DNA of 64,000 bases from Variovorax paradoxus (GTDB lineage Bacteria > Pseudomonadota > Gammaproteobacteria > Burkholderiales > Burkholderiaceae_C): NCBI RefSeq assembly GCF_030815855.1, contig NZ_JAUSXG010000001.1:4712001-4776000 (forward strand), written 5' to 3'. Positions 1-64,000 of this stretch are shown here, in pieces (the stretch's first letter is position 1; the number at the start of each line of letters is the position of its first letter). The position numbers and the translations under genes are program-made. The notes beneath the pieces are model-generated. The model saw only the letters and a list, made by a program, of their open reading frames with translations. It did no database searches and was not told the DNA's origin.

Positions 1-3000
1 TCTCGAGCACGTCGGTGTCGCTCAGCTTGCTGAGGTCTTCCTTGCGGCCCGAGCCGTTGTACAGCTGCTCCATGAACTTGCGCAGCTCGGCCACCTTGGC
101 CTCTTGCTGCAGCAGGTCGCCGATGCGCTGGCCGATGCCCTTGCCGGCCCAGCCCAGGTGCACTTCGAGCACCTGGCCCACGTTCATCCGCGAAGGCACG
201 CCCAGCGGGTTCAGGCAGATGTCGCACGGCGTGCCGTCAGCCATGTGGGGCATGTCTTCGACCGGAACGATCTTCGACACCACACCCTTGTTGCCGTGGC
301 GGCCGGCCATCTTGTCGCCGGGTTGCAGGCGGCGCTTGACGGCCAGGTAGACCTTGACCATCTTGAGCACGCCCGCGGGCAGCTCGTCGCCCTGCGTGAG
401 CTTCTTGCGCTTTTCTTCGAACGCGAGGTCGAAGCTGTGGCGCGTCTGCTCGAGCGAGTTCTTGATCGATTCGAGCTGGGTGGCCACTTCGTCGTCCGCC
501 GGGCGGATGTCGAACCAATGGAACTTCTCGACCGACGCCAGGTAGGCCTTGTCGAGCTTGGTGCCCTTGGCCAGCTTGTTCGGGCCGCCGTTGGCGACCT
601 TGCCGGTCAGGAGCTTCTCGATACGGTCGAACGCGTCGGCTTCGACGATGCGAAGCTGGTCATTCAGGTCGAGGCGGAAGCGCTTGAGCTCGTCGTCGAT
701 GATCTGCTGGGCGCGCTTGTCGCGCGTGATGCCTTCGCGGGTGAACACCTGCACGTCGATCACGGTGCCTTGCGAGCCTTGGTCCACACGCAGCGAGGTG
801 TCCTTCACGTCGGAAGCCTTCTCGCCGAAGATGGCGCGAAGCAGCTTCTCTTCAGGCGTGAGCGTGGTCTCGCCCTTCGGCGTGACCTTGCCCACCAGCG
901 TGTCGCCCGGCTGCACTTCGGCGCCGACATAGATGATGCCGGATTCGTCGAGGCGGTTGAGCTGCTGCTCGGCCAGGTTCGGAATGTCGCGCGTGATTTC
1001 TTCGGCACCGAGCTTGGTGTCGCGAGCCATCACCACCAGTTCCTCGATGTGGATCGAGGTGTAGCGGTCTTCCGCGACGACGCGTTCCGAGATCAGGATC
1101 GAGTCTTCGAAGTTGTAGCCGTTCCACGGCATGAACGCGATCAGCATGTTCTGGCCGAGGGCCAGTTCGCCGAGGTCGGTCGATGCGCCGTCGGCCACCA
1201 CGTCGCCCTTGGCGATCTTGTCGCCGCGCTTGACGATCGGGCGCTGGTGGATGTTGGTGTTCTGGTTCGAACGCTGATACTTGATCAGGTTGTAGATGTC
1301 CACACCGACTTCACCGGCAGCCGCTTCGGCGTCGTTCACGCGCACCACGATGCGGGTCGCATCGACGTAGTCGACGATACCGCCACGGGTGGCCGTGACC
1401 ACGGTGCCCGAGTCGACCGCGGAAACGCGCTCGATGCCGGTACCGACGATCGGCTTTTCGGGGCGCAGCACAGGCACGGCCTGGCGCTGCATGTTGGCGC
1501 CCATCAGCGCGCGGTTCGCATCGTCGTGCTCGAGGAACGGCACGAGCGAAGCGGCCACCGACACGATCTGCGCAGGCGACACGTCCATGTACTGGACGCG
1601 CTCTGCGCCCACCAGGATCGATTCGCCGGCTTCACGCGCGGAGACCAGGTCGCCGGTCAGCTTGCCTTCCTTGTCCAGGACCGCATTGGCCTGGGCAATG
1701 ACGTACTTGCCTTCTTCGATGGCCGACAGGTAGTCGATGTCCATCGTGACCTTGCTGTCGACCACGCGGCGGTACGGCGTCTCGATGAAGCCGTATTCGT
1801 TCAGGCGGGCGTACAGGGCCAGCGAGTTGATCAGGCCGATGTTCGGGCCTTCAGGCGTTTCGATCGGGCAGACGCGGCCGTAATGGGTCACGTGCACGTC
1901 GCGCACTTCGAAGCCTGCACGTTCACGCGTCAGACCACCCGGGCCAAGGGCCGACACGCGGCGCTTGTGGGTGATTTCGGACAGCGGGTTCGTCTGGTCC
2001 ATGAACTGCGACAGCTGCGAGGCACCGAAGAATTCCTTCAGCGCGGCCGAGATCGGCTTGCTGTTGATCAGGTCGTGCGGCATCAGCGGCTCTTGCTCCG
2101 CTTGGCCCAGGCGTTCCTTCACGGCCTTCTCGATACGGGCCAGGCCGGTGCGGTACTGGTTCTCGGCCAGTTCGCCGACGCAACGCACGCGGCGGTTGCC
2201 CAGGTGGTCGATGTCGTCGACTTCGCCGTTGCCGTTGCGCAAGTCCACGAGAATCTTGACCACGGCCAGGATGTCTTCGTTGGTCAGCACCATCGGGCCG
2301 GTCGATTCGTCGCGGCCGACCTTGGCGTTGAACTTCATGCGGCCGACGCGCGACAGGTCGTACGTGTCCGGGTTGTAGAACAGGCGCTGGAACAGGGCCT
2401 GCACCGCGTCTTCCGTCGGCGGCTCGCCGGGACGCATCATGCGGTAGATGGCCACGCGTGCGGCGAACTCGTCGACGGTTTCGTCGATGCGCAGCGTCTG
2501 CGAAATGTAGGCGCCCTGGTCCAGTTCGTTCGTGTAGATGACCTGGATGTCCTGCACGCCGGCCGTGCGCAGCTTCTTCAGCAGCGCTTCGGTCAGCTCG
2601 TCGTTGGCCTTGGCCAGGATTTCGCCGGAGTCGGCGTCGACGATGTTGCGCGCAATGACGCGGCCGACCAGGAAGTCTTCCGGCACGCTGATGTGCGTGG
2701 TGCCCGACTGCTCGAGTTCACGCGTGTGGCGCGCGGTCACGCGCTTGTCCTTGGCGACCACGACCTTGCCCGACTTGTCGGTGATGTCGAAGCGCGCGAC
2801 TTCGCCGCGCAGGCGCTCGGGAACGAATTCCATCTGCGCGCCGCTGTCCATCAGGCGGAAGTTGTCGTTCACGAAGAAGTTCGCGAGGATCGATTCCGGG
2901 TTCAGGCCGATGGCCTTCAGCAGGATCGTGACCGGCATCTTGCGGCGACGGTCCACGCGGAAGTACAGCATGTCCTTCGGGTCGAACTCGAAGTCGAGCC

Positions 3001-3580
3001 ACGAACCGCGGTAGGGAATCACGCGGGCCGAGAACAGGAGCTTGCCCGAGCTGTGCGTCTTGCCCTTGTCGTGCTCGAAGAACACGCCCGGCGAACGGTG
3101 CAGCTGCGAGACGATCACGCGCTCGGTGCCGTTGATGATGAACGAACCCTTTTCGGTCATGAGCGGCACTTCGCCCATGTAGACCTCTTGTTCCTTCACT
3201 TCCTTGACCACCTTCGACTGCGACGTCGACGACTCGCGGTCATAGATGATGAGCTGGACCTTGGCGCGCACGGCCGAGGCGAAGGTCAGACCGCGGGTCT
3301 GGCATTCGCGCACGTCGAAGGCGGGCTTCGCGAGGTTGTACTCGAGGAACTTCATCTCGACAAAACCGTTGTGCGAGACGATCGGGAAGGCTGCGTCGAA
3401 TGCGGCCTGCAGGCCTTCGACGGTGCGTTGTTTGGGCGGAATGCCGGCTTGCAGGAACGCGGTGTACGCGTCTTTCTGCATCTGCAGCAGGTAAGGGATT
3501 TCTACGACGCTGTCGCGATTGCCGAAACTTTTTCGGATGCGCTTGCGTTCGGTGTAACTGTACGCGGACGATTGGGCCAT
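1..3580 (-). CDS. rpoB: RNA polymerase beta subunit, 3' end cut by window
   Basis: This is the catalytic beta subunit of RNA polymerase. About 1193 codons are visible, and roughly 150-180 C-terminal residues, by comparison with the family, lie beyond base 1. The product starts [20 protein letters not shown], the usual betaproteobacterial start, and a GGAGC ribosome site lies just upstream. The rifampicin-binding region is visible at about 1945-2030 as [20 protein letters not shown], which is the wild-type, rifampicin-sensitive form. The gene follows rplL after 296 bases that contain hairpins. A very long open frame on the opposite strand is a codon-bias shadow. Identity is certain. Confidence 0.98.
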
Positions 3581-3783
3581 GAGAGCTCCGGAGCTTGAGA
3601 TCTTCAGCGACTTGTCAGCAATGCCGAGGCACTGCTGCTTGGCGGCTGGCCACTACCAGCCGTTGGCGGACAGCGATGCGTTGCACATCGCCCGAACCAA
3701 GGGATCTTCTGCAGTCGGGGTCAGAAGACACTCAAAAATCCCGACTCGTTTTGGCTTTTCCGGAACCCTTCGGGTCTCCGGGA

Positions 3784-3860
3784 AAACCGGCAACGAGCCG
3801 GCTTTTGGGTGCGCTCTGAAAGCGGCAAAGGCTGGAGGGCCTTTTCAGGCACCTCCAGCC
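3784..3860 (-). promoter_or_regulatory. Hairpin cluster in the rplL-rpoB gap
   Basis: Just after the rplL stop, 3830-3860 folds into a long hairpin. The nine-base arms GGCTGGAGG and CCTCCAGCC continue into GCC/GGC, with one bulged base and a six-base loop. On the minus strand it is followed by a short TTTGCC. A second, weaker inverted repeat (CCGGC/GCCGG flanked by A and T runs) lies at 3784-3807. In E. coli the equivalent gap holds a partial terminator and an RNase III site that set the ratio of L7/L12 to RpoB. The same role here is inference. Confidence 0.6.
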
Positions 3861-3876
3861 CTCGAGGGGGACTGAA

Positions 3877-4254
<378 letters not shown>

Positions 4255-4297
4255 TTTTGTTTCCTAACAATTGGGTTGAATATTTCAAACGCAAGGC

Positions 4298-4831
4298 TCA
4301 AGCGGCCTGCGCTTCTGCCGGTGCATCGGCGGGTGCAGCTTCGCCACCACCGCGCTTCTCGGCCAGCGCCGCGAGCACGCGGGCGGTACGAGAGATCGGG
4401 GATTGCATCAAGCCCAGCAATTGCGACAACAGCACTTCCTTCGAAGGGATGTTGGCCAGTTGCTTCACGCCGTTGACGTCCAGGGCCTTGCCGCCAAACG
4501 CGCCGCCGCGAATCACCAACTTGTCGTTGGTCTTCGCGAAGTCGGCCACCACCTTGGCGGCGGCCACTGCGTCCTCGGAAAAGCCGTAGATCAGCGGACC
4601 GGTCATCTGGTCGCCGACGACTTCAAATGCGCTACCAGCCACAGCACGGCGTGCCAGCGTGTTCTTCAACACGCTGAGGGTCACACCCTTGCTGCGAGCT
4701 TCGCTGCGCAGTTTGGTCATATCGGCCACCGTGATGCCACGGTATTCCGCCATCACGAGCGTTTGAGCTTTAGCGGCGAGGCTGGTCACATCACTGATGA
4801 CCGCTTCTTTCTCACTGCGATTCAGACTCAA
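4298..4831 (-). CDS. rplJ: 50S ribosomal protein L10
   Basis: L10 anchors the L7/L12 dimers on the ribosome. The 177-residue product begins [15 protein letters not shown] and carries the conserved [16 protein letters not shown] segment of the RNA-binding domain. The C-terminal helix that binds L7/L12 ends in an Ala-rich tail. The ribosome site AAGGAG lies next to the ATG. In other bacteria L10 with L7/L12 represses translation of this mRNA by binding the leader, and a matching leader precedes the gene here. Confidence 0.98.
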
Positions 4832-5077
4832 GGTCTACTCCTTTTAATGCGACCTTCGGCCGGGGCCTCGGATCGCGCTTCATGCAGCGACCAACTGTTT
4901 CGGAACAAAAATAAATTCCTTGCAGCGGGATCGCCATCTGCGCTGGATACCGGAAGGATCGATCCGGCGATTAAGTGCAGCGCCCTGCACACCAGCGGTC
5001 TTGGATGGCCCACGGCAACCGAAGCTGCCGCGACCCACCACATTCGCCCCGCTCTTTTCAGAGCCGGGCCAATCTCT
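4832..5077 (-). promoter_or_regulatory. L10 (rplJL) mRNA leader
   Basis: A 246-base gap separates rplA from rplJ. On the minus strand it holds CCAAGACCGCTGGTGT (4989-5004), which resembles the conserved core of the ribosomal L10 leader. The L10-L7/L12 complex binds that leader to repress rplJ and rplL translation. Flanking self-complementary stretches such as GGATCGATCC fit a structured RNA. The exact fold was not computed. An Rfam L10_leader search would settle it. Confidence 0.6.
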
Positions 5078-5776
5078 TTAGCTCGCCGAGATGGTTTGCG
5101 TGTCCACGCGGACACCCAGACCCATGGTCGACGACACAGCCACTTTGCGCAGGTACACGCCCTTGCTGGTCGCCGGCTTGGCCTTGACCAGAGCGTCGAT
5201 CAGCGCAGCGAGGTTGCCTTGCAGCTTGTCGGTGTCGAACGAGCGACGGCCGATCGTGCCGTGCACGATGCCGGCCTTGTCGACGCGGAACTGGACCTGG
5301 CCAGCCTTGGCGTTCTTCACGGCCGTGGCGACGTCCGGGGTCACCGTGCCAACCTTGGGGTTGGGCATCAGGCCGCGCGGGCCGAGGATCTGGCCGAGCG
5401 TACCGACCACGCGCATCGCATCAGGAGCGGCAATCACGACGTCGAAAGGCATGTCGCCAGCCTTGACCATCGCGGCGAGGTCGTCCATGCCGACGATGTC
5501 GGCGCCGGCGGCCTTGGCTTCTTCCGCCTTGGCGCCTTGGGCGAACACAGCCACGCGCTTGGTCTTGCCGGTGCCGTTGGGCAACACGACGGCGCCACGC
5601 ACGACCTGGTCAGACTTCTTCGCGTCGATGCCGAGCTGCACGGCCACGTCGATCGATTCGTCGAACTTGGCGGTGGCGGCGTCTTTCACGAGGCCGATGG
5701 CTTCAACGAGGGCGTACAGCTTGTTGCTGTCGACCTTGCCTGCGGACGCTTTTTGCTTCTTGGTGATCTTGGCCAT
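5078..5776 (-). CDS. rplA: 50S ribosomal protein L1
   Basis: L1 forms the mobile stalk that helps release E-site tRNA. It also represses its own operon by binding the rplK leader. The 232-residue product begins [13 protein letters not shown] and contains the family signature [14 protein letters not shown] and the later GTIGRRSF segment. The ATG abuts the rplK stop codon, so the two are translationally coupled. Confidence 0.98.
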
Positions 5777-6208
5777 TTACACGCCCTCCACATTCACGCC
5801 CATCGAACGGGCAGAGCCGGCGATGGTGCGAACTGCTGCGTCCAGGTCGGCGGCAGTCAGGTCCTTCATCTTGGCCTTGGCGATCTCTTCGAGCTGTGCG
5901 CGCGTGATCTTGCCGACCTTGTCGGTGTGCGGACGGGCCGAGCCCTTGTCCAGCTTGATGGCCTTCTTGATCAAGGTGATCGCCGGGGGCGTCTTGATGA
6001 TGAAGGTGAAGCTCTTGTCAGCGAACGCGGTGATGACCACCGGCAGCGGCAGACCAGGCTCGACGCTCTGGGTCTGCGCGTTGAACGCCTTGCAGAACTC
6101 CATGATGTTCAAACCACGCTGGCCCAGTGCGGGACCGATGGGTGGTGACGGGTTGGCCTTACCAGCTGGTACTTGCAGCTTGATGAAGCCGACGATTTTT
6201 TTCGCCAT
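5777..6208 (-). CDS. rplK: 50S ribosomal protein L11
   Basis: L11 is part of the GTPase-associated centre and is needed for RelA activation. The 143-residue product starts [20 protein letters not shown], with the conserved [16 protein letters not shown]-terminal element. An AAGGAG ribosome site precedes the start. It sits between nusG and rplA in the standard order. Confidence 0.98.
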
Positions 6209-6321
6209 GCTTTGCTCCTTGCGGGTGATATCGCCTTGGCTCTCGCCGCAGCTCCCCGGGGTTGAACGACTCTTCGATCAAGGCCGCGCGCCGAGTCGGA
6301 CAACGCGCAGCCGGAATGGGT

Positions 6322-6339
6322 TCGGGCCTTTCGGCCCGA
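6322..6339 (-). other. Hairpin just after nusG
   Basis: Seven-base perfect arms (TCGGGCC and GGCCCGA) with a four-base loop lie three bases after the nusG stop. No T-run follows on the minus strand, so this is not an ordinary intrinsic terminator. It may be an RNA-processing or mRNA-stabilising stem between nusG and rplK. Confidence 0.5.
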
Positions 6340-6342
6340 GGC

Positions 6343-6954
6343 TCAGGTCTTTTCGACCTGGCTGAATTCGAGCTCCACAGGCGTTGCGCGGCCGAAAATC
6401 ATGACCGACACGCTGACCTTGCTCTTCTCGTAGTTGACGTCTTCCACCGTGCCATTGAAGTCGGTGAACGGGCCTTCCTTGACACGCACGAATTCGCCGA
6501 CGGTGAACTCGACCTTGTGGCGCGGCTTCTCGGTGCCCTGCTGCATCTGGCTGACGATGTCCTCGACCTCTTTCTGCGAGATCGGGGCCGGACGGTTCTT
6601 GGCGCCGCCGACGAAACCCGTCACCTTGTTGGTGTGCTTCACCAGGTGCCAGCTCTCGTCGTCCATGATCATTTCGACCAGCACGTAACCGGGGAAGAAA
6701 CGACGCTCGGTGGTGCGCTTCTGGCCGTTCTTGATCTCGACCACTTCTTCGGTCGGGACCAGGATGCGGCCGAACTTGTCTTGCATGCCGGCGCGGGTGA
6801 TGCGCTCGGTGATGTTGCGTTCGACGGCCTTTTCCATGCCCGAATAGGCATGCACCACGTACCAACGCAGATCAGGGTTGGCGGCGGGAGCCAGCACGGA
6901 GGTGTTTTCTTCCTCCGGCGTGCTCGGCGTGGTTTCAACAGCGTCGTCGGTCAT
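6343..6954 (-). CDS. nusG: Transcription termination/antitermination protein NusG
   Basis: NusG binds RNA polymerase and couples it to Rho and to the ribosome. The 203-residue product has an extended N-terminus of about 25 residues before the NGN domain ([18 protein letters not shown]). A central [10 protein letters not shown] follows. The C-terminal KOW domain includes [19 protein letters not shown]. Its ATG directly follows the secE stop codon. Extended N-termini of this kind are common in betaproteobacteria. Confidence 0.98.
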
Positions 6955-7338
6955 TTATTTTCTCCAGCCCAGAATGAGGTCGAAAAACACCCATTCGAGC
7001 GTCTTGTCGGTGAGCCAGAGGAAGACGGACATGATCGCCACGAAGGCAAACACGTAGGCCGTCATCTGCATTGCTTCCTTGCGGGCAGGCCAGACGACCT
7101 TCTTGACCTCGCGCCACGAGTCGCGGCCGAAGGCCCACAACTGACGGCCATTCTCCGAACTGCCGAAGGCGCCCACGGCCGCAGCCAGGCCGACCAGCAG
7201 CGCAGCCCATTGCACCAGCGAGCCTTGGCGCGCGAGCAGATAGAACGCCACGATGGCGCCCACTGCCAGCACCACCGACATGGCCAATTTGGCCTTGTCG
7301 GCACCCGTGCTCACGGTTTCGATTTGAGAAGTGGCCAT
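6955..7338 (-). CDS. secE: Preprotein translocase subunit SecE
   Basis: SecE clamps the SecY channel in the inner membrane. The 127-residue product is the long, three-helix form. Two hydrophobic segments lie in the first 70 residues (about 19-36 and 44-60). The conserved SWREVKKVVWPARKEAMQMT motif comes before the final helix. It is next to nusG, as in most proteobacteria. Confidence 0.97.
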   Translation of the reverse strand: MATSQIETVSTGADKAKLAMSVVLAVGAIVAFYLLARQGSLVQWAALLVGLAAAVGAFGSSENGRQLWAFGRDSWREVKKVVWPARKEAMQMTAYVFAFVAIMSVFLWLTDKTLEWVFFDLILGWRK

Positions 7339-7397
7339 GTTCGGCTGATTTCCTGTGGTCTTTCGACCTTCAATTCAATGCGCCTCTTGAGACGCCG

Positions 7398-7426
7398 AAG
7401 CCCATCGGGTCACGATGGGCTTTTTT
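7398..7426 (+). terminator. Rho-independent-type stem-loop with T-run, plus-strand oriented
   Basis: A perfect ten-base inverted repeat (AAGCCCATCG and CGATGGGCTT, loop GGTCA) is followed on the plus strand by further T residues. The T-run follows the stem only on the plus strand, while both flanking genes (tRNA-Trp and secE) are read on the minus strand. The stem would still form in the minus-strand transcript, where it could act as a processing or pausing structure. Confidence 0.6.
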
Positions 7427-7472
7427 AGCCTCCCGCCGGATCAACGACGGGCTTTTCGGGGTGCCACCTAGG

Positions 7473-7548
7473 TGGCAGGGGCAGTAGGAATCGAACCTAC
7501 AACCTTCGGTTTTGGAGACCGACGCTCTGCCAATTGAGCTATACCCCT
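7473..7548 (-). tRNA. tRNA-Trp (anticodon CCA)
   Basis: The 76-base sequence folds as a cloverleaf. The acceptor pairs AGGGGTA/TGCCCCT, the anticodon loop is CTCCAAA, and the T-arm is GTAGG-TTCGATT-CCTAC. The discriminator is G and the CCA end is encoded. It lies between tuf and secE, the standard place in beta- and gammaproteobacteria. Confidence 0.97.
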
Positions 7549-7569
7549 CCGGTACTCTTTGCGCTCGGC

Positions 7570-8763
<1,194 letters not shown>

Positions 8764-8802
8764 TTTTCGACTCCGAAAAAAACGATTTCAACGTATGCAG
8801 AT

Positions 8803-8828
8803 GGGTTGCAAACCTGCTGTTGCAACCC
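8803..8828 (-). other. Hairpin between tRNA-Thr and tuf
   Basis: A perfect nine-base inverted repeat (GGGTTGCAA and TTGCAACCC, eight-base loop) lies in the leader of tuf. No T-run follows it on the minus strand. It is more likely a processing or stability stem that separates the tRNA from the tuf mRNA than a terminator. Confidence 0.5.
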
Positions 8829-8837
8829 CCTAGAAAC

Positions 8838-8912
<75 letters not shown>

Positions 8913-8953
8913 TTTTTGTCTAACCAATCGCTTCCGGCGTCGAACCGGGTCTC

Positions 8954-9027
8954 TGGAGCGGGAGACGGGAATCGAACCCGCGTCATCAGCTTGGAAGGCT
9001 GGGGTTCTACCATTGAACTACTCCCGC
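8954..9027 (-). tRNA. tRNA-Gly (anticodon TCC)
   Basis: A 74-base cloverleaf. The acceptor pairs GCGGGAG/CTCCCGC, the anticodon arm is CAGC-CTTCCAA-GCTG, and the T-arm is GCGGG-TTCGATT-CCCGT. CCA is encoded. It lies between the Tyr and Thr tRNAs. Confidence 0.96.
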
Positions 9028-9091
9028 ATCGGGGGCACTCAAGGCACCCAAAGCGCTAGATCCAATCGCTCTTAGAAACCAAATTCATCGC

Positions 9092-9177
9092 TGGTGGAGA
9101 GGGCTGGATTCGAACCAGCGTACTCGTAAGAGGGCAGATTTACAGTCTGCTGCCATTAACCACTCGGCCACCTCTCC
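9092..9177 (-). tRNA. tRNA-Tyr (anticodon GTA)
   Basis: An 86-base class II tRNA. The acceptor pairs GGAGAGG/CCTCTCC, the anticodon arm includes GACTGTAAATC, and a long variable arm precedes the T-loop TTCGAAT. CCA is encoded. It is the first gene of the tRNA-tuf-secE-nusG cluster. Confidence 0.97.
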
Positions 9178-9189
9178 GGCGAACCTCGA

Positions 9190-9220
9190 AATATAGCACG
9201 GTTTTGTGACTTCACAGAAC
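9190..9220 (-). promoter_or_regulatory. Possible sigma-70 promoter of the tRNA-tuf operon
   Basis: On the minus strand TATATT (complement of 9190-9195) is a near-consensus -10 box twelve bases before tRNA-Tyr. A weak -35 (CTGTGA or TTCTGT) lies 16-19 bases upstream. The local AT-richness stands out against the GC-rich surroundings. Position and composition fit a stable-RNA promoter. The -35 assignment is uncertain. Confidence 0.5.
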
Positions 9221-9281
9221 CTCCAGCACCAAGAAGACGCGGGAACTGCACGAGGCGGGAACCCCGGCATTATCCGCGAAT

Positions 9282-9989
9282 TCAGTCGCCGGCCTGGTGC
9301 GCCTCCCGCCAGGCACGCGCCTCGCCGAAGTGCCCGCAGCCGATAAAAGGCGCGGGCGGGCGCAAGGCGGAAAGCGGCGACGGGTGATTCGACGTCAGCA
9401 CCTTGTGGCGCCCGACGTCGATCAACGCGCGCTTGCTTTGCGCATGCGAGCCCCACAGCATAAAAACAACAGGTTTTGCACTGCCGGATACATGACGGAT
9501 GACCGCGTCGGTCAGCACCTCCCAACCGCGGCCCGCGTGGCTGGCTGGCTGACCCTCCTCCACCGTGAGGCAGGTGTTGAGCAGCAGCACCCCGTGGGTC
9601 GCCCATTTCACCAGGCTGCCGCCCGGGCTCGGAAACGGGGGCGGAGGCGTTCCAAGGTCGCGCTGAAGCTCCTTGAAGATGTTGCGCAGCGACGGCGGAA
9701 GCGCCACGCCCGGGGCGACGGAAAAAGCGAGTCCTTCCGCCTGGCCGCGCCCGTGGTACGGGTCCTGGCCCAGGATCACCACCCGCACGTCTTCGGGCGG
9801 CGTCAGCTCCAGCGCCCGCAGCGGTTGCGGCGGAAAGATCACGGCGCCGGCGTCAAGGCGCTCGCGCAAGAAACTCAATAGCTTCTGCCCCACGATGCTG
9901 CCGAAGAACCCGTCGACCAGCGGTTGCCAGCCCGGCGCCACCGGCCAGTCGGCGGGATCGCTGCCGGACAGCTGATCGGGCCGATTCAT
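9282..9989 (-). CDS. ung: Uracil-DNA glycosylase
   Basis: Ung removes uracil from DNA in base-excision repair. The 235-residue product has the family-1 catalytic motif GQDPYHG (Asp about residue 76) and the C-terminal HPSPLSA loop. The ATG was chosen because it overlaps the trpC stop as ATGA and opens the conserved region at the right distance. The open frame runs on upstream, but that part is trpC in another frame. Its place as last gene of the trp operon suggests co-transcription with trpDC. Confidence 0.96.
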
Positions 9990-10786
9990 TTGAACAATGC
10001 AGCGAGCGCCTCGCCGGGCTCCTTGGCGCGCATGAAGGCCTCGCCGACCAGGAAGGCATGGACGCCCGCGGCGCGGAGGGTGGCCACGTCTTCGCGCGTG
10101 GCAATGCCCGACTCGGTCACCGCCAGCCGGTCGGCCGGAAGCCTGGGCAGCAGATCGATGGTGGCCTGGATCGACACCTCGAAATTGCGCAGATTGCGGT
10201 TGTTCACCCCCACGAGCGGTGTCTTGAGCCTGAGCGCGCGGTCGAGCTCGGCCGCGTCGTGCACTTCGACCAGCACCGCCATGCCCAGCCCGCGCGCAAT
10301 GGCTTCGTAGTCCTTCATCTGCGCATCGTCGAGCACGGCGGCGATCAACAGGATTGCATCGGCGCCCATCGCACGCGATTCGTACACCTGGTAGGCGTCG
10401 ACGATGAAATCCTTGCGCAGCACAGGCAGGTCGCACGAGGCGCGCGCCTGCTTGAGGTAATCGATACCGCCCTGGAAGAACTGCCTGTCGGTGAGCACCG
10501 AAAGACAGGCGGCGCTGATTTCGCCGTCGCCTTCGGCATAGCTTTGCGCGATGTCGGCCGGAATGAAGTCTTCGCGCAGCACCCCTTTGCTCGGGCTGGC
10601 CTTCTTGACTTCGGCGATCACCGCGGCATGGCCGGCAGCGATCTTGGCGCGCAGGGCGCCTTCGAAATCGCGCGTCAGCACGCGGCTTTCGGCATCGAAG
10701 CGCACGCTTGCGAGCGGGCTTCTTTTCTGCGCCGCGGCAATTTCTTCGCGCTTGACGGCAACGATCTTGTCGAGGATGTCGGACAT
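9986..10786 (-). CDS. trpC: Indole-3-glycerol-phosphate synthase
   Basis: This enzyme closes the indole ring in tryptophan synthesis, turning CdRP into indole-3-glycerol phosphate. The 266-residue TIM barrel begins [16 protein letters not shown]. It shows [26 protein letters not shown] and the phosphate-binding TESGI segment. It is a stand-alone TrpC with no fused TrpF. It follows trpD after 26 bases and its stop overlaps the ung start. Confidence 0.97.
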
Positions 10787-10812
10787 GTTCTGGGCTCCCT
10801 TTTTCTACCGAT

Positions 10813-11835
10813 TCAAATCGCCGTGGAGGCCTTGACCAGCTCGGCCAGCTTGGCTCGCGCGGCACCCGATGCAATGGCTTCGCGCGAGCGCTCGATGCCT
10901 GCAGCCACCGAATCGACCACATTCGCGGCATACAGCGCCGCACCCGCGTTGAGCAGCACGATGTCGAGCGCCGGGCCGGCCTGATTGTCCAGCACCCCCA
11001 ACAGCATGGCCTTCGACTGCTCGGGCGTTTCCACGCGCAGCGCGCGGTTGCTCGACATGGCAAAGCCGAAGTCTTCAGGATGCAGCTCGTATTCGCGGAT
11101 TTCGCCGTCCTTGAGCTCGCCCACCATGGTGGCGGCGCCGAGCGAGATTTCGTCCATGCCGTCGCGGCCATACACCACGAGGGCGTGTTCGGTGCCCAGC
11201 CGCTGCAGGGCGCGCACCTGAATGCCGACCAGGTCGGGGTGGAACACGCCCATCAGGATGTTCGGCGCGCCCGCCGGGTTGGTCAACGGACCGAGGATGT
11301 TGAAGATCGTCTTGATGCCGAGCTCCTTGCGCACCGGCGCCACGTTCTTCATGGCCGGATGGTGGTTGGGCGCGAACATGAAGCCGATGCCCACCTGCTC
11401 GATGGAGCGCGCGATCTGCTCCGGCTGCAGGTTGATGTTGACGCCCAGCGACTCCAGCACGTCGGCGCTGCCCGACTTGCTCGACACGCTGCGCCCGCCA
11501 TGCTTGCTCACCTTGGCGCCGGCCGCGGCCGCGACGAACATCGAACAGGTCGAGATGTTGAAGGTGTGCGAGCCGTCGCCGCCGGTGCCGACGATGTCGA
11601 CGAGGTGCGTGGTGTCCTTCACCGGCACCTTGGTCGACACCTCGCGCATCACCTGCGCGGCCGCGGTGATCTCGCCGATGGTTTCCTTCTTGACGCGCAG
11701 CCCGGTAATCAGCGCCGCCATCATCACCGGCGAGCACTCGCCGCTCATGATGAGCCGCACGATGTGCAGCATCTCGTCGTGGAACACCTCGCGGTGCTCG
11801 ATGGTGCGCTGCAGCGCTTCCTGGGGGGTGATCAT
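10813..11835 (-). CDS. trpD: Anthranilate phosphoribosyltransferase
   Basis: TrpD joins anthranilate to PRPP. The 340-residue product has the PRPP-binding [17 protein letters not shown] and [15 protein letters not shown] motifs, followed by [10 protein letters not shown]. The ATG at 11835 was chosen because AGGAGA lies eight bases upstream and the protein opens with the usual [10 protein letters not shown]. The frame is open further upstream but unsupported there. A LysE-type gene ends 20 bases before it. Confidence 0.97.
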
Positions 11836-11855
11836 GGGAAGTCTCCTCGGTGTTT

Positions 11856-12515
11856 TCAGGGGCCGGCGCGGCCGACTGGCGCGTCCGTGAATGCAAGCTT
11901 GAGGCCGAAGCCGATGAACAGCACGCCGGCCGCGCGATCGAGCCAGTGCATGCCCTTCTGCACGGCGCTTCTGCGCGCCATCCAGCCCGCGAACGCGGCC
12001 CATCCCACGACGATGGGAATGGAGTTGAGGTTGAACAGCACGCCCAGCAGAACGAAGTACAGGCTCTTGTTGTCGGTGTCCGGCGCGATGAACTGGGGCA
12101 CGAAGGCCAGGAAGAACAACGCCACCTTGGGGTTCAGCACATTGGTCCAGAAGCCGCCGAGAAAGATCTCCTTGAGCCCGCGCTGGCCGGTCGCCGCCGC
12201 AGCTTGCGGCAAATCGGACGGCGGCTTGGCGCGCGACAGCACCATGCGAACGCCAAGGTACAGCAGATAAGCCGCTCCCACGTACTTGAGCACTGTGAAG
12301 GCCGCCGCCGAGGTGGCCAGCAGCGTGCCGACGCCGACGGCCGCCGCAAAGATGTGGACGAAGCAGCCAGTGAGAACGCCGAACCCGCCCACGATGCCGG
12401 CGCGCACGCCCGAACGCAGCGAATTCGTCACGATGTAGAGCACGTCGGGCCCGGGTGTCAGGTTCAGCAGCCAGCCGGCGGCGATGAAAGCAAGCAGATG
12501 CGGAAGATCGGGCAT
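11856..12515 (-). CDS. LysE/RhtB-family amino-acid exporter
   Basis: A 219-residue inner-membrane protein with about six hydrophobic segments. It has the family start [21 protein letters not shown] and a later [22 protein letters not shown]. Members export amino acids such as lysine, threonine or homoserine. The substrate here is unknown. It sits inside the trp operon between the threonine aldolase gene and trpD. That suggests a link to threonine/glycine or aromatic amino-acid balance, which is inference. Confidence 0.9.
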
Positions 12516-12530
12516 CGCGTGTCCTGTGCG

Positions 12531-13589
12531 TCAGGCGTTGAAGAAAGCGCGGATGGCGGCGACGGCGCGGTCCACGCCCGCCGCATCCACATCGAGATGG
12601 GTCACGAAGCGCAGCCGATAGAGCCCCGTCGCAAGAATGCCCTGCTGGTTCAGGTGCGCCAGCAGTTCCGAAGAACGCGCCTGCGCCGCGCCGGTCAGGT
12701 CGACGAACACGATGTTCGTGTGCGGCGCCTCGACCTTCAGGCCTTCGATGCCCTCGAGCCCCTGCGCGAGGCGCTGCGCCAGCGCGTGGTCTTCAGCCAG
12801 CCGGTCGATGTGGTGATCGAGCGCATGCGAAGCCGCCGCCGCGAGCAGCCCCGCCTGCCGCATGCCGCCACCCGCCATCTTGCGGATGCGGTGCGCCCGC
12901 GCGATGAGTTCGCGCGAACCGACCAGCGCCGAGCCGACCGGTGCGCCCAGGCCCTTGCTGAAGCAGACCGACACGCTGTCGAAGCACTGCGCGATGCGGC
13001 GCGCCTCGGCGCGGGTGTCGCTGCGCTTGTTCGACGCAGCCTGGGTGGTTGCGGCGTTGAAGAGGCGCGCTCCGTCCAGATGCCGTTGCAGGCCCCTGCC
13101 CTTGGCCAAGTCCGTCGCGGCCTGAACGTATTCGAAGGGCAGCAGCTTGCCGCCCAACGTGTTCTCCAGCGCCAGCAGCCGCGTGCGCGCGAAGTGCGCA
13201 TCATCGGGCTTGATGGCGGCTTCGATCTGCGCGAGCGGCAGCGTGCCGTCGGGTGCATGGTCGAGCGGCTGCGGCTGCACGCTGCCGAACACCGCGGCGC
13301 CGCCGCCCTCCCAACGGTAGCAGTGCGCCTGCTGGCCGACGACGTATTCATCGCCACGGCCGCAGTGCGAAAGAATTGCGCACAGGTTGCTCTGCGTGCC
13401 GGTCGGCACGAAGAGCGCCGCCTCGAAGCCCAGCAGCGCGGCGATCTTTTCCTGCAGCGCGTTCACGCTCGGGTCGGTGCCGAAGACGTCGTCGCCGAGC
13501 GGCGCCGCCATCATGGCCTCGCGCATCGCCGGGGTGGGTTGCGTGACGGTGTCGCTGCGCAGGTCGACGAGCAAGGAGCGGTCGGTCAT
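12531..13589 (-). CDS. ltaE: Low-specificity L-threonine aldolase
   Basis: A PLP enzyme that splits threonine or allo-threonine into glycine and acetaldehyde. The 352-residue product starts [18 protein letters not shown]. It has the [10 protein letters not shown] segment that holds PLP and the Schiff-base lysine in [18 protein letters not shown]. The ATG lies four bases after the trpG stop, so the gene is coupled to trpG although threonine cleavage is not part of tryptophan synthesis. The more distant upstream start would run back into trpG and was rejected. Confidence 0.93.
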
Positions 13590-13593
13590 GGCA

Positions 13594-14178
13594 TCAGTCC
13601 AGGAAGTTCTTGAGCATGGCGTGGCCGTGCTCGGTGAGGATCGATTCGGGGTGGAACTGCACGCCCTCGATGCGCACGTCATGCGCAAACCCGGTGTGCC
13701 GCACGCCCATGATCTCGCCGTCGTCCGTCCATGCGGTAATCGCCAGCGCCTTCGGGCAGCTCTCGCGCTCGATGGAAAGCGAGTGGTACCGGTTGACGAT
13801 GAACTTCTCGGGCAGCCCTGCGAAGACACCTTCCTGAGTTGTCGTGATCTCGCTGGTCTTGCCGTGCATCAGCTGCTGCGCGCGAATGATCTTGCCGCCG
13901 AAGGCCGCGCCGATGGCCTGATGGCCCAGGCACACGCCGAGAATCGGCAGCTTGCCGGCAAAGGCCTCGATGGCCGCCACCGACACGCCCGCTTCCGCCG
14001 GCGAGCAAGGCCCTGGCGACACCACGAGCCGGGTCACGCCGGAAGCAATCAGCTCCCCGATCTGCGCCACGGTGATCTCGTCGTTGCGGTGCACCTGCAC
14101 GTCCACACCCAGCTCGCCGAGGTACTGGACGATGTTGTAGGTGAACGAATCGTAGTTGTCGATCATCAGCAGTTTCAT
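13594..14178 (-). CDS. trpG: Anthranilate synthase glutaminase component
   Basis: This subunit supplies ammonia from glutamine to TrpE. The 194-residue class I glutamine amidotransferase shows VSPGPCSP, the nucleophile motif [11 protein letters not shown] and the catalytic GVQFHPESI. It begins [15 protein letters not shown]. Its ATG overlaps the stop of the preceding GxxExxY gene as ATGA. Confidence 0.97.
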
Positions 14179-14564
14179 GGCTTGCTCACAATCCGGTGCA
14201 CGCCCTTGACGACGGGGAACACATTGAAGTTGATCAGAAGGCCCAGCTTGAGACCCGACAGGCGCAGCGCGGCAAGCACTTGCGCGCGGTGCAGATCGGT
14301 CAGCACGTCGACAGCCTTGAGCTCCACGATGACCGATTGCTCGATCACGAAACCCGCGCGGTACACCTCGCCGAGCGAGCGGCCCTTGTAGGTGGCCGAC
14401 AGCGCCACGCCCTGCGTGAAGCCGATCTCGCGCTCGGCGAGTTCGATGGCCAGTGCGGCGGCGTAGGCGTCTTCGCTGAGGCCGGTGCCGAGCACGCGCT
14501 GCACTTCGACGGCGGCGCCGATGATCTCGTGCGAGAAGTCGTTTTGAATGTCTGCGTTGCTCAC
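14175..14564 (-). CDS. GxxExxY-family protein
   Basis: A 129-residue protein with the family's GLSEDAY (G-x-x-E-x-x-Y) motif near residue 30 and a later [21 protein letters not shown] core. A C-terminal GLLINFNV follows. The fold is PD-(D/E)xK-like and the biochemical role is not established. The GTG start was chosen because GGAGG lies seven bases upstream. The open frame upstream lacks a ribosome site and overlaps trpE. It sits between trpE and trpG, overlapping trpG by four bases, so it is translated as part of the trp operon. Confidence 0.85.
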
Positions 14565-14625
14565 TGTGTAACCTCCGTGCTGCGCACTGCGGTGCGAGCT
14601 TGCTTGGGGCGGCCCGGCGCGGCGC

Positions 14626-16128
14626 TCATTCCAGCCCCTCCTCGACCAGTTCCGCCGCACGCAGCAGTGCGCGCGCCTTGGCTTCCGTTTCTTTCCACTC
14701 CAGCTCGGGCACCGAATCGGCCACCACCCCGGCTGCGGCCTGCACGTGCAGCATCTGGTCTTTCACGATGCCGGTGCGGATGGCGATGGCCACGTCCATG
14801 TCGCCCGCATAGCTGATGTAGCCGCAGGCGCCGCCGTAGATGCCGCGCTTGGTGGGCTCCAGCTGGTCGATGAGTTCCATCGCATGCACCTTGGGCGCGC
14901 CCGTCAGCGTGCCGGCCGGGAAGGTGGCCTTGAGCACGTCGATGGCGGTCATGCCGTCTTTCAGCGTGCCTTCGACGTTGCTCACGATGTGCATCACGTG
15001 GCTGTACCGCTCGACGGCAAAGGCCTCGGTCACCTTCACGGTGCCCGTCTTCGCGATGCGGCCGATGTCGTTGCGCGCGAGGTCGATCAGCATCACATGC
15101 TCGGCGCGCTCCTTCGGGTCGTTGATGAGTTCTTCCTCGGCCGCCTTGTCGAGCTCCAGCGAAGCGCCGCGCGGGCGCGTGCCGGCCAGCGGGCGGATCG
15201 TGATCTTCTGCTCGCCCTCGCCCGTGTTCTCCTGGCGCACCAGGATCTCGGGCGACGCACCCACCACGTGGAAATCGCCCAGGTGGTAGTAGTACATGTA
15301 GGGCGACGGATTGAGCGAACGCAGCGCACGGTAGAGCGACAGCGGCGACTCGGTGTAGCGCTTGCTGATGCGCTGGCCCACCTGTACCTGCATGAAGTCG
15401 CCCGCGGCGATCATGTCCTTGGCACGCTCCACCGCCGCGAGATAGTCGGCCTTGGCGAAGCTGCGCTCCGGCGGATGCGGCTGCGTGGGCTTCACGACGG
15501 GCGCGCTCACCGAGTACTTGAGCTTTTCCTTCAGCTCGCGCAGGCGGCGCTTGCCCGCCGCGTAGGCCTCGGGCTGCTTGGGATCGGCGTAGACGATCAA
15601 ATACAGCTTGCCCGAGAGGTTGTCGATGACTGCCAGTTCCTCGCACTGCAGCAGCAGGATGTCGGGACAGCCCAGCGCATCGGGCGGGCAGCTTTTTTCG
15701 AGCTTGCGCTCGATGTGGCGCACCGTGTCGTAGCCGAAGTAGCCCGCAAGGCCGCCGCAAAAGCGCGGCAGGCCGGGCCGCAGCGCCACCTTGAAACGCT
15801 TCTGGTACTCGGCGACGAAGTCCAACGGGTTGCCGGCGGCCGTCTCGACCACCTGGCCGTCCGTCACCACCTCGGTCTTCGCATCGGCGCCGAAGCCGGT
15901 GGCGCGAAGCAGCGTGCGGGCTGGCAGCCCGATGAAGCTGTAGCGCCCGAAGCGCTCGCCGCCGACCACCGATTCGAGCAGGAAGCTGTGCTTGCCGCCG
16001 CCTTGCGAATGGGCCAGCTTGAGATAAAGCGAAAGAGGCGTCTCGAGGTCGGCAAAGGCCTCGGCCATCAGCGGAATGCGGTTGTAGCCCTGTGCGCTGA
16101 GGCTCTTGAATTCAAGTTCGGTGATCAC
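14626..16128 (-). CDS. trpE: Anthranilate synthase component I
   Basis: TrpE makes anthranilate from chorismate. The 500-residue product starts at GTG as (M)ITELEFKSLSAQGYNRIP. It carries the tryptophan-feedback LLES element near residue 50. The catalytic C-terminal domain follows, with TGAPKVHAMELIDQLEP and GIYGGACGYISYAGDMD. GGAGA precedes the GTG. An in-frame ATG 17 codons upstream lacks family support. It is the first enzyme gene after the trp leader. Confidence 0.97.
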   Translation of the reverse strand: MITELEFKSLSAQGYNRIPLMAEAFADLETPLSLYLKLAHSQGGGKHSFLLESVVGGERFGRYSFIGLPARTLLRATGFGADAKTEVVTDGQVVETAAGNPLDFVAEYQKRFKVALRPGLPRFCGGLAGYFGYDTVRHIERKLEKSCPPDALGCPDILLLQCEELAVIDNLSGKLYLIVYADPKQPEAYAAGKRRLRELKEKLKYSVSAPVVKPTQPHPPERSFAKADYLAAVERAKDMIAAGDFMQVQVGQRISKRYTESPLSLYRALRSLNPSPYMYYYHLGDFHVVGASPEILVRQENTGEGEQKITIRPLAGTRPRGASLELDKAAEEELINDPKERAEHVMLIDLARNDIGRIAKTGTVKVTEAFAVERYSHVMHIVSNVEGTLKDGMTAIDVLKATFPAGTLTGAPKVHAMELIDQLEPTKRGIYGGACGYISYAGDMDVAIAIRTGIVKDQMLHVQAAAGVVADSVPELEWKETEAKARALLRAAELVEEGLE

Positions 16129-16330
16129 GGATCGTTCTCCAGTTGCCTCGCGGCGCTTCTCGGCCGGTGGCAAGGTCATTCACGGGTGGCCCGGAGTCTG
16201 CAGCGATCCGGTACCGCGGGCGCACGGCGTGCGCCGTGCAATCAAACAGTCAGCGATGTATGGCTACGCCAGGGCCAGGCTCCCCGGCTGCCTTGACCTG
16301 TTTGAATGATGTGATGAACGAACATGGAGC
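16129..16330 (-). promoter_or_regulatory. trp operon leader with candidate attenuation structures
   Basis: The region before trpE holds a 27-codon leader frame with adjacent Trp codons. Right after its stop comes a perfect eight-base hairpin, GCACGGCG-TG-CGCCGTGC on the plus strand (16222-16239). The UGGCCC that spans the first Trp codon is complementary to a GGGCCA about 80 bases downstream, near 16190. That would allow alternative pairing as in ribosome-mediated attenuation. No U-run follows the hairpin, so a classical intrinsic terminator is not obvious. No folding was computed. Confidence 0.6.
16242..16325 (-). CDS. trpL: trp leader peptide candidate (two Trp codons)
   Basis: A 27-codon frame on the minus strand reads MFVHHIIQTGQG, then SRGAWPWRSHTSLTV and a TGA stop. 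Trp-Pro-Trp codons lie at 16269-16277. No strong Shine-Dalgarno sequence precedes the ATG, so the start is less certain than the Trp block. Position, size and paired Trp codons directly upstream of trpE are the marks of an attenuator peptide. It is not homologous in sequence to the E. coli leader as far as can be judged by eye. Confidence 0.6.
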   Translation of the reverse strand: MFVHHIIQTGQGSRGAWPWRSHTSLTV

Positions 16331-16452
16331 ACGGAGTTTAGCCCACGAAAACGCCGCCGCGTGCAACGTACGGCTTCAGGGTTCCCCCGAGGGCCGGGAG
16401 TAAAACGAAAAGATACATTCGAACGATCGTTCGCAAATCCGAGGAGATCCGC

Positions 16453-17049
16453 TTGCCCGCTCTTTCGCTCCCACCCCTGCTCTCCCGCATTGCCGTGCTG
16501 GCCTGCGCCGCCGCTGCGCTCGGCGCATCGGCCGCACAGGTCGACGTTGCCGGCGTCAAGCTGAACGACACCCTCGAACTGCGCGGCAGCACCCTGCAGC
16601 TCAACGGCGCGGGGGTGCGCTACAAGGCCGTCTTCAAGGTGTACACGGCCGGCTTCTACGTGGAAAAGAAAGTCTCCACGCCGGAGGAGGCGCTGGCGGC
16701 ACCCGGTCCCAAGCGCGTGTCCATCACGATGCTGCGCGACATCGAGGCCAACGAACTCGGCAAGCTCTTCACCAAGGGCGTGGAAGAAAACTCGCCCAAG
16801 AGCGAAATGGTCAACCTCATTCCCGGGCTGCTGCGCATGGGCCAGATGTTCGCCGACCAGAAGCAGCTCAAGACCGGCGACACCTTCACCATCGACTGGC
16901 TGCCCGGTACCGGCACGCTCGTCACGGTGCGCGGCGTGCCGCAGCCCGATCCCATCAAGGAGCAGGCGTTCTTCAACGCGCTGCTGCGCATCTGGCTCGG
17001 CCCCACGCCCGCCGACTGGAAACTCAAGGACGCGCTGCTCGGAAAGTAG
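16453..17049 (+). CDS. Exported chalcone-isomerase-like protein
   Basis: A 198-residue protein with an N-terminal signal peptide (hydrophobic core about residues 9-27, cleavage near ASAAQ). A CHI-like domain follows, including YKAVFKVYTAGFYVEKK and the later TIDWLPGTGT. Bacterial members are periplasmic and of unknown function; true chalcone isomerase activity should not be assumed. The start is TTG, supported by GAGGAG six to eight bases upstream. It converges on the phosphatase gene after 18 bases. Confidence 0.85.
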   Translation: MPALSLPPLLSRIAVLACAAAALGASAAQVDVAGVKLNDTLELRGSTLQLNGAGVRYKAVFKVYTAGFYVEKKVSTPEEALAAPGPKRVSITMLRDIEANELGKLFTKGVEENSPKSEMVNLIPGLLRMGQMFADQKQLKTGDTFTIDWLPGTGTLVTVRGVPQPDPIKEQAFFNALLRIWLGPTPADWKLKDALLGK

Positions 17050-17067
17050 CGCCCCGGCTCGTCCCGC

Positions 17068-17823
17068 TCAGGCCGCCGCGCGATCGAGTTCGGCCAGCGA
17101 ATCCAGGAAACCGTCGGCATCGACGCCGCGCACCGGCTCGCCGTGGTTGTAGCCGTAGGTCACGAGCAGCACCGGGCAGCCGGCGGAACGTGCGGCCTTG
17201 GCGTCGTTGCTCGAGTCTCCGATCATCAGTGTGCGCGCGGGATCGGTGCCCAGCGCCTCGCAGGTCTTCAAAAGCGGCAGAGGGTCCGGCTTCTTGCGCG
17301 TGAAGGCATCGCCGCCGAACGCGAATTCGAAGAAGCCATCGAGCCCCTTCGCCGCGAGCAACGGCTTGGCGAACGAGGTGGGTTTGTTGGTGAGGCACGC
17401 CAAGCGGAGGCCGCGCGCGCGCAGCGCCTTCAGGCCGTCGACCACGCCGGGATACACCTGCGAGTGCTGTCCGTTGATGGCGAGGTAGTGATGCTGATAG
17501 CGCTCCCAGGCCCGGTCGAAAAGCGCTTGCGCCCGAGCGTGCAGCGCTTCCGCACCGCCGGGCGAGGCGGCGCCGCCGCCGCCTGACGCCATCACATGCG
17601 CGAGTGCCGAAAGAATCAGATGCTCCGAACCCTTGCCCACCATTTTTTCGACGGCGGCCGGCGGTACCGGCGGCAGCGAAAGGTCGGCGAGCATGTGGTT
17701 CAGCGACACCGCGAAGTCGCCGAGCGTATCGACCATGGTGCCATCGAGATCGACGATGGCGGCGTCGAAGCGGGTGAGGTCGAAATCGAGAGAGGTCAAG
17801 AACGGACGGCCGGAGTGAAACAA
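17068..17823 (-). CDS. gph: Phosphoglycolate phosphatase (HAD family)
   Basis: A HAD hydrolase that removes 2-phosphoglycolate, a by-product of DNA repair and oxygenase reactions. The 251-residue product has the nucleophile motif VDLDGTMVDT (Asp25, Asp27), motif II in LACLTNKPT, a lysine in RKKPDP, and GDSSNDAKAARSAG as motif IV. In related bacteria gph sits beside trpE. Here it is close but separated by the convergent plus-strand gene. The first ten or so residues precede the conserved domain, so the start may be slightly later. Confidence 0.92.
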   Translation of the reverse strand: MFHSGRPFLTSLDFDLTRFDAAIVDLDGTMVDTLGDFAVSLNHMLADLSLPPVPPAAVEKMVGKGSEHLILSALAHVMASGGGGAASPGGAEALHARAQALFDRAWERYQHHYLAINGQHSQVYPGVVDGLKALRARGLRLACLTNKPTSFAKPLLAAKGLDGFFEFAFGGDAFTRKKPDPLPLLKTCEALGTDPARTLMIGDSSNDAKAARSAGCPVLLVTYGYNHGEPVRGVDADGFLDSLAELDRAAA

Positions 17824-17882
17824 CGAGGTTCATTTTGCCCCGCCCGGTCGACCCGCACGCCGCTAGGCGCAGGCGGCTTCTT

Positions 17883-18365
17883 TTACTTGCTGGCGCGCAT
17901 CTGGTCGCGCAACTGCTTGATCTGGTCGTGGTTGCGTTGCGCACCGTCGGCTTGCTGCTGGATGATCGCGCGCACGTCGGCAGGCAAGTTCGCCTTCAGC
18001 GCCTTGCGATAACGCGCCACGGCAGCGTCTTCACCGCGCTCGCACTCCTCCAGCATGGAGAGTGCGCTGTCGGCGCCGACGGAACCCTTCACGTGCACCC
18101 AGCCGCGATGCATGGCACCGGTGACCGTGCCGCCGTCGTCCGGCGATCCGCCGAAGCGCCTCACGAGTTGGACCAGTTCCCCGGCCGCCCTGGCGCATTC
18201 CGCCGAGCGGTTCTGGAAGACTTGCTTGAGTTGCGGCGATTCGACTTCCTCGGCGCAGGCGCGGAAACCGTATTCACCGTCGCGCGTGTTCTCGAGCAGA
18301 TCGTTCAGCACCTCGACCACGTCTTCGCTGGTCGCGGTGTCGGCGGTGTTCGTGTAGTTGGCCAT
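17883..18365 (-). CDS. DUF2383/PA2169-type four-helix protein
   Basis: A 160-residue, helix-rich, ferritin-like protein. It shows EVLNDLLENTRDGEYGFRACAEE and repeated heptad-like segments ending QLRDQMRASK. Members are stress-induced proteins of unknown activity. The ATG at 18365 has AAGGAG upstream; a longer open frame upstream has no such support. It is probably transcribed alone. Confidence 0.88.
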   Translation of the reverse strand: MANYTNTADTATSEDVVEVLNDLLENTRDGEYGFRACAEEVESPQLKQVFQNRSAECARAAGELVQLVRRFGGSPDDGGTVTGAMHRGWVHVKGSVGADSALSMLEECERGEDAAVARYRKALKANLPADVRAIIQQQADGAQRNHDQIKQLRDQMRASK

Positions 18366-18544
18366 GAATGACTCCTTCGTGTGCCTCGTGAAGAGGCGGG
18401 TTGAAAATTGCCGCGCATGCGTGCCCGACAGCGGCCGCATTGCGCAGGTCCCAAGACCAATGGTGTTCGCGCGGATCTGGATCCGTGTCGGCTTCGCCCG
18501 ACGTCCGCTGTCAGCGTTCTTCGGGCGCGTCTTGCCGCTCCGGC

Positions 18545-18823
18545 TCACTCCTCCCGGAACGGCTTTTCAGCCCGCCCGGGCTGGCTGTAGGGCGAGCTGC
18601 CGTGGTTCCCGGTTTCGCCCACGCCGGCATCACCCGGCGTTGGCGGCTTGCGTTCCTCGGTGATTGCGGGGCCGTTGTTGGGCCCCACGGGATCGCCGTT
18701 CTCCGCGGGCGTTCTCGCTTCGCGCTTCATGCTTTTCTCGGCGGGTGTCGGCTTGCGGTACGCCGCCGAATTCGCCGCTCCGTCCGGCGCGGTGGGCCGG
18801 GCCGTGGTCGTGGATCTGGTCAC
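18545..18823 (-). CDS. Small hydrophilic protein, unknown
   Basis: A 92-residue frame starting at GTG with AAGGACA upstream. It is rich in Pro, Thr, Glu and Gly (for example GDPVGPNNGPAITEERKPPT) and has no membrane segment or recognised domain. It looks intrinsically disordered. It belongs to a run of such small proteins in this stretch. Codon use is like a real gene, but existence and start are not certain. Confidence 0.55.
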   Translation of the reverse strand: MTRSTTTARPTAPDGAANSAAYRKPTPAEKSMKREARTPAENGDPVGPNNGPAITEERKPPTPGDAGVGETGNHGSSPYSQPGRAEKPFREE

Positions 18824-19037
18824 GCTGTGTCCTTTCGAAAATTTCACCGTGCGCCGCAGCGGCGCAGCCGTGCGTAGGAAAGCGTCGCGTCTTCGGCGCA
18901 AGCGCACGGCAACGGGGCGGGCCATCGGGGATCGGGCGGGCAGGCACGCAACCGGCGCAAGGACGGTGTCCCTGCCTACACGCACGGCGTGGTGTTGCGC
19001 GAGAGAAAAGAGGCTTCAGTCTTCGAGGATTCAATTC

Positions 19038-19397
19038 ATGGCCAATGACGTATCGCGCTCCGCGCCTCGCCCTTTGCGCACGTACGGTCTCGCTGCCGCA
19101 TTGCTGCTCTCGGTGGCGGCTGCGGGCGCGCAGCCCACCGGCAACCCCAAGGGAACGCGTGCGCCCCCGATCAGCGATTCAGCCGAGCCGCAGGGCGCCC
19201 GCCCGGCAGAGCAGCCCCGCGGCGCCATCGACCAGGGCCCGCTGGGCTCGGACAAGGGGCCCGCCAGCGCGCGCACGCAAACTTCGCGTCCACCTTCGAC
19301 CGCCACGCCCGGGGGCATTGCGCCTTCTCGCGACGGCGATCCTTCCAAGGAGCAGCGCGGCAGCGACAAGCGGCATGCGCGGCCCGCGCCCCAATAG
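19038..19397 (+). CDS. Small exported Pro-rich protein, unknown
   Basis: A 119-residue frame with a clear signal peptide (LRTYGLAAALLLSVAAAGAQ, cleavage after AGA). The mature part is Pro/Ser/Gly-rich, charged and without recognised domains. GAGGA lies about seven bases upstream of the ATG. The stop codon directly abuts the next ATG, so both are probably made from one mRNA. The protein is likely periplasmic and unstructured. Confidence 0.6.
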   Translation: MANDVSRSAPRPLRTYGLAAALLLSVAAAGAQPTGNPKGTRAPPISDSAEPQGARPAEQPRGAIDQGPLGSDKGPASARTQTSRPPSTATPGGIAPSRDGDPSKEQRGSDKRHARPAPQ

Positions 19398-19643
19398 ATG
19401 AACAGCGAGCCTCCCATGACTTCCACCACCCAGATCGACGCACGCATCGCCGGCCCTGTCGAATTCCGCGCAGGTGACGGTCCGCAACTGAAGATTCCGG
19501 AGGGCAACTGCCAGATCCTGATGGCGGACGACAGCGTCGTCCTCACCTGGAGCGAGAACGGCCAATCGTTGACGGCGGCCATACCGAAGATCGAGTTCGA
19601 CCGCTACATCGAGGACGGTGCGATCGTGCTGGGCCGGGGATGA
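19398..19643 (+). CDS. Small hypothetical protein
   Basis: An 81-residue frame whose ATG follows the preceding stop without a gap; a second ATG six codons in is an alternative start. It contains QILMADDSVVLTWSENGQSL and ends with FDRYIEDGAIVLGRG, which suggests a small beta-rich protein. No family was recognised. It converges with the next minus-strand gene. Confidence 0.6.
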   Translation: MNSEPPMTSTTQIDARIAGPVEFRAGDGPQLKIPEGNCQILMADDSVVLTWSENGQSLTAAIPKIEFDRYIEDGAIVLGRG

Positions 19644-19653
19644 GCACCCCCGC

Positions 19654-20106
19654 TCAATCGCGCACCCTGGCCGCCGTGTTGATCGCGCGTGCGTACGAAA
19701 CGGCTTCTTCGTCGGTCATGGAGCCTTCCAGTTCCGCCAGTTCGAGCTGCTCGAAATCGTAGGAAATCCATTCGAACAGGTGGGACTTCGGCATGTCGTC
19801 GAGGGTCTCGCAATCGCTCCACGATTGCAGCCGCGTGGGAGCGCTTTCCAGCAGCATGCGCAGGTACAGCGCCCGCGAAACCTTGAGCTCGGCGATCTGA
19901 CGCGGGTCGTCCAGTACGACGCGCAGCTGCGCCAGGGCCTGCTCGCAGTGCAGCACGCGGCGGTGGGCCTCGCCCAAGATCGCTTCTGACTCCTCGGAAG
20001 CATTCGCCCGTGCGTGCCAGGCGCGGGCGAACTCGCGCGCAATGCGGGCGTAGGCGAGCTGCTGGAGGCCCTGGAGCGCGCCATCGAGTTGGCGGTGCAT
20101 GGTCAT
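19654..20106 (-). CDS. Hypothetical helical protein
   Basis: A 150-residue, helix-rich, acidic protein without signal or membrane segments. It includes CEQALAQLRVVLDDP and SWSDCETLDD. No family was recognised. Two nearby ATGs (20106 and 20100) are both possible; GGAGAGG lies before them. It ends ten bases from the convergent plus-strand gene. Confidence 0.6.
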   Translation of the reverse strand: MTMHRQLDGALQGLQQLAYARIAREFARAWHARANASEESEAILGEAHRRVLHCEQALAQLRVVLDDPRQIAELKVSRALYLRMLLESAPTRLQSWSDCETLDDMPKSHLFEWISYDFEQLELAELEGSMTDEEAVSYARAINTAARVRD

Positions 20107-20137
20107 GACCCTCTCCGCATGTCCAACCCAACCGGCG

Positions 20138-20539
20138 TCAGGCGGCTCTGTCTTCGCCGTCTTCGTCGTCCTCCGGCTCGCCCGCCTCATCGGCCAGTTC
20201 GTCCGGCATGCCGGCATCCTCCGGGTCCCTGGACGCGGCCACGTCGGCCGCGCTGCCGGGAACAATGCCCACGCGGTCCGGCAAGATGTCCGCGTCGGGC
20301 TCTACCGGCGGCGCATCGGCCGATGCACGCTCGCCGGTGCCTTCGGCGTCGCTGCTGCTTTCATGCGCCACCGGAACGGCGCCTTCGGCGGCATCATCTT
20401 CGGGAATGGCGGAGCGCTCGCGCGAGGTGCGCACGTCGCTTCCGCTGTCGCTCGTGTCGCTGGGGCCAAGGCTGTCGACGTCCGTTCCCTTCGGTTCCGC
20501 CGGCGGATAGTCGCCTCCCAGGATGCTGCTCGTGGCCAT
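20138..20539 (-). CDS. Small acidic protein, unknown
   Basis: A 133-residue, strongly acidic, disordered-looking protein beginning MATSSILGGDYPPAEPKGTD and ending in runs of Asp/Glu (PEDDEDGED). No domain was recognised. A GTG four codons upstream is an alternative start. It lies 31 bases upstream of the helical hypothetical gene and may be co-transcribed with it. Confidence 0.6.
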   Translation of the reverse strand: MATSSILGGDYPPAEPKGTDVDSLGPSDTSDSGSDVRTSRERSAIPEDDAAEGAVPVAHESSSDAEGTGERASADAPPVEPDADILPDRVGIVPGSAADVAASRDPEDAGMPDELADEAGEPEDDEDGEDRAA

Positions 20540-20807
20540 GGCTTTCTTCACTTCATGAAAAACGTTGATGAATGAGGGGCCGCCCCCCGCACATTTCAGA
20601 CTGGACAGCCGCGGCGCGCCTGCGCGTAGGAAATGCGCGCGTCCGGGGCGCAGTCATTCACGGAGATTGCTCATCCAGCGTGGGTACCCGGGTCCATCGA
20701 GGCTCGGAGGCCGGGCGACGGGAGATTGGCGCCTGCTCCTACGCGAGGGCCGGGCGGGGCAGGTAGCCTGCCTTTCTCGCTTTTCACCTGAAAGTCCATC
20801 CCATCCC

Positions 20808-21245
20808 ATGAAGAACCTTCGCTACCTGATGATCGCCGGCGTCGTTGCGCTCGGTGCCTGCGCCAACACCTCGACGCCTCCTTCGACCGCTTCCGCCGAG
20901 AACCGGCCCGACCCGACCATCCTGCTGGTGCCGGTGCGCATCGAAGACCCCGCGCTGGCTTCAGGCTGCTGGGCCCAGTTCTATACCGGGCGCAACTTCC
21001 AGGGCGACATGCTCACGCTGGTGGGCCCCGCCGAAGTCCAGAGCATGGACCGGGGCACCGCCAAGCAGCTCAAGCGCGACATCGACAGCGTGAGCGTCGG
21101 TCCGCGCGCGACGCTGCAGGTGTATGAGCACGCGATGTTCAGGGACCGCACCGTCAACTTCCCCGCCAATAGCCGCGAAGGCGGCCTCATGCGCAAGCTG
21201 GGCTTTGGCGGAAGAATCGAGGCGATGAAGCTCAGCTGCTCCTGA
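20808..21245 (+). CDS. Lipoprotein with beta/gamma-crystallin-like domain
   Basis: A 145-residue protein. The lipoprotein signal ends in LGAC, so Cys18 is the likely lipidated residue. After a short Ser/Pro linker comes CWAQFYTGRNFQGDMLTLVG, which resembles the Greek-key start of beta/gamma-crystallin domains. A second unit, YEHAMFRDRTVNFPANS, follows. Related proteins are envelope-associated, and some bind calcium. It is a monocistronic gene convergent with the response regulator. Confidence 0.75.
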   Translation: MKNLRYLMIAGVVALGACANTSTPPSTASAENRPDPTILLVPVRIEDPALASGCWAQFYTGRNFQGDMLTLVGPAEVQSMDRGTAKQLKRDIDSVSVGPRATLQVYEHAMFRDRTVNFPANSREGGLMRKLGFGGRIEAMKLSCS

Positions 21246-21293
21246 GCGCGGCCGTTGCGGGCATTGAGGTCGTCACGCCCGGTTTAACAAGCC

Positions 21294-21974
21294 TCAGGCT
21301 TGCGCCTCGGTCAGCGCCTGCGCGGCCACCACCGCTTCGGTGCGGTTGCGCACATTGAGCGCGCGGAAGATTGCCGCCAGGTGGATCTTGACGGTGCCTT
21401 CGCTGATGCCCAGGCTGCGGCCGATGAGCTTGTTGGGCTTGCCTTGCGACAGCAGCTGCAGCACCTCGACCTGGCGCTCGGTGAGCACGCTGCGCAGATG
21501 CTCCAGCGTGGCCGACGATGCGCCCGCGGCGCGTGCGTCGCCGTTCTGCGTGGGCGCCACGCCGGCCACGATGCCGGGCGGCAGCGCCGTCAGCATCATC
21601 GGCGGTACATACACGCCGCCGGCCAGCACCAGCCGCACGGCCGACAGCATCACCTCGGGCGAATAGGCCTTGGGAATGAAGCCGAGCACGCCGCGTTCGA
21701 GCGCGCTGCGCATGATGGCCGGGTCTTCGTAGCCCGAGAGCACGATGACCGGCACGGCCGGATGGCGGCGGCGGATTTCGTCGATGTGCGCCTGGCCGTC
21801 GGCACCGGGCATGTTGAGATCGATCAGGGCCAGGTCGAGCTCGTCGTTGGCGGCGGCAAGCAATTCGTCGACGCTCATGGCCAGGACGAATTCAATGCCG
21901 GGCTCGAGCTCCGACAACTTGGCCTTGACCGCCTCGATGACGAGCCGGTGGTCGTCGGCGATCAGAATTTTCAT
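21294..21974 (-). CDS. LuxR/NarL-type response regulator
   Basis: A 226-residue regulator. The receiver domain (residues 1-120) has the acidic pair ADDH, the phospho-acceptor Asp52 in LIDLNMPG, and a lysine in FIPKAYSPE. The C-terminal LuxR-type helix-turn-helix includes LTERQVEVLQLLSQGKPNK and GISEGTVKIHL. The ATG at 21974 begins the receiver domain exactly. No histidine kinase gene is nearby, so it is an orphan here. It lies divergent to tssL with 247 bases between, which suggests but does not prove a role in T6SS control. Confidence 0.9.
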   Translation of the reverse strand: MKILIADDHRLVIEAVKAKLSELEPGIEFVLAMSVDELLAAANDELDLALIDLNMPGADGQAHIDEIRRRHPAVPVIVLSGYEDPAIMRSALERGVLGFIPKAYSPEVMLSAVRLVLAGGVYVPPMMLTALPPGIVAGVAPTQNGDARAAGASSATLEHLRSVLTERQVEVLQLLSQGKPNKLIGRSLGISEGTVKIHLAAIFRALNVRNRTEAVVAAQALTEAQA

Positions 21975-22221
21975 GGCGTGTCCCAGTGTCCCAGCGGGCG
22001 TTGAATTCAGCGGAAGCCGACGATACCGGCGATTGCCCCACGCAGCAATACCGCATCTACCCACGAACGGCATAGACCCCAAGCGATATGGCGCCCGCCG
22101 CGCTGCGTTTGGAAGAATGAACGCCCACTCGAAGGAACCGGGGACATAGGCATGCGCCATTGCTGCAGACGCCGGTGCAAGGCATCCTTCACCACGCAAG
22201 CGCAGTGAGCGGGCCCGGTTC

Positions 22222-23562
22222 ATGGCCCGCCTGCTCGACAGTTTTTCGGCCTTCGTCTCGTTCGGCCTTGCCCTGGATGCATCGATTGCTGCATCGGCAG
22301 CCGGCGGCCGCGCCACGCTTTCGCACGATGCTGCGCAGCAACAGGCCCGCCGCCTGCTCGACGCCGCGCGAGCCGCCGCCGGCGCGTCGGGCACGTCCGC
22401 GGGGCAAGTCGAATCCGCGGCCTTTGCCATGGTGGCCTGGATCGACGAAATCCTGGCGCGCCATCCCGGCGCCGGGACCGGCGCCGCGCCGCTCCAGGTG
22501 CAGCTCTTCAACTCGAACAACGCCGCCAGCGAGTTCTTCCATCACCTGTCGGCGCTGACCGCGCAGGACGACGAGGTGCGCGAGGTCTACTGGCACGCGC
22601 TGGTGCACGGCTTCAAGGGCCAGTACTACTTCGAGACCGGCGACCAGGGCGAGCTCGGCAAGCTGAAGGAGCTGCACAGCCGGCAATTGCGGCTCCAGCC
22701 GCTGACGCTCGGCAGCCTGGTGCAGGACCACATCACGCCGCAGCCCTACCGCGTGGCCGACCCGCCGGGACCCTACGATGCGCGGCGCCGCGACCGGGCG
22801 CTGCTGCGCGCCGCGGCTTCGCTCACGCTGCTGCTGCCGCTGCTCTATCTGCTGTGGTGGCAATGGCTCGCCGGTCCGCCCACCGACGAGCCGCCCCTGG
22901 CAGGGCGCATCGAGCAGCATCTGCAAAGCTATGCATGCGCCGACCTCGCCGCCACCGCCGGCAAGGACGGGAGCCTGCGCGTGAGCGGCTTCGTCTCGCT
23001 GCCCGCGGACCTGGACCGGGTCGAGCGCGAGGTGGCTGCGATACCCGGCGCAGGGTCGCCCACGTTCGATGTCGAACTGCGCGTATGGCCGCATTGCGAA
23101 GTCTTCGCCATCCTCAAGCCCTACCAGCTGCGCAACCACGAGAAGGCCCAGGGGCTGGCCGTCGATGTCCCCACCGCCATCAACGGCAGGCTGCGCGAAG
23201 GCGAGAACGTGCGCGTGCAGGTGTGGGCACCGGGCCACGACAGCCACCTGTGGATCGACTACTACACCGCCGACGGCTCCGTCATGCACCTCAACGCCGG
23301 CCAGGCGGCCACGCGGCTGCGCGCCGGCGAACGGCTCGAGCTGGGCCGCGACATTCCCTCCAGCTGGCTCGTGGGGCCGCCGTTCGGGCGCGTCCTGGTC
23401 ACGGCGGTCTCGTCGCCCATGCCGCTCGCCGCACTCGCCGACCGGCCGCCCTTCGAGCTCGCGTCGGCCTATCTGCTGCGGCTGCGCGAAGCGCTCGCGG
23501 CCGGCAAGGGAAGCGAACGGCTGGTGGCCGACTTCGTGTTCCTGGAAACCGTCTCGCGCTGA
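22222..23562 (+). CDS. tssL: T6SS membrane protein TssL with C-terminal DUF4384-like domain
   Basis: TssL (DotU family) is an inner-membrane part of the T6SS membrane complex. The 446-residue product has the cytoplasmic DotU domain (residues 1-175, with AWIDEILARHP and YYFETGDQGELG) and one membrane helix at about 195-217. A periplasmic tail of some 230 residues follows. The tail is not the OmpA-like peptidoglycan domain of other extended TssLs. Its last third (YYTADGSVMHLNAG, PFGRVLVTAVSSPMPL) looks like DUF4384. It is followed after 30 bases by a TssM-like gene. Confidence 0.85.
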   Translation: MARLLDSFSAFVSFGLALDASIAASAAGGRATLSHDAAQQQARRLLDAARAAAGASGTSAGQVESAAFAMVAWIDEILARHPGAGTGAAPLQVQLFNSNNAASEFFHHLSALTAQDDEVREVYWHALVHGFKGQYYFETGDQGELGKLKELHSRQLRLQPLTLGSLVQDHITPQPYRVADPPGPYDARRRDRALLRAAASLTLLLPLLYLLWWQWLAGPPTDEPPLAGRIEQHLQSYACADLAATAGKDGSLRVSGFVSLPADLDRVEREVAAIPGAGSPTFDVELRVWPHCEVFAILKPYQLRNHEKAQGLAVDVPTAINGRLREGENVRVQVWAPGHDSHLWIDYYTADGSVMHLNAGQAATRLRAGERLELGRDIPSSWLVGPPFGRVLVTAVSSPMPLAALADRPPFELASAYLLRLREALAAGKGSERLVADFVFLETVSR

Positions 23563-23592
23563 ACCGCGAAGAAGAACCGAGACGCCATCCCC

Positions 23593-24711
23593 ATGACCGC
23601 CGTTCTTTCGCCCGTGCATCTCTTCTGGCTCCTGCTTGTGCTGTGCCTGGCGGGCTTCGCGCTGCTGTACGGCATGGTTCGCGATGCGGGCCGCGGTGCG
23701 CGCCGGCGCACGCTGCAGCGGCGCATCGACGCGCTCGGTCCCTGGGCCGCCGAAGCCGACGAAGCCGCCGTTCCGGCCATCAAGGAAGCCATGTCCCAGG
23801 CCCAGCAGGCCCGTCGCCAGTCGCCCCAGCAACGCGACGCGCCGGTGCCGTGGTTTCTCTTCGTGGGTGACGCGGCGGCCAACCTGCCGGGGCTGCTGGC
23901 GGCCGCTGGCGCCGAACGCCTTGCGCCGCAAGACAGCGAGCCCTTCGGCGAACCCTACTGGCGCTGGTGGCTGACGGGTTCGCTGACCGCCATCGAGCTC
24001 CATCCGGCCGCCGTGAGCGACAAGGCCAACGAGCCGCACACGCGCGGCCTCTGGCTCCAGTCGCTGCTGGCGCTGGCCGAACGGCGCGAGCGCTTGCCGC
24101 TCAACGGCATGGTGGTGTGCGTTGCAGCGGGCGATCTGCTGCGCACGGACACCGCACATATCAAGCCGCTGGCAGCCAGGATGCGCCGGCTGCTCGAAGA
24201 AGCCGGCGACACCTTGCGCCTGCAGTTGCCCGTCTACCTCGTCGTCACCGGGCTCGAACGATTGGCGGGCTATGCCACCCTGCGCGGCGCATTGCCGCCC
24301 GAGGTGCTGGCGCAAGCCGTCGGCCACCGCCTGGCCGAGCCGCTCGCCGCCAACGACACGGCCGCCGCACGGCTGGATGCCTTGTTCGACCCCATGGCGC
24401 AGCAGCTGCATGCGCTGCGCATGGCGCTGCTGCGAGAGCAGCCGAGCGCATCGGGCCGGCTCGCCATCCATGAGTTCGTCGAGGCAATGCGTGCGCTGCA
24501 ACCCGCGCTCCACCAGGTGGCCGATGCCTTGTTCGAGAGCCATGGACGCGGTTCGCGTGGCCCGCGGTGGCGTGGCCTCTATTTCGCGGCCGCAGCCTCG
24601 GACGCAGCCGGCGGCGCATTCACGGCCGACCTGTTCGGGCGCTTCCTGCCTGCCGACCAGCCGCTCGCGCGGCCGGGCCGTCCACCGAACGCGAGCGCGC
24701 CGCCGCCATGA
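23593..24711 (+). CDS. Short TssM/IcmF-like protein without intact P-loop
   Basis: A 372-residue protein with one N-terminal membrane helix (about residues 8-28). Its cytoplasmic region resembles only the N-terminal, IcmF-related part of TssM: PWFLFVGDAAANLPGLLAAAG, LNGMVVCVAAGDLL and LPVYLVVTGLERLAGY. Full TssM has over 1000 residues and a periplasmic domain. Where many TssMs have a GxxGxGKT Walker A loop, this reads GDAAANLPG. It probably pairs with TssL. Whether it replaces or assists a full TssM elsewhere is unknown. Confidence 0.7.
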   Translation: MTAVLSPVHLFWLLLVLCLAGFALLYGMVRDAGRGARRRTLQRRIDALGPWAAEADEAAVPAIKEAMSQAQQARRQSPQQRDAPVPWFLFVGDAAANLPGLLAAAGAERLAPQDSEPFGEPYWRWWLTGSLTAIELHPAAVSDKANEPHTRGLWLQSLLALAERRERLPLNGMVVCVAAGDLLRTDTAHIKPLAARMRRLLEEAGDTLRLQLPVYLVVTGLERLAGYATLRGALPPEVLAQAVGHRLAEPLAANDTAAARLDALFDPMAQQLHALRMALLREQPSASGRLAIHEFVEAMRALQPALHQVADALFESHGRGSRGPRWRGLYFAAAASDAAGGAFTADLFGRFLPADQPLARPGRPPNASAPPP

Positions 24712-24716
24712 ACAGG

Positions 24717-25229
24717 CTAGTTGCTCTCGACGCGGATCTGGCGGGCGCCGAAGGTCACCGTCATCGCCTGGGCCTTGCCGGTTTGCACCGGGCGCACTTC
24801 GCGCCAGCGCGCACGGTCCAGATCGCGGAACGCCGCCATCACGCCGATGGCCTTGGCATCGGGTGGCAGCGTGAGGTCGAGCTTGCGGGTCTCGCCGGGG
24901 CGCAGCAGCATTTCTTCGCGCTGCACGAGCTCTGCGCCCAGCGTGGCCTGGTCTTTCTCGAACAGCGAGAAGAAGTCCGCGCCTTCGAACGGGCCTGGCG
25001 ACTTCAATGCATACACGCGCACCGTGAGCGGCGAAGCGCGGCCGCGCGCATCGGGATTGGCATCGGCACCCGCAACCAGCGTGACCGACACCGTCGTGAC
25101 CACGGGCTTGGGTGCACAGCCTGCCAGCAGCACACCGGTCAACACCAGGCCCGAGGCCAGTGCAAGGCGCCGCGAGACCGCAGCAAGAGAGCGTCCATAG
25201 GACGAATGGCGTGTACCCAGCGTGCGCAT
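24717..25229 (-). CDS. tssJ: T6SS outer-membrane lipoprotein TssJ
   Basis: TssJ anchors the membrane complex to the outer membrane through TssM. The 170-residue product has a long N-region and a lipobox, VLLAGC. A beta-sandwich domain follows, with SPLTVRVYALKSPGPFEGADFFSLFEKD, typical of TssJ. The ATG at 25229 has GAAGGGA upstream. It is on the minus strand between the tssL and tssA arms, divergent from tssA with 71 bases between. Confidence 0.92.
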   Translation of the reverse strand: MRTLGTRHSSYGRSLAAVSRRLALASGLVLTGVLLAGCAPKPVVTTVSVTLVAGADANPDARGRASPLTVRVYALKSPGPFEGADFFSLFEKDQATLGAELVQREEMLLRPGETRKLDLTLPPDAKAIGVMAAFRDLDRARWREVRPVQTGKAQAMTVTFGARQIRVESN

Positions 25230-25247
25230 GCTATTCCCTTCGTTGCA

Positions 25248-25276
25248 TTGACCGGTTCGGCTGCATCTTTGATTAT
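25248..25276 (+). promoter_or_regulatory. Candidate sigma-70 promoter for tssABC-hcp
   Basis: TTGACC (25248-25253), a 17-base spacer and GATTAT (25271-25276) lie in the 71-base divergent gap between tssJ and tssA. The start of transcription would fall near 25283, 18 bases before the tssA ATG. The match to the consensus is moderate. It is the best promoter-like pair on this arm. Confidence 0.4.
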
Positions 25277-25300
25277 CACCAGCCAACTCGAACAGGCAAC

Positions 25301-26338
25301 ATGCTGACCAACGAACTTGTCGAAGCCCTGCTCACGCCCATCGGCGAGGCATCGCCGTGCGGCGACGATCTGGAGTACGACGCCGCCTTCACCGCACTGG
25401 CGGCGGCTTCGCAGCGCAAGGCCGAGCAGCAGTTCGGCGACACCGTCATTCCCGCGGTGGAACCGGAGTGGCGCGACGTGGCCGAACAGGCCGATGCCAT
25501 CCTGCGCCGCAGCAAGGACGTGCGCGCCGCCGTTCTGCTGCTGCGCGCTGCCACGCGGCTGCAGGGCGTGCCCGGCTTCGTTGCGGGCCTTCAATTGCTG
25601 ACAGGCCTCTTCGACCGCTTCTGGGACGGCATACATCCAACGCTCGATGCCGACGACGACAACGACCCGACCATGCGGCTCAATGCACTGGCACCGCTGT
25701 GGGACGAGAACATGGTGCTGCGCGACCTGTACGACGCGCAGGTGGGCGTGGCGCCCGGCGTGGGACAGATCCGCGTGCGCGACATCGCCATTGCGCACGG
25801 TGCGCTCAACGCCGTGGGCGGCGAAGCCGCCTATTCGATGTCGCAGGTCCAGGGCGGCCTCGAGGCGATGCAGGCGCACCAACCCGAGCGATTGCAGGCC
25901 GCCATGGAAGTGGCTGCGCTGGTCGACAAGCTGCAGGCGCTGCTGCTCGATCGCACCGGTCGCTCCGACGCCATCAACCTCGGCGTATTGCGCACCATCG
26001 GCCGCGTGCTCGCCAAGGCCTGCGGCGCCGCCTCCGGCGTGGCCGGGGCGGGAGAAACGGCGGCGGCGGACGAAGGCACGGCATTGCAGGCTGGCGGCGC
26101 CGGTGCGGCCCGCCCGGCGGCCCTGCGCGGTGAGATTCAGAGCCGCCAGGAAGCGCTGCAGATGCTCGACCGCGTGATCCGCTACCTGGAGCAAGCGGAG
26201 CCCGGCAATCCTGCGCCGCTCCTGATCGACCGCGCCAAGAAGCTCATCGGCGTGAGCTTCCTCGAGATCATGGCCAACCTCGCGCCCAACGCGATGGACA
26301 CGATCGAAAACGTGACGGGCAAGCGCCCGTCCGAATAA
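25301..26338 (+). CDS. tssA: T6SS baseplate/cap protein TssA
   Basis: TssA (ImpA-N family) primes tail assembly and stays at the baseplate or sheath end. The 345-residue product starts MLTNELVEALLTPIGEASPCGDDLEYD, typical of ImpA-N. It has a middle VPGFVAGLQLLTGLFDRFWD, an Ala/Gly-rich linker (about 245-275) and a C-terminal region with QMLDRVIRYLEQAEPGNPAP. The conserved ends and length fit the TssA1 type. The downstream order tssB-tssC-hcp is the classic one. Confidence 0.93.
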   Translation: MLTNELVEALLTPIGEASPCGDDLEYDAAFTALAAASQRKAEQQFGDTVIPAVEPEWRDVAEQADAILRRSKDVRAAVLLLRAATRLQGVPGFVAGLQLLTGLFDRFWDGIHPTLDADDDNDPTMRLNALAPLWDENMVLRDLYDAQVGVAPGVGQIRVRDIAIAHGALNAVGGEAAYSMSQVQGGLEAMQAHQPERLQAAMEVAALVDKLQALLLDRTGRSDAINLGVLRTIGRVLAKACGAASGVAGAGETAAADEGTALQAGGAGAARPAALRGEIQSRQEALQMLDRVIRYLEQAEPGNPAPLLIDRAKKLIGVSFLEIMANLAPNAMDTIENVTGKRPSE

Positions 26339-26398
26339 GGCCTTTCCGTCCCTTTCAGTTCACAGAACCTCCCATTCATCCCCGCAAGGAGCATCGCC

Positions 26399-26911
26399 AT
26401 GTCCAAGAGCAGTCAGAAATTCATCGCCCGCAACCGGGCGCCACGCGTGCAGATCGAATACGACGTGGAACTCTACGGTGCCGAGAAGAAGATCCAGCTG
26501 CCGTTCGTGATGGGCGTGCTGGCCGACCTGTCGGGCAAGCCGGCCGATCCGCTCGCCTCGGTGGCCGATCGCAAGTTCCTGGAGTTCGACGTCGACAACT
26601 TCGATTCGCGCATGAAGGCCATGAAGCCGCGCGCCGCCTTCGCGGTGGAGAACTCGCTGACCGGCGAAGGCGATCTGAAAGTCGAGCTCACTTTCGAGAA
26701 CATGGAGGACTTCTCCCCGGCCGCCGTGGCCCGCAAAGTCGGTGCACTCAACAAGCTCCTCGAAGCGCGCACGCAGCTGTCGAACCTCGTGACCTACATG
26801 GACGGCAAGGGCGGCGCGGAAGAGCTGCTCGCCAAGGTGCTCGAGGACCCCGCGCTGCTGCAGACGCTGGCCGCCAGCAAGAAGCCCGACGACAGCGCGC
26901 CCGCCGCCTGA
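26399..26911 (+). CDS. tssB: T6SS sheath small subunit TssB
   Basis: TssB (VipA) forms the contractile sheath together with TssC. The 170-residue product has NRAPRVQIEYDVE, LPFVMGVLADLSG and the interaction helix near FSPAAVARKVGALNKLLEAR. An AAGGAG site precedes it. It is followed by tssC after 40 bases. Confidence 0.97.
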   Translation: MSKSSQKFIARNRAPRVQIEYDVELYGAEKKIQLPFVMGVLADLSGKPADPLASVADRKFLEFDVDNFDSRMKAMKPRAAFAVENSLTGEGDLKVELTFENMEDFSPAAVARKVGALNKLLEARTQLSNLVTYMDGKGGAEELLAKVLEDPALLQTLAASKKPDDSAPAA

Positions 26912-26951
26912 TCCCTTTCGACAGACCCACCGGATTCCGAGGAGAAACACC

Positions 26952-28448
26952 ATGGCCGACGCACTCGAACAACAGAGCGCACTGAAAGACGTTGCCTATG
27001 CGGGGAGCGACTTCTCGTCGCTGCTGCAAAAGGAATTCAAGCCGCGCAGCGACGAAGCCAAGAGCGCCGTCGAAGCCGCGGTGCTCACGCTCGCGCAGCA
27101 GGCGCTGAGCAACAGCACCGTGATCGGCAAGGACGTGACCAAGTCGATCCAGGCCATGATTGCCGCGATCGACGCCAAGCTCACCGAGCAGGTCAACAAG
27201 GTCATTCACCACCCCGAGTACCAGAAGCTCGAGAGCGCATGGCGCGGCCTGCACTACATGGTGAACAACACCGAGACCGACGAGAACCTCAAGATCCGCG
27301 TGATGGACATCTCCAAGCAGGAGTTGGCCAAGAACCTGAAGAAGTTCAAGGGCGCGGCATGGGACCAGAGCCCGATGTTCAAGAAGATCTACGAACAGGA
27401 GTACGGTCAGTTCGGCGGCGAGCCCTTCGGCGCCATCGTCGGCGACTACCACTTCGACCAGAGCCCGCCGGATGTGGAACTGCTCGGCGAGATGGCCAAG
27501 CTCGCCGCCTCCGCGCATGCGCCCTTTATCACCGGCGCCAGCCCGAACCTGATGCAGATGGAATCGTGGCAGGAACTCGCCAACCCGCGCGACCTGACCA
27601 AGATCTTTCTCACGCCCGAATACGCCGGCTGGCGCAGCCTGCGCGAGTCGGACGACTCCAAGTACCTGGGGCTGTGCATGCCGCGCTTCCTCGCGCGCAC
27701 GCCCTATGGCGCCAACACCAATCCGGTGGAGGAGTTCGACTTCGAGGAAGACACCGCCGGAGCCGACCACAGCAAGTACGCCTGGGCGAATGCGGCCTAT
27801 GCGATGGCGACCAACATCAACCGCTCGTACAAGCTCTACGGCTGGGGTTCGCGCATCCGCGGCATCGAGTCGGGCGGCGCGGTGGAGAACCTGCCGCTGC
27901 ACACCTTCCCGAGCGACGACGGCGGCGTGGACCAGAAGTGCCCCACCGAAATCGCCATCAGCGACCGGCGCGAGGCCGAGCTCTCCAAGGCCGGGCTGCT
28001 GTCGATGATCCACCGCAAGAACTCCGACTTCGCGGCCTTCATCGGCGCGCAGTCGCTGAACAAGCCGGCGGAATACGACGACCCCGACGCCACGGCCAAT
28101 GCCAACCTGGCGGCACGCCTGCCCTATCTCTTTGCCTGCAACCGCTTTGCGCACTACCTCAAGTGCATCGTGCGCGACAAGGTCGGCAGCTTCAAGGAGC
28201 GCGAGGACATGCAGCGCTGGCTCAACAAATGGATCATGAACTACGTCGACGGCGATCCGGCCAATTCGTCGGAGATCACGAAGTCGCAGAAGCCGCTGGC
28301 GGCTGCCGAGGTGGTGGTGGAAGAGGTCGAAGGCAACCCGGGCTACTACACCTCCAAGTTCTTCCTGCGCCCGCACTACCAGCTCGAAGGTCTCACGGTC
28401 TCGCTGCGGCTGGTCTCCAAGCTGCCGACGGCCAAGGGCGCCGGCTGA
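26952..28448 (+). CDS. tssC: T6SS sheath large subunit TssC
   Basis: TssC (VipB) is the main sheath protein whose contraction drives the tube. The 498-residue product shows KLESAWRGLHYMVNNTETDE, GEPFGAIVGDYHFDQSP, CMPRFLARTPYG and the C-terminal FFLRPHYQLEGLTVSLRLVS. Length and ends match the family. It is followed by hcp after 152 bases. Confidence 0.98.
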   Translation: MADALEQQSALKDVAYAGSDFSSLLQKEFKPRSDEAKSAVEAAVLTLAQQALSNSTVIGKDVTKSIQAMIAAIDAKLTEQVNKVIHHPEYQKLESAWRGLHYMVNNTETDENLKIRVMDISKQELAKNLKKFKGAAWDQSPMFKKIYEQEYGQFGGEPFGAIVGDYHFDQSPPDVELLGEMAKLAASAHAPFITGASPNLMQMESWQELANPRDLTKIFLTPEYAGWRSLRESDDSKYLGLCMPRFLARTPYGANTNPVEEFDFEEDTAGADHSKYAWANAAYAMATNINRSYKLYGWGSRIRGIESGGAVENLPLHTFPSDDGGVDQKCPTEIAISDRREAELSKAGLLSMIHRKNSDFAAFIGAQSLNKPAEYDDPDATANANLAARLPYLFACNRFAHYLKCIVRDKVGSFKEREDMQRWLNKWIMNYVDGDPANSSEITKSQKPLAAAEVVVEEVEGNPGYYTSKFFLRPHYQLEGLTVSLRLVSKLPTAKGAG

Positions 28449-28600
28449 AAAGTCCTTCGGTTTTTCTTGAAATTCCCGGTTCCGTTTCGTTCTCTCAGTA
28501 GCTGCCGCGCATCGCTCCCAAAGGCAACTTGCCGGCAGCCCTTGTCTTCATCTCGATCATCAACCGCCCGAGCGCAAATCGGGCTCCAAGGAGTAGGAAC

Positions 28601-29080
28601 ATGTCTTCTGACTTTCACATCAAGCTCGACGGCGTCAAGGGCGAGTCGTCCCACAAGGACCACAAGGACGAGATCGAGATCTCGTCGTGGACCTGGAACG
28701 TGAGCAACGCGTCGGGCGCGGGCTCCGGCGGCGGTTCGGGCAAGGGCAAGGCCACGCCGGGCGAGTTCCACTTCACGCACACCTACGACAAGGCCTCCCC
28801 GGTGCTGGCCAAGAATTGCGTGAGCGGCAAGCACTTCAAGGACATGATCCTGACCTGCCGCAAGGCGGGCGAAGGCCAGCAGGAGTACCTCAAGGTCACG
28901 CTCAAGGAAGTCTTCGTCTCGCTGGTGGGCCCCGGCGGCGCCCAGGGCGGCGACGTGCAGGAACAGGTGTCCTGCTCGTTCAAGGACATCGAGTTCGCCT
29001 ACAAGGCCCAGGACGACAAGGGCGCGGGCGGCGGCGAAGTCAAGTTCGGCTGGAACGTCGCAACCACCGAAACCCGCTGA
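28601..29080 (+). CDS. hcp: T6SS inner-tube protein Hcp
   Basis: Hcp hexamers stack to form the secreted tube and can carry small effectors. The 159-residue product begins MSSDFHIKLDGVKGESSHKD. It has a Gly-rich loop at about 42-50, GEFHFTHTYDKASPVL, and the C-terminal VKFGWNVATTE. AAGGAG precedes the ATG. It is unlike the second Hcp gene at 56161-56727, so the two probably do not come from recent duplication. Confidence 0.96.
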   Translation: MSSDFHIKLDGVKGESSHKDHKDEIEISSWTWNVSNASGAGSGGGSGKGKATPGEFHFTHTYDKASPVLAKNCVSGKHFKDMILTCRKAGEGQQEYLKVTLKEVFVSLVGPGGAQGGDVQEQVSCSFKDIEFAYKAQDDKGAGGGEVKFGWNVATTETR

Positions 29081-29161
29081 CGGACGACGGACCCGCAGGG
29101 CACGGCATCGGGCGCGCCAGTGCCCGATGCGGTTTCCACGCGTCCTCACCGGAGCAATCCA

Positions 29162-29701
29162 ATGGCATTCAGCACCCCACTCATCGGCCGCAGCGGCGCG
29201 CTGCTCACCGCCTACAACATCGACTGGTCGGCCGGCCGGATCGGTTCCAACACACGTGAAGACGTGATGCTGGTGCAGGCGCTGTTCAAGATCTTCTACT
29301 ACGAGATGCTCGGCTTCAACCACGACCTGGACCCGCCCCCGGGCCAGACCGAGGCGATCACCGTGGACGGCTACTACGGGCCGGTCACGCAGAAGCACAT
29401 CACGCACTTCCAGACGCAGTCGATCGCACTCGGATACAAGGTCCTGCCGGACGGCATCTTCGATCCGTTCCGGGAGCCCGGCGATTCGAGCACGATCAGC
29501 AAGAGCCGCTATGCGCTCGACCTGCTCAACAACGGCTGCGCCAACTTCTGCAAGGAGCAGGGCGTCGACAACTACACCAACCTGCCCAACCGCGAGGACA
29601 TGCCGGCGCTGCTGCGCAACGCGTTGAAGCGAGTCAAGAAGACGGCCAGCAAGTACGCCTCCGGGGGCGCTGCGAGGGTTCCCGTCACGGGCGGCATCTG
29701 A
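29162..29701 (+). CDS. Peptidoglycan-binding-like protein next to hcp
   Basis: A 179-residue protein without a signal peptide. Its central part, EDVMLVQALFKIF then VDGYYGPVTQKHITHFQTQ, matches the PG_binding_1 pattern (DGxxGPxT followed by FQ). The Cys-containing C-terminal third (GCANFCKEQGVDNY) was not recognised. It is the last gene of the plus-strand arm, 81 bases after hcp and just before a strong terminator. Since it lacks an export signal it could be a tube-borne effector or a chaperone; that is speculation. Confidence 0.7.
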   Translation: MAFSTPLIGRSGALLTAYNIDWSAGRIGSNTREDVMLVQALFKIFYYEMLGFNHDLDPPPGQTEAITVDGYYGPVTQKHITHFQTQSIALGYKVLPDGIFDPFREPGDSSTISKSRYALDLLNNGCANFCKEQGVDNYTNLPNREDMPALLRNALKRVKKTASKYASGGAARVPVTGGI

Positions 29702-29728
29702 GCTTCCTTCTGCTGCCGTTCTGGCGGC

Positions 29729-29786
29729 GACCGGGGCCTGAAGCGTCCGTCGCCTGGACGGCGCTTCAGGCCCCGGTCTTTTGTTT
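29729..29786 (+). terminator. Strong Rho-independent terminator closing the plus-strand T6SS arm
   Basis: The arms at 29729-29745 and 29762-29778 are perfectly complementary over 17 bases. After one bulged T they continue for five more pairs (CCGTC/GACGG) around a GCCTG loop, followed by TTTTGTTT. It stands between convergent genes. The T-run serves the plus strand; no comparable run follows on the minus strand. Confidence 0.9.
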
Positions 29787-29794
29787 GAACCCGA

Positions 29795-30589
29795 TCACGA
29801 GTCCGTCGGCGCAACGGTTTCTGGCAGCAGCCGCGTCACGTCGTCGTCCTCGTCCCCGATCACCCACAGCGTGAGTGCCGTGTAGTTGTCGTGGCCCTGC
29901 TTGGCGTTGGCCCTCACCTTCGCGTCGATCAGCTCTGTCCACTGGCTGGGGGTGCGCGAGGCATGCAGCGTATCGATCAGGCACTCGTCGCCCAGCGGCT
30001 CCCAGACGCCGTCGCTGCACAGCAGCAGCACGTCGCCGGGCAACAGGCGCATGCGGTCGGACACCGCGATGTCCGGCGCCTCTTCGATCGAACCGAGCGC
30101 GGACAGCAGCATGTTGCGCTGCGGATGCAGGCGCGCGCCCTCTTCGTCGAGCATGCCGCCGGCCACCATCTGCTGCACGAGGCTGTGGTCGGTGGTTCGC
30201 GCCACGATGGCTCCGCCGCGAAACAGGTAGGCCCGGCTGTCGCCGCTGTGCACCCAGGCCAGCGCCTCGCTCTCGAGGTCGATGGCCGCGAACACGATGG
30301 TCGAGCGCATGCCCGCGAGCTTGCCCCCCTCCGCCTGGCGCGCCACCACGTCGCGGTTGGCCTGCTCGACCAGCGCGCGCAGGCTCGCTTCGTCCAGGCT
30401 AGGCGCAGCCGAGAAGCCGCCCAGCGCGCTGCTGCGCACGATGGCCGCCGCCACGTCGCCGCCGCCGTGCCCGCCGGCGCCATCGGCCACCAGGCAGGCA
30501 ACATAGCGCTCGTCATGCCAGTGGCCGTGCACGTCCTCGTTGTAGCTGCGGCCGCCCTGTCTGGACAGCGTGACGATTTCGATTTCCAA
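29795..30589 (-). CDS. pppA: T6SS-associated PP2C-type protein phosphatase
   Basis: A Ser/Thr phosphatase that in other T6SSs reverses PpkA-dependent phosphorylation of the FHA protein. The 264-residue product has the PP2C motifs in order: SYNEDVHG, VADGAGGHGGGD (metal-binding Asp), WVHSGDSRAYLFR, LLCSDGVWEPL and GHDNYTAL. It is the last gene of the long minus-strand arm, 52 bases after the FHA gene. All metal-binding aspartates seem present. Confidence 0.95.
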   Translation of the reverse strand: MEIEIVTLSRQGGRSYNEDVHGHWHDERYVACLVADGAGGHGGGDVAAAIVRSSALGGFSAAPSLDEASLRALVEQANRDVVARQAEGGKLAGMRSTIVFAAIDLESEALAWVHSGDSRAYLFRGGAIVARTTDHSLVQQMVAGGMLDEEGARLHPQRNMLLSALGSIEEAPDIAVSDRMRLLPGDVLLLCSDGVWEPLGDECLIDTLHASRTPSQWTELIDAKVRANAKQGHDNYTALTLWVIGDEDDDVTRLLPETVAPTDS

Positions 30590-30641
30590 GCGGATGCCTC
30601 GCGTTTGCTGATGCTGTTGTCGTTGTGCTTGAGAACGACGT

Positions 30642-32330
30642 TCAGGCGTCGGACTTCAGGCGCGCCATCTGTTCTTCGTAGGCCTCGAGAAAGGCCTTGC
30701 CGAAGAGGTTGTGGAAATCGTCTTCCGCCTCGCTCGCGATGCCGCCATAGAGCGCCACGAACTGGTCCCATAGCTTGGCCTTGCGATTGGCACTGAAGAG
30801 CGCATCGAGCGCCGACTTCGCACTGATCTTCTTCTCGAGCTCGTCGGGCTCGAAGCGCCCAATGACATGCGCCAGCGCCGCACGCATGCCCACCATCACG
30901 CCGAACTGGTGCGCACGCAGGTCGTTGAAGGCATCGCGCATGGCGGCTTCGGGCGGCATGAAACCGCGGACACCGGGGCCCAGCAGGTGGGCCAGCGCGA
31001 CATCGGCGGTGGGCGAGAACTTGAGCGGGTTGTTGGCCTGCGACGCGATCATCGTGACCTCGGCGCGCACCTCGCGCTTGAACTCCTGGCGCGTGAGCAG
31101 CAGCTGCAGCGTGCCCTCGGTGGCGCTGCGAAGGATGGTGCCAATGCGCTCCATGAGGCCCGGCGTGAGCATCTCGGGCGCCTGGTGCGTGCTGCCGAGG
31201 CCCCGCAGAAAGGCGGCAAGCAGTTCGTCGTCGGAGGCGGTGCGCTGCAATGCGGGCGCCGCCCTGGCGACCGGCGCTTGCGCAATCTGCGGCTGGGGCC
31301 GCGCCAAGGGCGGCGGAGGCGGCGCCAGCAGCCCGGGCGGTTCACTCGATCCGCCGAGAGACACCTCCGGCCCGCTGATGCGGATCGGCTGGCCTGTGAT
31401 GTCGTCGAACTGCGGCAGCAGCTGCGGCCGTGGCACGTCGATCGCCCGCGGCGGGTTGAAGCCGAACTGATCGATGGGCAAATGGTCGGCGCGCGGTACC
31501 GGCGTGGCCGGCGCGGCGCGCTGCAGCGCCGCCATCGGATCGGCATCGGACGCCGTGTTGGGCTGCAGCAGCGGGTCCGCCAGCGGAGAAAGCGCGAGCG
31601 GATCGCCGCCAATGCCACCCCCACCGCCCATGCCGCCGAACAGCTCGTCGATGCCCGCCGCCTTGCCGTGCGCGGGCGGCGCGCCCAGGTCGGAAAAATC
31701 GTCGAGTGCGCCGAGGCCGGCGGCAGGCGCCGACGAAGGCGCAGCTCCCAGCAGATTGGCGAACGGATCGATCTGCGCAGCCTGGGCATTGCGCGATCCG
31801 TTCTGCATCGGATCGGCAAACAACAACGAATCGGCGGGCTCCGCAGCAGCGGGCGGCGATCCCCTGGCGGCGGCGACCGGTGCCGGCGGCGGCGGCGGCG
31901 CAAGGCCCGCCAGCAAGTCGGCAAACGGATCGTCGCTCGATGATGCCGCCGCCGCCGATGCGGCCATGGGCGCTTTCATGACCGTGTTGGGCACGGCCAG
32001 CGAAGGAGCAGCCGCGCCGGCCACCGCGCGCACACGAAGCTCGAAGCTGCCCACCACGAGTTGTGTGCCGTCGGTGAGCGGGGCTTCCTTGCCCGATCCG
32101 AGCGGCACGCCGTTGCACTGCATCGGATTGCTGCCCCGGTCGATCACGAAATACCGGCCGTCGCGGCACAGCACCTGCGCATGCACGCGCGACACCGTGC
32201 GGTCCGGGTCGTCGAGCACCAGCGTATTGGTGTCCGCACGTCCGATGGTGCCCCCGTTGGGGCCGAAATCGGCGGCAATGGCCTGCCCCGCCGGGGCGTC
32301 TTGCCGGGTGATGACAGCGATATGAATCAT
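30642..32330 (-). CDS. tagH: FHA-domain T6SS protein (TagH/Fha type)
   Basis: The scaffold that binds phosphothreonine and activates the T6SS after kinase action. The 562-residue product has an N-terminal FHA domain (about 1-100, with TIGRADTNTL, SRVHAQVL and the NPMQCNG loop). A long Pro/Ala-rich linker with many DPFA- and DPL-like pieces follows. The C-terminal VI_FHA domain has TEGTLQLLLTRQEFKREVRAE and NNPLKFSPTADVAL. The ATG at 32330 opens the FHA domain; the upstream extension is unsupported. Confidence 0.93.
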   Translation of the reverse strand: MIHIAVITRQDAPAGQAIAADFGPNGGTIGRADTNTLVLDDPDRTVSRVHAQVLCRDGRYFVIDRGSNPMQCNGVPLGSGKEAPLTDGTQLVVGSFELRVRAVAGAAAPSLAVPNTVMKAPMAASAAAASSSDDPFADLLAGLAPPPPPAPVAAARGSPPAAAEPADSLLFADPMQNGSRNAQAAQIDPFANLLGAAPSSAPAAGLGALDDFSDLGAPPAHGKAAGIDELFGGMGGGGGIGGDPLALSPLADPLLQPNTASDADPMAALQRAAPATPVPRADHLPIDQFGFNPPRAIDVPRPQLLPQFDDITGQPIRISGPEVSLGGSSEPPGLLAPPPPPLARPQPQIAQAPVARAAPALQRTASDDELLAAFLRGLGSTHQAPEMLTPGLMERIGTILRSATEGTLQLLLTRQEFKREVRAEVTMIASQANNPLKFSPTADVALAHLLGPGVRGFMPPEAAMRDAFNDLRAHQFGVMVGMRAALAHVIGRFEPDELEKKISAKSALDALFSANRKAKLWDQFVALYGGIASEAEDDFHNLFGKAFLEAYEEQMARLKSDA

Positions 32331-32462
32331 GAATCGGCCCCCGGGGCTGCGCCCGAACATGGCCCGCGCATACACGAGCCCAAAAACTCAGAAGGAGTAT
32401 TCATTCCGGGGGGCTGCTTGGCAATCTCGCCTTAAGAGGTATGCCTTCGTTGCAGCGGCGTT

Positions 32463-33716
32463 TCACGCCACGCTGTCGAGCCAGCGCCGCTGCCGCCAAG
32501 CGGGCGCGCTGGTGGCGAACAACGGCGCGCGCGGATCCAGCAGGCACAGGTGCAGCGCGGCCGCCACGCGCTGCCGCTGGAAACCCTCGCGCAGCACGTT
32601 CGTGCAGCCCTCGAGGGAGACCGGCTGCCCCATGAAGAGCCGCACCCCGGGTGCGAAGCGCGCGCCATTCTTCGCCCACCATGCGCGAATCTTGTCGATG
32701 TCCGGCCAGGGCAGGGCAATGTCTTCGGGGAGCTCGACGTTCTCGTCGTCGGGGTCGTCGGTCGGGCCGTCTTCGAAACCGTCGGGCGGCATCGTTTCCA
32801 TCTGCTCCAGGTTGAAATCCACGCCGGTGATGGTGACGAACGCCTCGGCCGCAATGCGCGCCGTGGCCGGCTGCGCCATTTGCTCGATGAGCCAGGGCAC
32901 GTAGCGAGCGTCGCCGATGAACCCCGAACCGATGATGCGCAGGCGCTGCACCTCGGGCAGTCCGCCGCTATCGAGCAGGAGCGCGTGGCCTGGCACGACC
33001 TCGACCGCCTGCAGCGCCAGCTGGAAGGCGCGCGGCTGGCGCGGCCCGCTCTTCATCGCGAAAGCCGCGAGCGCATCGAGCGCCTGTGCCCGGTCGCCGA
33101 GCAGCACTGCCGCCCATGCGGCCCAGAAACGCAACTCGGGCTTGGCCTCGCCGAGCAGCGACTGCACCTGCGGCAACAGGTCGGTACGGCCCAGCTCGCC
33201 GGCCGCGCGCAGCGCGCGGATGCGCACGCTGTCGGGCGCATCCGCGAGCAGTTGCCCGAGCAATGTCCCCGGATCGCGCCGATGCAGCGCACAGGCCGCG
33301 ACGCCAAGCTTTCGCCGCAGCGGCGAGGCGTCCTCGAGCAGAGTCTTCACGCGCCCGCCGAGACGATCCGGCTCCGTCCAGCCGATGGCGGAGATCAAGC
33401 CGGACACAACCTCGGGCAGGTCCTTGGCGCGCTCGACCAGGTCGTCGAAGCGGCCATCGACTGCTTCGATGGCGAGCACTGCGGCGACGAAGAAGTCTTC
33501 GGGGCCTTCGTTGTCCGTTAGTGCGAGTGCATGCCGCCAGCCTTCATCGCCGGCGACGCGCAGGCCGTCGATGTGGGCGGCTAGCCGTTCGTCGAGGTCG
33601 GCGAATTGCTGGGGCGAGTAGTTGGGCGCGTGGACCGCGCTGGCGCGCTGGAGCCAGAGGAAGGAGGCTTCGTCGGCGTGTTCGGCGACAACGGGAAGCA
33701 GCGTGTCGGATTCCAT
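32463..33716 (-). CDS. TIGR02270-like HEAT-repeat protein of T6SS loci
   Basis: A 417-residue protein rich in short helical repeats (for example RIRALRAAGELGRTDLLP, LRFWAAWAAVLLGDRAQAL). It resembles a family found beside T6SS genes and named only by number. It has a C-terminal PGVRLFMGQPVSLEGCTNVLREG. No signal peptide or membrane helix is seen. It is probably a cytoplasmic adaptor or assembly factor; the function is unknown. It follows the 236-residue hypothetical gene after 11 bases. Confidence 0.75.
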   Translation of the reverse strand: MESDTLLPVVAEHADEASFLWLQRASAVHAPNYSPQQFADLDERLAAHIDGLRVAGDEGWRHALALTDNEGPEDFFVAAVLAIEAVDGRFDDLVERAKDLPEVVSGLISAIGWTEPDRLGGRVKTLLEDASPLRRKLGVAACALHRRDPGTLLGQLLADAPDSVRIRALRAAGELGRTDLLPQVQSLLGEAKPELRFWAAWAAVLLGDRAQALDALAAFAMKSGPRQPRAFQLALQAVEVVPGHALLLDSGGLPEVQRLRIIGSGFIGDARYVPWLIEQMAQPATARIAAEAFVTITGVDFNLEQMETMPPDGFEDGPTDDPDDENVELPEDIALPWPDIDKIRAWWAKNGARFAPGVRLFMGQPVSLEGCTNVLREGFQRQRVAAALHLCLLDPRAPLFATSAPAWRQRRWLDSVA

Positions 33717-33727
33717 GGGACAGGCCC

Positions 33728-34438
33728 CTACTCGAAATGCAACCGCACGATGGGCAGCTTCTCGTGCCAGGCGCAGCAGAGGTTGACGATAAGGTCCCAC
33801 GCCTCGGCGTCCGCGTTGTCCCAGATCCATTCGTGATAGTGGATCGTGCGCGGATCGTTGAACATGGCCTGCGCGCCGCTGACTTCCACCGCCTCGTCGG
33901 GATCGTTCGGATACGCAAGCGTCAACGCGTCCCACAGCGCAAGGGTTTCGAGCAGGCCCTGCTGGAGTTCGGACTGCACCGGCTGTGCGAATTCGATCTC
34001 GACCAACAAAGCGTCATTGCCCCCCATGTCCTCGGGAAACTCGACTTCGAAAGGCGGCTCTTTCGGCGCGGCCGGACGCACGCCCCTCTCGCTCAGCAAG
34101 TCGAACTCGCGTTGGCCCAGCACGGCACGCGCCGCGTGGAAAAGAACGTCGTGTTGACGGCAATCCGCCAGCATGCCGCCCAGCACATCCAGGGCCGCGA
34201 CAGGAAGATCCTCGACTTGCAGCCGCGCCTGCACCGACGTGCCGGCGGCGCGAAGCTCGACCGGCGCCGAGGGAAGCCGGTTCCCTGGAAAGAAGAACCC
34301 CGCGTCGACCGCGTCAAGAAAGACGCGAATGCGCCGCTCCACGAGCGCGACCACTCCCTCGGGGCCGTGCTCCAGCGTGGCCTGAAGCAGAACCGGGCCG
34401 CTGTAGCGCTCAGACGAAGAAGCGTCGAAGCCAGTCAT
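33728..34438 (-). CDS. Hypothetical protein in effector module
   Basis: A 236-residue protein of no recognised family, with HYHEWIWDNADAEAWD near the C-terminus and an acidic middle. It has no signal or membrane segment. Its start overlaps the end of the DUF3396 gene by 29 bases, which suggests tight coupling. It may be a second immunity protein or belong with the HEAT-like gene downstream. Neither can be shown from sequence alone. Confidence 0.7.
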   Translation of the reverse strand: MTGFDASSSERYSGPVLLQATLEHGPEGVVALVERRIRVFLDAVDAGFFFPGNRLPSAPVELRAAGTSVQARLQVEDLPVAALDVLGGMLADCRQHDVLFHAARAVLGQREFDLLSERGVRPAAPKEPPFEVEFPEDMGGNDALLVEIEFAQPVQSELQQGLLETLALWDALTLAYPNDPDEAVEVSGAQAMFNDPRTIHYHEWIWDNADAEAWDLIVNLCCAWHEKLPIVRLHFE

Positions 34439-35324
34439 GCGCCGCCTCCTCGGACATGCCTTTGATGAATATCTGGTCCAGCGCCTCGTCGGACGCCAGC
34501 ACCTGCGCGATCAGCTTGCCCACGGCGCCATAGATCGGCACGGTCTCTTGCCGATTCACGTCACCGATCTGCGGCCCATCGCCGGCGCGCAAGATCACGC
34601 CGGCCTTGCCGAGCGCAAGCGCGGACACCCCCACGGGCGCACTTCGCTCAAGGGCTGCCAGACCGCCCAGCACCGCCGCCGCTTCGGCCCCGAGGAAGGT
34701 CAACCAATTGACGGCCGCGACACCATGCACTGCCCCGTTCGACATGCGCAAAGCGTCGCCGTAGCTGAGGCCCGGATACCGCAGCATCAGCGGGACCGAC
34801 CATTGGAGAACGTCCCGATCCACCAACGAATCCGCGTCCTCCCAGAGCAAAGAGTAGCCGGCATATCCACTGCTGAGCGGGAATTCTGCGAGCGCATCCC
34901 GGGCCAGTGCGATCACCTCATCGGGTTGGTCGCCCCACTCGACGGGCAGTGCCATCCGCAGCACAAAGCGCGGCGGATCCAAAGGCCCCGCCAACGACAT
35001 CCGTATCGCGGGCGACCGGATCAGGCCGGCTTTCTTGCCCGAATGCGCCCGGTAGCTCAGTAGTTTGGTTGCGAGTATGTCCGGGTCCGAGAACCAATGA
35101 TTCGGTCCCTCGATCGCCTTGGCATCGCTGACGCGAAAGCGCTTCATGTCGCCAGTGCGATAGAAACGCTGCTGATTGCCAAAGGCGTCCATGTACGCGC
35201 GCAGAAATCGCGCCAGGCCCGCTCCAGTGTTCTCGGGCAGCCCGTAGGCAAATGCGACGATCTCGATGCAGGGCGTCGCCACGCTCTCGCCATCGTCCGT
35301 CAGGGTGAACAGGGACTCATCCAT
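34410..35324 (-). CDS. DUF3396 type VI immunity protein candidate
   Basis: A 304-residue protein. Its C-terminal half has the DUF3396 pattern: SSGYAGYSLLWEDAD, LMLRYPGLSYGDAL and VNWLTFLGAEAAAVLGGL. The family occurs directly beside toxin-bearing PAAR-like genes and is annotated as T6SS immunity. It lies 11 bases after the nuclease candidate, as an immunity gene should. The ATG at 35324 has GAAGGA upstream; a GTG seven codons earlier is less likely. GC content looks lower than in neighbouring genes. Confidence 0.8.
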   Translation of the reverse strand: MDESLFTLTDDGESVATPCIEIVAFAYGLPENTGAGLARFLRAYMDAFGNQQRFYRTGDMKRFRVSDAKAIEGPNHWFSDPDILATKLLSYRAHSGKKAGLIRSPAIRMSLAGPLDPPRFVLRMALPVEWGDQPDEVIALARDALAEFPLSSGYAGYSLLWEDADSLVDRDVLQWSVPLMLRYPGLSYGDALRMSNGAVHGVAAVNWLTFLGAEAAAVLGGLAALERSAPVGVSALALGKAGVILRAGDGPQIGDVNRQETVPIYGAVGKLIAQVLASDEALDQIFIKGMSEEAAHDWLRRFFV

Positions 35325-35335
35325 ATATTTTTCCT

Positions 35336-36238
35336 TCAGGTACACAGGCAGTCGGCCCCTTTGGCGTCCTTTGCCCCTTTTTTCCTGACCTTCATCTCCG
35401 TCAGCTTCTTGTCCGTGGCCGGGTTGGTTTTTCGCAGCATGTCCTGATTGTCCGTAGGCGAGTCATTGGGAAACTTCACCTCGACGATACGGTCTACGTC
35501 GGCAAGCGTCAGCGCTTTTTTTCCAACGGCTTTCGCCGCATCGACCAGCAGGATGTCCCACCTGGCATATCCCAAGCCACTGTTGACATCCATGCCATGT
35601 TTGCCAATGAGTTTCCCACTCTTCAAATCCTGCGAAACCTCCGTGAGCAGGCCTGGTTTGCTGCCACGCGGCTTGGGATCGACGATGTTGCGCATGCGGC
35701 GCTGGTATTGGTCGGTCGACGCCTTCCCTGGCGGTAGTTTGGCGTCAGCCGCCTCCTTGTCTTTCAGGGCCTGGCACGCGGCTTCGCACAGCTCTTTCGC
35801 CATGGCGTCCCCCAAGGCGTCGATCAGCGGCTGCTGCGCCTCCCCGCCCAGATTGGCCGCGTTCTCCGAGTTATGGAACATCTTGTCCGTGAGCCGGGCC
35901 GCGCTCTTCCCGTCCATCTTCACGTCGAAGGAGTAAAGGATCCAGGTGGCCTCCTTCATGAAGGTGCTGGACTTCACACCTCCCGCCACACCTGCGTTGT
36001 CGCCGTTGGAGATGGCGAACTTCGAACCCTTGTTCGCGGCCATCGCCTTGTCGCCCTTGACGGTGCTGGTGCCGCTCGACAGCGTGATCGAGTTGGCGAT
36101 GTTCGGATAGGGGACCGGCACGGGCCCACCGGGGCTCGGCGTCTTGCACACGTCGGGAATGGTCGCCGTGCTGATGCCGATGCTGAACTTGTGGACCAAC
36201 GTGAGACTGGTGCCGTTGACCCTGATGGTGACTGGCAC
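35336..36238 (-). CDS. PAAR-like (DUF4150) protein with VRR-NUC-like nuclease end: T6SS effector candidate
   Basis: A 300-residue two-part protein. Residues 1-130 match the DUF4150 PAAR-like spike tip: CKTPSPGGPVPVPYPNIANS, ISNGDNAGVAGGV and DKMFHNSENAAN. The C-terminal part (about 200-285) has ARWDILLVD followed by VEVKFPNDSPTDNQ. That is the D-(x)n-ExK nuclease core with the VRR-NUC look. The protein would ride on VgrG and cut DNA in the target. It is followed by a DUF3396 immunity candidate and preceded by DUF2169 and ketosynthase-like genes of the same module. GC is lower than around it (31 of 60 at 35461-35520, against 37 of 60 at 36421-36480). Confidence 0.82.
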   Translation of the reverse strand: MPVTIRVNGTSLTLVHKFSIGISTATIPDVCKTPSPGGPVPVPYPNIANSITLSSGTSTVKGDKAMAANKGSKFAISNGDNAGVAGGVKSSTFMKEATWILYSFDVKMDGKSAARLTDKMFHNSENAANLGGEAQQPLIDALGDAMAKELCEAACQALKDKEAADAKLPPGKASTDQYQRRMRNIVDPKPRGSKPGLLTEVSQDLKSGKLIGKHGMDVNSGLGYARWDILLVDAAKAVGKKALTLADVDRIVEVKFPNDSPTDNQDMLRKTNPATDKKLTEMKVRKKGAKDAKGADCLCT

Positions 36239-36241
36239 GGC

Positions 36242-37309
36242 TCAGCCTCCCATCGATTCAGCGCAGCGCACCAGCACCGCCCCGCGTTCGCCCGACTCGG
36301 AACTGCCCCACGCCATCGACAGCGGCCCCTTGGCGTAGCGCTTGCGACTTGCGATGACCGCCAGCGCGACATGCAGCAGCGAGCCTGCCGCACCCACGTC
36401 GCCCCAGCAGTCGGCGGGCGCGACAAAGTCCGACGCTGCACGAAAGTGCTCCCCAGTGCGCAGCGTGGCAAAGCCGAACTCGTCGGCGCGGTAGGGCTCG
36501 CCGTTGAGATCGCAGAACACGTTGTGCACCTGCTCGCCAGGCGCAAGGACCTTCAAGGCCGCGCGGAAAGCCTGGGTCAGGCCCTCGCCCACGCACACCT
36601 CGTCGGTCTTGATGAGCCTGGACTCCATGCCGATGCCGACCGACACCAGTTCACCCAGCGGCGCCATGCCGCACAGCTGCGCCAAACGGGGCGTGCCGAA
36701 TAGCACCGCGCCGGCGGCCTCGCCGGGGATGAAGCCCCAGGCATTGTTGAGCGGGCCGCCGCCGTGGAGTTGATCGCAGGCTTCGACCCATTCGAGCGTC
36801 TCGGGTGCGAGGTACGAATCGGTGCCCGCCACCACGCACGCATCGAAGGCATCACGCGCGCAACCAACCTCGGCGGCGGCCACGGCCATGTGGCCCGCTG
36901 CGTGGCCCGCTTCGAAGCGCGCGATGCGGACGAATCGGTCCCCCATGCGCTCCCGGATGGCCAGCAGCAGGTCATCGGCCAAGGCATCAGGCTGCCCGGG
37001 GCGCGGCGGCGGCAGCGCCAGTGCAAGGCCAATGCGCGGCGACACGTTTCCGCCAAGCTCCGCCAACGGTGCCAACGCCTCCTCGATGGCCGGCAGCAGC
37101 AGCGCGCTCAGGCGCTCGGCACCGTCGAGACCCACGTCGAGCCAGGGTGCCCGTGCAATACGCATCGGCTCGCCGGCCGTGTCGACCATGTACGGATGCT
37201 CGGAGAAGCCGCACACGCCAGCCCGCGCCGCCGCGGCGCTGGCCCACACGTTGCGTCCTATTGGCGTGCTGGCGCCGAGCCCGAGGATCTGCAATGCGTT
37301 GCCGGCCAT
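36242..37309 (-). CDS. Ketosynthase/thiolase-fold protein lacking active-site residues
   Basis: A 355-residue protein with the overall thiolase-fold pattern of beta-ketoacyl synthases: an early LGLGASTPIGRNVW, a middle WGFIPGEAAGAVLF and a C-terminal WGDVGAAGSLLHVALAV. The catalytic Cys-His-His places read EAGHAAGH (no Cys), CDLNGEPYRADE (Asn for His) and GDVGAAG (Asp for His). It is therefore probably not an enzyme. It lies between DUF2169 and the effector gene, three bases from each neighbour, and likely helps to load or fold the effector. Confidence 0.8.
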   Translation of the reverse strand: MAGNALQILGLGASTPIGRNVWASAAAARAGVCGFSEHPYMVDTAGEPMRIARAPWLDVGLDGAERLSALLLPAIEEALAPLAELGGNVSPRIGLALALPPPRPGQPDALADDLLLAIRERMGDRFVRIARFEAGHAAGHMAVAAAEVGCARDAFDACVVAGTDSYLAPETLEWVEACDQLHGGGPLNNAWGFIPGEAAGAVLFGTPRLAQLCGMAPLGELVSVGIGMESRLIKTDEVCVGEGLTQAFRAALKVLAPGEQVHNVFCDLNGEPYRADEFGFATLRTGEHFRAASDFVAPADCWGDVGAAGSLLHVALAVIASRKRYAKGPLSMAWGSSESGERGAVLVRCAESMGG

Positions 37310-37311
37310 GC

Positions 37312-38364
37312 TCAGGCCTCCACCGCCTGCTCGGACGCGGTCTCGCCCAAGCGCAGCAGCCGTTTCTCGACAATGCGCGTCTTCAGCAGCTTGTGAACCT
37401 TGGGATGGCAGGGCAGCGCGCTGTGCCAGACCAGCGAAACACGCATCGCTGCCGGCTCGAGGATCACCGTGTGCAACTGCGGTCGCTCATGCAGCACCTG
37501 CGTGCCGTCGGAGAAAAAGGTTTCGAGGCCCAGCAGCACGCGCGGCAGCGTGAATCGGATCTCGGGCTGCGGCGCCAGATGCACCATCAACACCGGCTCG
37601 TCGCCCACGAGAAACTGCGGCGTCTGCTGATCCACAGGCGCGCACTGGTAGTGCCGTTCATCAAAGTCCACCGGCAGCAACGGCAACCGATCCCGCTGCC
37701 ACGCCTCGTCGTACGTCCCAGCAAACCCCACGCGCGGCTGCCAGTGGTTGCACAGCGGCCCGAAGCCTGCAGGCTCAGGCCGGTCGCTCGGCGTCCGCAC
37801 GCACTGTTCCGGATACTCGATGTTCGGCAGCCGCAGGCCCTCTGCATGCGCAGCCTCCGTCACAAAGCCGGTGCCCACGGGATTGCGCACATCGAACTGC
37901 GGCAGTGGCGCATCGCGCGTCCACGGATCGACACCGCCGTATGCGCGCTCCCACACCAGCGGCATGGCGGTGAAGGGCTCTGGCTCCGACGGCGCGCCGC
38001 CGAGCCACACGCGGTCGCCGGTCACCCGCAGCCGCTTGGCGATGGGGCCGACGCGCAGGCCCAGGTCGAGCTGCGTCACGGGTACGCCGCCGGGCGCATG
38101 CGCGTGGCCGATCAGAAGCACGTCGGTGGTCAGCTTGGTGCGCACCAGGTCCATCTCGTAGCGCAGGCTCGGCCGGGGCGCGGCCTCGTCGACGAAGACG
38201 GGCGCCTGCGCGACAGGCGGCTGTTCGGCCGCGACGCTGGTCTCGCCATCGGGCGAAATGTCGAAGCTGCACTTCACCGCGACCAGCCAGATCTCCGCAC
38301 CGTCGCGGTCGCGCACCCAGGTGCGTTCGGCGGCATAGGGCGTGCGGTTGTCGAGCTGCCACAT
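37312..38364 (-). CDS. DUF2169 T6SS effector adaptor
   Basis: A 350-residue protein of the DUF2169 family, with TWVRDRDGAEIWLVAVKCSFDI near the start. Later segments include GPIAKRLRVTGDRVW, PLVWERAYGGVDP and GFGPLCNHWQPR. Members such as Atu3641 of Agrobacterium are chaperones needed to load DUF4150-containing effectors on VgrG. The ATG at 38364 opens the domain. It is packed tightly between DUF6484 and the ketosynthase-like gene. Confidence 0.88.
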   Translation of the reverse strand: MWQLDNRTPYAAERTWVRDRDGAEIWLVAVKCSFDISPDGETSVAAEQPPVAQAPVFVDEAAPRPSLRYEMDLVRTKLTTDVLLIGHAHAPGGVPVTQLDLGLRVGPIAKRLRVTGDRVWLGGAPSEPEPFTAMPLVWERAYGGVDPWTRDAPLPQFDVRNPVGTGFVTEAAHAEGLRLPNIEYPEQCVRTPSDRPEPAGFGPLCNHWQPRVGFAGTYDEAWQRDRLPLLPVDFDERHYQCAPVDQQTPQFLVGDEPVLMVHLAPQPEIRFTLPRVLLGLETFFSDGTQVLHERPQLHTVILEPAAMRVSLVWHSALPCHPKVHKLLKTRIVEKRLLRLGETASEQAVEA

Positions 38365-38377
38365 GGCGTGTGCCTGG

Positions 38378-38869
38378 TCAGTTGATGCCCACGTAGGCAC
38401 CCTTCACCCGGTTGGCGCCGCGCGAGCGCGAGAGCACGTAGTTGCCGTTGATCAGCACCTTGCCCGCGCGCGTGAGCACGATGCTGGCGTCGCCGCAGCG
38501 CAGCTCGATGCGCTCGCGGGCCTGCAGCAGCACGCGCTCGCCGTCGACGCTGGCTTCCATACGCACAGCTTCGGCCGCCGGCAGTACCTTGGCATGTGGC
38601 GGCTGCAGGCGCCCGACGATGACGGGGTGCCGCGCCTCGCCCTTCTCGAAGGCCACGACCACGGCCGCGCCGGCATCGCCGGGCGCGAGCCCGACAGTCG
38701 ATAGCGCCTGCACCGGCGCCATGCCTTCGCCCAGCGTGACGAGAAAGCGCCCCTCCGCATCGAAGCCGGCAAAGGCGGCCACCGCCACGCCCTGGCCCGA
38801 CAGCTTCGACCAGGCGGCCACGCTGCGCAGCACGCTGCGCGCGCTCTGGAGATCGGTGTGGTCTTCCAC
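38378..38869 (-). CDS. DUF6484-type protein following VgrG
   Basis: A 163-residue protein. It has a small-barrel section (VGLAPGDAGAAVVVAFEKGEARHPVIVGRLQ) like the gp5/OB-fold part of spike proteins. A C-terminal beta-rich end follows, IELRCGDASIVLTRAGKVLINGNYVLSRSRG, as in DUF6484. It starts three bases after the vgrG stop. It probably joins or caps the VgrG needle or recruits the adaptor. The function is not established. Confidence 0.75.
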   Translation of the reverse strand: MEDHTDLQSARSVLRSVAAWSKLSGQGVAVAAFAGFDAEGRFLVTLGEGMAPVQALSTVGLAPGDAGAAVVVAFEKGEARHPVIVGRLQPPHAKVLPAAEAVRMEASVDGERVLLQARERIELRCGDASIVLTRAGKVLINGNYVLSRSRGANRVKGAYVGIN

Positions 38870-38872
38870 GGC

Positions 38873-41218
38873 TCAGTCCTCCCCCAGGTTGGAGCCCTTG
38901 ATCTTGATCGAGCCGCCGGCCTTGAACGATGCGGTGCCGTCGGCTTTGATGGTGATCTTGGCGCCCTTGATGGTGATGCCGCTGGCGTTCATGACGATCT
39001 TGCTGCCGCCCGCCTTGAGCATGATGGTGGGCGCCTCGACCATGCAGATGGCGCCCGCCTTGATCTTGATCGGCCCCTTCGATGTCTCGGAGATCACCGC
39101 GGCCGACAGCTTGTGCGGCCCGCCCACGGTGATGGACTGCAGCGCCCCCACGCTCACCTTCTGCAGGCCGCCCACGCTCACGATCTGCGCGCCGCCCACC
39201 GTGATGGCCTGCACGCCGCCCACGTTGATGGCCTCGCCTGCGCCTACGCTGTGCATGCGCCCCGCCCCTACCGTGTGCGCCTCGGCCACCGAGATGGTGG
39301 TGGTCTGCATCCCGTTCACGGTATGGCTGCGTCCGCCGTTGATGGTGACGGTTTCGCCGCCGTTCACGGTTTCGGTCCGGTGGCCGCCGATGGTGATGGT
39401 TTCGGTGCCGCCCACCTTTTCTTCGCGGTTCGATCCGATTGAAATGCTCTGGTTGGCGCCGATGCTCTGCTTCTGGTTGCTGCCCACCGTTTCCGTGTCG
39501 TCAACGTCGACCGCATCGGTGCGGTTGTTGTGCACGGTGGTGGTCTGATCGTGCTCCACCGTGGTGTTCATGTCGTACTGGCCGTGGATGGTCACCTTCT
39601 CCTTGCCCGCGGTGTCGTCCATCGACAGCTCGTTGTAGCCCTTGCCCTTGTGCGTGTTCGACTTGATGCCGCTCACCACGGCGCCGGCCGGCAGGCCGAA
39701 GGGCGCCATCGATTCGCCGTTGTAGAAGCGGCCGACGATGATGGGCTGGTCGGGGTCGCCGTCCAGAAAGTCGACGACCACTTCCTGGCCGATGCGCGGA
39801 ATGCTGACGGCGCCCCAGCCCTTGCCCGCCCACGGGTGCGACACGCGCACCCAGCACGAACTGTTCTCGTCGTTCTTGCCGTAGCGGTCCCAGTGGAACT
39901 GCACCTTCACGCGGCCGTGCTCCTCGGTCCAGATCTGCTCGCCGCTGCGGCCCGTGACGATGGCACTCTGGGGACCGGGCATGGTGACGCGCGGCGTCAG
40001 GCGTGGCGGACGCCACGGGGTGTTCAGCGGAACCACCGTGAGCAGAAAGCTGCTGCTCGCGCGCTGGCCGCTGCGCAATGCCGGTGTCTCGGCAATCAGG
40101 TCGCCCACCAGTTCGCCCAGCCCGGTGTTCACAGGGTCGTCAGCCAGTGCCTCATGCAGCACGGCGTCGATCGGGCGCGGATTCTCGGCAATGTCCGCGC
40201 CTTCGTAGCCCGGGTGGCTTGCAACGAAGGTGCAGGCCGCAATCAGGTAGTCGCCGTCGTGCTTGCCTTCGGGGTCGCCCTTGAATGCAAAGCTGCGCCC
40301 GGCGGTCACGTCGGGCCAGCCGGTCAACGCCCAGTGGCGTTGCCGCCGGCCGATCAGCTCGTCGAGCCGCAACTGCGCCAGGTTGTCGGTGTCGTCGCCC
40401 GAGGCATAGCCGCCCGGAAACTCGAACACCTCCAGGTCCGAAAGCTCGTGCGTGTCGGGGTCGCCCTTGTCCGCAAACAGCTGCTTGCTGATGACCTTGA
40501 AGTCCCGGTCGCGCGATGCGAACTTGCCCGATTCGAACTGCCGCGAGCTGATCCACCGCGTGATCTCGTTGGCGCGCCCTTCCGATGCGTCGCGCTCCAC
40601 ATGGTGCAGCGTATCGGCGGCGGGCAGCTTCTCGTGAGCCAGCGTGCTGGTGTCCGACAGGTGCAGCGTGCCGGGCGCGTCGTGCGCGTCGAACCAGTAA
40701 TAGATGCCCTCTTCTTCCAGAAGGCGCGACAGGAACTGGTAGTCGCTCTCCCGGTATTGCACGCAGTAGCCGTGCGGTGCATGGGGGCCGACCACGCCGG
40801 CCGACTTGATCTTCTTCAGGCTCCCGACGGGGCTGTCGTCCAGCACGGCGTCGATCACATCCAGCACCGGCTTGTTCTGCAGGATTCGCGCATTGACGCG
40901 CTTGCTCAGCAGCCAGAACCACGAGCGCAGGCTGATGCGGTATTCGATGAAACGCCCGCTGCGCCCGGCGCGCGTGAAGCGCACGGCATGGCCGTGGCAA
41001 TGCCGCTTGTGCGTGCCGCCATCGGCATCTTCGAACTCGATCGCCACATCGAAAGAACGGCCCAGCACGTCCGCGGGCTCGATGCTTTCGTTGTCGGTCA
41101 GCACGGTGAGTTCATAGGTCGAGGGGCGCGCCAGGACCTCATGGCCCACGATGCGCCAGAACATGAGCTTGTCGACGACGGGCGAGTCGCCCTGGATGCT
41201 GAACGTGTGCTCGGTCAT
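38873..41218 (-). CDS. vgrG: T6SS spike protein VgrG (module 2)
   Basis: VgrG trimers form the spike at the tube tip. The 781-residue product has the gp27-like part (residues 1-370; LLEEEGIYYWFDAHDAPG) and the gp5 OB-fold around RVKVQFHWDRYGKNDENSSCWVRVS-type residues. A C-terminal beta-helix follows, made of short repeats such as VGGVQAITVGGAQIVSVGG. The end (PIKIKAGAICMVEAP onward) is DUF2345-like and carries no recognised toxin domain. The ATG was taken three codons into the open frame. It leads the module that delivers the nuclease candidate. Confidence 0.95.
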   Translation of the reverse strand: MTEHTFSIQGDSPVVDKLMFWRIVGHEVLARPSTYELTVLTDNESIEPADVLGRSFDVAIEFEDADGGTHKRHCHGHAVRFTRAGRSGRFIEYRISLRSWFWLLSKRVNARILQNKPVLDVIDAVLDDSPVGSLKKIKSAGVVGPHAPHGYCVQYRESDYQFLSRLLEEEGIYYWFDAHDAPGTLHLSDTSTLAHEKLPAADTLHHVERDASEGRANEITRWISSRQFESGKFASRDRDFKVISKQLFADKGDPDTHELSDLEVFEFPGGYASGDDTDNLAQLRLDELIGRRQRHWALTGWPDVTAGRSFAFKGDPEGKHDGDYLIAACTFVASHPGYEGADIAENPRPIDAVLHEALADDPVNTGLGELVGDLIAETPALRSGQRASSSFLLTVVPLNTPWRPPRLTPRVTMPGPQSAIVTGRSGEQIWTEEHGRVKVQFHWDRYGKNDENSSCWVRVSHPWAGKGWGAVSIPRIGQEVVVDFLDGDPDQPIIVGRFYNGESMAPFGLPAGAVVSGIKSNTHKGKGYNELSMDDTAGKEKVTIHGQYDMNTTVEHDQTTTVHNNRTDAVDVDDTETVGSNQKQSIGANQSISIGSNREEKVGGTETITIGGHRTETVNGGETVTINGGRSHTVNGMQTTTISVAEAHTVGAGRMHSVGAGEAINVGGVQAITVGGAQIVSVGGLQKVSVGALQSITVGGPHKLSAAVISETSKGPIKIKAGAICMVEAPTIMLKAGGSKIVMNASGITIKGAKITIKADGTASFKAGGSIKIKGSNLGED

Positions 41219-41284
41219 GCTTCCCATCCTCTTTCTACGTTCCCCCTCCCGAAACTCCGCGCCGTGGTTCCGGCGGGCCGCCGC

Positions 41285-41680
41285 CTACGGCGACAGCAGC
41301 AGCACCAGCGCCTGGCTCGGCACGAGCCGCACTCCGGGGCAGTTGGTGCTGTTTTGCAGCGACACGCTGGTCATGCGCGTGGCCGGCATGCCGTTGAGCA
41401 GCACGGTGAACGCGCCGGTCACATGCCGCGACGGCCCCATGACGGTGCCCGACGCCACGCCCATGTTCACGCCCGAGTTGTCGCCGTTGGTCATGGGAAT
41501 GGTGGTTCCCAGGTTGTGCGCGGGCATGCACATGAAAAGGATCGTCGGGCAGTTCGGAATGGCCATCGGCCCCATGGCGATGTTGGGGTATGGAATGGGC
41601 ACCGGCCCCGCAGGCGTGGGCGTCAGGCACACGTCGGGAAAGCCCATGTCGGTGCCCATCATCTGGCAGTTGGCGAACAT
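41285..41680 (-). CDS. PAAR-like DUF4150 protein, stand-alone
   Basis: A 131-residue protein made only of the PAAR-like domain: MFANCQMMGTDMGFPDVCLT, PTPAGPVPIPYPNIA and MTNGDNSGVNMGVASGTVMG. It would sharpen the spike of the first VgrG module. It has no C-terminal toxin, unlike the fused protein at 35336-36238. It is the last gene of the VgrG module that starts at 48990, eight bases after DUF3540. Confidence 0.9.
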   Translation of the reverse strand: MFANCQMMGTDMGFPDVCLTPTPAGPVPIPYPNIAMGPMAIPNCPTILFMCMPAHNLGTTIPMTNGDNSGVNMGVASGTVMGPSRHVTGAFTVLLNGMPATRMTSVSLQNSTNCPGVRLVPSQALVLLLSP

Positions 41681-41688
41681 GGGGGCCC

Positions 41689-42348
41689 CTAGCCGAAGTG
41701 AATCTGCGCGCCCCGCGCCTTGACCAGCTGCTCGCCCTCGACGAGCGTGTGCTCGCCATGGATCTGCAACAGCTGGCGCGCCTGCAGCTCCATGTGCCCG
41801 GCCAGGGTGCGGTCCAGTCCGTCGGTGCTGCGCATGTATTGCTTGCTGTGGTGATGAACCCGGTCGAACAGCGTCGACAGCGCGGCCCCGATTGCCTTGA
41901 TCGTGCCGCCCACCAGGTTCAGGCGCTCGCCCATGACGTCGGCCTGCTCGCAACTCAGGCGCACCTGGGGCGCGGCCATGTGCAGCAGCTCCTGCGCGTT
42001 GGCGCTGATGGTGGGCGCGTTCAGTTCGAGCCGGCCCTGGCTTTGCAGCACCACGTCCTGCGCGCCGCTGCGCTCGAGCACCGCCATCACCCAGCATTGG
42101 CGTCGGTCGTCCAGCAGGGCCGCGACGATGTCGCCCGCCTGGACCGCCACCAGGCAGCTGAAGGCCTGGCACGCGCTGATCTCGTGCACGCCCTCGCCGT
42201 CGAGGCGCAGGCGCAGCCCTTGCGCGGACCCGGGGTCTGAAAGCGCAGTGGCACGATGCCAGCCGGCTTGCGCCGGTGCCGGCGCGTCGGCTTGCTTGTT
42301 CGGCTTGTGAAGTGCCTTGGTGCGGCGCTCGGTAACAGTGGCGGTCAT
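41689..42348 (-). CDS. DUF3540 T6SS accessory protein
   Basis: A 219-residue protein with AFSCLVAVQAGDIVAALLDDRRQCWVMAVLERSG and LELNAPTISANAQELLHMAAPQVRLSCEQAD, the pattern of DUF3540. This family is found with DUF2169 and DUF4150 beside vgrG. It probably helps to fit the PAAR-like tip. The ATG at 42348 is the first methionine after the end of the preceding pentapeptide gene. The exact role is unknown. Confidence 0.8.
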   Translation of the reverse strand: MTATVTERRTKALHKPNKQADAPAPAQAGWHRATALSDPGSAQGLRLRLDGEGVHEISACQAFSCLVAVQAGDIVAALLDDRRQCWVMAVLERSGAQDVVLQSQGRLELNAPTISANAQELLHMAAPQVRLSCEQADVMGERLNLVGGTIKAIGAALSTLFDRVHHHSKQYMRSTDGLDRTLAGHMELQARQLLQIHGEHTLVEGEQLVKARGAQIHFG

Positions 42349-42386
42349 GATGGCCTCATGGATGAATGGCGTTTTCGCGCGGTGCT

Positions 42387-43439
42387 TCAGGCGACTGCCC
42401 ACTGCTCCGCGCGTGCCAGATCGGGGTCCGTGCCTAGGGCGCGGCTTCTGTCGGTGGCTTGCACGTCCTGCAGCTGCGCGCGATGGAAGATGGCGCGGAA
42501 GAGTTCGGCCTCGCGCAGGTCGGCGCCCTGCAGGTCGGCATGCCGGAAATCGGCATAGGTGCAATCGGCGCCCGCGAACACTGCGCGTGCCAGCTTGGCC
42601 TGCGCGAAATGACACTGGTGCAGTTGCGCGGCGCCGAAGTGGGCACCCGGCAACGCGGCCTCGGTGAAAAGCGCCTGGCGCAATTGCGCCTTGGTGAAGC
42701 GCGCCCCCTCGCCCTTGGTGGCGCAGAAAATGGCTTGCGGCGCCTGTGAGCTGCTGAAGTCGCAGCCGTTCAAGGTGCTGCCCTGGAAGTTGCATTGCCG
42801 CAGCTTTGCGCCTGTAAAACTGCTGCCGCTCAGGTCTGCATCGGCAAATTGGCACGATTCGTAGTTGCCGCCATCGAAGCGCATGTTCTGCAGGCTCAAT
42901 TTCGAGAACACCACGCGGGTCATCGGCGCGCCCACCCACGTCATGAGGCTGAGGTCGCAGCCGGTCACCACCGTATGCATCCACCGGGAATGGTCGGCGT
43001 TGACGTCGATCAGCTTCGACTGCGAGAAAACCGCGGACTCGAGGTTCGCGCCCTGCATGCCGGCGTGGTCGAGCGCGCAGGCATGAAACCTGGCCATGGC
43101 CATCGATGCCTCGCCGAACTGCGCATGCGTGAGGTCGCACTCGTTGAACGTGGTGGTGTGCAGGTTGGCGCCGCGGAAATCCGCGTGGTCGAGCTTGCAT
43201 CGGTTGAACACCGCATGGCGCAGGTTGGCGGCCGCGAACAGCACGCCGCCCATGTCGCACTGGTCGAACACCGCCTCGCGAACGTCGGCCTCGCGCAGGT
43301 CGGCGCCGGCCCAACGGCACTGCGTGAAGATGCCGCCGCCCAGGAAGGTCTTGGCGTAGTAGCCGCCGCCGAAGTCCTGCCCCTCGAAGGCCTCGCCCAG
43401 GCCGGCGCCCAGCGAAAGGAGTTCCGCGCTTACCTTCAT
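42387..43439 (-). CDS. Pentapeptide-repeat protein
   Basis: A 350-residue protein built almost wholly of pentapeptide repeats (A/C-D/N-L/F-x-x: for instance GADLREADVREAVFDQCD). It should fold as a four-sided right-handed beta-helix. No signal peptide is seen. Its ATG overlaps the stop of the DUF2169-pentapeptide gene as ATGA. It belongs to the first VgrG module and is probably a structural partner of the adaptor. Confidence 0.88.
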   Translation of the reverse strand: MKVSAELLSLGAGLGEAFEGQDFGGGYYAKTFLGGGIFTQCRWAGADLREADVREAVFDQCDMGGVLFAAANLRHAVFNRCKLDHADFRGANLHTTTFNECDLTHAQFGEASMAMARFHACALDHAGMQGANLESAVFSQSKLIDVNADHSRWMHTVVTGCDLSLMTWVGAPMTRVVFSKLSLQNMRFDGGNYESCQFADADLSGSSFTGAKLRQCNFQGSTLNGCDFSSSQAPQAIFCATKGEGARFTKAQLRQALFTEAALPGAHFGAAQLHQCHFAQAKLARAVFAGADCTYADFRHADLQGADLREAELFRAIFHRAQLQDVQATDRSRALGTDPDLARAEQWAVA

Positions 43440-46084
43440 GCCGCACCTCCTTCGGAATTGCTTGGGGCATCGCGCGCCGCGGCAACGGCCTGCTGCTCGG
43501 CGTTCAGCCGCGGCCAGGTGCGGCTGCGTGTGAGCAATGCGCCGTCGAACTGCGTGTCGGCGCTCAGCGCCACGCGCGTGAGATCGGTGCCGAAGAGGTT
43601 GGCGCGCCTGAAGTCGGCGCCGATCAGGTTGGCGTAGCTGAAGATCGCGTCGTGAAAATTGGCGCCGGCCAACCGTGCGCGGCTGAAGCGGGTCTTGCGA
43701 AAGAGCGCGCCCTTGGCCGAAGCCAGCCGCAGGTCGGCACCTTGCAAATCGGCCATGCCGAGGTTCGCGCCGTCGAACAGCGCCTTGGTCGCGCGCAGGC
43801 CGATGGCGCTGCATTCGCCGAGGTTCGCGTTCGACAGGTCGGCGCCGCTCGCATCCACGCCGTCGAGCACGGTGTTCTTCACGAACACCACACCCTTGGC
43901 ACGAGCGGCAACCATGCGTGCGCCCTGCAGCTGGCAGGTGACGAAGGTGGTCGACTGCAGCAATGCGCCTGAAAGATCGACACCGCGCAGGTCGCACTCG
44001 ATGAAGTTTGCGCCGCTAAGGTCGGCCTCGCGCAGGTCGAGGCCCTGCAGCGCGAGCTTGTAAAACACATTGCCCGCAAGCTGCGCGCCGCTCCAGTCGG
44101 CAACGCCCCACTCTGTTTCGAGCAGGTTCGCGCCGACCAGGTTGGTGCGCCGCATCTGCGTGCCGGCAAGCGGCGTGTGCATCAGCATGGCGCCGCCAAG
44201 GTCGGAGCGGTCGAACACCGCACCGGCGAGGCGCGCGCGGCCCAGGTTGGCGCCTGTGAAGTCGGCCTCTATGGCCATGCAGCCCTGCATGTCCGCATGC
44301 GCGAGCACCGCGCCGGCAAACTTGCAGCCCGATATGTTGGCCTTGCGAAGGTCCGCGCTCTCGAGCCACGCGCCCGAAAAATCGAAGCCATGCAGGTCGA
44401 GGCCCGACAGGTCGGCGCCGGTAAGGTCGATCCATGGCAGCGTGCGGTGGCCTTGCTCGGCCAGCCATTGCACCTCTTGCCGGCGCCTGGCTCCCTCTTC
44501 TCCTTTCAGCGCGAAGGCCGGCGGCTGTATGTGGGCCGACTGCAAATAGCCCAGCCGTTCCGCGCCTTGGCGGTCGCGCAGCTTCTGCAGCAGTTGCTCC
44601 TCGGGCATCGGCAGCTTGCCGAATTGGGCCTTGAGCTCGGCCAAGTGCTTCTCGGCGGTGTAGAGCGGCGGGCCGCGGTGCGCCAGCTCGGTCATGCGTT
44701 TTCTGTCTTCACCGCTCAGTGCGAGCAGCTTCTCGAGCTGGTCCAGCATGTCTTGCGCAACCGCGAGCTGCTGCGCCTCCGCCTCCTTCTGGCTGGCCTT
44801 GACGTAGGCCGGCAGTTCGGCCAAGGTCGGCGGCTTCTCGCGCACCGGTGGCTTCAGGCCGAGCGCATCGGGGTCCTTGCCCAAGGCCACGGCCTTCTCG
44901 CGCGCAAGGGCCACATCGATCTCTGCGCGCCTGAACTGCGCATCGGCCTGGAGGCCGTCCATCTTGTAGATCTCGGACGTCTTTTCGAAGTCGGGGTCGG
45001 CGGTGTCGATGTCATCGGACACCAGGTCGGCGTCGTTCAGGCTTTCGATACCGCCTTGCACCGGGTCTGTGCGCCGGGCCAGCACGTCGGCATAGTGGGC
45101 GTCGCCGCGTGGCTGGTCCAGGCGCTCGACGGCCGTCATCAGGTGGTCGATGTCGCTGCCGTCGTACTCCGCCACTTCGGCCAGGCCATGCCAGATCAGC
45201 AGCATGCGCTCCACTTCAGGAAAGAACCACACGGTGGTGAGCCGCATCGGCACTTCCTTGAACTTGTGCGAATCGCCACCCGGCGCCACCTGCTCGGGCG
45301 GCAGCCGGTAGTTGGCGAACACGCGCGCACGCAGCCCCGGCAGGTTGCCTTGCAGCAGCGGCTTGGTGGGGTGCAGGTGCTCGAGTGCAAAAGCCTCGTC
45401 GCCGCGCAGGGGAGCATCCAGCCATTGGTCTTTCGGCGCCATGTTGAAGTGGCGCCAATCCACGTCGGGCGGAAAACCCGGCGCATGCTGCTTGAGGTAG
45501 TTTTCGTCGTAGGTGCCGCGCAATGCGGCGCGCTGCGGGTGCATCACATCGAGCGCGCCGAATCCGGCGGGCTGCACCACGTCGCCCGGCGCCGTGATGC
45601 GCGAGCCGGGCAACTCCAGCGGCGGCAACCAATGCACGCCGCCCCCCGCCGCGGCGCCCATGCCCAGCGGGTTGTTGGCCACGGTCGGGCCGCCGTACGC
45701 ATTGGCCCAATCCAGCGGCACCGGCTGATAGACCTCCGACTGCACCACGCGCGCGCCGTCCCAGTGGCGCGGCGAGAAGGCCATCACGGCCTTGCCGGCA
45801 TTGCCCAGCCGCACGCGCGCCACGGCGCCGCGCGAACCAGTCTCGCCCGCATGCACGCGGCCGACCACCAGGTATTCGGGCGTGAGCTTGGCAATGCCTT
45901 CATCGACCAGCGGCATCGCCATGAGCTTGGAGATGCAGTTCCACATCGATTGCTCGCGCAGCAGGCCGCCCTCGTCAGACGACATCGGCGCGAAGAGGAT
46001 CGTGCTGACGCACAGGCCGGCCTTGGACCGGTATTCGATCGGCCGAAAGCTCAGTGCGGCGACATGGGGCTTGAGTATCTGCAT
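43436..46084 (-). CDS. DUF2169 adaptor fused to pentapeptide repeats
   Basis: An 882-residue protein. Residues 1-330 are a DUF2169 adaptor domain: LKPHVAALSFRPIEYRSKAG, WANAYGGPTVANNPLGMG and GFGALDVMHPQRAALRGTYDE. A charged helical region follows (about 400-560, with a coiled-coil-like QDMLDQLEKLLALSGEDRKR). From about 590 come some 40 pentapeptide units (DLTGADLSGLDLHGFDFSG). It is probably the loading adaptor of the first VgrG module. The unfused DUF2169 gene of the other module lacks the repeat half. Confidence 0.88.
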   Translation of the reverse strand: MQILKPHVAALSFRPIEYRSKAGLCVSTILFAPMSSDEGGLLREQSMWNCISKLMAMPLVDEGIAKLTPEYLVVGRVHAGETGSRGAVARVRLGNAGKAVMAFSPRHWDGARVVQSEVYQPVPLDWANAYGGPTVANNPLGMGAAAGGGVHWLPPLELPGSRITAPGDVVQPAGFGALDVMHPQRAALRGTYDENYLKQHAPGFPPDVDWRHFNMAPKDQWLDAPLRGDEAFALEHLHPTKPLLQGNLPGLRARVFANYRLPPEQVAPGGDSHKFKEVPMRLTTVWFFPEVERMLLIWHGLAEVAEYDGSDIDHLMTAVERLDQPRGDAHYADVLARRTDPVQGGIESLNDADLVSDDIDTADPDFEKTSEIYKMDGLQADAQFRRAEIDVALAREKAVALGKDPDALGLKPPVREKPPTLAELPAYVKASQKEAEAQQLAVAQDMLDQLEKLLALSGEDRKRMTELAHRGPPLYTAEKHLAELKAQFGKLPMPEEQLLQKLRDRQGAERLGYLQSAHIQPPAFALKGEEGARRRQEVQWLAEQGHRTLPWIDLTGADLSGLDLHGFDFSGAWLESADLRKANISGCKFAGAVLAHADMQGCMAIEADFTGANLGRARLAGAVFDRSDLGGAMLMHTPLAGTQMRRTNLVGANLLETEWGVADWSGAQLAGNVFYKLALQGLDLREADLSGANFIECDLRGVDLSGALLQSTTFVTCQLQGARMVAARAKGVVFVKNTVLDGVDASGADLSNANLGECSAIGLRATKALFDGANLGMADLQGADLRLASAKGALFRKTRFSRARLAGANFHDAIFSYANLIGADFRRANLFGTDLTRVALSADTQFDGALLTRSRTWPRLNAEQQAVAAARDAPSNSEGGAA

Positions 46085-46128
46085 GAAGAACCAGTGTTGT
46101 CCTGCGCGCGGTTGTGCGGAGCGCCAGC

Positions 46129-48990
46129 TCAGTCGGTCGCCGTCGGCGGTACGGGCAGCCCCTTCGAGGCGGCCGGCTGGGGAGCGGAGGTTGGCATCTT
46201 CGATGCGCCCGCGGCCACCTTCGAGCCGTTGTCCGCAACGGCATCGGGCGGTGCTCCCAGCTGCTTGTCGTTCGTGTATTGCGCGGCCTTGTCGGCGGGC
46301 GCCGAATGCAGGCGAATGTTGTCGGGGTTGGCCCAGCCGTTGTCCCTGCGGGCTTCGGCAATCCCCTGGGCGGCGGCCAGGCGCGATGCCATGCCGTGCA
46401 GCCCGAGGTTCTTCGCCTGCGTCGCGGCTTCTTGCAGCGCAGCCGCTGCGTCCGTGTACTGCTGGTTGGTGGCCCGGATGTCGGTGTAGGCGGCCGCGAT
46501 CGAATAGGCGACCGCACCGATTGCAGCGCCAATGGACGCGCCCAGGGCAAGCGCCCCGCCGGCCCCCGCGCCCGCACCGCCGCCGGGCATGATGACTTTG
46601 GCCGCCCGCTGCTCCACGTCGACAGGCGAGATGCTCAGGTCCACACCCGCAAAGCCGAGCTTCAGCGCCGCCGCCGTCTCCATTTGCAGCGCCAGGCACG
46701 AAGCCATGCTCAGGCCCATCATCGTGTCGATCGACAGCCCCATGAAGGTCGAGCGCGCCATGCCCATGTTGGCTTCGCTGTTGACGCCGATGTAGCCGCT
46801 GGAGTTGGGGCCCAGCACGGTGGTGTTGGAGCCGTTCGACGTGGCGTTGATGTTGCCCACGGCGAACATCTCGAGGTTCGAGTTCGACACCGCCTTGATC
46901 GAGTTGGCAAAGATGCTGTGCGCGCCGACACTCGCGTCCACGCGGTCTGCGTTGGTGGCCAGCTTCAGCTCGCCGACTGAACTTATTGCGATGTTCGCGC
47001 CCGAGGTCAACGCAACCGCTCCCACCGAATTGACCGTCATCGACGCCGAGGTCTGCGAGAACGCGCCCACGGTGGTCAGGGTGTAGGTGCTGTTGGTGTG
47101 CGAGGTAACGGCGCCGTTCACCACCATGTCCTGCTTGCCCTTGGTGCCGACGGTCTGGTTGCCCAGCGTGGTGGTGAAGGTGTCGGCATCGAACTTGTTG
47201 GTCTGCGCCTGAACCACGTGGTTCATCTGCGTCTTCATGACCGTGTGCTCTTCCTTGCCTTTCACCATGATCGTGCGGTGGCGGTCGACGGTCAGGCTCT
47301 GGTCGCGCATCACGTGGCCGGAGTCATCGTTCTCCACCGTGGTGGCCATGTTCTTTTCGGCGTGGATGTTGAGGAGCTCGTGCCCCTTCTTGTCCTCGAA
47401 CATGATCTCGTTGTAGTTCGCGGGACCGCCGCCCGGCGTGGAGCGCGTCTTGAAGCCGCTCTGCGTGGGCGACTTGTACGGAATGGGCTGGTCGTCGTTG
47501 TAGACGCGGCCGGTAATGACAGGCCGGTCCGGGTCGCCGTTCATGAACTCGACGATCACCTCCTGTCCGATGCGCGGTGTGAAGTAGCCGCCCCAGCCTT
47601 TGCCGGCCCAGGGCTGCGAACAGCGTATCCAGCAGGTGGCCTTGCCGTCTCCATCGTTGTAGCGGTCCCAATGGAAGTGGACCATCACGCGGCCTTCGTC
47701 CACATGGAGCTCTTCGCCTTCGGGGCCGCAGACGATGGCGCTCTGCGGGCCGGGCATCGCCACGCGCGGCGTCAGCCGGGGCGGACGGAACGTGCGCTCG
47801 ATCGGCAACGCGGTAATCAGGAAGGCGCTGGCGCCCCGCGCCCCGGTGCGCAGCGACGGTTGCCGCTCCAGGAGCTCCGTGAAGGCGGTCATCACGTCCG
47901 CATTGACGGCGTCGTCGAGGATCGCCTCGGACAGCAGCGCCGCGGCTGATTGCGAGTCTCCGTCGTCGCTGGCGCCTTCGTAGCCCCGATGGCTGACCAC
48001 GAACACGCAGCCGCCGATGACGTACTCGCCGTCGCGCAGGCCGCCCCGGTCGCCCTCGAAGTCGAAGCTGCGCCCTGCCGCAACGTCGGGCCAGGAGGTC
48101 AGGCCCCAGTGCCGCTCGCGGCGTCCGTCGAACTCCTCGAGGTGCACCTTGACGGCGGCGTCCACCTCTTCCCCGGTGAAATAGTTGCCCGGGTATTCGA
48201 ACACCTCGATATCCGAGAGCTCGTGCTTTTCCTGCACGTCCACGTCCACGCTCAGCGGCTTCTTGATCGCCTTGTAGTCGACGTCCCGCGTGGCGTACTT
48301 GCCGCTGTCGAAGCGGCGGACATCGATCCATTCGCTGATCTCGTTGAAGCGCGCCTCGCTGACGTCCGGGGATGCAAAGCGCAGCTTGGCCTCTACCGCA
48401 AGCTTCTCGTGGGCGATGCCGCTGGCGTCGGACAGGTGCATGGTGCCGGGCGCGTCGTGGGCATCGAACCAGTAGTAGATGCCTTCGGCCTCCAGGAGGC
48501 GCGAGAGGTAGTTGTAGTCGCTCTCCTGGAACTGCACGCAATAGCGCCGGGCCGGATGCGTGCCCACCACGTTGTCGGTGCGCGTCTTCTTGAAGCGCTT
48601 GATTGGGCTGTCCTCGAACACCGCATCCAGGATGCCGAGCACCGGCTTGTCCTGCAGGATGCGCGAGTTGGCGCGCTTGGTCAGCAGCCAGAACCACGAA
48701 CGCAGCCGTATCTGGTAGCGAAAGTAGCGCCCCAGCTGCTGCCCACGGGTAAAACGCACCGCATGCCCCTGGCAGTGGCGCTCGTGCGTCGCCCCGTCGG
48801 CATCGGAGAAGTCGATCACTACATCGAAGGCGTGGCCAAGGATGTCCTTGGCGTCGATGAAGGCGTTCTCCGACAGCACCGTGAGCTCGTAGGTCGAGGC
48901 CCTTGCCAGGGCCTCGTGGCCTGCAATGGACCAGAACATGAGGTCGTCCTTGGCGGGCGACTCGCTCTCGATGCGGAAGTCATGCGACAT
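46129..48990 (-). CDS. vgrG: VgrG with C-terminal extension (module 1)
   Basis: A 953-residue spike protein. The VgrG core (residues 1-600) has LLEAEGIYYWFDAHDAPG, QPWAGKGWGGYFTPRIGQEV and a beta-helix with VGAFSQTSASMTVNSVGAV-like repeats. Beyond about residue 780 is an extension: SISPVDVEQRAAKVIM, a Gly/Ala-rich hydrophobic stretch of about 30 residues (ALALGASIGAAIGAVAYSI), a helical QEAATQAKNLGLHGMASRL and a disordered Pro/Ala-rich tail. The extension may be an effector or adaptor-binding part. No catalytic domain was recognised. Confidence 0.93.
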   Translation of the reverse strand: MSHDFRIESESPAKDDLMFWSIAGHEALARASTYELTVLSENAFIDAKDILGHAFDVVIDFSDADGATHERHCQGHAVRFTRGQQLGRYFRYQIRLRSWFWLLTKRANSRILQDKPVLGILDAVFEDSPIKRFKKTRTDNVVGTHPARRYCVQFQESDYNYLSRLLEAEGIYYWFDAHDAPGTMHLSDASGIAHEKLAVEAKLRFASPDVSEARFNEISEWIDVRRFDSGKYATRDVDYKAIKKPLSVDVDVQEKHELSDIEVFEYPGNYFTGEEVDAAVKVHLEEFDGRRERHWGLTSWPDVAAGRSFDFEGDRGGLRDGEYVIGGCVFVVSHRGYEGASDDGDSQSAAALLSEAILDDAVNADVMTAFTELLERQPSLRTGARGASAFLITALPIERTFRPPRLTPRVAMPGPQSAIVCGPEGEELHVDEGRVMVHFHWDRYNDGDGKATCWIRCSQPWAGKGWGGYFTPRIGQEVIVEFMNGDPDRPVITGRVYNDDQPIPYKSPTQSGFKTRSTPGGGPANYNEIMFEDKKGHELLNIHAEKNMATTVENDDSGHVMRDQSLTVDRHRTIMVKGKEEHTVMKTQMNHVVQAQTNKFDADTFTTTLGNQTVGTKGKQDMVVNGAVTSHTNSTYTLTTVGAFSQTSASMTVNSVGAVALTSGANIAISSVGELKLATNADRVDASVGAHSIFANSIKAVSNSNLEMFAVGNINATSNGSNTTVLGPNSSGYIGVNSEANMGMARSTFMGLSIDTMMGLSMASCLALQMETAAALKLGFAGVDLSISPVDVEQRAAKVIMPGGGAGAGAGGALALGASIGAAIGAVAYSIAAAYTDIRATNQQYTDAAAALQEAATQAKNLGLHGMASRLAAAQGIAEARRDNGWANPDNIRLHSAPADKAAQYTNDKQLGAPPDAVADNGSKVAAGASKMPTSAPQPAASKGLPVPPTATD

Positions 48991-49033
48991 GTGTTGTGTT
49001 CTCTTCAGGCGTGGCGTCGGGCAGCGCTGGGCG

Positions 49034-51763
49034 CTAGTCGAAGGCGTAGGTGAAATCAGCGTCCTTCACATCCAGCGCCACGCGGCGGATCTCGCCGCCC
49101 GATGCCAGGCGTTGCAGGTACTCGACCGAAATCGTCGGCAGCACGGTGTTGGTCAAGATCGCGTCGATCACGCGGCCGCCGGACTCCGGGTCCTGGCAGC
49201 GCGCCACCACCTGGTCGACCACCGCGTCGCTGTATTCGAAGGGCACGCCGTGGTTGGTCTCCACGCGCTTCTTGATGCGGCCCAGCTGCAGCCGCACGAT
49301 CTTCTTCATCATGTCGGGCGACAGTGGGTAGTAGGGAATGGTGACGATGCGGCCCAGCAGCGCGGGCGGGAACACCTTCATGAGCGGCGCCTTGAGCGCA
49401 TCGGCCAGCGCGTTGGAATCGGGCAGCAGCTCGGGGTCGCGGCACATGCTCATCACGAGCTCGCTGCCGGCGTTGGTGGTGAGGAGGATGATCGTGTTCT
49501 TGAAGTCGATCATGCGGCCTTCGCCGTCTTCCATCCAGCCCTTGTCGAAGACCTGAAAGAAGATCTCGTGCACGTCGGGGTGAGCCTTTTCCACCTCGTC
49601 GAGCAGCACCACGCTGTAGGGCCGGCGGCGCACGGCCTCGGTCAGGATGCCGCCCTCGCCGTAGCCCACGTACCCGGGCGGCGCGCCCTTGAGCGTGGAG
49701 ACGGTGTGCGCCTCCTGGAACTCGCTCATGTTGATGGTGATGATGTTTTGCTCGCCGCCGTAGAGCGCCTCGGCCAGTGCCAATGCGGTCTCGGTCTTGC
49801 CGACGCCGGAGGTGCCGCAGAGCATGAACACGCCGATCGGTTTCTGCGGGTTGTCGAGCCGCGCGCGCGACGTTTGAATGCGGCGCGCGATCATTTCCAA
49901 GCCGTGCTTCTGGCCGATGACGCGCATGTTCAGTGTGTCGGCCAGCTTGAGCACCGCCTCGACTTCGTTCTTGACCATGCGGCCGACGGGAATGCCGGTC
50001 CAGTCGGCCACCACCGAGGCCACGGCCTGCTCGTCGACAGAGGGCAGGATGAGCGGCGACTCGCCCTGTACCGCATGGATCTTGGCTTGCAGCGCGTGCA
50101 GCTCTTCAAGCAGCACAGCCCGGTCTTCGCTCCCGCCCCCGCTGGGGGAGGGCTGGGGTGGGGGCACGTCGGCCTTGGCATTGCCCTCCGCGAACGCTGC
50201 ATCCACCGGCTTGTTCCCCGCCCGCAGCTTCGCGCGCAACTCCAGCAGCCGATCGACCAGCCCCTTCTCTTCCTGCCAGCGCGCATTCAGTCCTTCGAGC
50301 TGCAGCTTCGATTCGGCCAGCAGCGCCTCCACCTGCGCCGAGCGCTTGGTCACGTCGATGCCGATGGCTTCCTCGCGACCGATGATCTCCTGCTCGACCG
50401 TGAGCCCCTCGATACGGCGCATGCAGTCTTCCACCTCGGGTGGCGTCGCGTGCTGCGACACGGCCACGCGGGCGCAGGCCGTGTCGAGCAGGCTCACAGC
50501 CTTGTCGGGCAACTGGCGCGCGGGAATGTAGCGATGCGACAGCTTCACAGCCGCCTCGATGGCCTCGTCGAGCAGCTGCACGCGGTGGTGCTTTTCGAGC
50601 ACGCTGGCCACGCCGCGCAGCATCAGAATCGCCTTCACCTCGTCGGGCTCGGGCACCTGCACCACCTGGAAGCGCCGCGTGAGCGCCGGGTCCTTCTCGA
50701 TGTATTTCTTGTACTCGGCCCAGGTCGTCGCGCCGATGGTGCGCAGGTTGCCGCGCGCCAGCGCCGGCTTCAACAGGTTGGCCGCATCGCCGGTGCCGGC
50801 CGCGCCGCCCGCACCCACGAGCGTGTGGATCTCGTCGATGAAAAGAATGATGGGTGTCGGTGAGCTCTGCACCTCGTCGATCACCTGTCGCAGGCGCTGC
50901 TCGAACTCGCCCTTCATGCTTGCGCCGGCCTGCAACAGGCCGATGTCGAGCGTGAGCAGCTTCACGTCTTTCAGCTGCGGCGGCACGTCGCCGCGCGCAA
51001 GGCGCTGCGCGAAGCCTTCGACCACCGCCGTCTTGCCGACGCCCGCCTCGCCGGTCAGCAGCGGATTGTTCTGGCGGCGGCGCATCAGGATGTCGACGAT
51101 CTGGCGGATTTCTTCGTCGCGCCCGGTGATCGGGTCCATCTCGCCCTTCTTGGCCTTCTCGGTCAGGTCGACCGCGAACTTCTTCAGTGCATCGCCCTTG
51201 CCCATGGCCGCCGGCGCCATCGCACCCGAGTCTTCGCCCGGCGCGCCGCTGCCCATGCCGGTGCCGTCTTGCGCGCGCATCTGCGCTTCCGGCGAGGCAT
51301 CGCAGACCTTCACGAAGTTGTCGGCCAGATCCTCGACCTTGATCTTCTCGAACTGCTTCGACAAGCCGAACAGCGGATTGCGCAGGCTCTGCGTCTTGAG
51401 CATGCCCACCAGGATGTAGCCGGTGCGCACCTGCGCCTCGCCGAACTGCAGCGTGGCGTAGGTCCAGGCGCGTTCGATGGCGTTCTCGATGTGCGGAGAA
51501 AAGTCGCTGATGGCGGTGGCGCCGCGCGGCAGCCGGTCGAGCGCGGCGGTCATGTCCTTGGCAATCACCGACACGTCGAGCCCGTAGTGCTGGATCACGC
51601 GGTGCAGGTCGGAGTCTTGTGCCTGCAGCAGCTGAGCGAACCAGTGCTCAAGTTCCACATACGGATTGCCCCGCATCTTGCAGAACACCGTGGCGCCTTC
51701 GATGGCTTTGTAGGCCAGCGAATTGAGCTTGCCGAAAAGGGCGGTGCGGCTGATTTCACTCAT
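49034..51763 (-). CDS. clpV: T6SS sheath-disassembly ATPase ClpV/TssH
   Basis: ClpV is a AAA+ unfoldase that recycles contracted sheath. The 909-residue product has the N-domain that binds TssC (about 1-160). AAA1 has Walker A GEAGVGKT at about 238-245 and the Walker B ILFIDEIHTLVGAGG. A middle region and AAA2 follow (GTSGVGKTETALALAE, Walker B VVLLDEVEKAH). The middle region holds an unusual PPPQPSPSGGGS insert at about 533-545, encoded by a GC-rich repeat element (50131-50164). Both ATPase sites look intact. Confidence 0.97.
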   Translation of the reverse strand: MSEISRTALFGKLNSLAYKAIEGATVFCKMRGNPYVELEHWFAQLLQAQDSDLHRVIQHYGLDVSVIAKDMTAALDRLPRGATAISDFSPHIENAIERAWTYATLQFGEAQVRTGYILVGMLKTQSLRNPLFGLSKQFEKIKVEDLADNFVKVCDASPEAQMRAQDGTGMGSGAPGEDSGAMAPAAMGKGDALKKFAVDLTEKAKKGEMDPITGRDEEIRQIVDILMRRRQNNPLLTGEAGVGKTAVVEGFAQRLARGDVPPQLKDVKLLTLDIGLLQAGASMKGEFEQRLRQVIDEVQSSPTPIILFIDEIHTLVGAGGAAGTGDAANLLKPALARGNLRTIGATTWAEYKKYIEKDPALTRRFQVVQVPEPDEVKAILMLRGVASVLEKHHRVQLLDEAIEAAVKLSHRYIPARQLPDKAVSLLDTACARVAVSQHATPPEVEDCMRRIEGLTVEQEIIGREEAIGIDVTKRSAQVEALLAESKLQLEGLNARWQEEKGLVDRLLELRAKLRAGNKPVDAAFAEGNAKADVPPPQPSPSGGGSEDRAVLLEELHALQAKIHAVQGESPLILPSVDEQAVASVVADWTGIPVGRMVKNEVEAVLKLADTLNMRVIGQKHGLEMIARRIQTSRARLDNPQKPIGVFMLCGTSGVGKTETALALAEALYGGEQNIITINMSEFQEAHTVSTLKGAPPGYVGYGEGGILTEAVRRRPYSVVLLDEVEKAHPDVHEIFFQVFDKGWMEDGEGRMIDFKNTIILLTTNAGSELVMSMCRDPELLPDSNALADALKAPLMKVFPPALLGRIVTIPYYPLSPDMMKKIVRLQLGRIKKRVETNHGVPFEYSDAVVDQVVARCQDPESGGRVIDAILTNTVLPTISVEYLQRLASGGEIRRVALDVKDADFTYAFD
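50131..50164 (-). repeat. REP-like palindromic element inside clpV
   Basis: The 34-base plus-strand sequence begins CCGCCCCCGCTGGGGGAGG and continues GCTGGGGTGGGGG. It closely resembles two copies at 58822-58854 and 58886-58919. It lies within the clpV reading frame and codes for a Pro/Ser/Gly-rich linker, keeping the frame open. It is therefore a mobile-looking short repeat tolerated in a surface loop. Confidence 0.7.
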
Positions 51764-51802
51764 GGAGGACTCCGTATCTCTTCAAGACGAATGAAGATGG
51801 GT

Positions 51803-52882
51803 TTATTGAATTGGAGGCGCGTGCGGCCGCGGCTTCGCGCCGGCCGGCTGGCTTGCGATGCGCACGTCGGCCGCGTCTCGCGCGCGCGGCCGTTGCCCGA
51901 GCCAGGCGATCCATCCGAGGCGCGGCGCGTTGCCTTTCGCCTGGCCGAGACGCGTGGGCGGCACCTGCGCGCCTTGCAGTGCAAGCTGCGCATCCCACTC
52001 GAGCTCGTCACCGAGCAGCTGCTGCATCCAGCGCTGCAGCACGGGCTGCGCATCGCCGATGGGAAGGAACATGCGGTACTGGTCGAGCGTGAGCGGACCC
52101 ACATGCAGCCGCACGCGATGCTGCCGGTCCCACGCGCGCGTGCCGAGCATGGCGCCCATGCCCATCGAACGCGAGGTCTCGCCCTGCCCCAGCCGGGTGA
52201 GTTCGCCGGCGGGCAGGCTCATCCAGTGGCCGACCCAGCGCTCCAGCTTGAACGGCACGCCGAAGTAGCTGCACAGCACCGCCTGAACGCCTTCGACGTT
52301 GTGCACGCGGCGTGCCAGCCAGCCGGAGAAATGCAGGCGCGCGTCGTCGTGCACCTCGTCGCGCCCGATGCGCCCTGGTGCGCCGATGCCGACCAGCGCG
52401 CCGATCTGCAGCCTGAACCTGTCCTCATCGGGCCGGTCGAGGGCCACCGCCGGCCGCGACTGCGCCCAGGCCCGGTAGAAGTGCAACGAGAAGCGGTGCG
52501 AAAAGCTGTCCAGGAAAGCCAGCCACGTCGGATCGCCCTGGTTGATGCTGCGCTCGCGAATGAAGTCGCTCAGGTGCACCGGCAGCGGACCGTTGGGGCC
52601 GATGTAGCTGAAGAAATGCTGGCGCAGGCGCGGCGGCGAATAGGCGGTCGCGGGTTCGAAGCGGCTGAAGCTGGCCGGCGCGAACGAAAGCGAAGGCTCC
52701 TGCCCCACGCGCACCGGCTCCGCATTCGGCAACAGCGCGCGGCCCCAGCGCGGCGTGGTTCCGGCAATCGACTCCAGCCGGCGCAGCACCGCAAAGTAGT
52801 CGAACGTCCAGGGCTCGGCCGACCACTCGCGCAGCGCGTTGTCCACGCGCGTGCTGACTGGCCCGCCTGCGGCGGTGCTCAC
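51803..52882 (-). CDS. tssG: T6SS baseplate protein TssG
   Basis: TssG forms the baseplate wedge with TssF and TssE. The 359-residue product has NALREWSAEPWTFDYFAVLRRLE near the start. Later segments include FSYIGPNGPLPVHLSDFI, DSFSHRFSLHFYRAWA and LHVGPLTLDQYRMFLP, all TssG landmarks. The start is GTG, overlapping the tssF stop as GTGA; this fits the protein's expected N-terminus, whereas the open frame further upstream is tssF on another frame. Confidence 0.95.
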   Translation of the reverse strand: MSTAAGGPVSTRVDNALREWSAEPWTFDYFAVLRRLESIAGTTPRWGRALLPNAEPVRVGQEPSLSFAPASFSRFEPATAYSPPRLRQHFFSYIGPNGPLPVHLSDFIRERSINQGDPTWLAFLDSFSHRFSLHFYRAWAQSRPAVALDRPDEDRFRLQIGALVGIGAPGRIGRDEVHDDARLHFSGWLARRVHNVEGVQAVLCSYFGVPFKLERWVGHWMSLPAGELTRLGQGETSRSMGMGAMLGTRAWDRQHRVRLHVGPLTLDQYRMFLPIGDAQPVLQRWMQQLLGDELEWDAQLALQGAQVPPTRLGQAKGNAPRLGWIAWLGQRPRARDAADVRIASQPAGAKPRPHAPPIQ

Positions 52883-54771
52883 AGGATCTGGCGTGTCCCG
52901 CACAGCGGCCTCCAGCGCATGATTTCGCCCTTGCCCGCAATGCGCAGCACGGCCTCGACAAAGTGGTTGACCTCCACGTGGCGCGCCAGGTAGCGCGCCA
53001 TCACGGCGCCAAAAAGAAAAACGCTGTGGCCGTGGAACGCATCCTTGTCGACTTCGAGCGTCACTTCGAGCCCGCGGCCGAACGCGATCGGGCCGGGCAG
53101 CGGCAACCGGCGCGCCACGGGCTTGCTCTTGACGGAAAGCAGGCCGCGCACCTGCCCCTGGCGCATTTCGTCCGCATGCACGGCGTAGAGCATCAAGGTC
53201 TCGCGCAATGCGGCGGCGCCCTGCTCGGGCGTGCTGTCCGAAAGCGACAGGTAGTTGAGCGCCAGGTGGTCGACCACGCGCCAACCCAGGCCTTGGCTGA
53301 CCACCGGCGACACCGGCCGCGAAGGCCCGCGCACCATGCGCACGCGCTGCGCCGGAAAAGAGTCGATGCAATCGAAGTCGTTGTCGCGGCCCAGCGGCAT
53401 CAGGAGCGGCAAGTCGCGGTTGGTGCACAGCGCCGTCACCGCGAGCTGGCGCAGCGCGGTCGAGTACGGGGCCTGCTGCGGATCGACGATCTGCATGTAG
53501 ACCTCGGAGCCGATATGGCTGCTGCGGTGTCCTTCGGTGCGCTGGCGTACCGAGAGCATGCGCGGCTCGCGCGTGGTCGTGTAGTAGGCCGGGTGCGCGT
53601 GGCGGCTGCCATGAAAGGCCGAATAGAACGGACGAAACGACTGCTCGGCGGCCGTGTCCGCGGCGCCGGGTGCGCCGTGTCCGGTCACCTCGGTCACGGT
53701 GTGCACCTCGAAGTCCTGCGGGCGCGTGCGGTCGGGCACCAGGTGGAACTGGCTCACGCCCTCCGACACGGGCACGCGGTCGAGCCGCTTGCTGAAGAGG
53801 TTGGCCACGGGCACGCAATGCAGCTGCACGTTGTCGGCGCTCACCAGCTTTTCGAGCGCCGCATCGCCGCGCGAGAACAGCAGCACGACCTCGACCTCCG
53901 TCACGGCCATGTCCGCCAGCAGCGGCTGCAGGCCGCCGATGCGGGCGAACTGAAAGCGCTGCGGAAACGCGAAGTACTCCTGCAGCAGCCTGAAGCCCGA
54001 GAAGCCGGTGGCCGTGACCGGCAGCAGCGCCTCGTCTTCCTCGAAGCCCACCGGCTGGATGGCGCTGCCGGGCAGCGTCTTCATCGCGCCCTGCATCGCG
54101 CCGCCGGGCGCCATCGGCCGCACCAGCACGCCCACGGGCTGCCCGAGCGCGCATTCGTGCAGTTGCCACGCCACGTCTTCGGCGCCGCCGAAGTGCAGCA
54201 CGAGTTCGTCCATGGCGATCTGGCTGAAATTGAGCCCCGCCGTCGCGCGCAGCGCAATGCGGAGGCCACCGCGAATCGCACGCGACTGCGGGTGCGCATT
54301 CAACGGCAGGTCCGGCGCGTAGGTGAAATACTGGGCGCGCAGAACTTCGACCGGCCAGACGCGCAGCGCGCTGGCGGTGCGGAATTCGCAATGCGTGTTC
54401 TGCCCCACCGCCTGCCGCGCGCGCAGCCCGCTGCCGCGCGGCAGCGTCGGGCCGGTGGCGAGCTTGGCGTCGTCGGCATCCGGCACCACCGACACGATCG
54501 CCATGGCCGGCGTGGGCGCCAGGAAATGCGGATAGACGATGTCGAGCAGGTGTCCCGTGAAGCGCGGGTATTCGGCATCGAGCTTCAGCCCCACGCGGGC
54601 CGAGAGGAATGCGGTGGCCTCGATCAGCCGCTCGACGTAGGGGTCGGCGACCTCCTGGCCTTCGATGCCCAGGCGATGCGCAATTTTCGGAAAGGCGCGC
54701 GCGAACTCCGAAGAGCTTTCGCGGAAGTAGCGCAGTTCCTGTTCATACAGGCTCAGCAACCGGGGGTCCAT
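52879..54771 (-). CDS. tssF: T6SS baseplate protein TssF
   Basis: TssF is the main wedge protein of the baseplate. The 630-residue product starts MDPRLLSLYEQELRYFRESS and has FARAFPKIAHRLGIEGQEVADPYVERLIEATAFL, typical of the family. Further on come YPHFLAPTPAMAIV and the C-terminal GKGEIMRWRPLCGTRQIL. Full length. It lies ten bases after tssE and overlaps tssG. Confidence 0.97.
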   Translation of the reverse strand: MDPRLLSLYEQELRYFRESSSEFARAFPKIAHRLGIEGQEVADPYVERLIEATAFLSARVGLKLDAEYPRFTGHLLDIVYPHFLAPTPAMAIVSVVPDADDAKLATGPTLPRGSGLRARQAVGQNTHCEFRTASALRVWPVEVLRAQYFTYAPDLPLNAHPQSRAIRGGLRIALRATAGLNFSQIAMDELVLHFGGAEDVAWQLHECALGQPVGVLVRPMAPGGAMQGAMKTLPGSAIQPVGFEEDEALLPVTATGFSGFRLLQEYFAFPQRFQFARIGGLQPLLADMAVTEVEVVLLFSRGDAALEKLVSADNVQLHCVPVANLFSKRLDRVPVSEGVSQFHLVPDRTRPQDFEVHTVTEVTGHGAPGAADTAAEQSFRPFYSAFHGSRHAHPAYYTTTREPRMLSVRQRTEGHRSSHIGSEVYMQIVDPQQAPYSTALRQLAVTALCTNRDLPLLMPLGRDNDFDCIDSFPAQRVRMVRGPSRPVSPVVSQGLGWRVVDHLALNYLSLSDSTPEQGAAALRETLMLYAVHADEMRQGQVRGLLSVKSKPVARRLPLPGPIAFGRGLEVTLEVDKDAFHGHSVFLFGAVMARYLARHVEVNHFVEAVLRIAGKGEIMRWRPLCGTRQIL

Positions 54772-54781
54772 GGCGGCGGAC

Positions 54782-55297
54782 TTATCTCTGGGCTTGCGCC
54801 ATGTCCACGATCTCTATGCGGCCTTCTTCCAGATCGACGCGGCTGCGCATCAGGAACTCGAGCGGCACGGGCTGCGCCCACAGCATGCCGCGAATCTGCA
54901 GACCGATGCTGTTGTGGGAGTCCAATGCCGAGCCTTCCATGACGAGTTCAACTTCGAGAGTGCGGGACAGGATGCGTGGCTCGAACTGCAGGATTGCGTT
55001 CTTCAAAGCCTGCTCCATGCTGACACGCTGCACCGACGAGGTGTACTGGCCAGACAGCATAGGCAATCCGTAATTGATGACGGAACGCGCCGCATTCGGA
55101 AAGCGCTTGTCGTCCATCGCGAGGCCGTAGCTGGTGGCGTTGAAAAGCCAGCCGAGGTCGCGCAGCACGGCCTGGCGCAGCGCCTGCTTGGTGAGCGTGC
55201 GCTTGTCGTCGCTCTCGCGCTTCTCGTCCGGCGCATAGTCGACGAGCCGGTCGAGCAGCGACGGCTGCAGCCGCTCCTGCGCGGTGAGTTCAGCCAT
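54782..55297 (-). CDS. tssE: T6SS baseplate protein TssE (gp25-like)
   Basis: TssE is the gp25-like protein that links baseplate and sheath. The 171-residue product has LRQAVLRDLGWLFNATSY, then SVINYGLPMLSGQY, then FEPRILSRTLEVEL. The ATG at 55297 was chosen because GGAGG lies nine bases upstream. It overlaps the tagJ end by eight bases. Confidence 0.95.
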   Translation of the reverse strand: MAELTAQERLQPSLLDRLVDYAPDEKRESDDKRTLTKQALRQAVLRDLGWLFNATSYGLAMDDKRFPNAARSVINYGLPMLSGQYTSSVQRVSMEQALKNAILQFEPRILSRTLEVELVMEGSALDSHNSIGLQIRGMLWAQPVPLEFLMRSRVDLEEGRIEIVDMAQAQR

Positions 55298-56135
55298 CGG
55301 CACCGTCCTCCGATGGCGTGCCGGCTTCCGCAGTGGCGGCGCTGGTGCCCGGCGTGAACAGGATCTCGCGCACGTCCATCAATGCGTACTCGCCGGCGTC
55401 GCTGCCCAGCACGCGCTGGCCGCTGCCGATCCAGACCTCGGGCCGCAGTTCGCGCCACTCGGTCTTGCGCGCGAGCTGCAGTTCGCCGTCCGCGCTGTTC
55501 TCGCTGCCCTCGTAGCGCGTGGGAATCAGCGCGAGCGTCTCGCCGCCGTTCTCGAACTGCAGGTGCGCGGGCATCCAGACGCAATCGCGCAGGTCTTCGG
55601 GCGGCTCGATCTTGATGTGCGCAAGCCGCGCGTAGGGAATCCAGTAGTACTTGCCGTTGACGAAGGCTTCGAGCACCGGGCCGAGGCGCATGTCGGCATC
55701 GGCCAGCCACTCGAAGGGTGCGCCGTCGATGGTGCCGCCGATGGCCGGTGCGGCCTCGAAGGCGCGCCGGCGCAGGTCTTCGGCCATGCCGTCTTCACCG
55801 CGGCCCTGGCGCAGCAGCGACTCGATCAGGAGCGCGAGCCATTCATCGGGCTGCCCGAACACCATGGGCGTGCGCTTGCCCGCGAACACTTCGGCGCGCA
55901 GGCCCTCGCAGCGCACGGCGTCGCCATACACCTGCTTCATCGGCACGGCCAGTGCGTCGAGCTCGGCCGCCACGGTGAGCTGGTTGAGCGCTCGCTCCCA
56001 CTGGCCGAGCACGCACAGCAGCTGCGCCAGGAAGACGCGGTGCTTGCTGTCGGACGGCTTCGCACGCACTTCGTCGCTCAGTGCCTGGAGCGCGGCCACC
56101 GGATCGGCGGCCTTCAGCAGTTCGGATGCGGTCAT
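55290..56135 (-). CDS. tagJ: T6SS accessory protein TagJ (ImpE family)
   Basis: TagJ binds the sheath subunit TssB and modulates ClpV action in H1-type systems. The 281-residue product has tetratricopeptide-like helices (residues 1-110; HRVFLAQLLCVLGQWERAL) and the ImpE domain with VFGQPDEWLALLIES, FEWLADADMRLGPVLEAFVNG and YYWIPYARLAHIKIEPP. It is followed by tssE with an eight-base overlap. Its presence suggests a system of the H1-like clade. Confidence 0.94.
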   Translation of the reverse strand: MTASELLKAADPVAALQALSDEVRAKPSDSKHRVFLAQLLCVLGQWERALNQLTVAAELDALAVPMKQVYGDAVRCEGLRAEVFAGKRTPMVFGQPDEWLALLIESLLRQGRGEDGMAEDLRRRAFEAAPAIGGTIDGAPFEWLADADMRLGPVLEAFVNGKYYWIPYARLAHIKIEPPEDLRDCVWMPAHLQFENGGETLALIPTRYEGSENSADGELQLARKTEWRELRPEVWIGSGQRVLGSDAGEYALMDVREILFTPGTSAATAEAGTPSEDGADG

Positions 56136-56160
56136 GGTGGGGTGCCCAGGTTGGTTTCGA

Positions 56161-56727
56161 TCACTCGGCGGACTCGAAGACGCACTCGCGCACCGCGCCG
56201 CGCGCGCCTGCCTCTTTTTGCGGCGCCGAGCGGATGCTGAAGCGCCTGAATGCGAAGCTGATGATTTCCGTCGGTGCGCTCAACACGCTGTTGGTGAGCA
56301 ACATGTGGCTGGTCACCCTCACCTTCTCCATGGTGAACTCCAGCATGGCCTGGGCCTCGGTCGACTTGATGTCGCCGCCCGACTTGTAGACGCTCACGAT
56401 CACCTTGCCGGCTTCGGCATTGACCCGCAGCAGGCTCGCGATGGAGGCCGTGGCTGCATCCGTCCGGCGCACGACGATGAAGTTCGACAAGGCGCGCGCC
56501 GCCGCGGCGCGGCCGGACTGCGAGTTCTGATGCCCGCCCCAGAAATAGCCGGCGATTTCCATGCGCGGCTTGCCGTCGTCGAACTGGCGCGCCAGTTCGC
56601 CCTCGATGGGGGTGCCCGAGTGCTCGATCAGCATCACGAGATCGCAGCCGCTCGCTCCGCCCAGTGCGAGATCGAGCATGCGCAGCGCGTCGTCGGGATC
56701 GGGAACTCCGTTGGAAGTCATGGACAT
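56161..56727 (-). CDS. Second Hcp-family tube protein
   Basis: A 188-residue protein of the Hcp fold: SGCDLVMLIEHSGTPIEGE at the N-terminus, YFWGGHQNSQSGRA in the middle and EIISFAFRRFSIRSAPQ at the end. It differs from the Hcp at 28601-29080 in length and most residues. It has an N-terminal extension (about 30 residues) and a C-terminal tail. It lies 25 bases before tagJ in the baseplate operon. It may be a specialised tube protein or a cargo carrier. Confidence 0.8.
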   Translation of the reverse strand: MSMTSNGVPDPDDALRMLDLALGGASGCDLVMLIEHSGTPIEGELARQFDDGKPRMEIAGYFWGGHQNSQSGRAAAARALSNFIVVRRTDAATASIASLLRVNAEAGKVIVSVYKSGGDIKSTEAQAMLEFTMEKVRVTSHMLLTNSVLSAPTEIISFAFRRFSIRSAPQKEAGARGAVRECVFESAE

Positions 56728-56795
56728 GTGCTTCTCCTTCTCGGTAGATGTGATTCGGTGGGTGTGATTCGGTGGATGCGTGCGGATGGGTCGGG

Positions 56796-58817
56796 TCAAG
56801 GCGCGGCAGGGCTCGTCCAGCGCAGCATGGCGCCGTACACCTGGCGCTCGCGCTCGGGTGTGAGCTGACCGCGCACGCGCAGCTCCGCGGTGTGGGTTGC
56901 CGCTTCGGCGGCACCGGCGCCGAAGAGCCGTGGCGCGCTGCGGGCTTGCGCCGGCGTCGCCAGCACCAGCAACCGCGCCGTGCGGCCGGGCGTGAGCCAC
57001 GGCAGCGCAAAGCGCTTGGAGGCCGGCGACTCGCGCGTGCCGCGTTCGAAGCGATTGGTTTCGCCCAGGTCTTCGGGATAGACGGATCGCACGACGCCCT
57101 CTGCATCGACACCGACCACCACCAGATCGATCGACTGGCCGCTGCCGTTGCGAACCATGAGCTCGGCGCGCTCCCCCGGCCGCAGCTGCAAGGCTCCACC
57201 GGCTGCCTCGCGCACGTTGGCGCTGCGCAGCACGCGGCTGTCGTCGCGCACTTCGAGCACGGCGTCGAAACCGTCGAGCCGTCCGTCTTTTGCCAGGTCG
57301 GCGAGGCGCGACATCCACTTGAGTTGCGCCAGCGCCTGGAGCCGCACGCGGGCTTCGGCGACGTCGCGCACCACGATGCCGGCCGGTGCAACGCCCGCCT
57401 CCGCCTCCGCAGCCGCAGCGAGCGCGCGAGACAGCAGCTCCAGCCGCCCGCCCGCCGCGCCCAGGTCGATCCAGCGCACATCGGCCTGCGCCTCGCCGGC
57501 CGCGCGGATGGATGCGGGGTAGTCGAGGCTGAGTCCGCCGGGCAGCGCGGAATCGCTGCGGACCCGCAGCGCCGCCGAGGCCGGCTCGGCCACGGGCGTC
57601 ACGCTCCATGACGTGGCCTGCGCCAGTTCGGCCAGCGCCGGCGGAACCGCCAGCCGCGCACTGCCGAGTTCGGCCTGCACCAGCCTGCCCTGCGCCGTGC
57701 GCTGGATGCCGTCGGCCAGCGTGGCGACGATGCGGAGGTCCTGCCCTGGCTCCAGGCCGTCGAGCAGGCCGGCCTTGAGCGTGAGGCTGCCGCCCGCACG
57801 TTCGGCACGCCACACGGGGCGCGTCGAAAGAGGCGCCGAGGCATTGGCGAAGATCGGCAGGTCGAGGTTGCCCTCCGCCACCGGCGACGGCAACTCGCGC
57901 GCGGGAAAGCGCGATTCGAGTTCTTCGATCACGGGGGGATAGAGGTCCAGCACGCCGTTGAACAGGTCGCGCCAGGTCGCGGGCTTCTGTTGCAGGGCCT
58001 CGGCCACGGCCCAGGTCAGCAGGCCCTGCGGGCGCGCGTTGCGGGCCTTGCGCGGCAGGCGCAGCTCGGGCGTGACCTGGTGGCTCTCCGATGCGAAGAA
58101 CGCCACATAGCGCGCGCGGGGCACGCCGGCTGCGGTCTCGGGTGGCGCCTGCACCAGCGGCTGTGCCGCAGCGGGCCCGCTCGCGGCAAGCTGGCCGGCA
58201 CGCACGCCGCGAAAGCGCACTTCATCGTCCGCGGGGCCCACATCTTCCGGCGGCTGTGCTGCCGCGCTGCGCGTCATCGAGGCCGCGGAGCAGGTGTCGA
58301 ACACCGACCACACGAACACGTTCTTGCCCAGAAAGGCGCGGATCCAGCGGTCGAAGTCGACATCGCGCAGCCCGCCAGGCAAGCTGCCGCCCGAGGCATC
58401 CATGCCGCGGGCGTCGCGCGCCAGAAAGTTTTCCGCCAGGCCATCGGGCTCCTGGTAGCGCTTGGTGCTGTCGCGCACCCGCGTGCCGTGGCCCGAAAAA
58501 TAGAGCATCACGAAGTCGCCCGAGCGGGACTGCTCGAGCAGCCGCGCCAATGCCTCGTTGATGCGCTCCGCCTCTGGCAGCGAAGCGCCCGCAACGCCAT
58601 CGGCCAACACCGTGACATCGGCGGGCGCGAAGCCCTGTTTCATCAGGGTCTGGCGCATCAGCACCACGTCGTTGCGCGGTGCCTGGAGCCACAGGGCCTG
58701 CGGTTGGTTCACGAGTTCGGAAACGCCGACGAGCAAGGCGCGTTGGGTGGCGAAGGCGGCGTTGCCGCATGCCAGCAGCGCCAGAGCCAATGCGATTCGC
58801 AAACAGAGCGCCCGCAT
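56796..58817 (-). CDS. Caspase-fold protein with C-terminal DUF4384-like domain
   Basis: A 673-residue exported protein. A signal peptide (residues 1-23) precedes a peptidase C14/metacaspase-like domain with His110 in MLYFSGHGTR and Cys176 in VWSVFDTCSAAS, so the catalytic pair is present. The C-terminal half is beta-rich and ends in a DUF4384-like section (LVVVGVDAEGVVRSVYPEDLG). It sits between the one-pass membrane protein and the second Hcp, in the same operon. Its export suggests action in the periplasm. Its link to secretion is unknown. Confidence 0.82.
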   Translation of the reverse strand: MRALCLRIALALALLACGNAAFATQRALLVGVSELVNQPQALWLQAPRNDVVLMRQTLMKQGFAPADVTVLADGVAGASLPEAERINEALARLLEQSRSGDFVMLYFSGHGTRVRDSTKRYQEPDGLAENFLARDARGMDASGGSLPGGLRDVDFDRWIRAFLGKNVFVWSVFDTCSAASMTRSAAAQPPEDVGPADDEVRFRGVRAGQLAASGPAAAQPLVQAPPETAAGVPRARYVAFFASESHQVTPELRLPRKARNARPQGLLTWAVAEALQQKPATWRDLFNGVLDLYPPVIEELESRFPARELPSPVAEGNLDLPIFANASAPLSTRPVWRAERAGGSLTLKAGLLDGLEPGQDLRIVATLADGIQRTAQGRLVQAELGSARLAVPPALAELAQATSWSVTPVAEPASAALRVRSDSALPGGLSLDYPASIRAAGEAQADVRWIDLGAAGGRLELLSRALAAAAEAEAGVAPAGIVVRDVAEARVRLQALAQLKWMSRLADLAKDGRLDGFDAVLEVRDDSRVLRSANVREAAGGALQLRPGERAELMVRNGSGQSIDLVVVGVDAEGVVRSVYPEDLGETNRFERGTRESPASKRFALPWLTPGRTARLLVLATPAQARSAPRLFGAGAAEAATHTAELRVRGQLTPERERQVYGAMLRWTSPAAP

Positions 58818-58821
58818 TGCT

Positions 58822-58854
58822 CCTTCCCCCTCCGGGGGAAGGCTGGGATGGGGG
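58822..58854 (+). repeat. REP-like element, direct copy
   Basis: The plus-strand sequence begins CCTTCCCCCTCCGGGGGAAG and continues with GCTGGGATGGGGG. It is nearly the same as the element in clpV and as the inverted copy 31 bases on. It lies just upstream of the caspase-fold start codon and supplies part of its ribosome site (GGAAGGAG). Confidence 0.7.
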
Positions 58855-58885
58855 AAGGCAGAGCGCTCGATGGATACGCCGCGTG

Positions 58886-58919
58886 CCCCCACCCCTGCCC
58901 TCCCCCGGAAGGGGAGGGA
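58886..58919 (-). repeat. REP-like element, inverted copy
   Basis: Read on the minus strand this is TCCCTCCCCTTCCGGGGGAG followed by GGCAGGGGTGGGGG, facing the copy at 58822-58854. The pair forms a large imperfect inverted repeat in the 128-base gap between the caspase-fold gene and the upstream membrane-protein gene. It could fold as a stem in the mRNA. Confidence 0.7.
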
Positions 58920-58945
58920 GAAAGAAGACCGATGCGCGGCCCACC

Positions 58946-60082
58946 TCATGGCCGCTCCGGTGCCGGACCGGCCGAGGCCACCAGAGGCGACGCCGCCAAT
59001 GCGGCCAGCCCCTGCACGGGGTCGGCCACGCGCAGGCGCCAGCTGCCGTCCGCACCCGGGCCGCCCACCACTTCGGCCGACATCGATTGCAGCAGGCGGG
59101 CCGTGTCTTCGACGCGCGCTTCGGGCTTCCAACGCACCACCAGATCAGCGCGCGCGGCGGCAGCGGGCGGTACGGAACGGAACCGCACCTCATCGTCTTC
59201 GGCGCGTTGGCTCAAGAGACCCACGTTCTGCACCACGACCACCAGCGCGAGCACCGCGAACGCAGGGCGCATCCAGCCTTCGGCACTGAACCAGCGGCTG
59301 ATGCTGCCCCACCAGCCGCCCCCGGGCTTCAGCTGCGGCGTGGCGCGGGCCGTGCGTGCTGCAACCGATGCGCTGCTCAGCTGCGATGCGGCATCGCGAT
59401 AAAGCGCCTGGTAGTCGGCACGCGGATCTTGTGCACCCAGCGGCGTTCCAGAGAGCACCGAGAACACGCCACCCACGGTGCGCAATGCGATGTGCCCCGG
59501 CTCGGGCGCGATGGCCAGCGGCGCTTGCGCGGCCCACTCGTCGTGCACCGCGCGAATCGCGGCCAGCCGCGTGGCGGAGACTTCGCCGAGCACGCGCGCG
59601 CACAGCTGCGGGCTGGGTTCGAGGGTGAGCACGTTCCACGCTTGCACCAACCCGAAGGCGGGCTCGAAGGGCTCGTCATCGGGCTCCAGCAGCACGTCGT
59701 ACGCGCCAGCCCAGTCCGCCTCGCCCGCGGCCATCCAGCCCTGCCAGAGATTGCCGTCGATGCAGCGGTCGAGCAGCACGCCGAGCAGGCGACCTTCGTG
59801 CACCACGCTCAGAAGGCGGCCCGGCGCCCAGCGCGCCGTGAAGGCACGCTGGGCAACAGCCTCGCGGCGCCGGGCCAATTCGTTCAGCGGAAGCAGAAGG
59901 TCGAGCACGGCACGCGGCGGCGCGGCCGAGGCACCTGGCGCGGCGCGGGGTGCTGCGCCGGGCATGGCCACGGTGGCCGTGCCGGCTTCGTGCGCCGGCG
60001 CATCGGGCATCGCGGGCGTGGCGCCCCCGGCCTGGAACGCACTTCGGATCACGCTGAGGGGGGGCCAGAGTTCGGTGTTCAT
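58946..60082 (-). CDS. One-pass membrane protein next to sigma-like gene
   Basis: A 378-residue protein. Residues 1-270 are predicted cytoplasmic, with a conserved-looking FGLVQAWNVLTLEPSPQL. One membrane helix follows at about 275-298 (RPAFAVLALVVVVQNVGLLS), and the last 80 residues would be periplasmic (RLLQSMSAEVVGGPGADGSW). The layout, directly after a sigma-like gene and with a tail of this kind, is that of many anti-sigma factors, but no anti-sigma motif was seen. ATG at 60082 has AGGA upstream; an ATG at 60118 is an alternative. Confidence 0.7.
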   Translation of the reverse strand: MNTELWPPLSVIRSAFQAGGATPAMPDAPAHEAGTATVAMPGAAPRAAPGASAAPPRAVLDLLLPLNELARRREAVAQRAFTARWAPGRLLSVVHEGRLLGVLLDRCIDGNLWQGWMAAGEADWAGAYDVLLEPDDEPFEPAFGLVQAWNVLTLEPSPQLCARVLGEVSATRLAAIRAVHDEWAAQAPLAIAPEPGHIALRTVGGVFSVLSGTPLGAQDPRADYQALYRDAASQLSSASVAARTARATPQLKPGGGWWGSISRWFSAEGWMRPAFAVLALVVVVQNVGLLSQRAEDDEVRFRSVPPAAAARADLVVRWKPEARVEDTARLLQSMSAEVVGGPGADGSWRLRVADPVQGLAALAASPLVASAGPAPERP

Positions 60083-60110
60083 GGCGGTCTGTTCCTGAAT
60101 GGCTATGTCT

Positions 60111-60860
60111 TCAGGCATAAGACGCTTCAGCACCGAGGATTTTGAAAACCTGCAGGATCGCCGCCATGTTGTCGGGCTCGATGGCAATGCCCAGCGTCTG
60201 CTGGATCCAGCCGCCCAGGCGGGTCTTGGTGTAGTCGGCGGTGAGCCCCTCGCGCTTGTGCACCAGGCCCAGCCGGCCCGCCCGGTAGTGGTAGGAGGCA
60301 ATGGCGTGACGCGAGGCAATGCCCGACAAGCCGCCTTCGGCCTCCTTGCCGAAACCTTCGCACAGCAGGATGCGCTCGGGCTCGGGCAGCTCGGCGATGA
60401 AGGCGCGCGCGGCCAGCTGCACCGCCCCCGCGCTCAGGCCGTGCTCCGCCAGGCAGCCGTCGAGGTCTTCGTCCGCGCCGATCACGTCTTCGAGCTGCGC
60501 CTCGGTGACCTGGTCGCCGATCGAGAGCTTGCGCCGGAACGCGCTCGCGCGCGTGCAGTCGATCAGGTAGCGCCTGAAATAAGCGCACAGTGCAAAGGCG
60601 CTGGACGGCGCGCTGTGGCTCGCGCGCTCGTCGGCCTCGTCGGGGTCGGCGTCGAGCCGCAGCACCTTCACATAGATGAACTGCGCCACCAGCTCCTGAC
60701 GGCCTTCGCCGAGCACCTGGAGCTCGGGCGGATTGCAGGCCACGAGCGCGTCGCCGACGATGCGGTACATGGTGCCCATGTCGTTCGAGGACAGCGTCTG
60801 CCGGCGCCGCCAGAGGCGGACGAGCTCGGTGCTTTCCGCGGACGACAGCGTTTCATGCAT
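60111..60860 (-). CDS. Sigma-70/ECF-like regulatory protein, divergent
   Basis: A 249-residue soluble protein. The first half resembles sigma region 2: QFIYVKVLRLDA, then FALCAYFRRYLIDCTRASAFRRK. The second half resembles region 4: AFIAELPEPERILLCEGFG followed by a helix-turn-helix-like LSGIASRHAIASYHYRAG. The match is weak and made by eye. In Xanthomonas citri a T6SS is run by a kinase (PknS) and an ECF sigma factor (EcfK). Here a kinase gene lies two genes upstream, which fits such a role. It could instead be an unrelated helical protein. Confidence 0.6.
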   Translation of the reverse strand: MHETLSSAESTELVRLWRRRQTLSSNDMGTMYRIVGDALVACNPPELQVLGEGRQELVAQFIYVKVLRLDADPDEADERASHSAPSSAFALCAYFRRYLIDCTRASAFRRKLSIGDQVTEAQLEDVIGADEDLDGCLAEHGLSAGAVQLAARAFIAELPEPERILLCEGFGKEAEGGLSGIASRHAIASYHYRAGRLGLVHKREGLTADYTKTRLGGWIQQTLGIAIEPDNMAAILQVFKILGAEASYA

Positions 60861-60891
60861 GGAGCGACAAGGATTCGGAGGACAGCCGGAC

Positions 60892-62484
60892 TTAGTCGTC
60901 CACGCAAACGCCTTCGGTCGGCACCAAACACTGCGGCAAGCCGGCGCCCACCGGGCCGCCGCGCGTGCGAATCGCCGAAGACACCGCCGCCGAGGCCACG
61001 GCCAGGCCGCGCGGCAGCAGGATCCAGAGCTGGCCGCGCTCCTTCATGCGGCGCGCGTTGGTCGCGGCCTGCTGGCCGTTGCCGAAGAAATAGTCGGCGC
61101 GCACCGCGCCGCGGATGGCACCGCCGGTGTCCTGCGCAATGGTCAGGCGCTGCATCGGTGCACCGGTGCCGGGCGCGCGCGTCGACACGAACACCGGATA
61201 GCCGAGCGGCGTGCTGCGCGGATCCACCGCAATCGAGCGCCCCGCCGACAGCGGCACGCCGAACGCACCCACCGGCCCACCCGCCGGCGATGTCGATTCC
61301 TTGAAGAACACGTAGCTCGGGTCCTTGATGCCCGAACCGATGACCGGACCGGCCGCGCGCCGCCCCGGCACCACGACGGCGCCGCTGGCGGTAGGCCGCG
61401 CGAGCGTGAAGCCACGCGTGCGGATGGTGTTGGTGCCGCCCACGTCGTCGTCCTCGTCGCCGTCGTCGAGCTCCAGTTCGATGGACGAGCCGCGCACCTT
61501 CACCGGGGTGCGCGGCTTGCCGTTGGCCGCCTGTGCCAGCGTGGGGCGGAAGGGCTGGCCGTTCTGCTCGGCGTAGGCCACGCGGATGGTGTCGCCGTTG
61601 GCCAGCTTGATGCGGCCCGAGCCCTGGATCTGCATTTCGTAGAGCGCGGTGGCGCTGCTCACGAAGGCCAGCACCTTGGCGTTGGGCGCGCCCTTGGTCT
61701 CGATTTCTTCGCGCGTGTAGTACGGCAGCAGCTGCTTGCCCTCGATGCGCAGGCGCACCTTGCGGTCGAGCGTGTCGCGCGTGATGCCTGAGAGGTCGAG
61801 CGCATAGAGGCCCGGCGCGCCCATGTCGCGCGTGCTGAGCCCGGTCTGCACCACCACGTTGCGGCCTTCGACCCGCGCCGCCACGGTGCCGCTGCCGGCC
61901 GGCAGCTTGCGCGCATCGGCGAACAGCATGTCTTCGGGCTGGCCGTACACCGGGTAGATGAAAGGCGCCGCGTATTGGCGGCTGCCGGCGATCTCGGGCT
62001 CGAAGTAGCCGGTGACCACGCCGTCGGGCTTGCGGTCGTCGTCGCGGATCTGGTAGGCCGAGAACTCCTGCTCGAAGAAGCCGCGGATGGCGGTGCTGTT
62101 CTTGCTGTCGACCCTGAGGGCGCGCGCACACACGTCCTTCCACTCGGCGCCGCGGCCAGTGAGCACCTTGCAGCTGCCGAGAAACGCCGGCCAACTGTCG
62201 GAGAAATCGTCGCGCGCCCAGCCCGGCACGGCATCGAAGCTGACCGAGGTGTAGGTGGCCAGCTGGGTCGAGAAGGTGCGCGCCTGGCCGGCCACGCTCG
62301 CGCCGGTGGAGGCCGGGCGCGACGTACCCGCCGCGGTCGCTGTCCCGGTGTCGGAGGCGGTGGTGGAACCGGCGCCGGAGCTCGCTGCGGGCGGCGTGTT
62401 GGCGCAACCCGCTGCGAGCACCGCCGCGGTGACCGCCGCCCAGCGAAGGGCGGAAAAAATGAAGATCGGCGACTGCGTGTACAT
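60892..62484 (-). CDS. mltA: MltA-type lytic transglycosylase, lipoprotein
   Basis: A 530-residue lipoprotein with lipobox LAAGC and a Thr/Ser/Ala-rich linker. The MltA domain follows (TGYFEPEIAGSRQYAAPFIYP), then the C-terminal 3D domain with VDPRSTPLGYPVFVST and the catalytic aspartate in AQDTGGAIRGAVRADYFFG. It cuts the glycan strands of murein. It is longer than E. coli MltA because of inserts (for example DDGDEDDDVGGT). Lying within the T6SS operon, it may open the cell wall for the membrane complex. Confidence 0.92.
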   Translation of the reverse strand: MYTQSPIFIFSALRWAAVTAAVLAAGCANTPPAASSGAGSTTASDTGTATAAGTSRPASTGASVAGQARTFSTQLATYTSVSFDAVPGWARDDFSDSWPAFLGSCKVLTGRGAEWKDVCARALRVDSKNSTAIRGFFEQEFSAYQIRDDDRKPDGVVTGYFEPEIAGSRQYAAPFIYPVYGQPEDMLFADARKLPAGSGTVAARVEGRNVVVQTGLSTRDMGAPGLYALDLSGITRDTLDRKVRLRIEGKQLLPYYTREEIETKGAPNAKVLAFVSSATALYEMQIQGSGRIKLANGDTIRVAYAEQNGQPFRPTLAQAANGKPRTPVKVRGSSIELELDDGDEDDDVGGTNTIRTRGFTLARPTASGAVVVPGRRAAGPVIGSGIKDPSYVFFKESTSPAGGPVGAFGVPLSAGRSIAVDPRSTPLGYPVFVSTRAPGTGAPMQRLTIAQDTGGAIRGAVRADYFFGNGQQAATNARRMKERGQLWILLPRGLAVASAAVSSAIRTRGGPVGAGLPQCLVPTEGVCVDD

Positions 62485-62538
62485 GAAAGCCTCCTTGTCC
62501 GAAAAAGACGGCCCATCGGGCCACCGCTCTACAGACGA

Positions 62539-64000
62539 TTACTTCTCGACGATTTTGAAATTCGCGACGCCGTAGACGTCGTTGCATGGGGTGTTGGGCG
62601 CGCACACCGGCTGGCCCAGCAAAGGCGACGGCCCCGTGCCGCGCGTGGCTTCGAGCGCCGCCAGCACGGGCAGCGGAAACTGCGGAAACACGCCGTCGTT
62701 CTTGACGCCCGAGGCGCTGAAGTCGCGCTCGTGCTCGCTCACGAGCACCGCGAACTGGTTGGTGCCGGCCGGGCCGCCCGCATCCATCGGCCAGGAGGCG
62801 CGCGGCAGCGAGAGCGGGCTGCCGGCGGTGATCTTGTTGTACTTGTCGAGCAGGTTCGGGAACAGCAAGAACATCTCGCCGCCGCTCGACAGCAAGAACA
62901 CGTAGACAAAACCTTCGCGCTTGCTGCGGACCTCGAAGGCCAGCTTGTCCTTGCCGATCGACACCTCGGGCTTCTTCGGCGTGGCCGTCACATCGAAGCC
63001 CGGCGCGGCGCCCGCGGCAAGCGACTGCAGCGAGTCGAGCGGCGTGCGGGGCAGCGATGGAGGAGGCGGTGGTGGTGGCGGAGGCGTCTCGGTCCCGCGG
63101 TTTTCGGGCGGCGGCGGAGGCGTCACGATCGCCTGCTTTGCACCGCCGTCGCCCTCCGCGCCCGGAGTGCGGCCCTGGTACCACCACCAACCGCCGCCCG
63201 CCACCACGGCGGCCACCGCCAGAGATGCGATGGCAGGCACGGCCTTGCTTTTTTTTCCAAAGCCGCCGCCATCGGGCCCCGGCGCGGAGGTCTTGCCGCG
63301 GCCGATGACCGTCGGCGCGTCGGCGTTGCTGCCGGTCTTGCGTGCGCCAGGGGAAGCTGGCGGCGAGGTGCGCGACACCGGCGCGATGCTGTGGCCCACT
63401 TCCAGATCGAGCGCGGCGCGGAACTCGGCCATCGACTGCGGTCGTGACTCGGGCCGCACGCCCAGCCCGGCGTCAATCGCCTGCAGCAGCCGCAGGCTGT
63501 AGCGCTGGCGCAGGATCTCGTTGCCCGCCAGCGGCACATAGCTGTCGGACAGCAGCCGCGCTACCGAAGGCGGCGGCGCGCGCCCGCACACCGCCACGTG
63601 CATCACGGCCGCGAGTGCATAGACATCGGTCCACGCGCCCTGCGACATGTCGGGCATCTCGGCGTACTGCTCGATGGGTGCGTAGCCGGGCTTGAGGATG
63701 ACGGTGATCGCCTGCGTCTTGTCGGTGATCACGCGGCGCGCGGCGCCGAAGTCGAGCACCACGGGCCGGCCCGAGCCTTCGAGCAGGATGATGTTGTCGG
63801 GCGCGATGTCGCGGTGGTAGCAGTTGGCGCCGTGCATCACCCCCAGCGCCTGCGTGACGCCGTCCATGATGCGGATCAGCCACGCCTCGTCCACGCCGGC
63901 GGGAATGGACACCAGCGCCTGGCGCAGCGTGTCGCCGCGGTAGAACGGCATCACCATGTAGGTGGTGCCGCGCTCCTGCCAGAAGCGGTAGACCTTCAGC
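62539..64000 (-). CDS. ppkA: T6SS Ser/Thr protein kinase (PpkA/Stk1-like), 5' part outside window
   Basis: About 487 C-terminal residues are visible; the start and most of the N-lobe lie beyond base 64000. The kinase domain shows the catalytic loop YHRDIAPDNIIL, DFGAARR and GYAPIEQYAEMPDMSQGAWTDVYA. A Pro-rich linker and one membrane helix (IASLAVAAVVAGGGWWWY) come next. The periplasmic part includes a PPPPPPPPP run and a DUF4384-like domain (EGFVYVFLLSSGGEMFLLFP). It probably phosphorylates the FHA protein, opposed by the PP2C at 29795-30589. Confidence 0.9.
   Translation of the reverse strand, partial: LKVYRFWQERGTTYMVMPFYRGDTLRQALVSIPAGVDEAWLIRIMDGVTQALGVMHGANCYHRDIAPDNIILLEGSGRPVVLDFGAARRVITDKTQAITVILKPGYAPIEQYAEMPDMSQGAWTDVYALAAVMHVAVCGRAPPPSVARLLSDSYVPLAGNEILRQRYSLRLLQAIDAGLGVRPESRPQSMAEFRAALDLEVGHSIAPVSRTSPPASPGARKTGSNADAPTVIGRGKTSAPGPDGGGFGKKSKAVPAIASLAVAAVVAGGGWWWYQGRTPGAEGDGGAKQAIVTPPPPPENRGTETPPPPPPPPPSLPRTPLDSLQSLAAGAAPGFDVTATPKKPEVSIGKDKLAFEVRSKREGFVYVFLLSSGGEMFLLFPNLLDKYNKITAGSPLSLPRASWPMDAGGPAGTNQFAVLVSEHERDFSASGVKNDGVFPQFPLPVLAALEATRGTGPSPLLGQPVCAPNTPCNDVYGVANFKIVEK

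Follow-up and report, generated by a model that had tools for sequence, protein, structure and literature searches.

A sigma-like, membrane and caspase-fold protein module within a PpkA-type T6SS locus of Variovorax paradoxus

In the literature consulted, it is uncommon for a T6SS cluster to carry a sigma-type switch of its own, and a single example, EcfK, has been worked out. A 2023 review of T6SS regulation names RpoN, RpoS and RpoE, and the available part of its main text has no mention of EcfK, anti-sigma factors or caspases (PMC10482370). Outside T6SS, control by adjacent subtilase, carboxypeptidase and CHAT (caspase-HetF) proteins has been proposed for the ECF54 sigma genes, as described in the accessible part of PMC8999054. 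Here we analyse a T6SS locus in which genes for a sigma-like protein (sig), a predicted one-pass membrane protein (mem) and a caspase-fold protein (casp) lie between mltA and hcp. In a literature search restricted by licence, no published report of such a combination was found.

Gene order and separability of the module

The window, that is the whole 64-kb stretch of DNA analysed, carries on its minus strand the genes for a kinase, MltA, sig, mem, casp and Hcp, as an earlier sequence-only reading had proposed (Table 1). The intergenic gaps, in that order, are of 54, 31, 28, 128 and 68 bases, in agreement with the range of 25-130 bases that had been noted. The same reading had suggested surveying the T6SS loci of Comamonadaceae: 119 places were matched and 80 kept, and the order kinase-MltA-sig-mem is present in 62 of the 64 Comamonadaceae loci listed, a frequency which argues that it is not due to chance. 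In the two exceptions (L038 and L069) the match lies close to a contig end. The presence of mem and of a predicted exported casp beside the sigma-like gene is also conserved in the surveyed loci.

Table 1. Features of the T6SS locus in the window
Feature	Coordinates	Strand	Remarks
PP2C phosphatase, PppA-like	29795..30589	-	profile match
Fha protein of T6SS	30642..32375	-	FHA + T6SS_FHA_C
TagJ/ImpE + TssE	54782..56135	-	profile matches
Hcp	56161..56727	-	downstream edge of the sig-mem-casp module
casp, 673 aa	56796..58817	-	predicted signal peptide, then p20 domain; Peptidase_C14
mem, 378 aa	58946..60082	-	N-terminal LWPP domain predicted cytosolic; predicted TM ~273-291; residues 310-378 predicted periplasmic
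VRFR, mem residues 299-302	59177..59188	-	candidate cleavage site; [VIM]R[FYL]R motif behind the membrane span
sig, sigma-70/ECF-like, 249 aa	60111..60860	-	first gene of the module; remote TIGR02937 match of the family
MltA-family lytic transglycosylase	60892..62484	-	MltA 103.9 bits, 3D 76 bits; module neighbour
PpkA-type T6SS Ser/Thr kinase	62539..64000	-	5' end beyond the window; module neighbour, not member

The complete kinase gene, found in locus L002 (4539-6434), encodes 631 residues with one transmembrane span around residue 398 and a DUF4384 domain after it. The kinase matches PpkA with 290 bits (E 2.6e-85), the next solved kinase scoring 59.5 bits, and its gene is adjoined by that of TagF (TagF_N, 131 bits, E 3.3e-38). 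Judging from its sequence, it belongs to the known PpkA/PppA/Fha/TagF pathway of T6SS threonine phosphorylation. The parallel with PknS and EcfK that had been drawn for this locus is not supported, on several counts: the kinase is PpkA-like, its cluster also encodes PppA, Fha and TagF, the kinase is retained in loci that have no sig, and sig has no Ser or Thr at sigma 2.2. Its candidacy as a PknS homologue was rejected on the first and third of these.

How, then, is the kinase related to the genes that follow MltA? Four Variovorax T6SS loci keep TagF, PpkA, MltA, Hcp and TagJ, with sig, mem and casp all absent, mem absence in module-free genomes being assessed at the locus only. On a tree built from TssF (sequences of 550 aa or less omitted), these absences amount to four changes; five more TagJ-positive, sig-negative genomes (G859, G866, G871, G878 and G902) stand outside the comparison. 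In total, 51 Variovorax are positive for the module and 9 are negative for sig. Since all three genes are missing from these loci while the flanks stay, sig, mem and casp form one separable module, which looks like a separate control switch within the T6SS cluster. The kinase orthologue of G054 lies about 21 kb from sig on the same contig, that of the draft genome G158 is on a different contig from sig, and G449 possesses sig with no kinase match at E<=0.001. The adjacent kinase, PpkA-like and kept without sig, is not a non-PpkA Hanks kinase co-inherited with it. Because the kinase is of PpkA type, is kept without the module and is sometimes distant from sig, and because sigma 2.2 of sig is devoid of Ser and Thr, the single circuit of kinase, sig, mem and casp previously envisaged resolves into two parts, the PpkA pathway already known and a distinct module of three genes. 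The block-wise presence or absence of the latter in otherwise matching T6SS loci provides natural on/off pairs for comparison.

Relatives proved to be few in wider searches: they were found in 8 of 200 genomes of the family, in 6 of 300 and 5 of 399 genomes of the order, in 2 of 369 of the class and in 2 of 299 of the phylum, the own genome being counted in each. Two of the 6 matches in the order are at chance level (G220 and G373, E 0.05 and 0.01), and these wide searches scored the best few candidates per genome, so that some relatives may be missed.

Properties of the three proteins

The sig protein of the window matches no Pfam family and no NCBIfam family at E<=0.1 or at E<=10. Eight of 36 members of its family match TIGR02937 (sigma70-ECF) at E<=10, and for six of these E is below 0.01; the best match has E 6.1e-5 per protein and aligns residues 21-154 with positions 7-143 of the profile. 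The matching relatives belong to clades that share about 25-32% identity with the sig of the window, and all family matches fall under the curated cut-off (22.7 bits for the best relative vs 42.9). Remote homology spanning sigma 2 to sigma 4 is found at family level only; hence the sigma region 2/4-like pattern reported before holds for relatives and not for the window protein alone. The structural check proposed for this gene was informative in its profile part, hhalign scoring the sig family against ECF above 300 of 300 shuffles (with its own probability at just 7-14%), and uninformative in its model part: AlphaFold reached pLDDT 52.8 from an alignment of 43 rows, all at least 69% identical to the window sig, and Foldseek with this low-confidence model gave 26 matches, all at E 2.8 or worse and none useful. 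PDB sequence searches with sig and with mem returned no match, searches with profiles gave chance-level matches only, and PADLOC matched neither protein.

In the position of the acidic DAED-type motif of sigma 2.2, the window sig has GRQE, and the motif is degenerate across the T6SS clade of sig; the relatives P0243-P0286 have DRDD, DRED or ERED. Residues 50-69, covering sigma 2.2, contain neither Ser nor Thr, and hence no ECF43-type phosphorylatable Thr (T51), the alignment being one without the EcfK sequence. The protein has an extra conserved C-terminal block (LGxWI...) and is the best conserved among the ten T6SS-locus proteins compared. The similarities found support the family of sig, an undescribed and very divergent sigma-70/ECF-like one, as a remote relative of sigma factors, and sig may have sigma activity.

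The gene for mem adjoins sig in all 64 Comamonadaceae loci listed, with a spacing of 27-28 bp in 39 of them, and the sig-mem pair is also present in L097, L098 and L119. No known anti-sigma domain was detected in mem with Pfam and NCBIfam (members from the window, L096, L097 and L098). Its AlphaFold model is poor except for residues 310-370, and residues 310-378 are tentatively predicted to adopt a fold like the subtilisin propeptide (I9); elsewhere in the genome no second copy of this periplasmic domain is evident (second match at E 0.64). The juxtamembrane motif [VIM]R[FYL]R is present in 55 of 57 caspase-positive loci, its second Arg in 57 of 57, and in none of three caspase-negative complete loci (contig-truncated mem excluded), a correlation which depends on those three negatives, related to each other.

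With the start codon chosen by us, casp matches Peptidase_C14 at 43.8 bits (cut-off 21.4), the G054 member reaching 56.3 bits, and the catalytic pair His110/Cys176 recognized earlier is exact. Neither residue of the dyad varies among the 56 caspases aligned (those of 500 aa or less omitted), and Asp50 and Asp174 of the pocket are likewise invariant, 56 of 56. By analogy based on these pocket residues, casp is predicted to be proteolytic with basic P1 (Arg/Lys) specificity (PMC6426788, accessible part). A DUF4384 domain common to kinase and casp was considered and rejected, the C-terminus of casp having no Pfam match and an hhalign score of 12.9, where the best of 100 shuffles reached 22.3. Three of 57 complete loci retaining sig and mem are devoid of casp, two of the three keeping the C-terminal domain of mem; no casp was detected anywhere in G158, G454 and G689, and Paraburkholderia has sig without mem. 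Given these absences, the requirement for casp, and at times for mem, is not universal.

A proposed switch and its alternatives

We give about even chances to the view that sig, mem and casp, placed between mltA and hcp in a T6SS operon under PpkA control, constitute a regulatory module that works as a sigma/partner switch gated by casp. In such a switch, sig would be a highly diverged ECF-like sigma factor and mem its dedicated partner, with a cytosolic domain that would bind sig, one membrane span and a propeptide-like periplasmic domain. The third protein, casp, would be a caspase-fold protease with Arg/Lys specificity, located in the periplasm and sensing or executing a signal from the envelope. 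In the most probable scheme, mem, as a putative anti-sigma, would keep sig inactive; casp would then alter or cut the periplasmic part of mem, perhaps at the juxtamembrane Arg site, and sig, once released, would reach RNA polymerase to turn on its presumed targets, namely T6SS or linked genes. A more specific version appears unlikely in its entirety: casp would make the first periplasmic cut, in the novel anti-sigma-like mem and after its conserved juxtamembrane Arg, would thereby release a sigma factor whose family is undescribed, and so would link damage of the envelope with transcription of the T6SS, alongside the PpkA pathway and independently of it. A protease step of this kind, if real, would assign a definite role in signalling to the bacterial homologues of caspases, which is a long-standing question.

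A different role for sig, which we hold to be rather unlikely, is that of a sigma-derived adaptor that has lost its part in transcription and, together with mem, builds a scaffold in the inner membrane by which the assembly or firing of the T6SS is tuned. The degenerate sigma 2.2 motif, the additional C-terminal block, a conservation equal to that of structural T6SS proteins and the lack of any match above a curated cut-off are consistent with an adaptor, but the sig-mem pairs of L097 (18 kb) and L098 (7.7-kb contig) have no T6SS genes in the sequence read, and the flanks of the orphan sig of Paraburkholderia (up to 10 kb) contain no counterpart of the T6SS genes in the window. It is decidedly unlikely that the genes encode self-protection or suicide, casp being a periplasmic executioner triggered by attack, the propeptide-like domain of mem its inhibitor and sig the reporter. 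I9 domains are inhibitors of S8 proteases rather than of caspases, and the three loci with mem and without casp, two of them including the C-terminal domain of mem, also argue against this. Finally, that the kinase phosphorylates and activates sig as PknS does EcfK, with mem as a relay, is very improbable: the kinase gene lies two genes upstream of sig in 62 of the 64 loci listed, ECF43 sigma factors have no DAED motif (PMC8999054, accessible part) and that of the T6SS clade of sig is degenerate, but the PpkA affinity of the kinase and its PppA, Fha and TagF company, its persistence without sig in four loci, its separation from sig in G054 and G158 and missing match in G449, the absence of Ser and Thr at sigma 2.2, and the fact that PpkA and PknS are distinct kinases of one cluster in X. 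citri (PMC13147305, accessible part) all speak against it.

Comparison with known systems

The novel part of the locus is sig-mem-casp, not the kinase. All four components of the PpkA/PppA/Fha/TagF pathway are encoded in this cluster and, in comparison with the accessible parts of PMC5995506 and PMC6653060, represent its ordinary side, with nothing new. The EcfK/PknS system of the Xanthomonas citri T6SS shares with the present locus a sigma-like gene and a Hanks-type kinase, together with PpkA, PppA, Fha, TagF and TagJ; it differs in that the kinase near sig is here of PpkA type, sigma 2.2 has no Ser or Thr, and mem and casp are extra (PMC13147305 and PMC6653060, as far as these sources were available). 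The resemblance to canonical ECF sigma factors with a membrane anti-sigma and regulated proteolysis lies in a sigma-like protein with a co-encoded one-pass partner, the N-terminus of which is predicted to be cytosolic, and in a protease on the periplasmic side, here as the proposed trigger. In contrast with these pairs, as they appear in the accessible part of PMC8999054, mem has no recognizable anti-sigma domain, the sig family remains below curated cut-offs, and the module has a caspase-fold protease instead of the usual ones. With respect to ECF54, which according to the same part of that source has no anti-sigma partner, the module has mem between sig and casp, its casp has a predicted signal peptide, and it is located in a T6SS locus.

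Composition and distribution of the module

The gene set and order read from the sequence proved correct: on the minus strand the kinase is followed by MltA, the 249-residue sigma-like protein (sig), its 378-residue membrane partner (mem), the 673-residue exported caspase-fold protein (casp) and Hcp, with gaps of 54, 31, 28, 128 and 68 bases. TagF (TagF_N, 131 bits), TssM, TssL and TssK lie upstream of the kinase, which the window end truncates. The window belongs to a complete genome of 5.95 Mb whose nearest relatives are other Variovorax (TssF 98% identical to that of locus L024, sig 96% to that of V. paradoxus DS1452).

Positions of the genes and stretches discussed
Feature	Sequence	Position	Strand
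casp	window	56796..58817	-
stretch between mem and casp	window	58818-58945	
mem	window	58946..60082	-
sig	window	60111..60860	-
kinase (truncated)	window	62539..64000	-
PP2C gene	window	29795-30589	
recurring 25-base piece, inside clpV	window	50144-50168	
PpkA gene (motifs in N-terminus and linker)	L002	4539-6434	
stretch between TagF and PpkA	L002	6435-7078	
orphan sig homologue, example	L076	9947-10741	

In relatives, kinase, MltA, sig and mem follow one another on one strand in 62 of 64 Comamonadaceae loci (L011-L074), the two exceptions (L038 and L069) having their match near a contig end. Among the 57 loci that extend to Hcp, casp lies between mem and Hcp in 54 and is absent from three (L065, L073 and L074). 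Across 81 Variovorax genomes, the window genome counted, sig occurs in 52 and a close TagJ orthologue in 60: 51 have both, nine TagJ only, 20 neither, and one, the 86% complete G885, sig only. Four of the nine TagJ-only genomes, picked for few contigs (G882, G890, G861 and G895), all keep the order TssL-TagF-PpkA-MltA-Hcp-TagJ-TssE-TssF, and at E 1e-4 their 18-kb stretches contain no match to sig, mem or casp; MltA and Hcp are 34-74 bases apart between matched ends in three of them and 813 in one. Genome-wide, sig was found in none of the four and casp not in three, the fourth having only a distant casp elsewhere (33% identity, E 7e-10); mem was searched for at the T6SS locus only. Mapped onto a 61-row TssF tree, the presence of the module requires four changes, and grouping the four module-free loci as a single clade is rejected (p-AU 2.5e-8); this is a count on that tree rather than proof of four losses, because TssF may itself have been exchanged between strains.

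Genome G054 has the order TssA-TssB-TssC-Hcp-sig-mem-casp-Hcp-TagJ, with its PpkA orthologue (54%) about 21 kb away. From this arrangement and the module-free loci it follows that the unit is sig-mem-casp, a real and conserved three-gene module, with the kinase and MltA as mere neighbours. The four-part operon of the sequence-only reading thus stands as a gene neighbourhood, but not with the kinase as part of the unit.

Further afield, loci L075-L090, the sixteen named ones from Paraburkholderia and Burkholderia, have a sig homologue only (45-47%), an orphan whose fetched flanks gave no match to the other window genes, mem and the T6SS genes included. In L076, L080 and L087 its neighbours are, by eye, a response regulator, a sensor kinase and a large GMC-type oxidoreductase (domains confirmed for L076). 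Additional sig-mem pairs occur in L097 (18 kb) and L098 (a 7.7-kb contig), where no T6SS genes were seen by eye beside them, and in L119, whose 1.9 kb are too short to judge such neighbours; the mem proteins of L097 and L119 show no C-terminal membrane span by eye.

The kinase and its pathway

The full-length kinase, of 631 residues, is predicted to cross the membrane once, near residue 398, with DUF4384 beyond the span; against all solved structures it matches PpkA (5hnv) at 290 bits, the runner-up scoring 59.5. Its N-terminus and linker contain DDRTQV and PTVIG, which might be phospho-Thr sites that Fha recognises. Between TagF and PpkA, the place that pppA occupies in P. aeruginosa, no gene is evident by eye. 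The window itself encodes an Fha protein, matching T6SS_FHA_C at E 9.6e-59, and, away from PpkA, a phosphatase of the PP2C type (E 3.5e-11). Given a PpkA-like kinase accompanied by Fha, PP2C phosphatase and TagF, this part of the locus is ordinary: the known T6SS threonine phosphorylation pathway, which in Xanthomonadales is named among the features of TagJ-containing group 3 T6SS (PMC6653060). The X. citri cluster is described as encoding PpkA and, separately, PknS (PMC13147305); with that distinction, the PpkA match and the pathway partners, the suggested PknS parallel fails for the window kinase.

Probable sigma ancestry of the sig family

The sigma region 2/4-like pattern noted earlier can be detected in relatives but not in the window protein alone, which matches no Pfam or NCBIfam profile. 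When a diverse alignment of 36 family members was scanned, with E-values per protein, eight matched TIGR02937 (sigma70-ECF) at E<=10, with values under 0.01 for six and 6.1e-5 for the strongest, while four matched TIGR02989 (best 4e-4); all these NCBIfam matches fall below curated cut-offs. No Pfam sigma family was matched by the 36; the L010 member gives Sigma70_r2 at E 1.2. The TIGR02937 match starts in sigma 2 and extends into sigma 4 (P0243 residues 21-154 on profile positions 7-143). The sigma-matching clades are about 25-32% identical to window sig, and their family link to it is firm (L010, E 1.9e-15 by profile). Aligned profile to profile with eight ECF sigma factors encoded by the same genome, the family reaches a score of 26.5 and falls into the expected register; 300 column shuffles gave no more than 22.7, and reversal 13.8; hhalign's own probability is low (7-14%). 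In sigma 2.2, P0243-P0286 have DRDD, DRED or ERED, then LVQ or LIQ, and window sig has GRQE-LVAQ. These similarities make sig very probably a true, if far, relative of sigma-70, and perhaps more likely than not it still works as a sigma factor.

The caspase, its membrane partner and known systems

In casp a predicted signal peptide precedes the p20 domain, and all 56 aligned caspases keep the proposed His110/Cys176 pair as well as Asp50 and Asp174. By our own positional correspondence, these last two would equate to the Asp pair with which TbMC2 holds basic substrates (PMC6426788). Directly after the mem span, [VIM]R[FYL]R occurs in 55 of 57 caspase-positive loci (including the window and G054) and its second Arg in all 57; composition alone would place an RxR within 30 residues in 21%. 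The motif is found in none of the three complete caspase-negative loci, two of which have lost the mem span too; the third lacks the juxtamembrane motif. In L023 and L038 the motif is present and the contigs end short of the casp position. The apparent correlation is a lead, the loci being related and the negatives few.

As to the junction itself, mem and casp overlap by four bases in 14 of 55 relatives, versus 128 bases in the window, where the stretch has inverted-repeat G/C-rich arms and a 25-base piece recurs (96%) inside clpV. An alternative casp start at the ATGA overlap could give an N-terminal extension.

What looks new is a sigma-like family that stays below every curated Pfam and NCBIfam cut-off, an undescribed membrane partner, an exported caspase within the module and the block presence or absence of the module inside a T6SS operon. 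We propose that sig would be tethered by mem, that casp in the periplasm would read an envelope event and change or cut mem, and that the freed sig would then act on transcription. It counts against this reading that not every sig-mem pair can depend on the protease: casp is missing in 3 of the 57 complete loci and was not found in genomes G158, G454 and G689. The module is worth testing. Its nearest precedents (PMC8999054) are membrane anti-sigma factors released by proteolysis, for the mechanism, and the ECF54 group with CHAT proteins, for a caspase-fold neighbour of a sigma gene.
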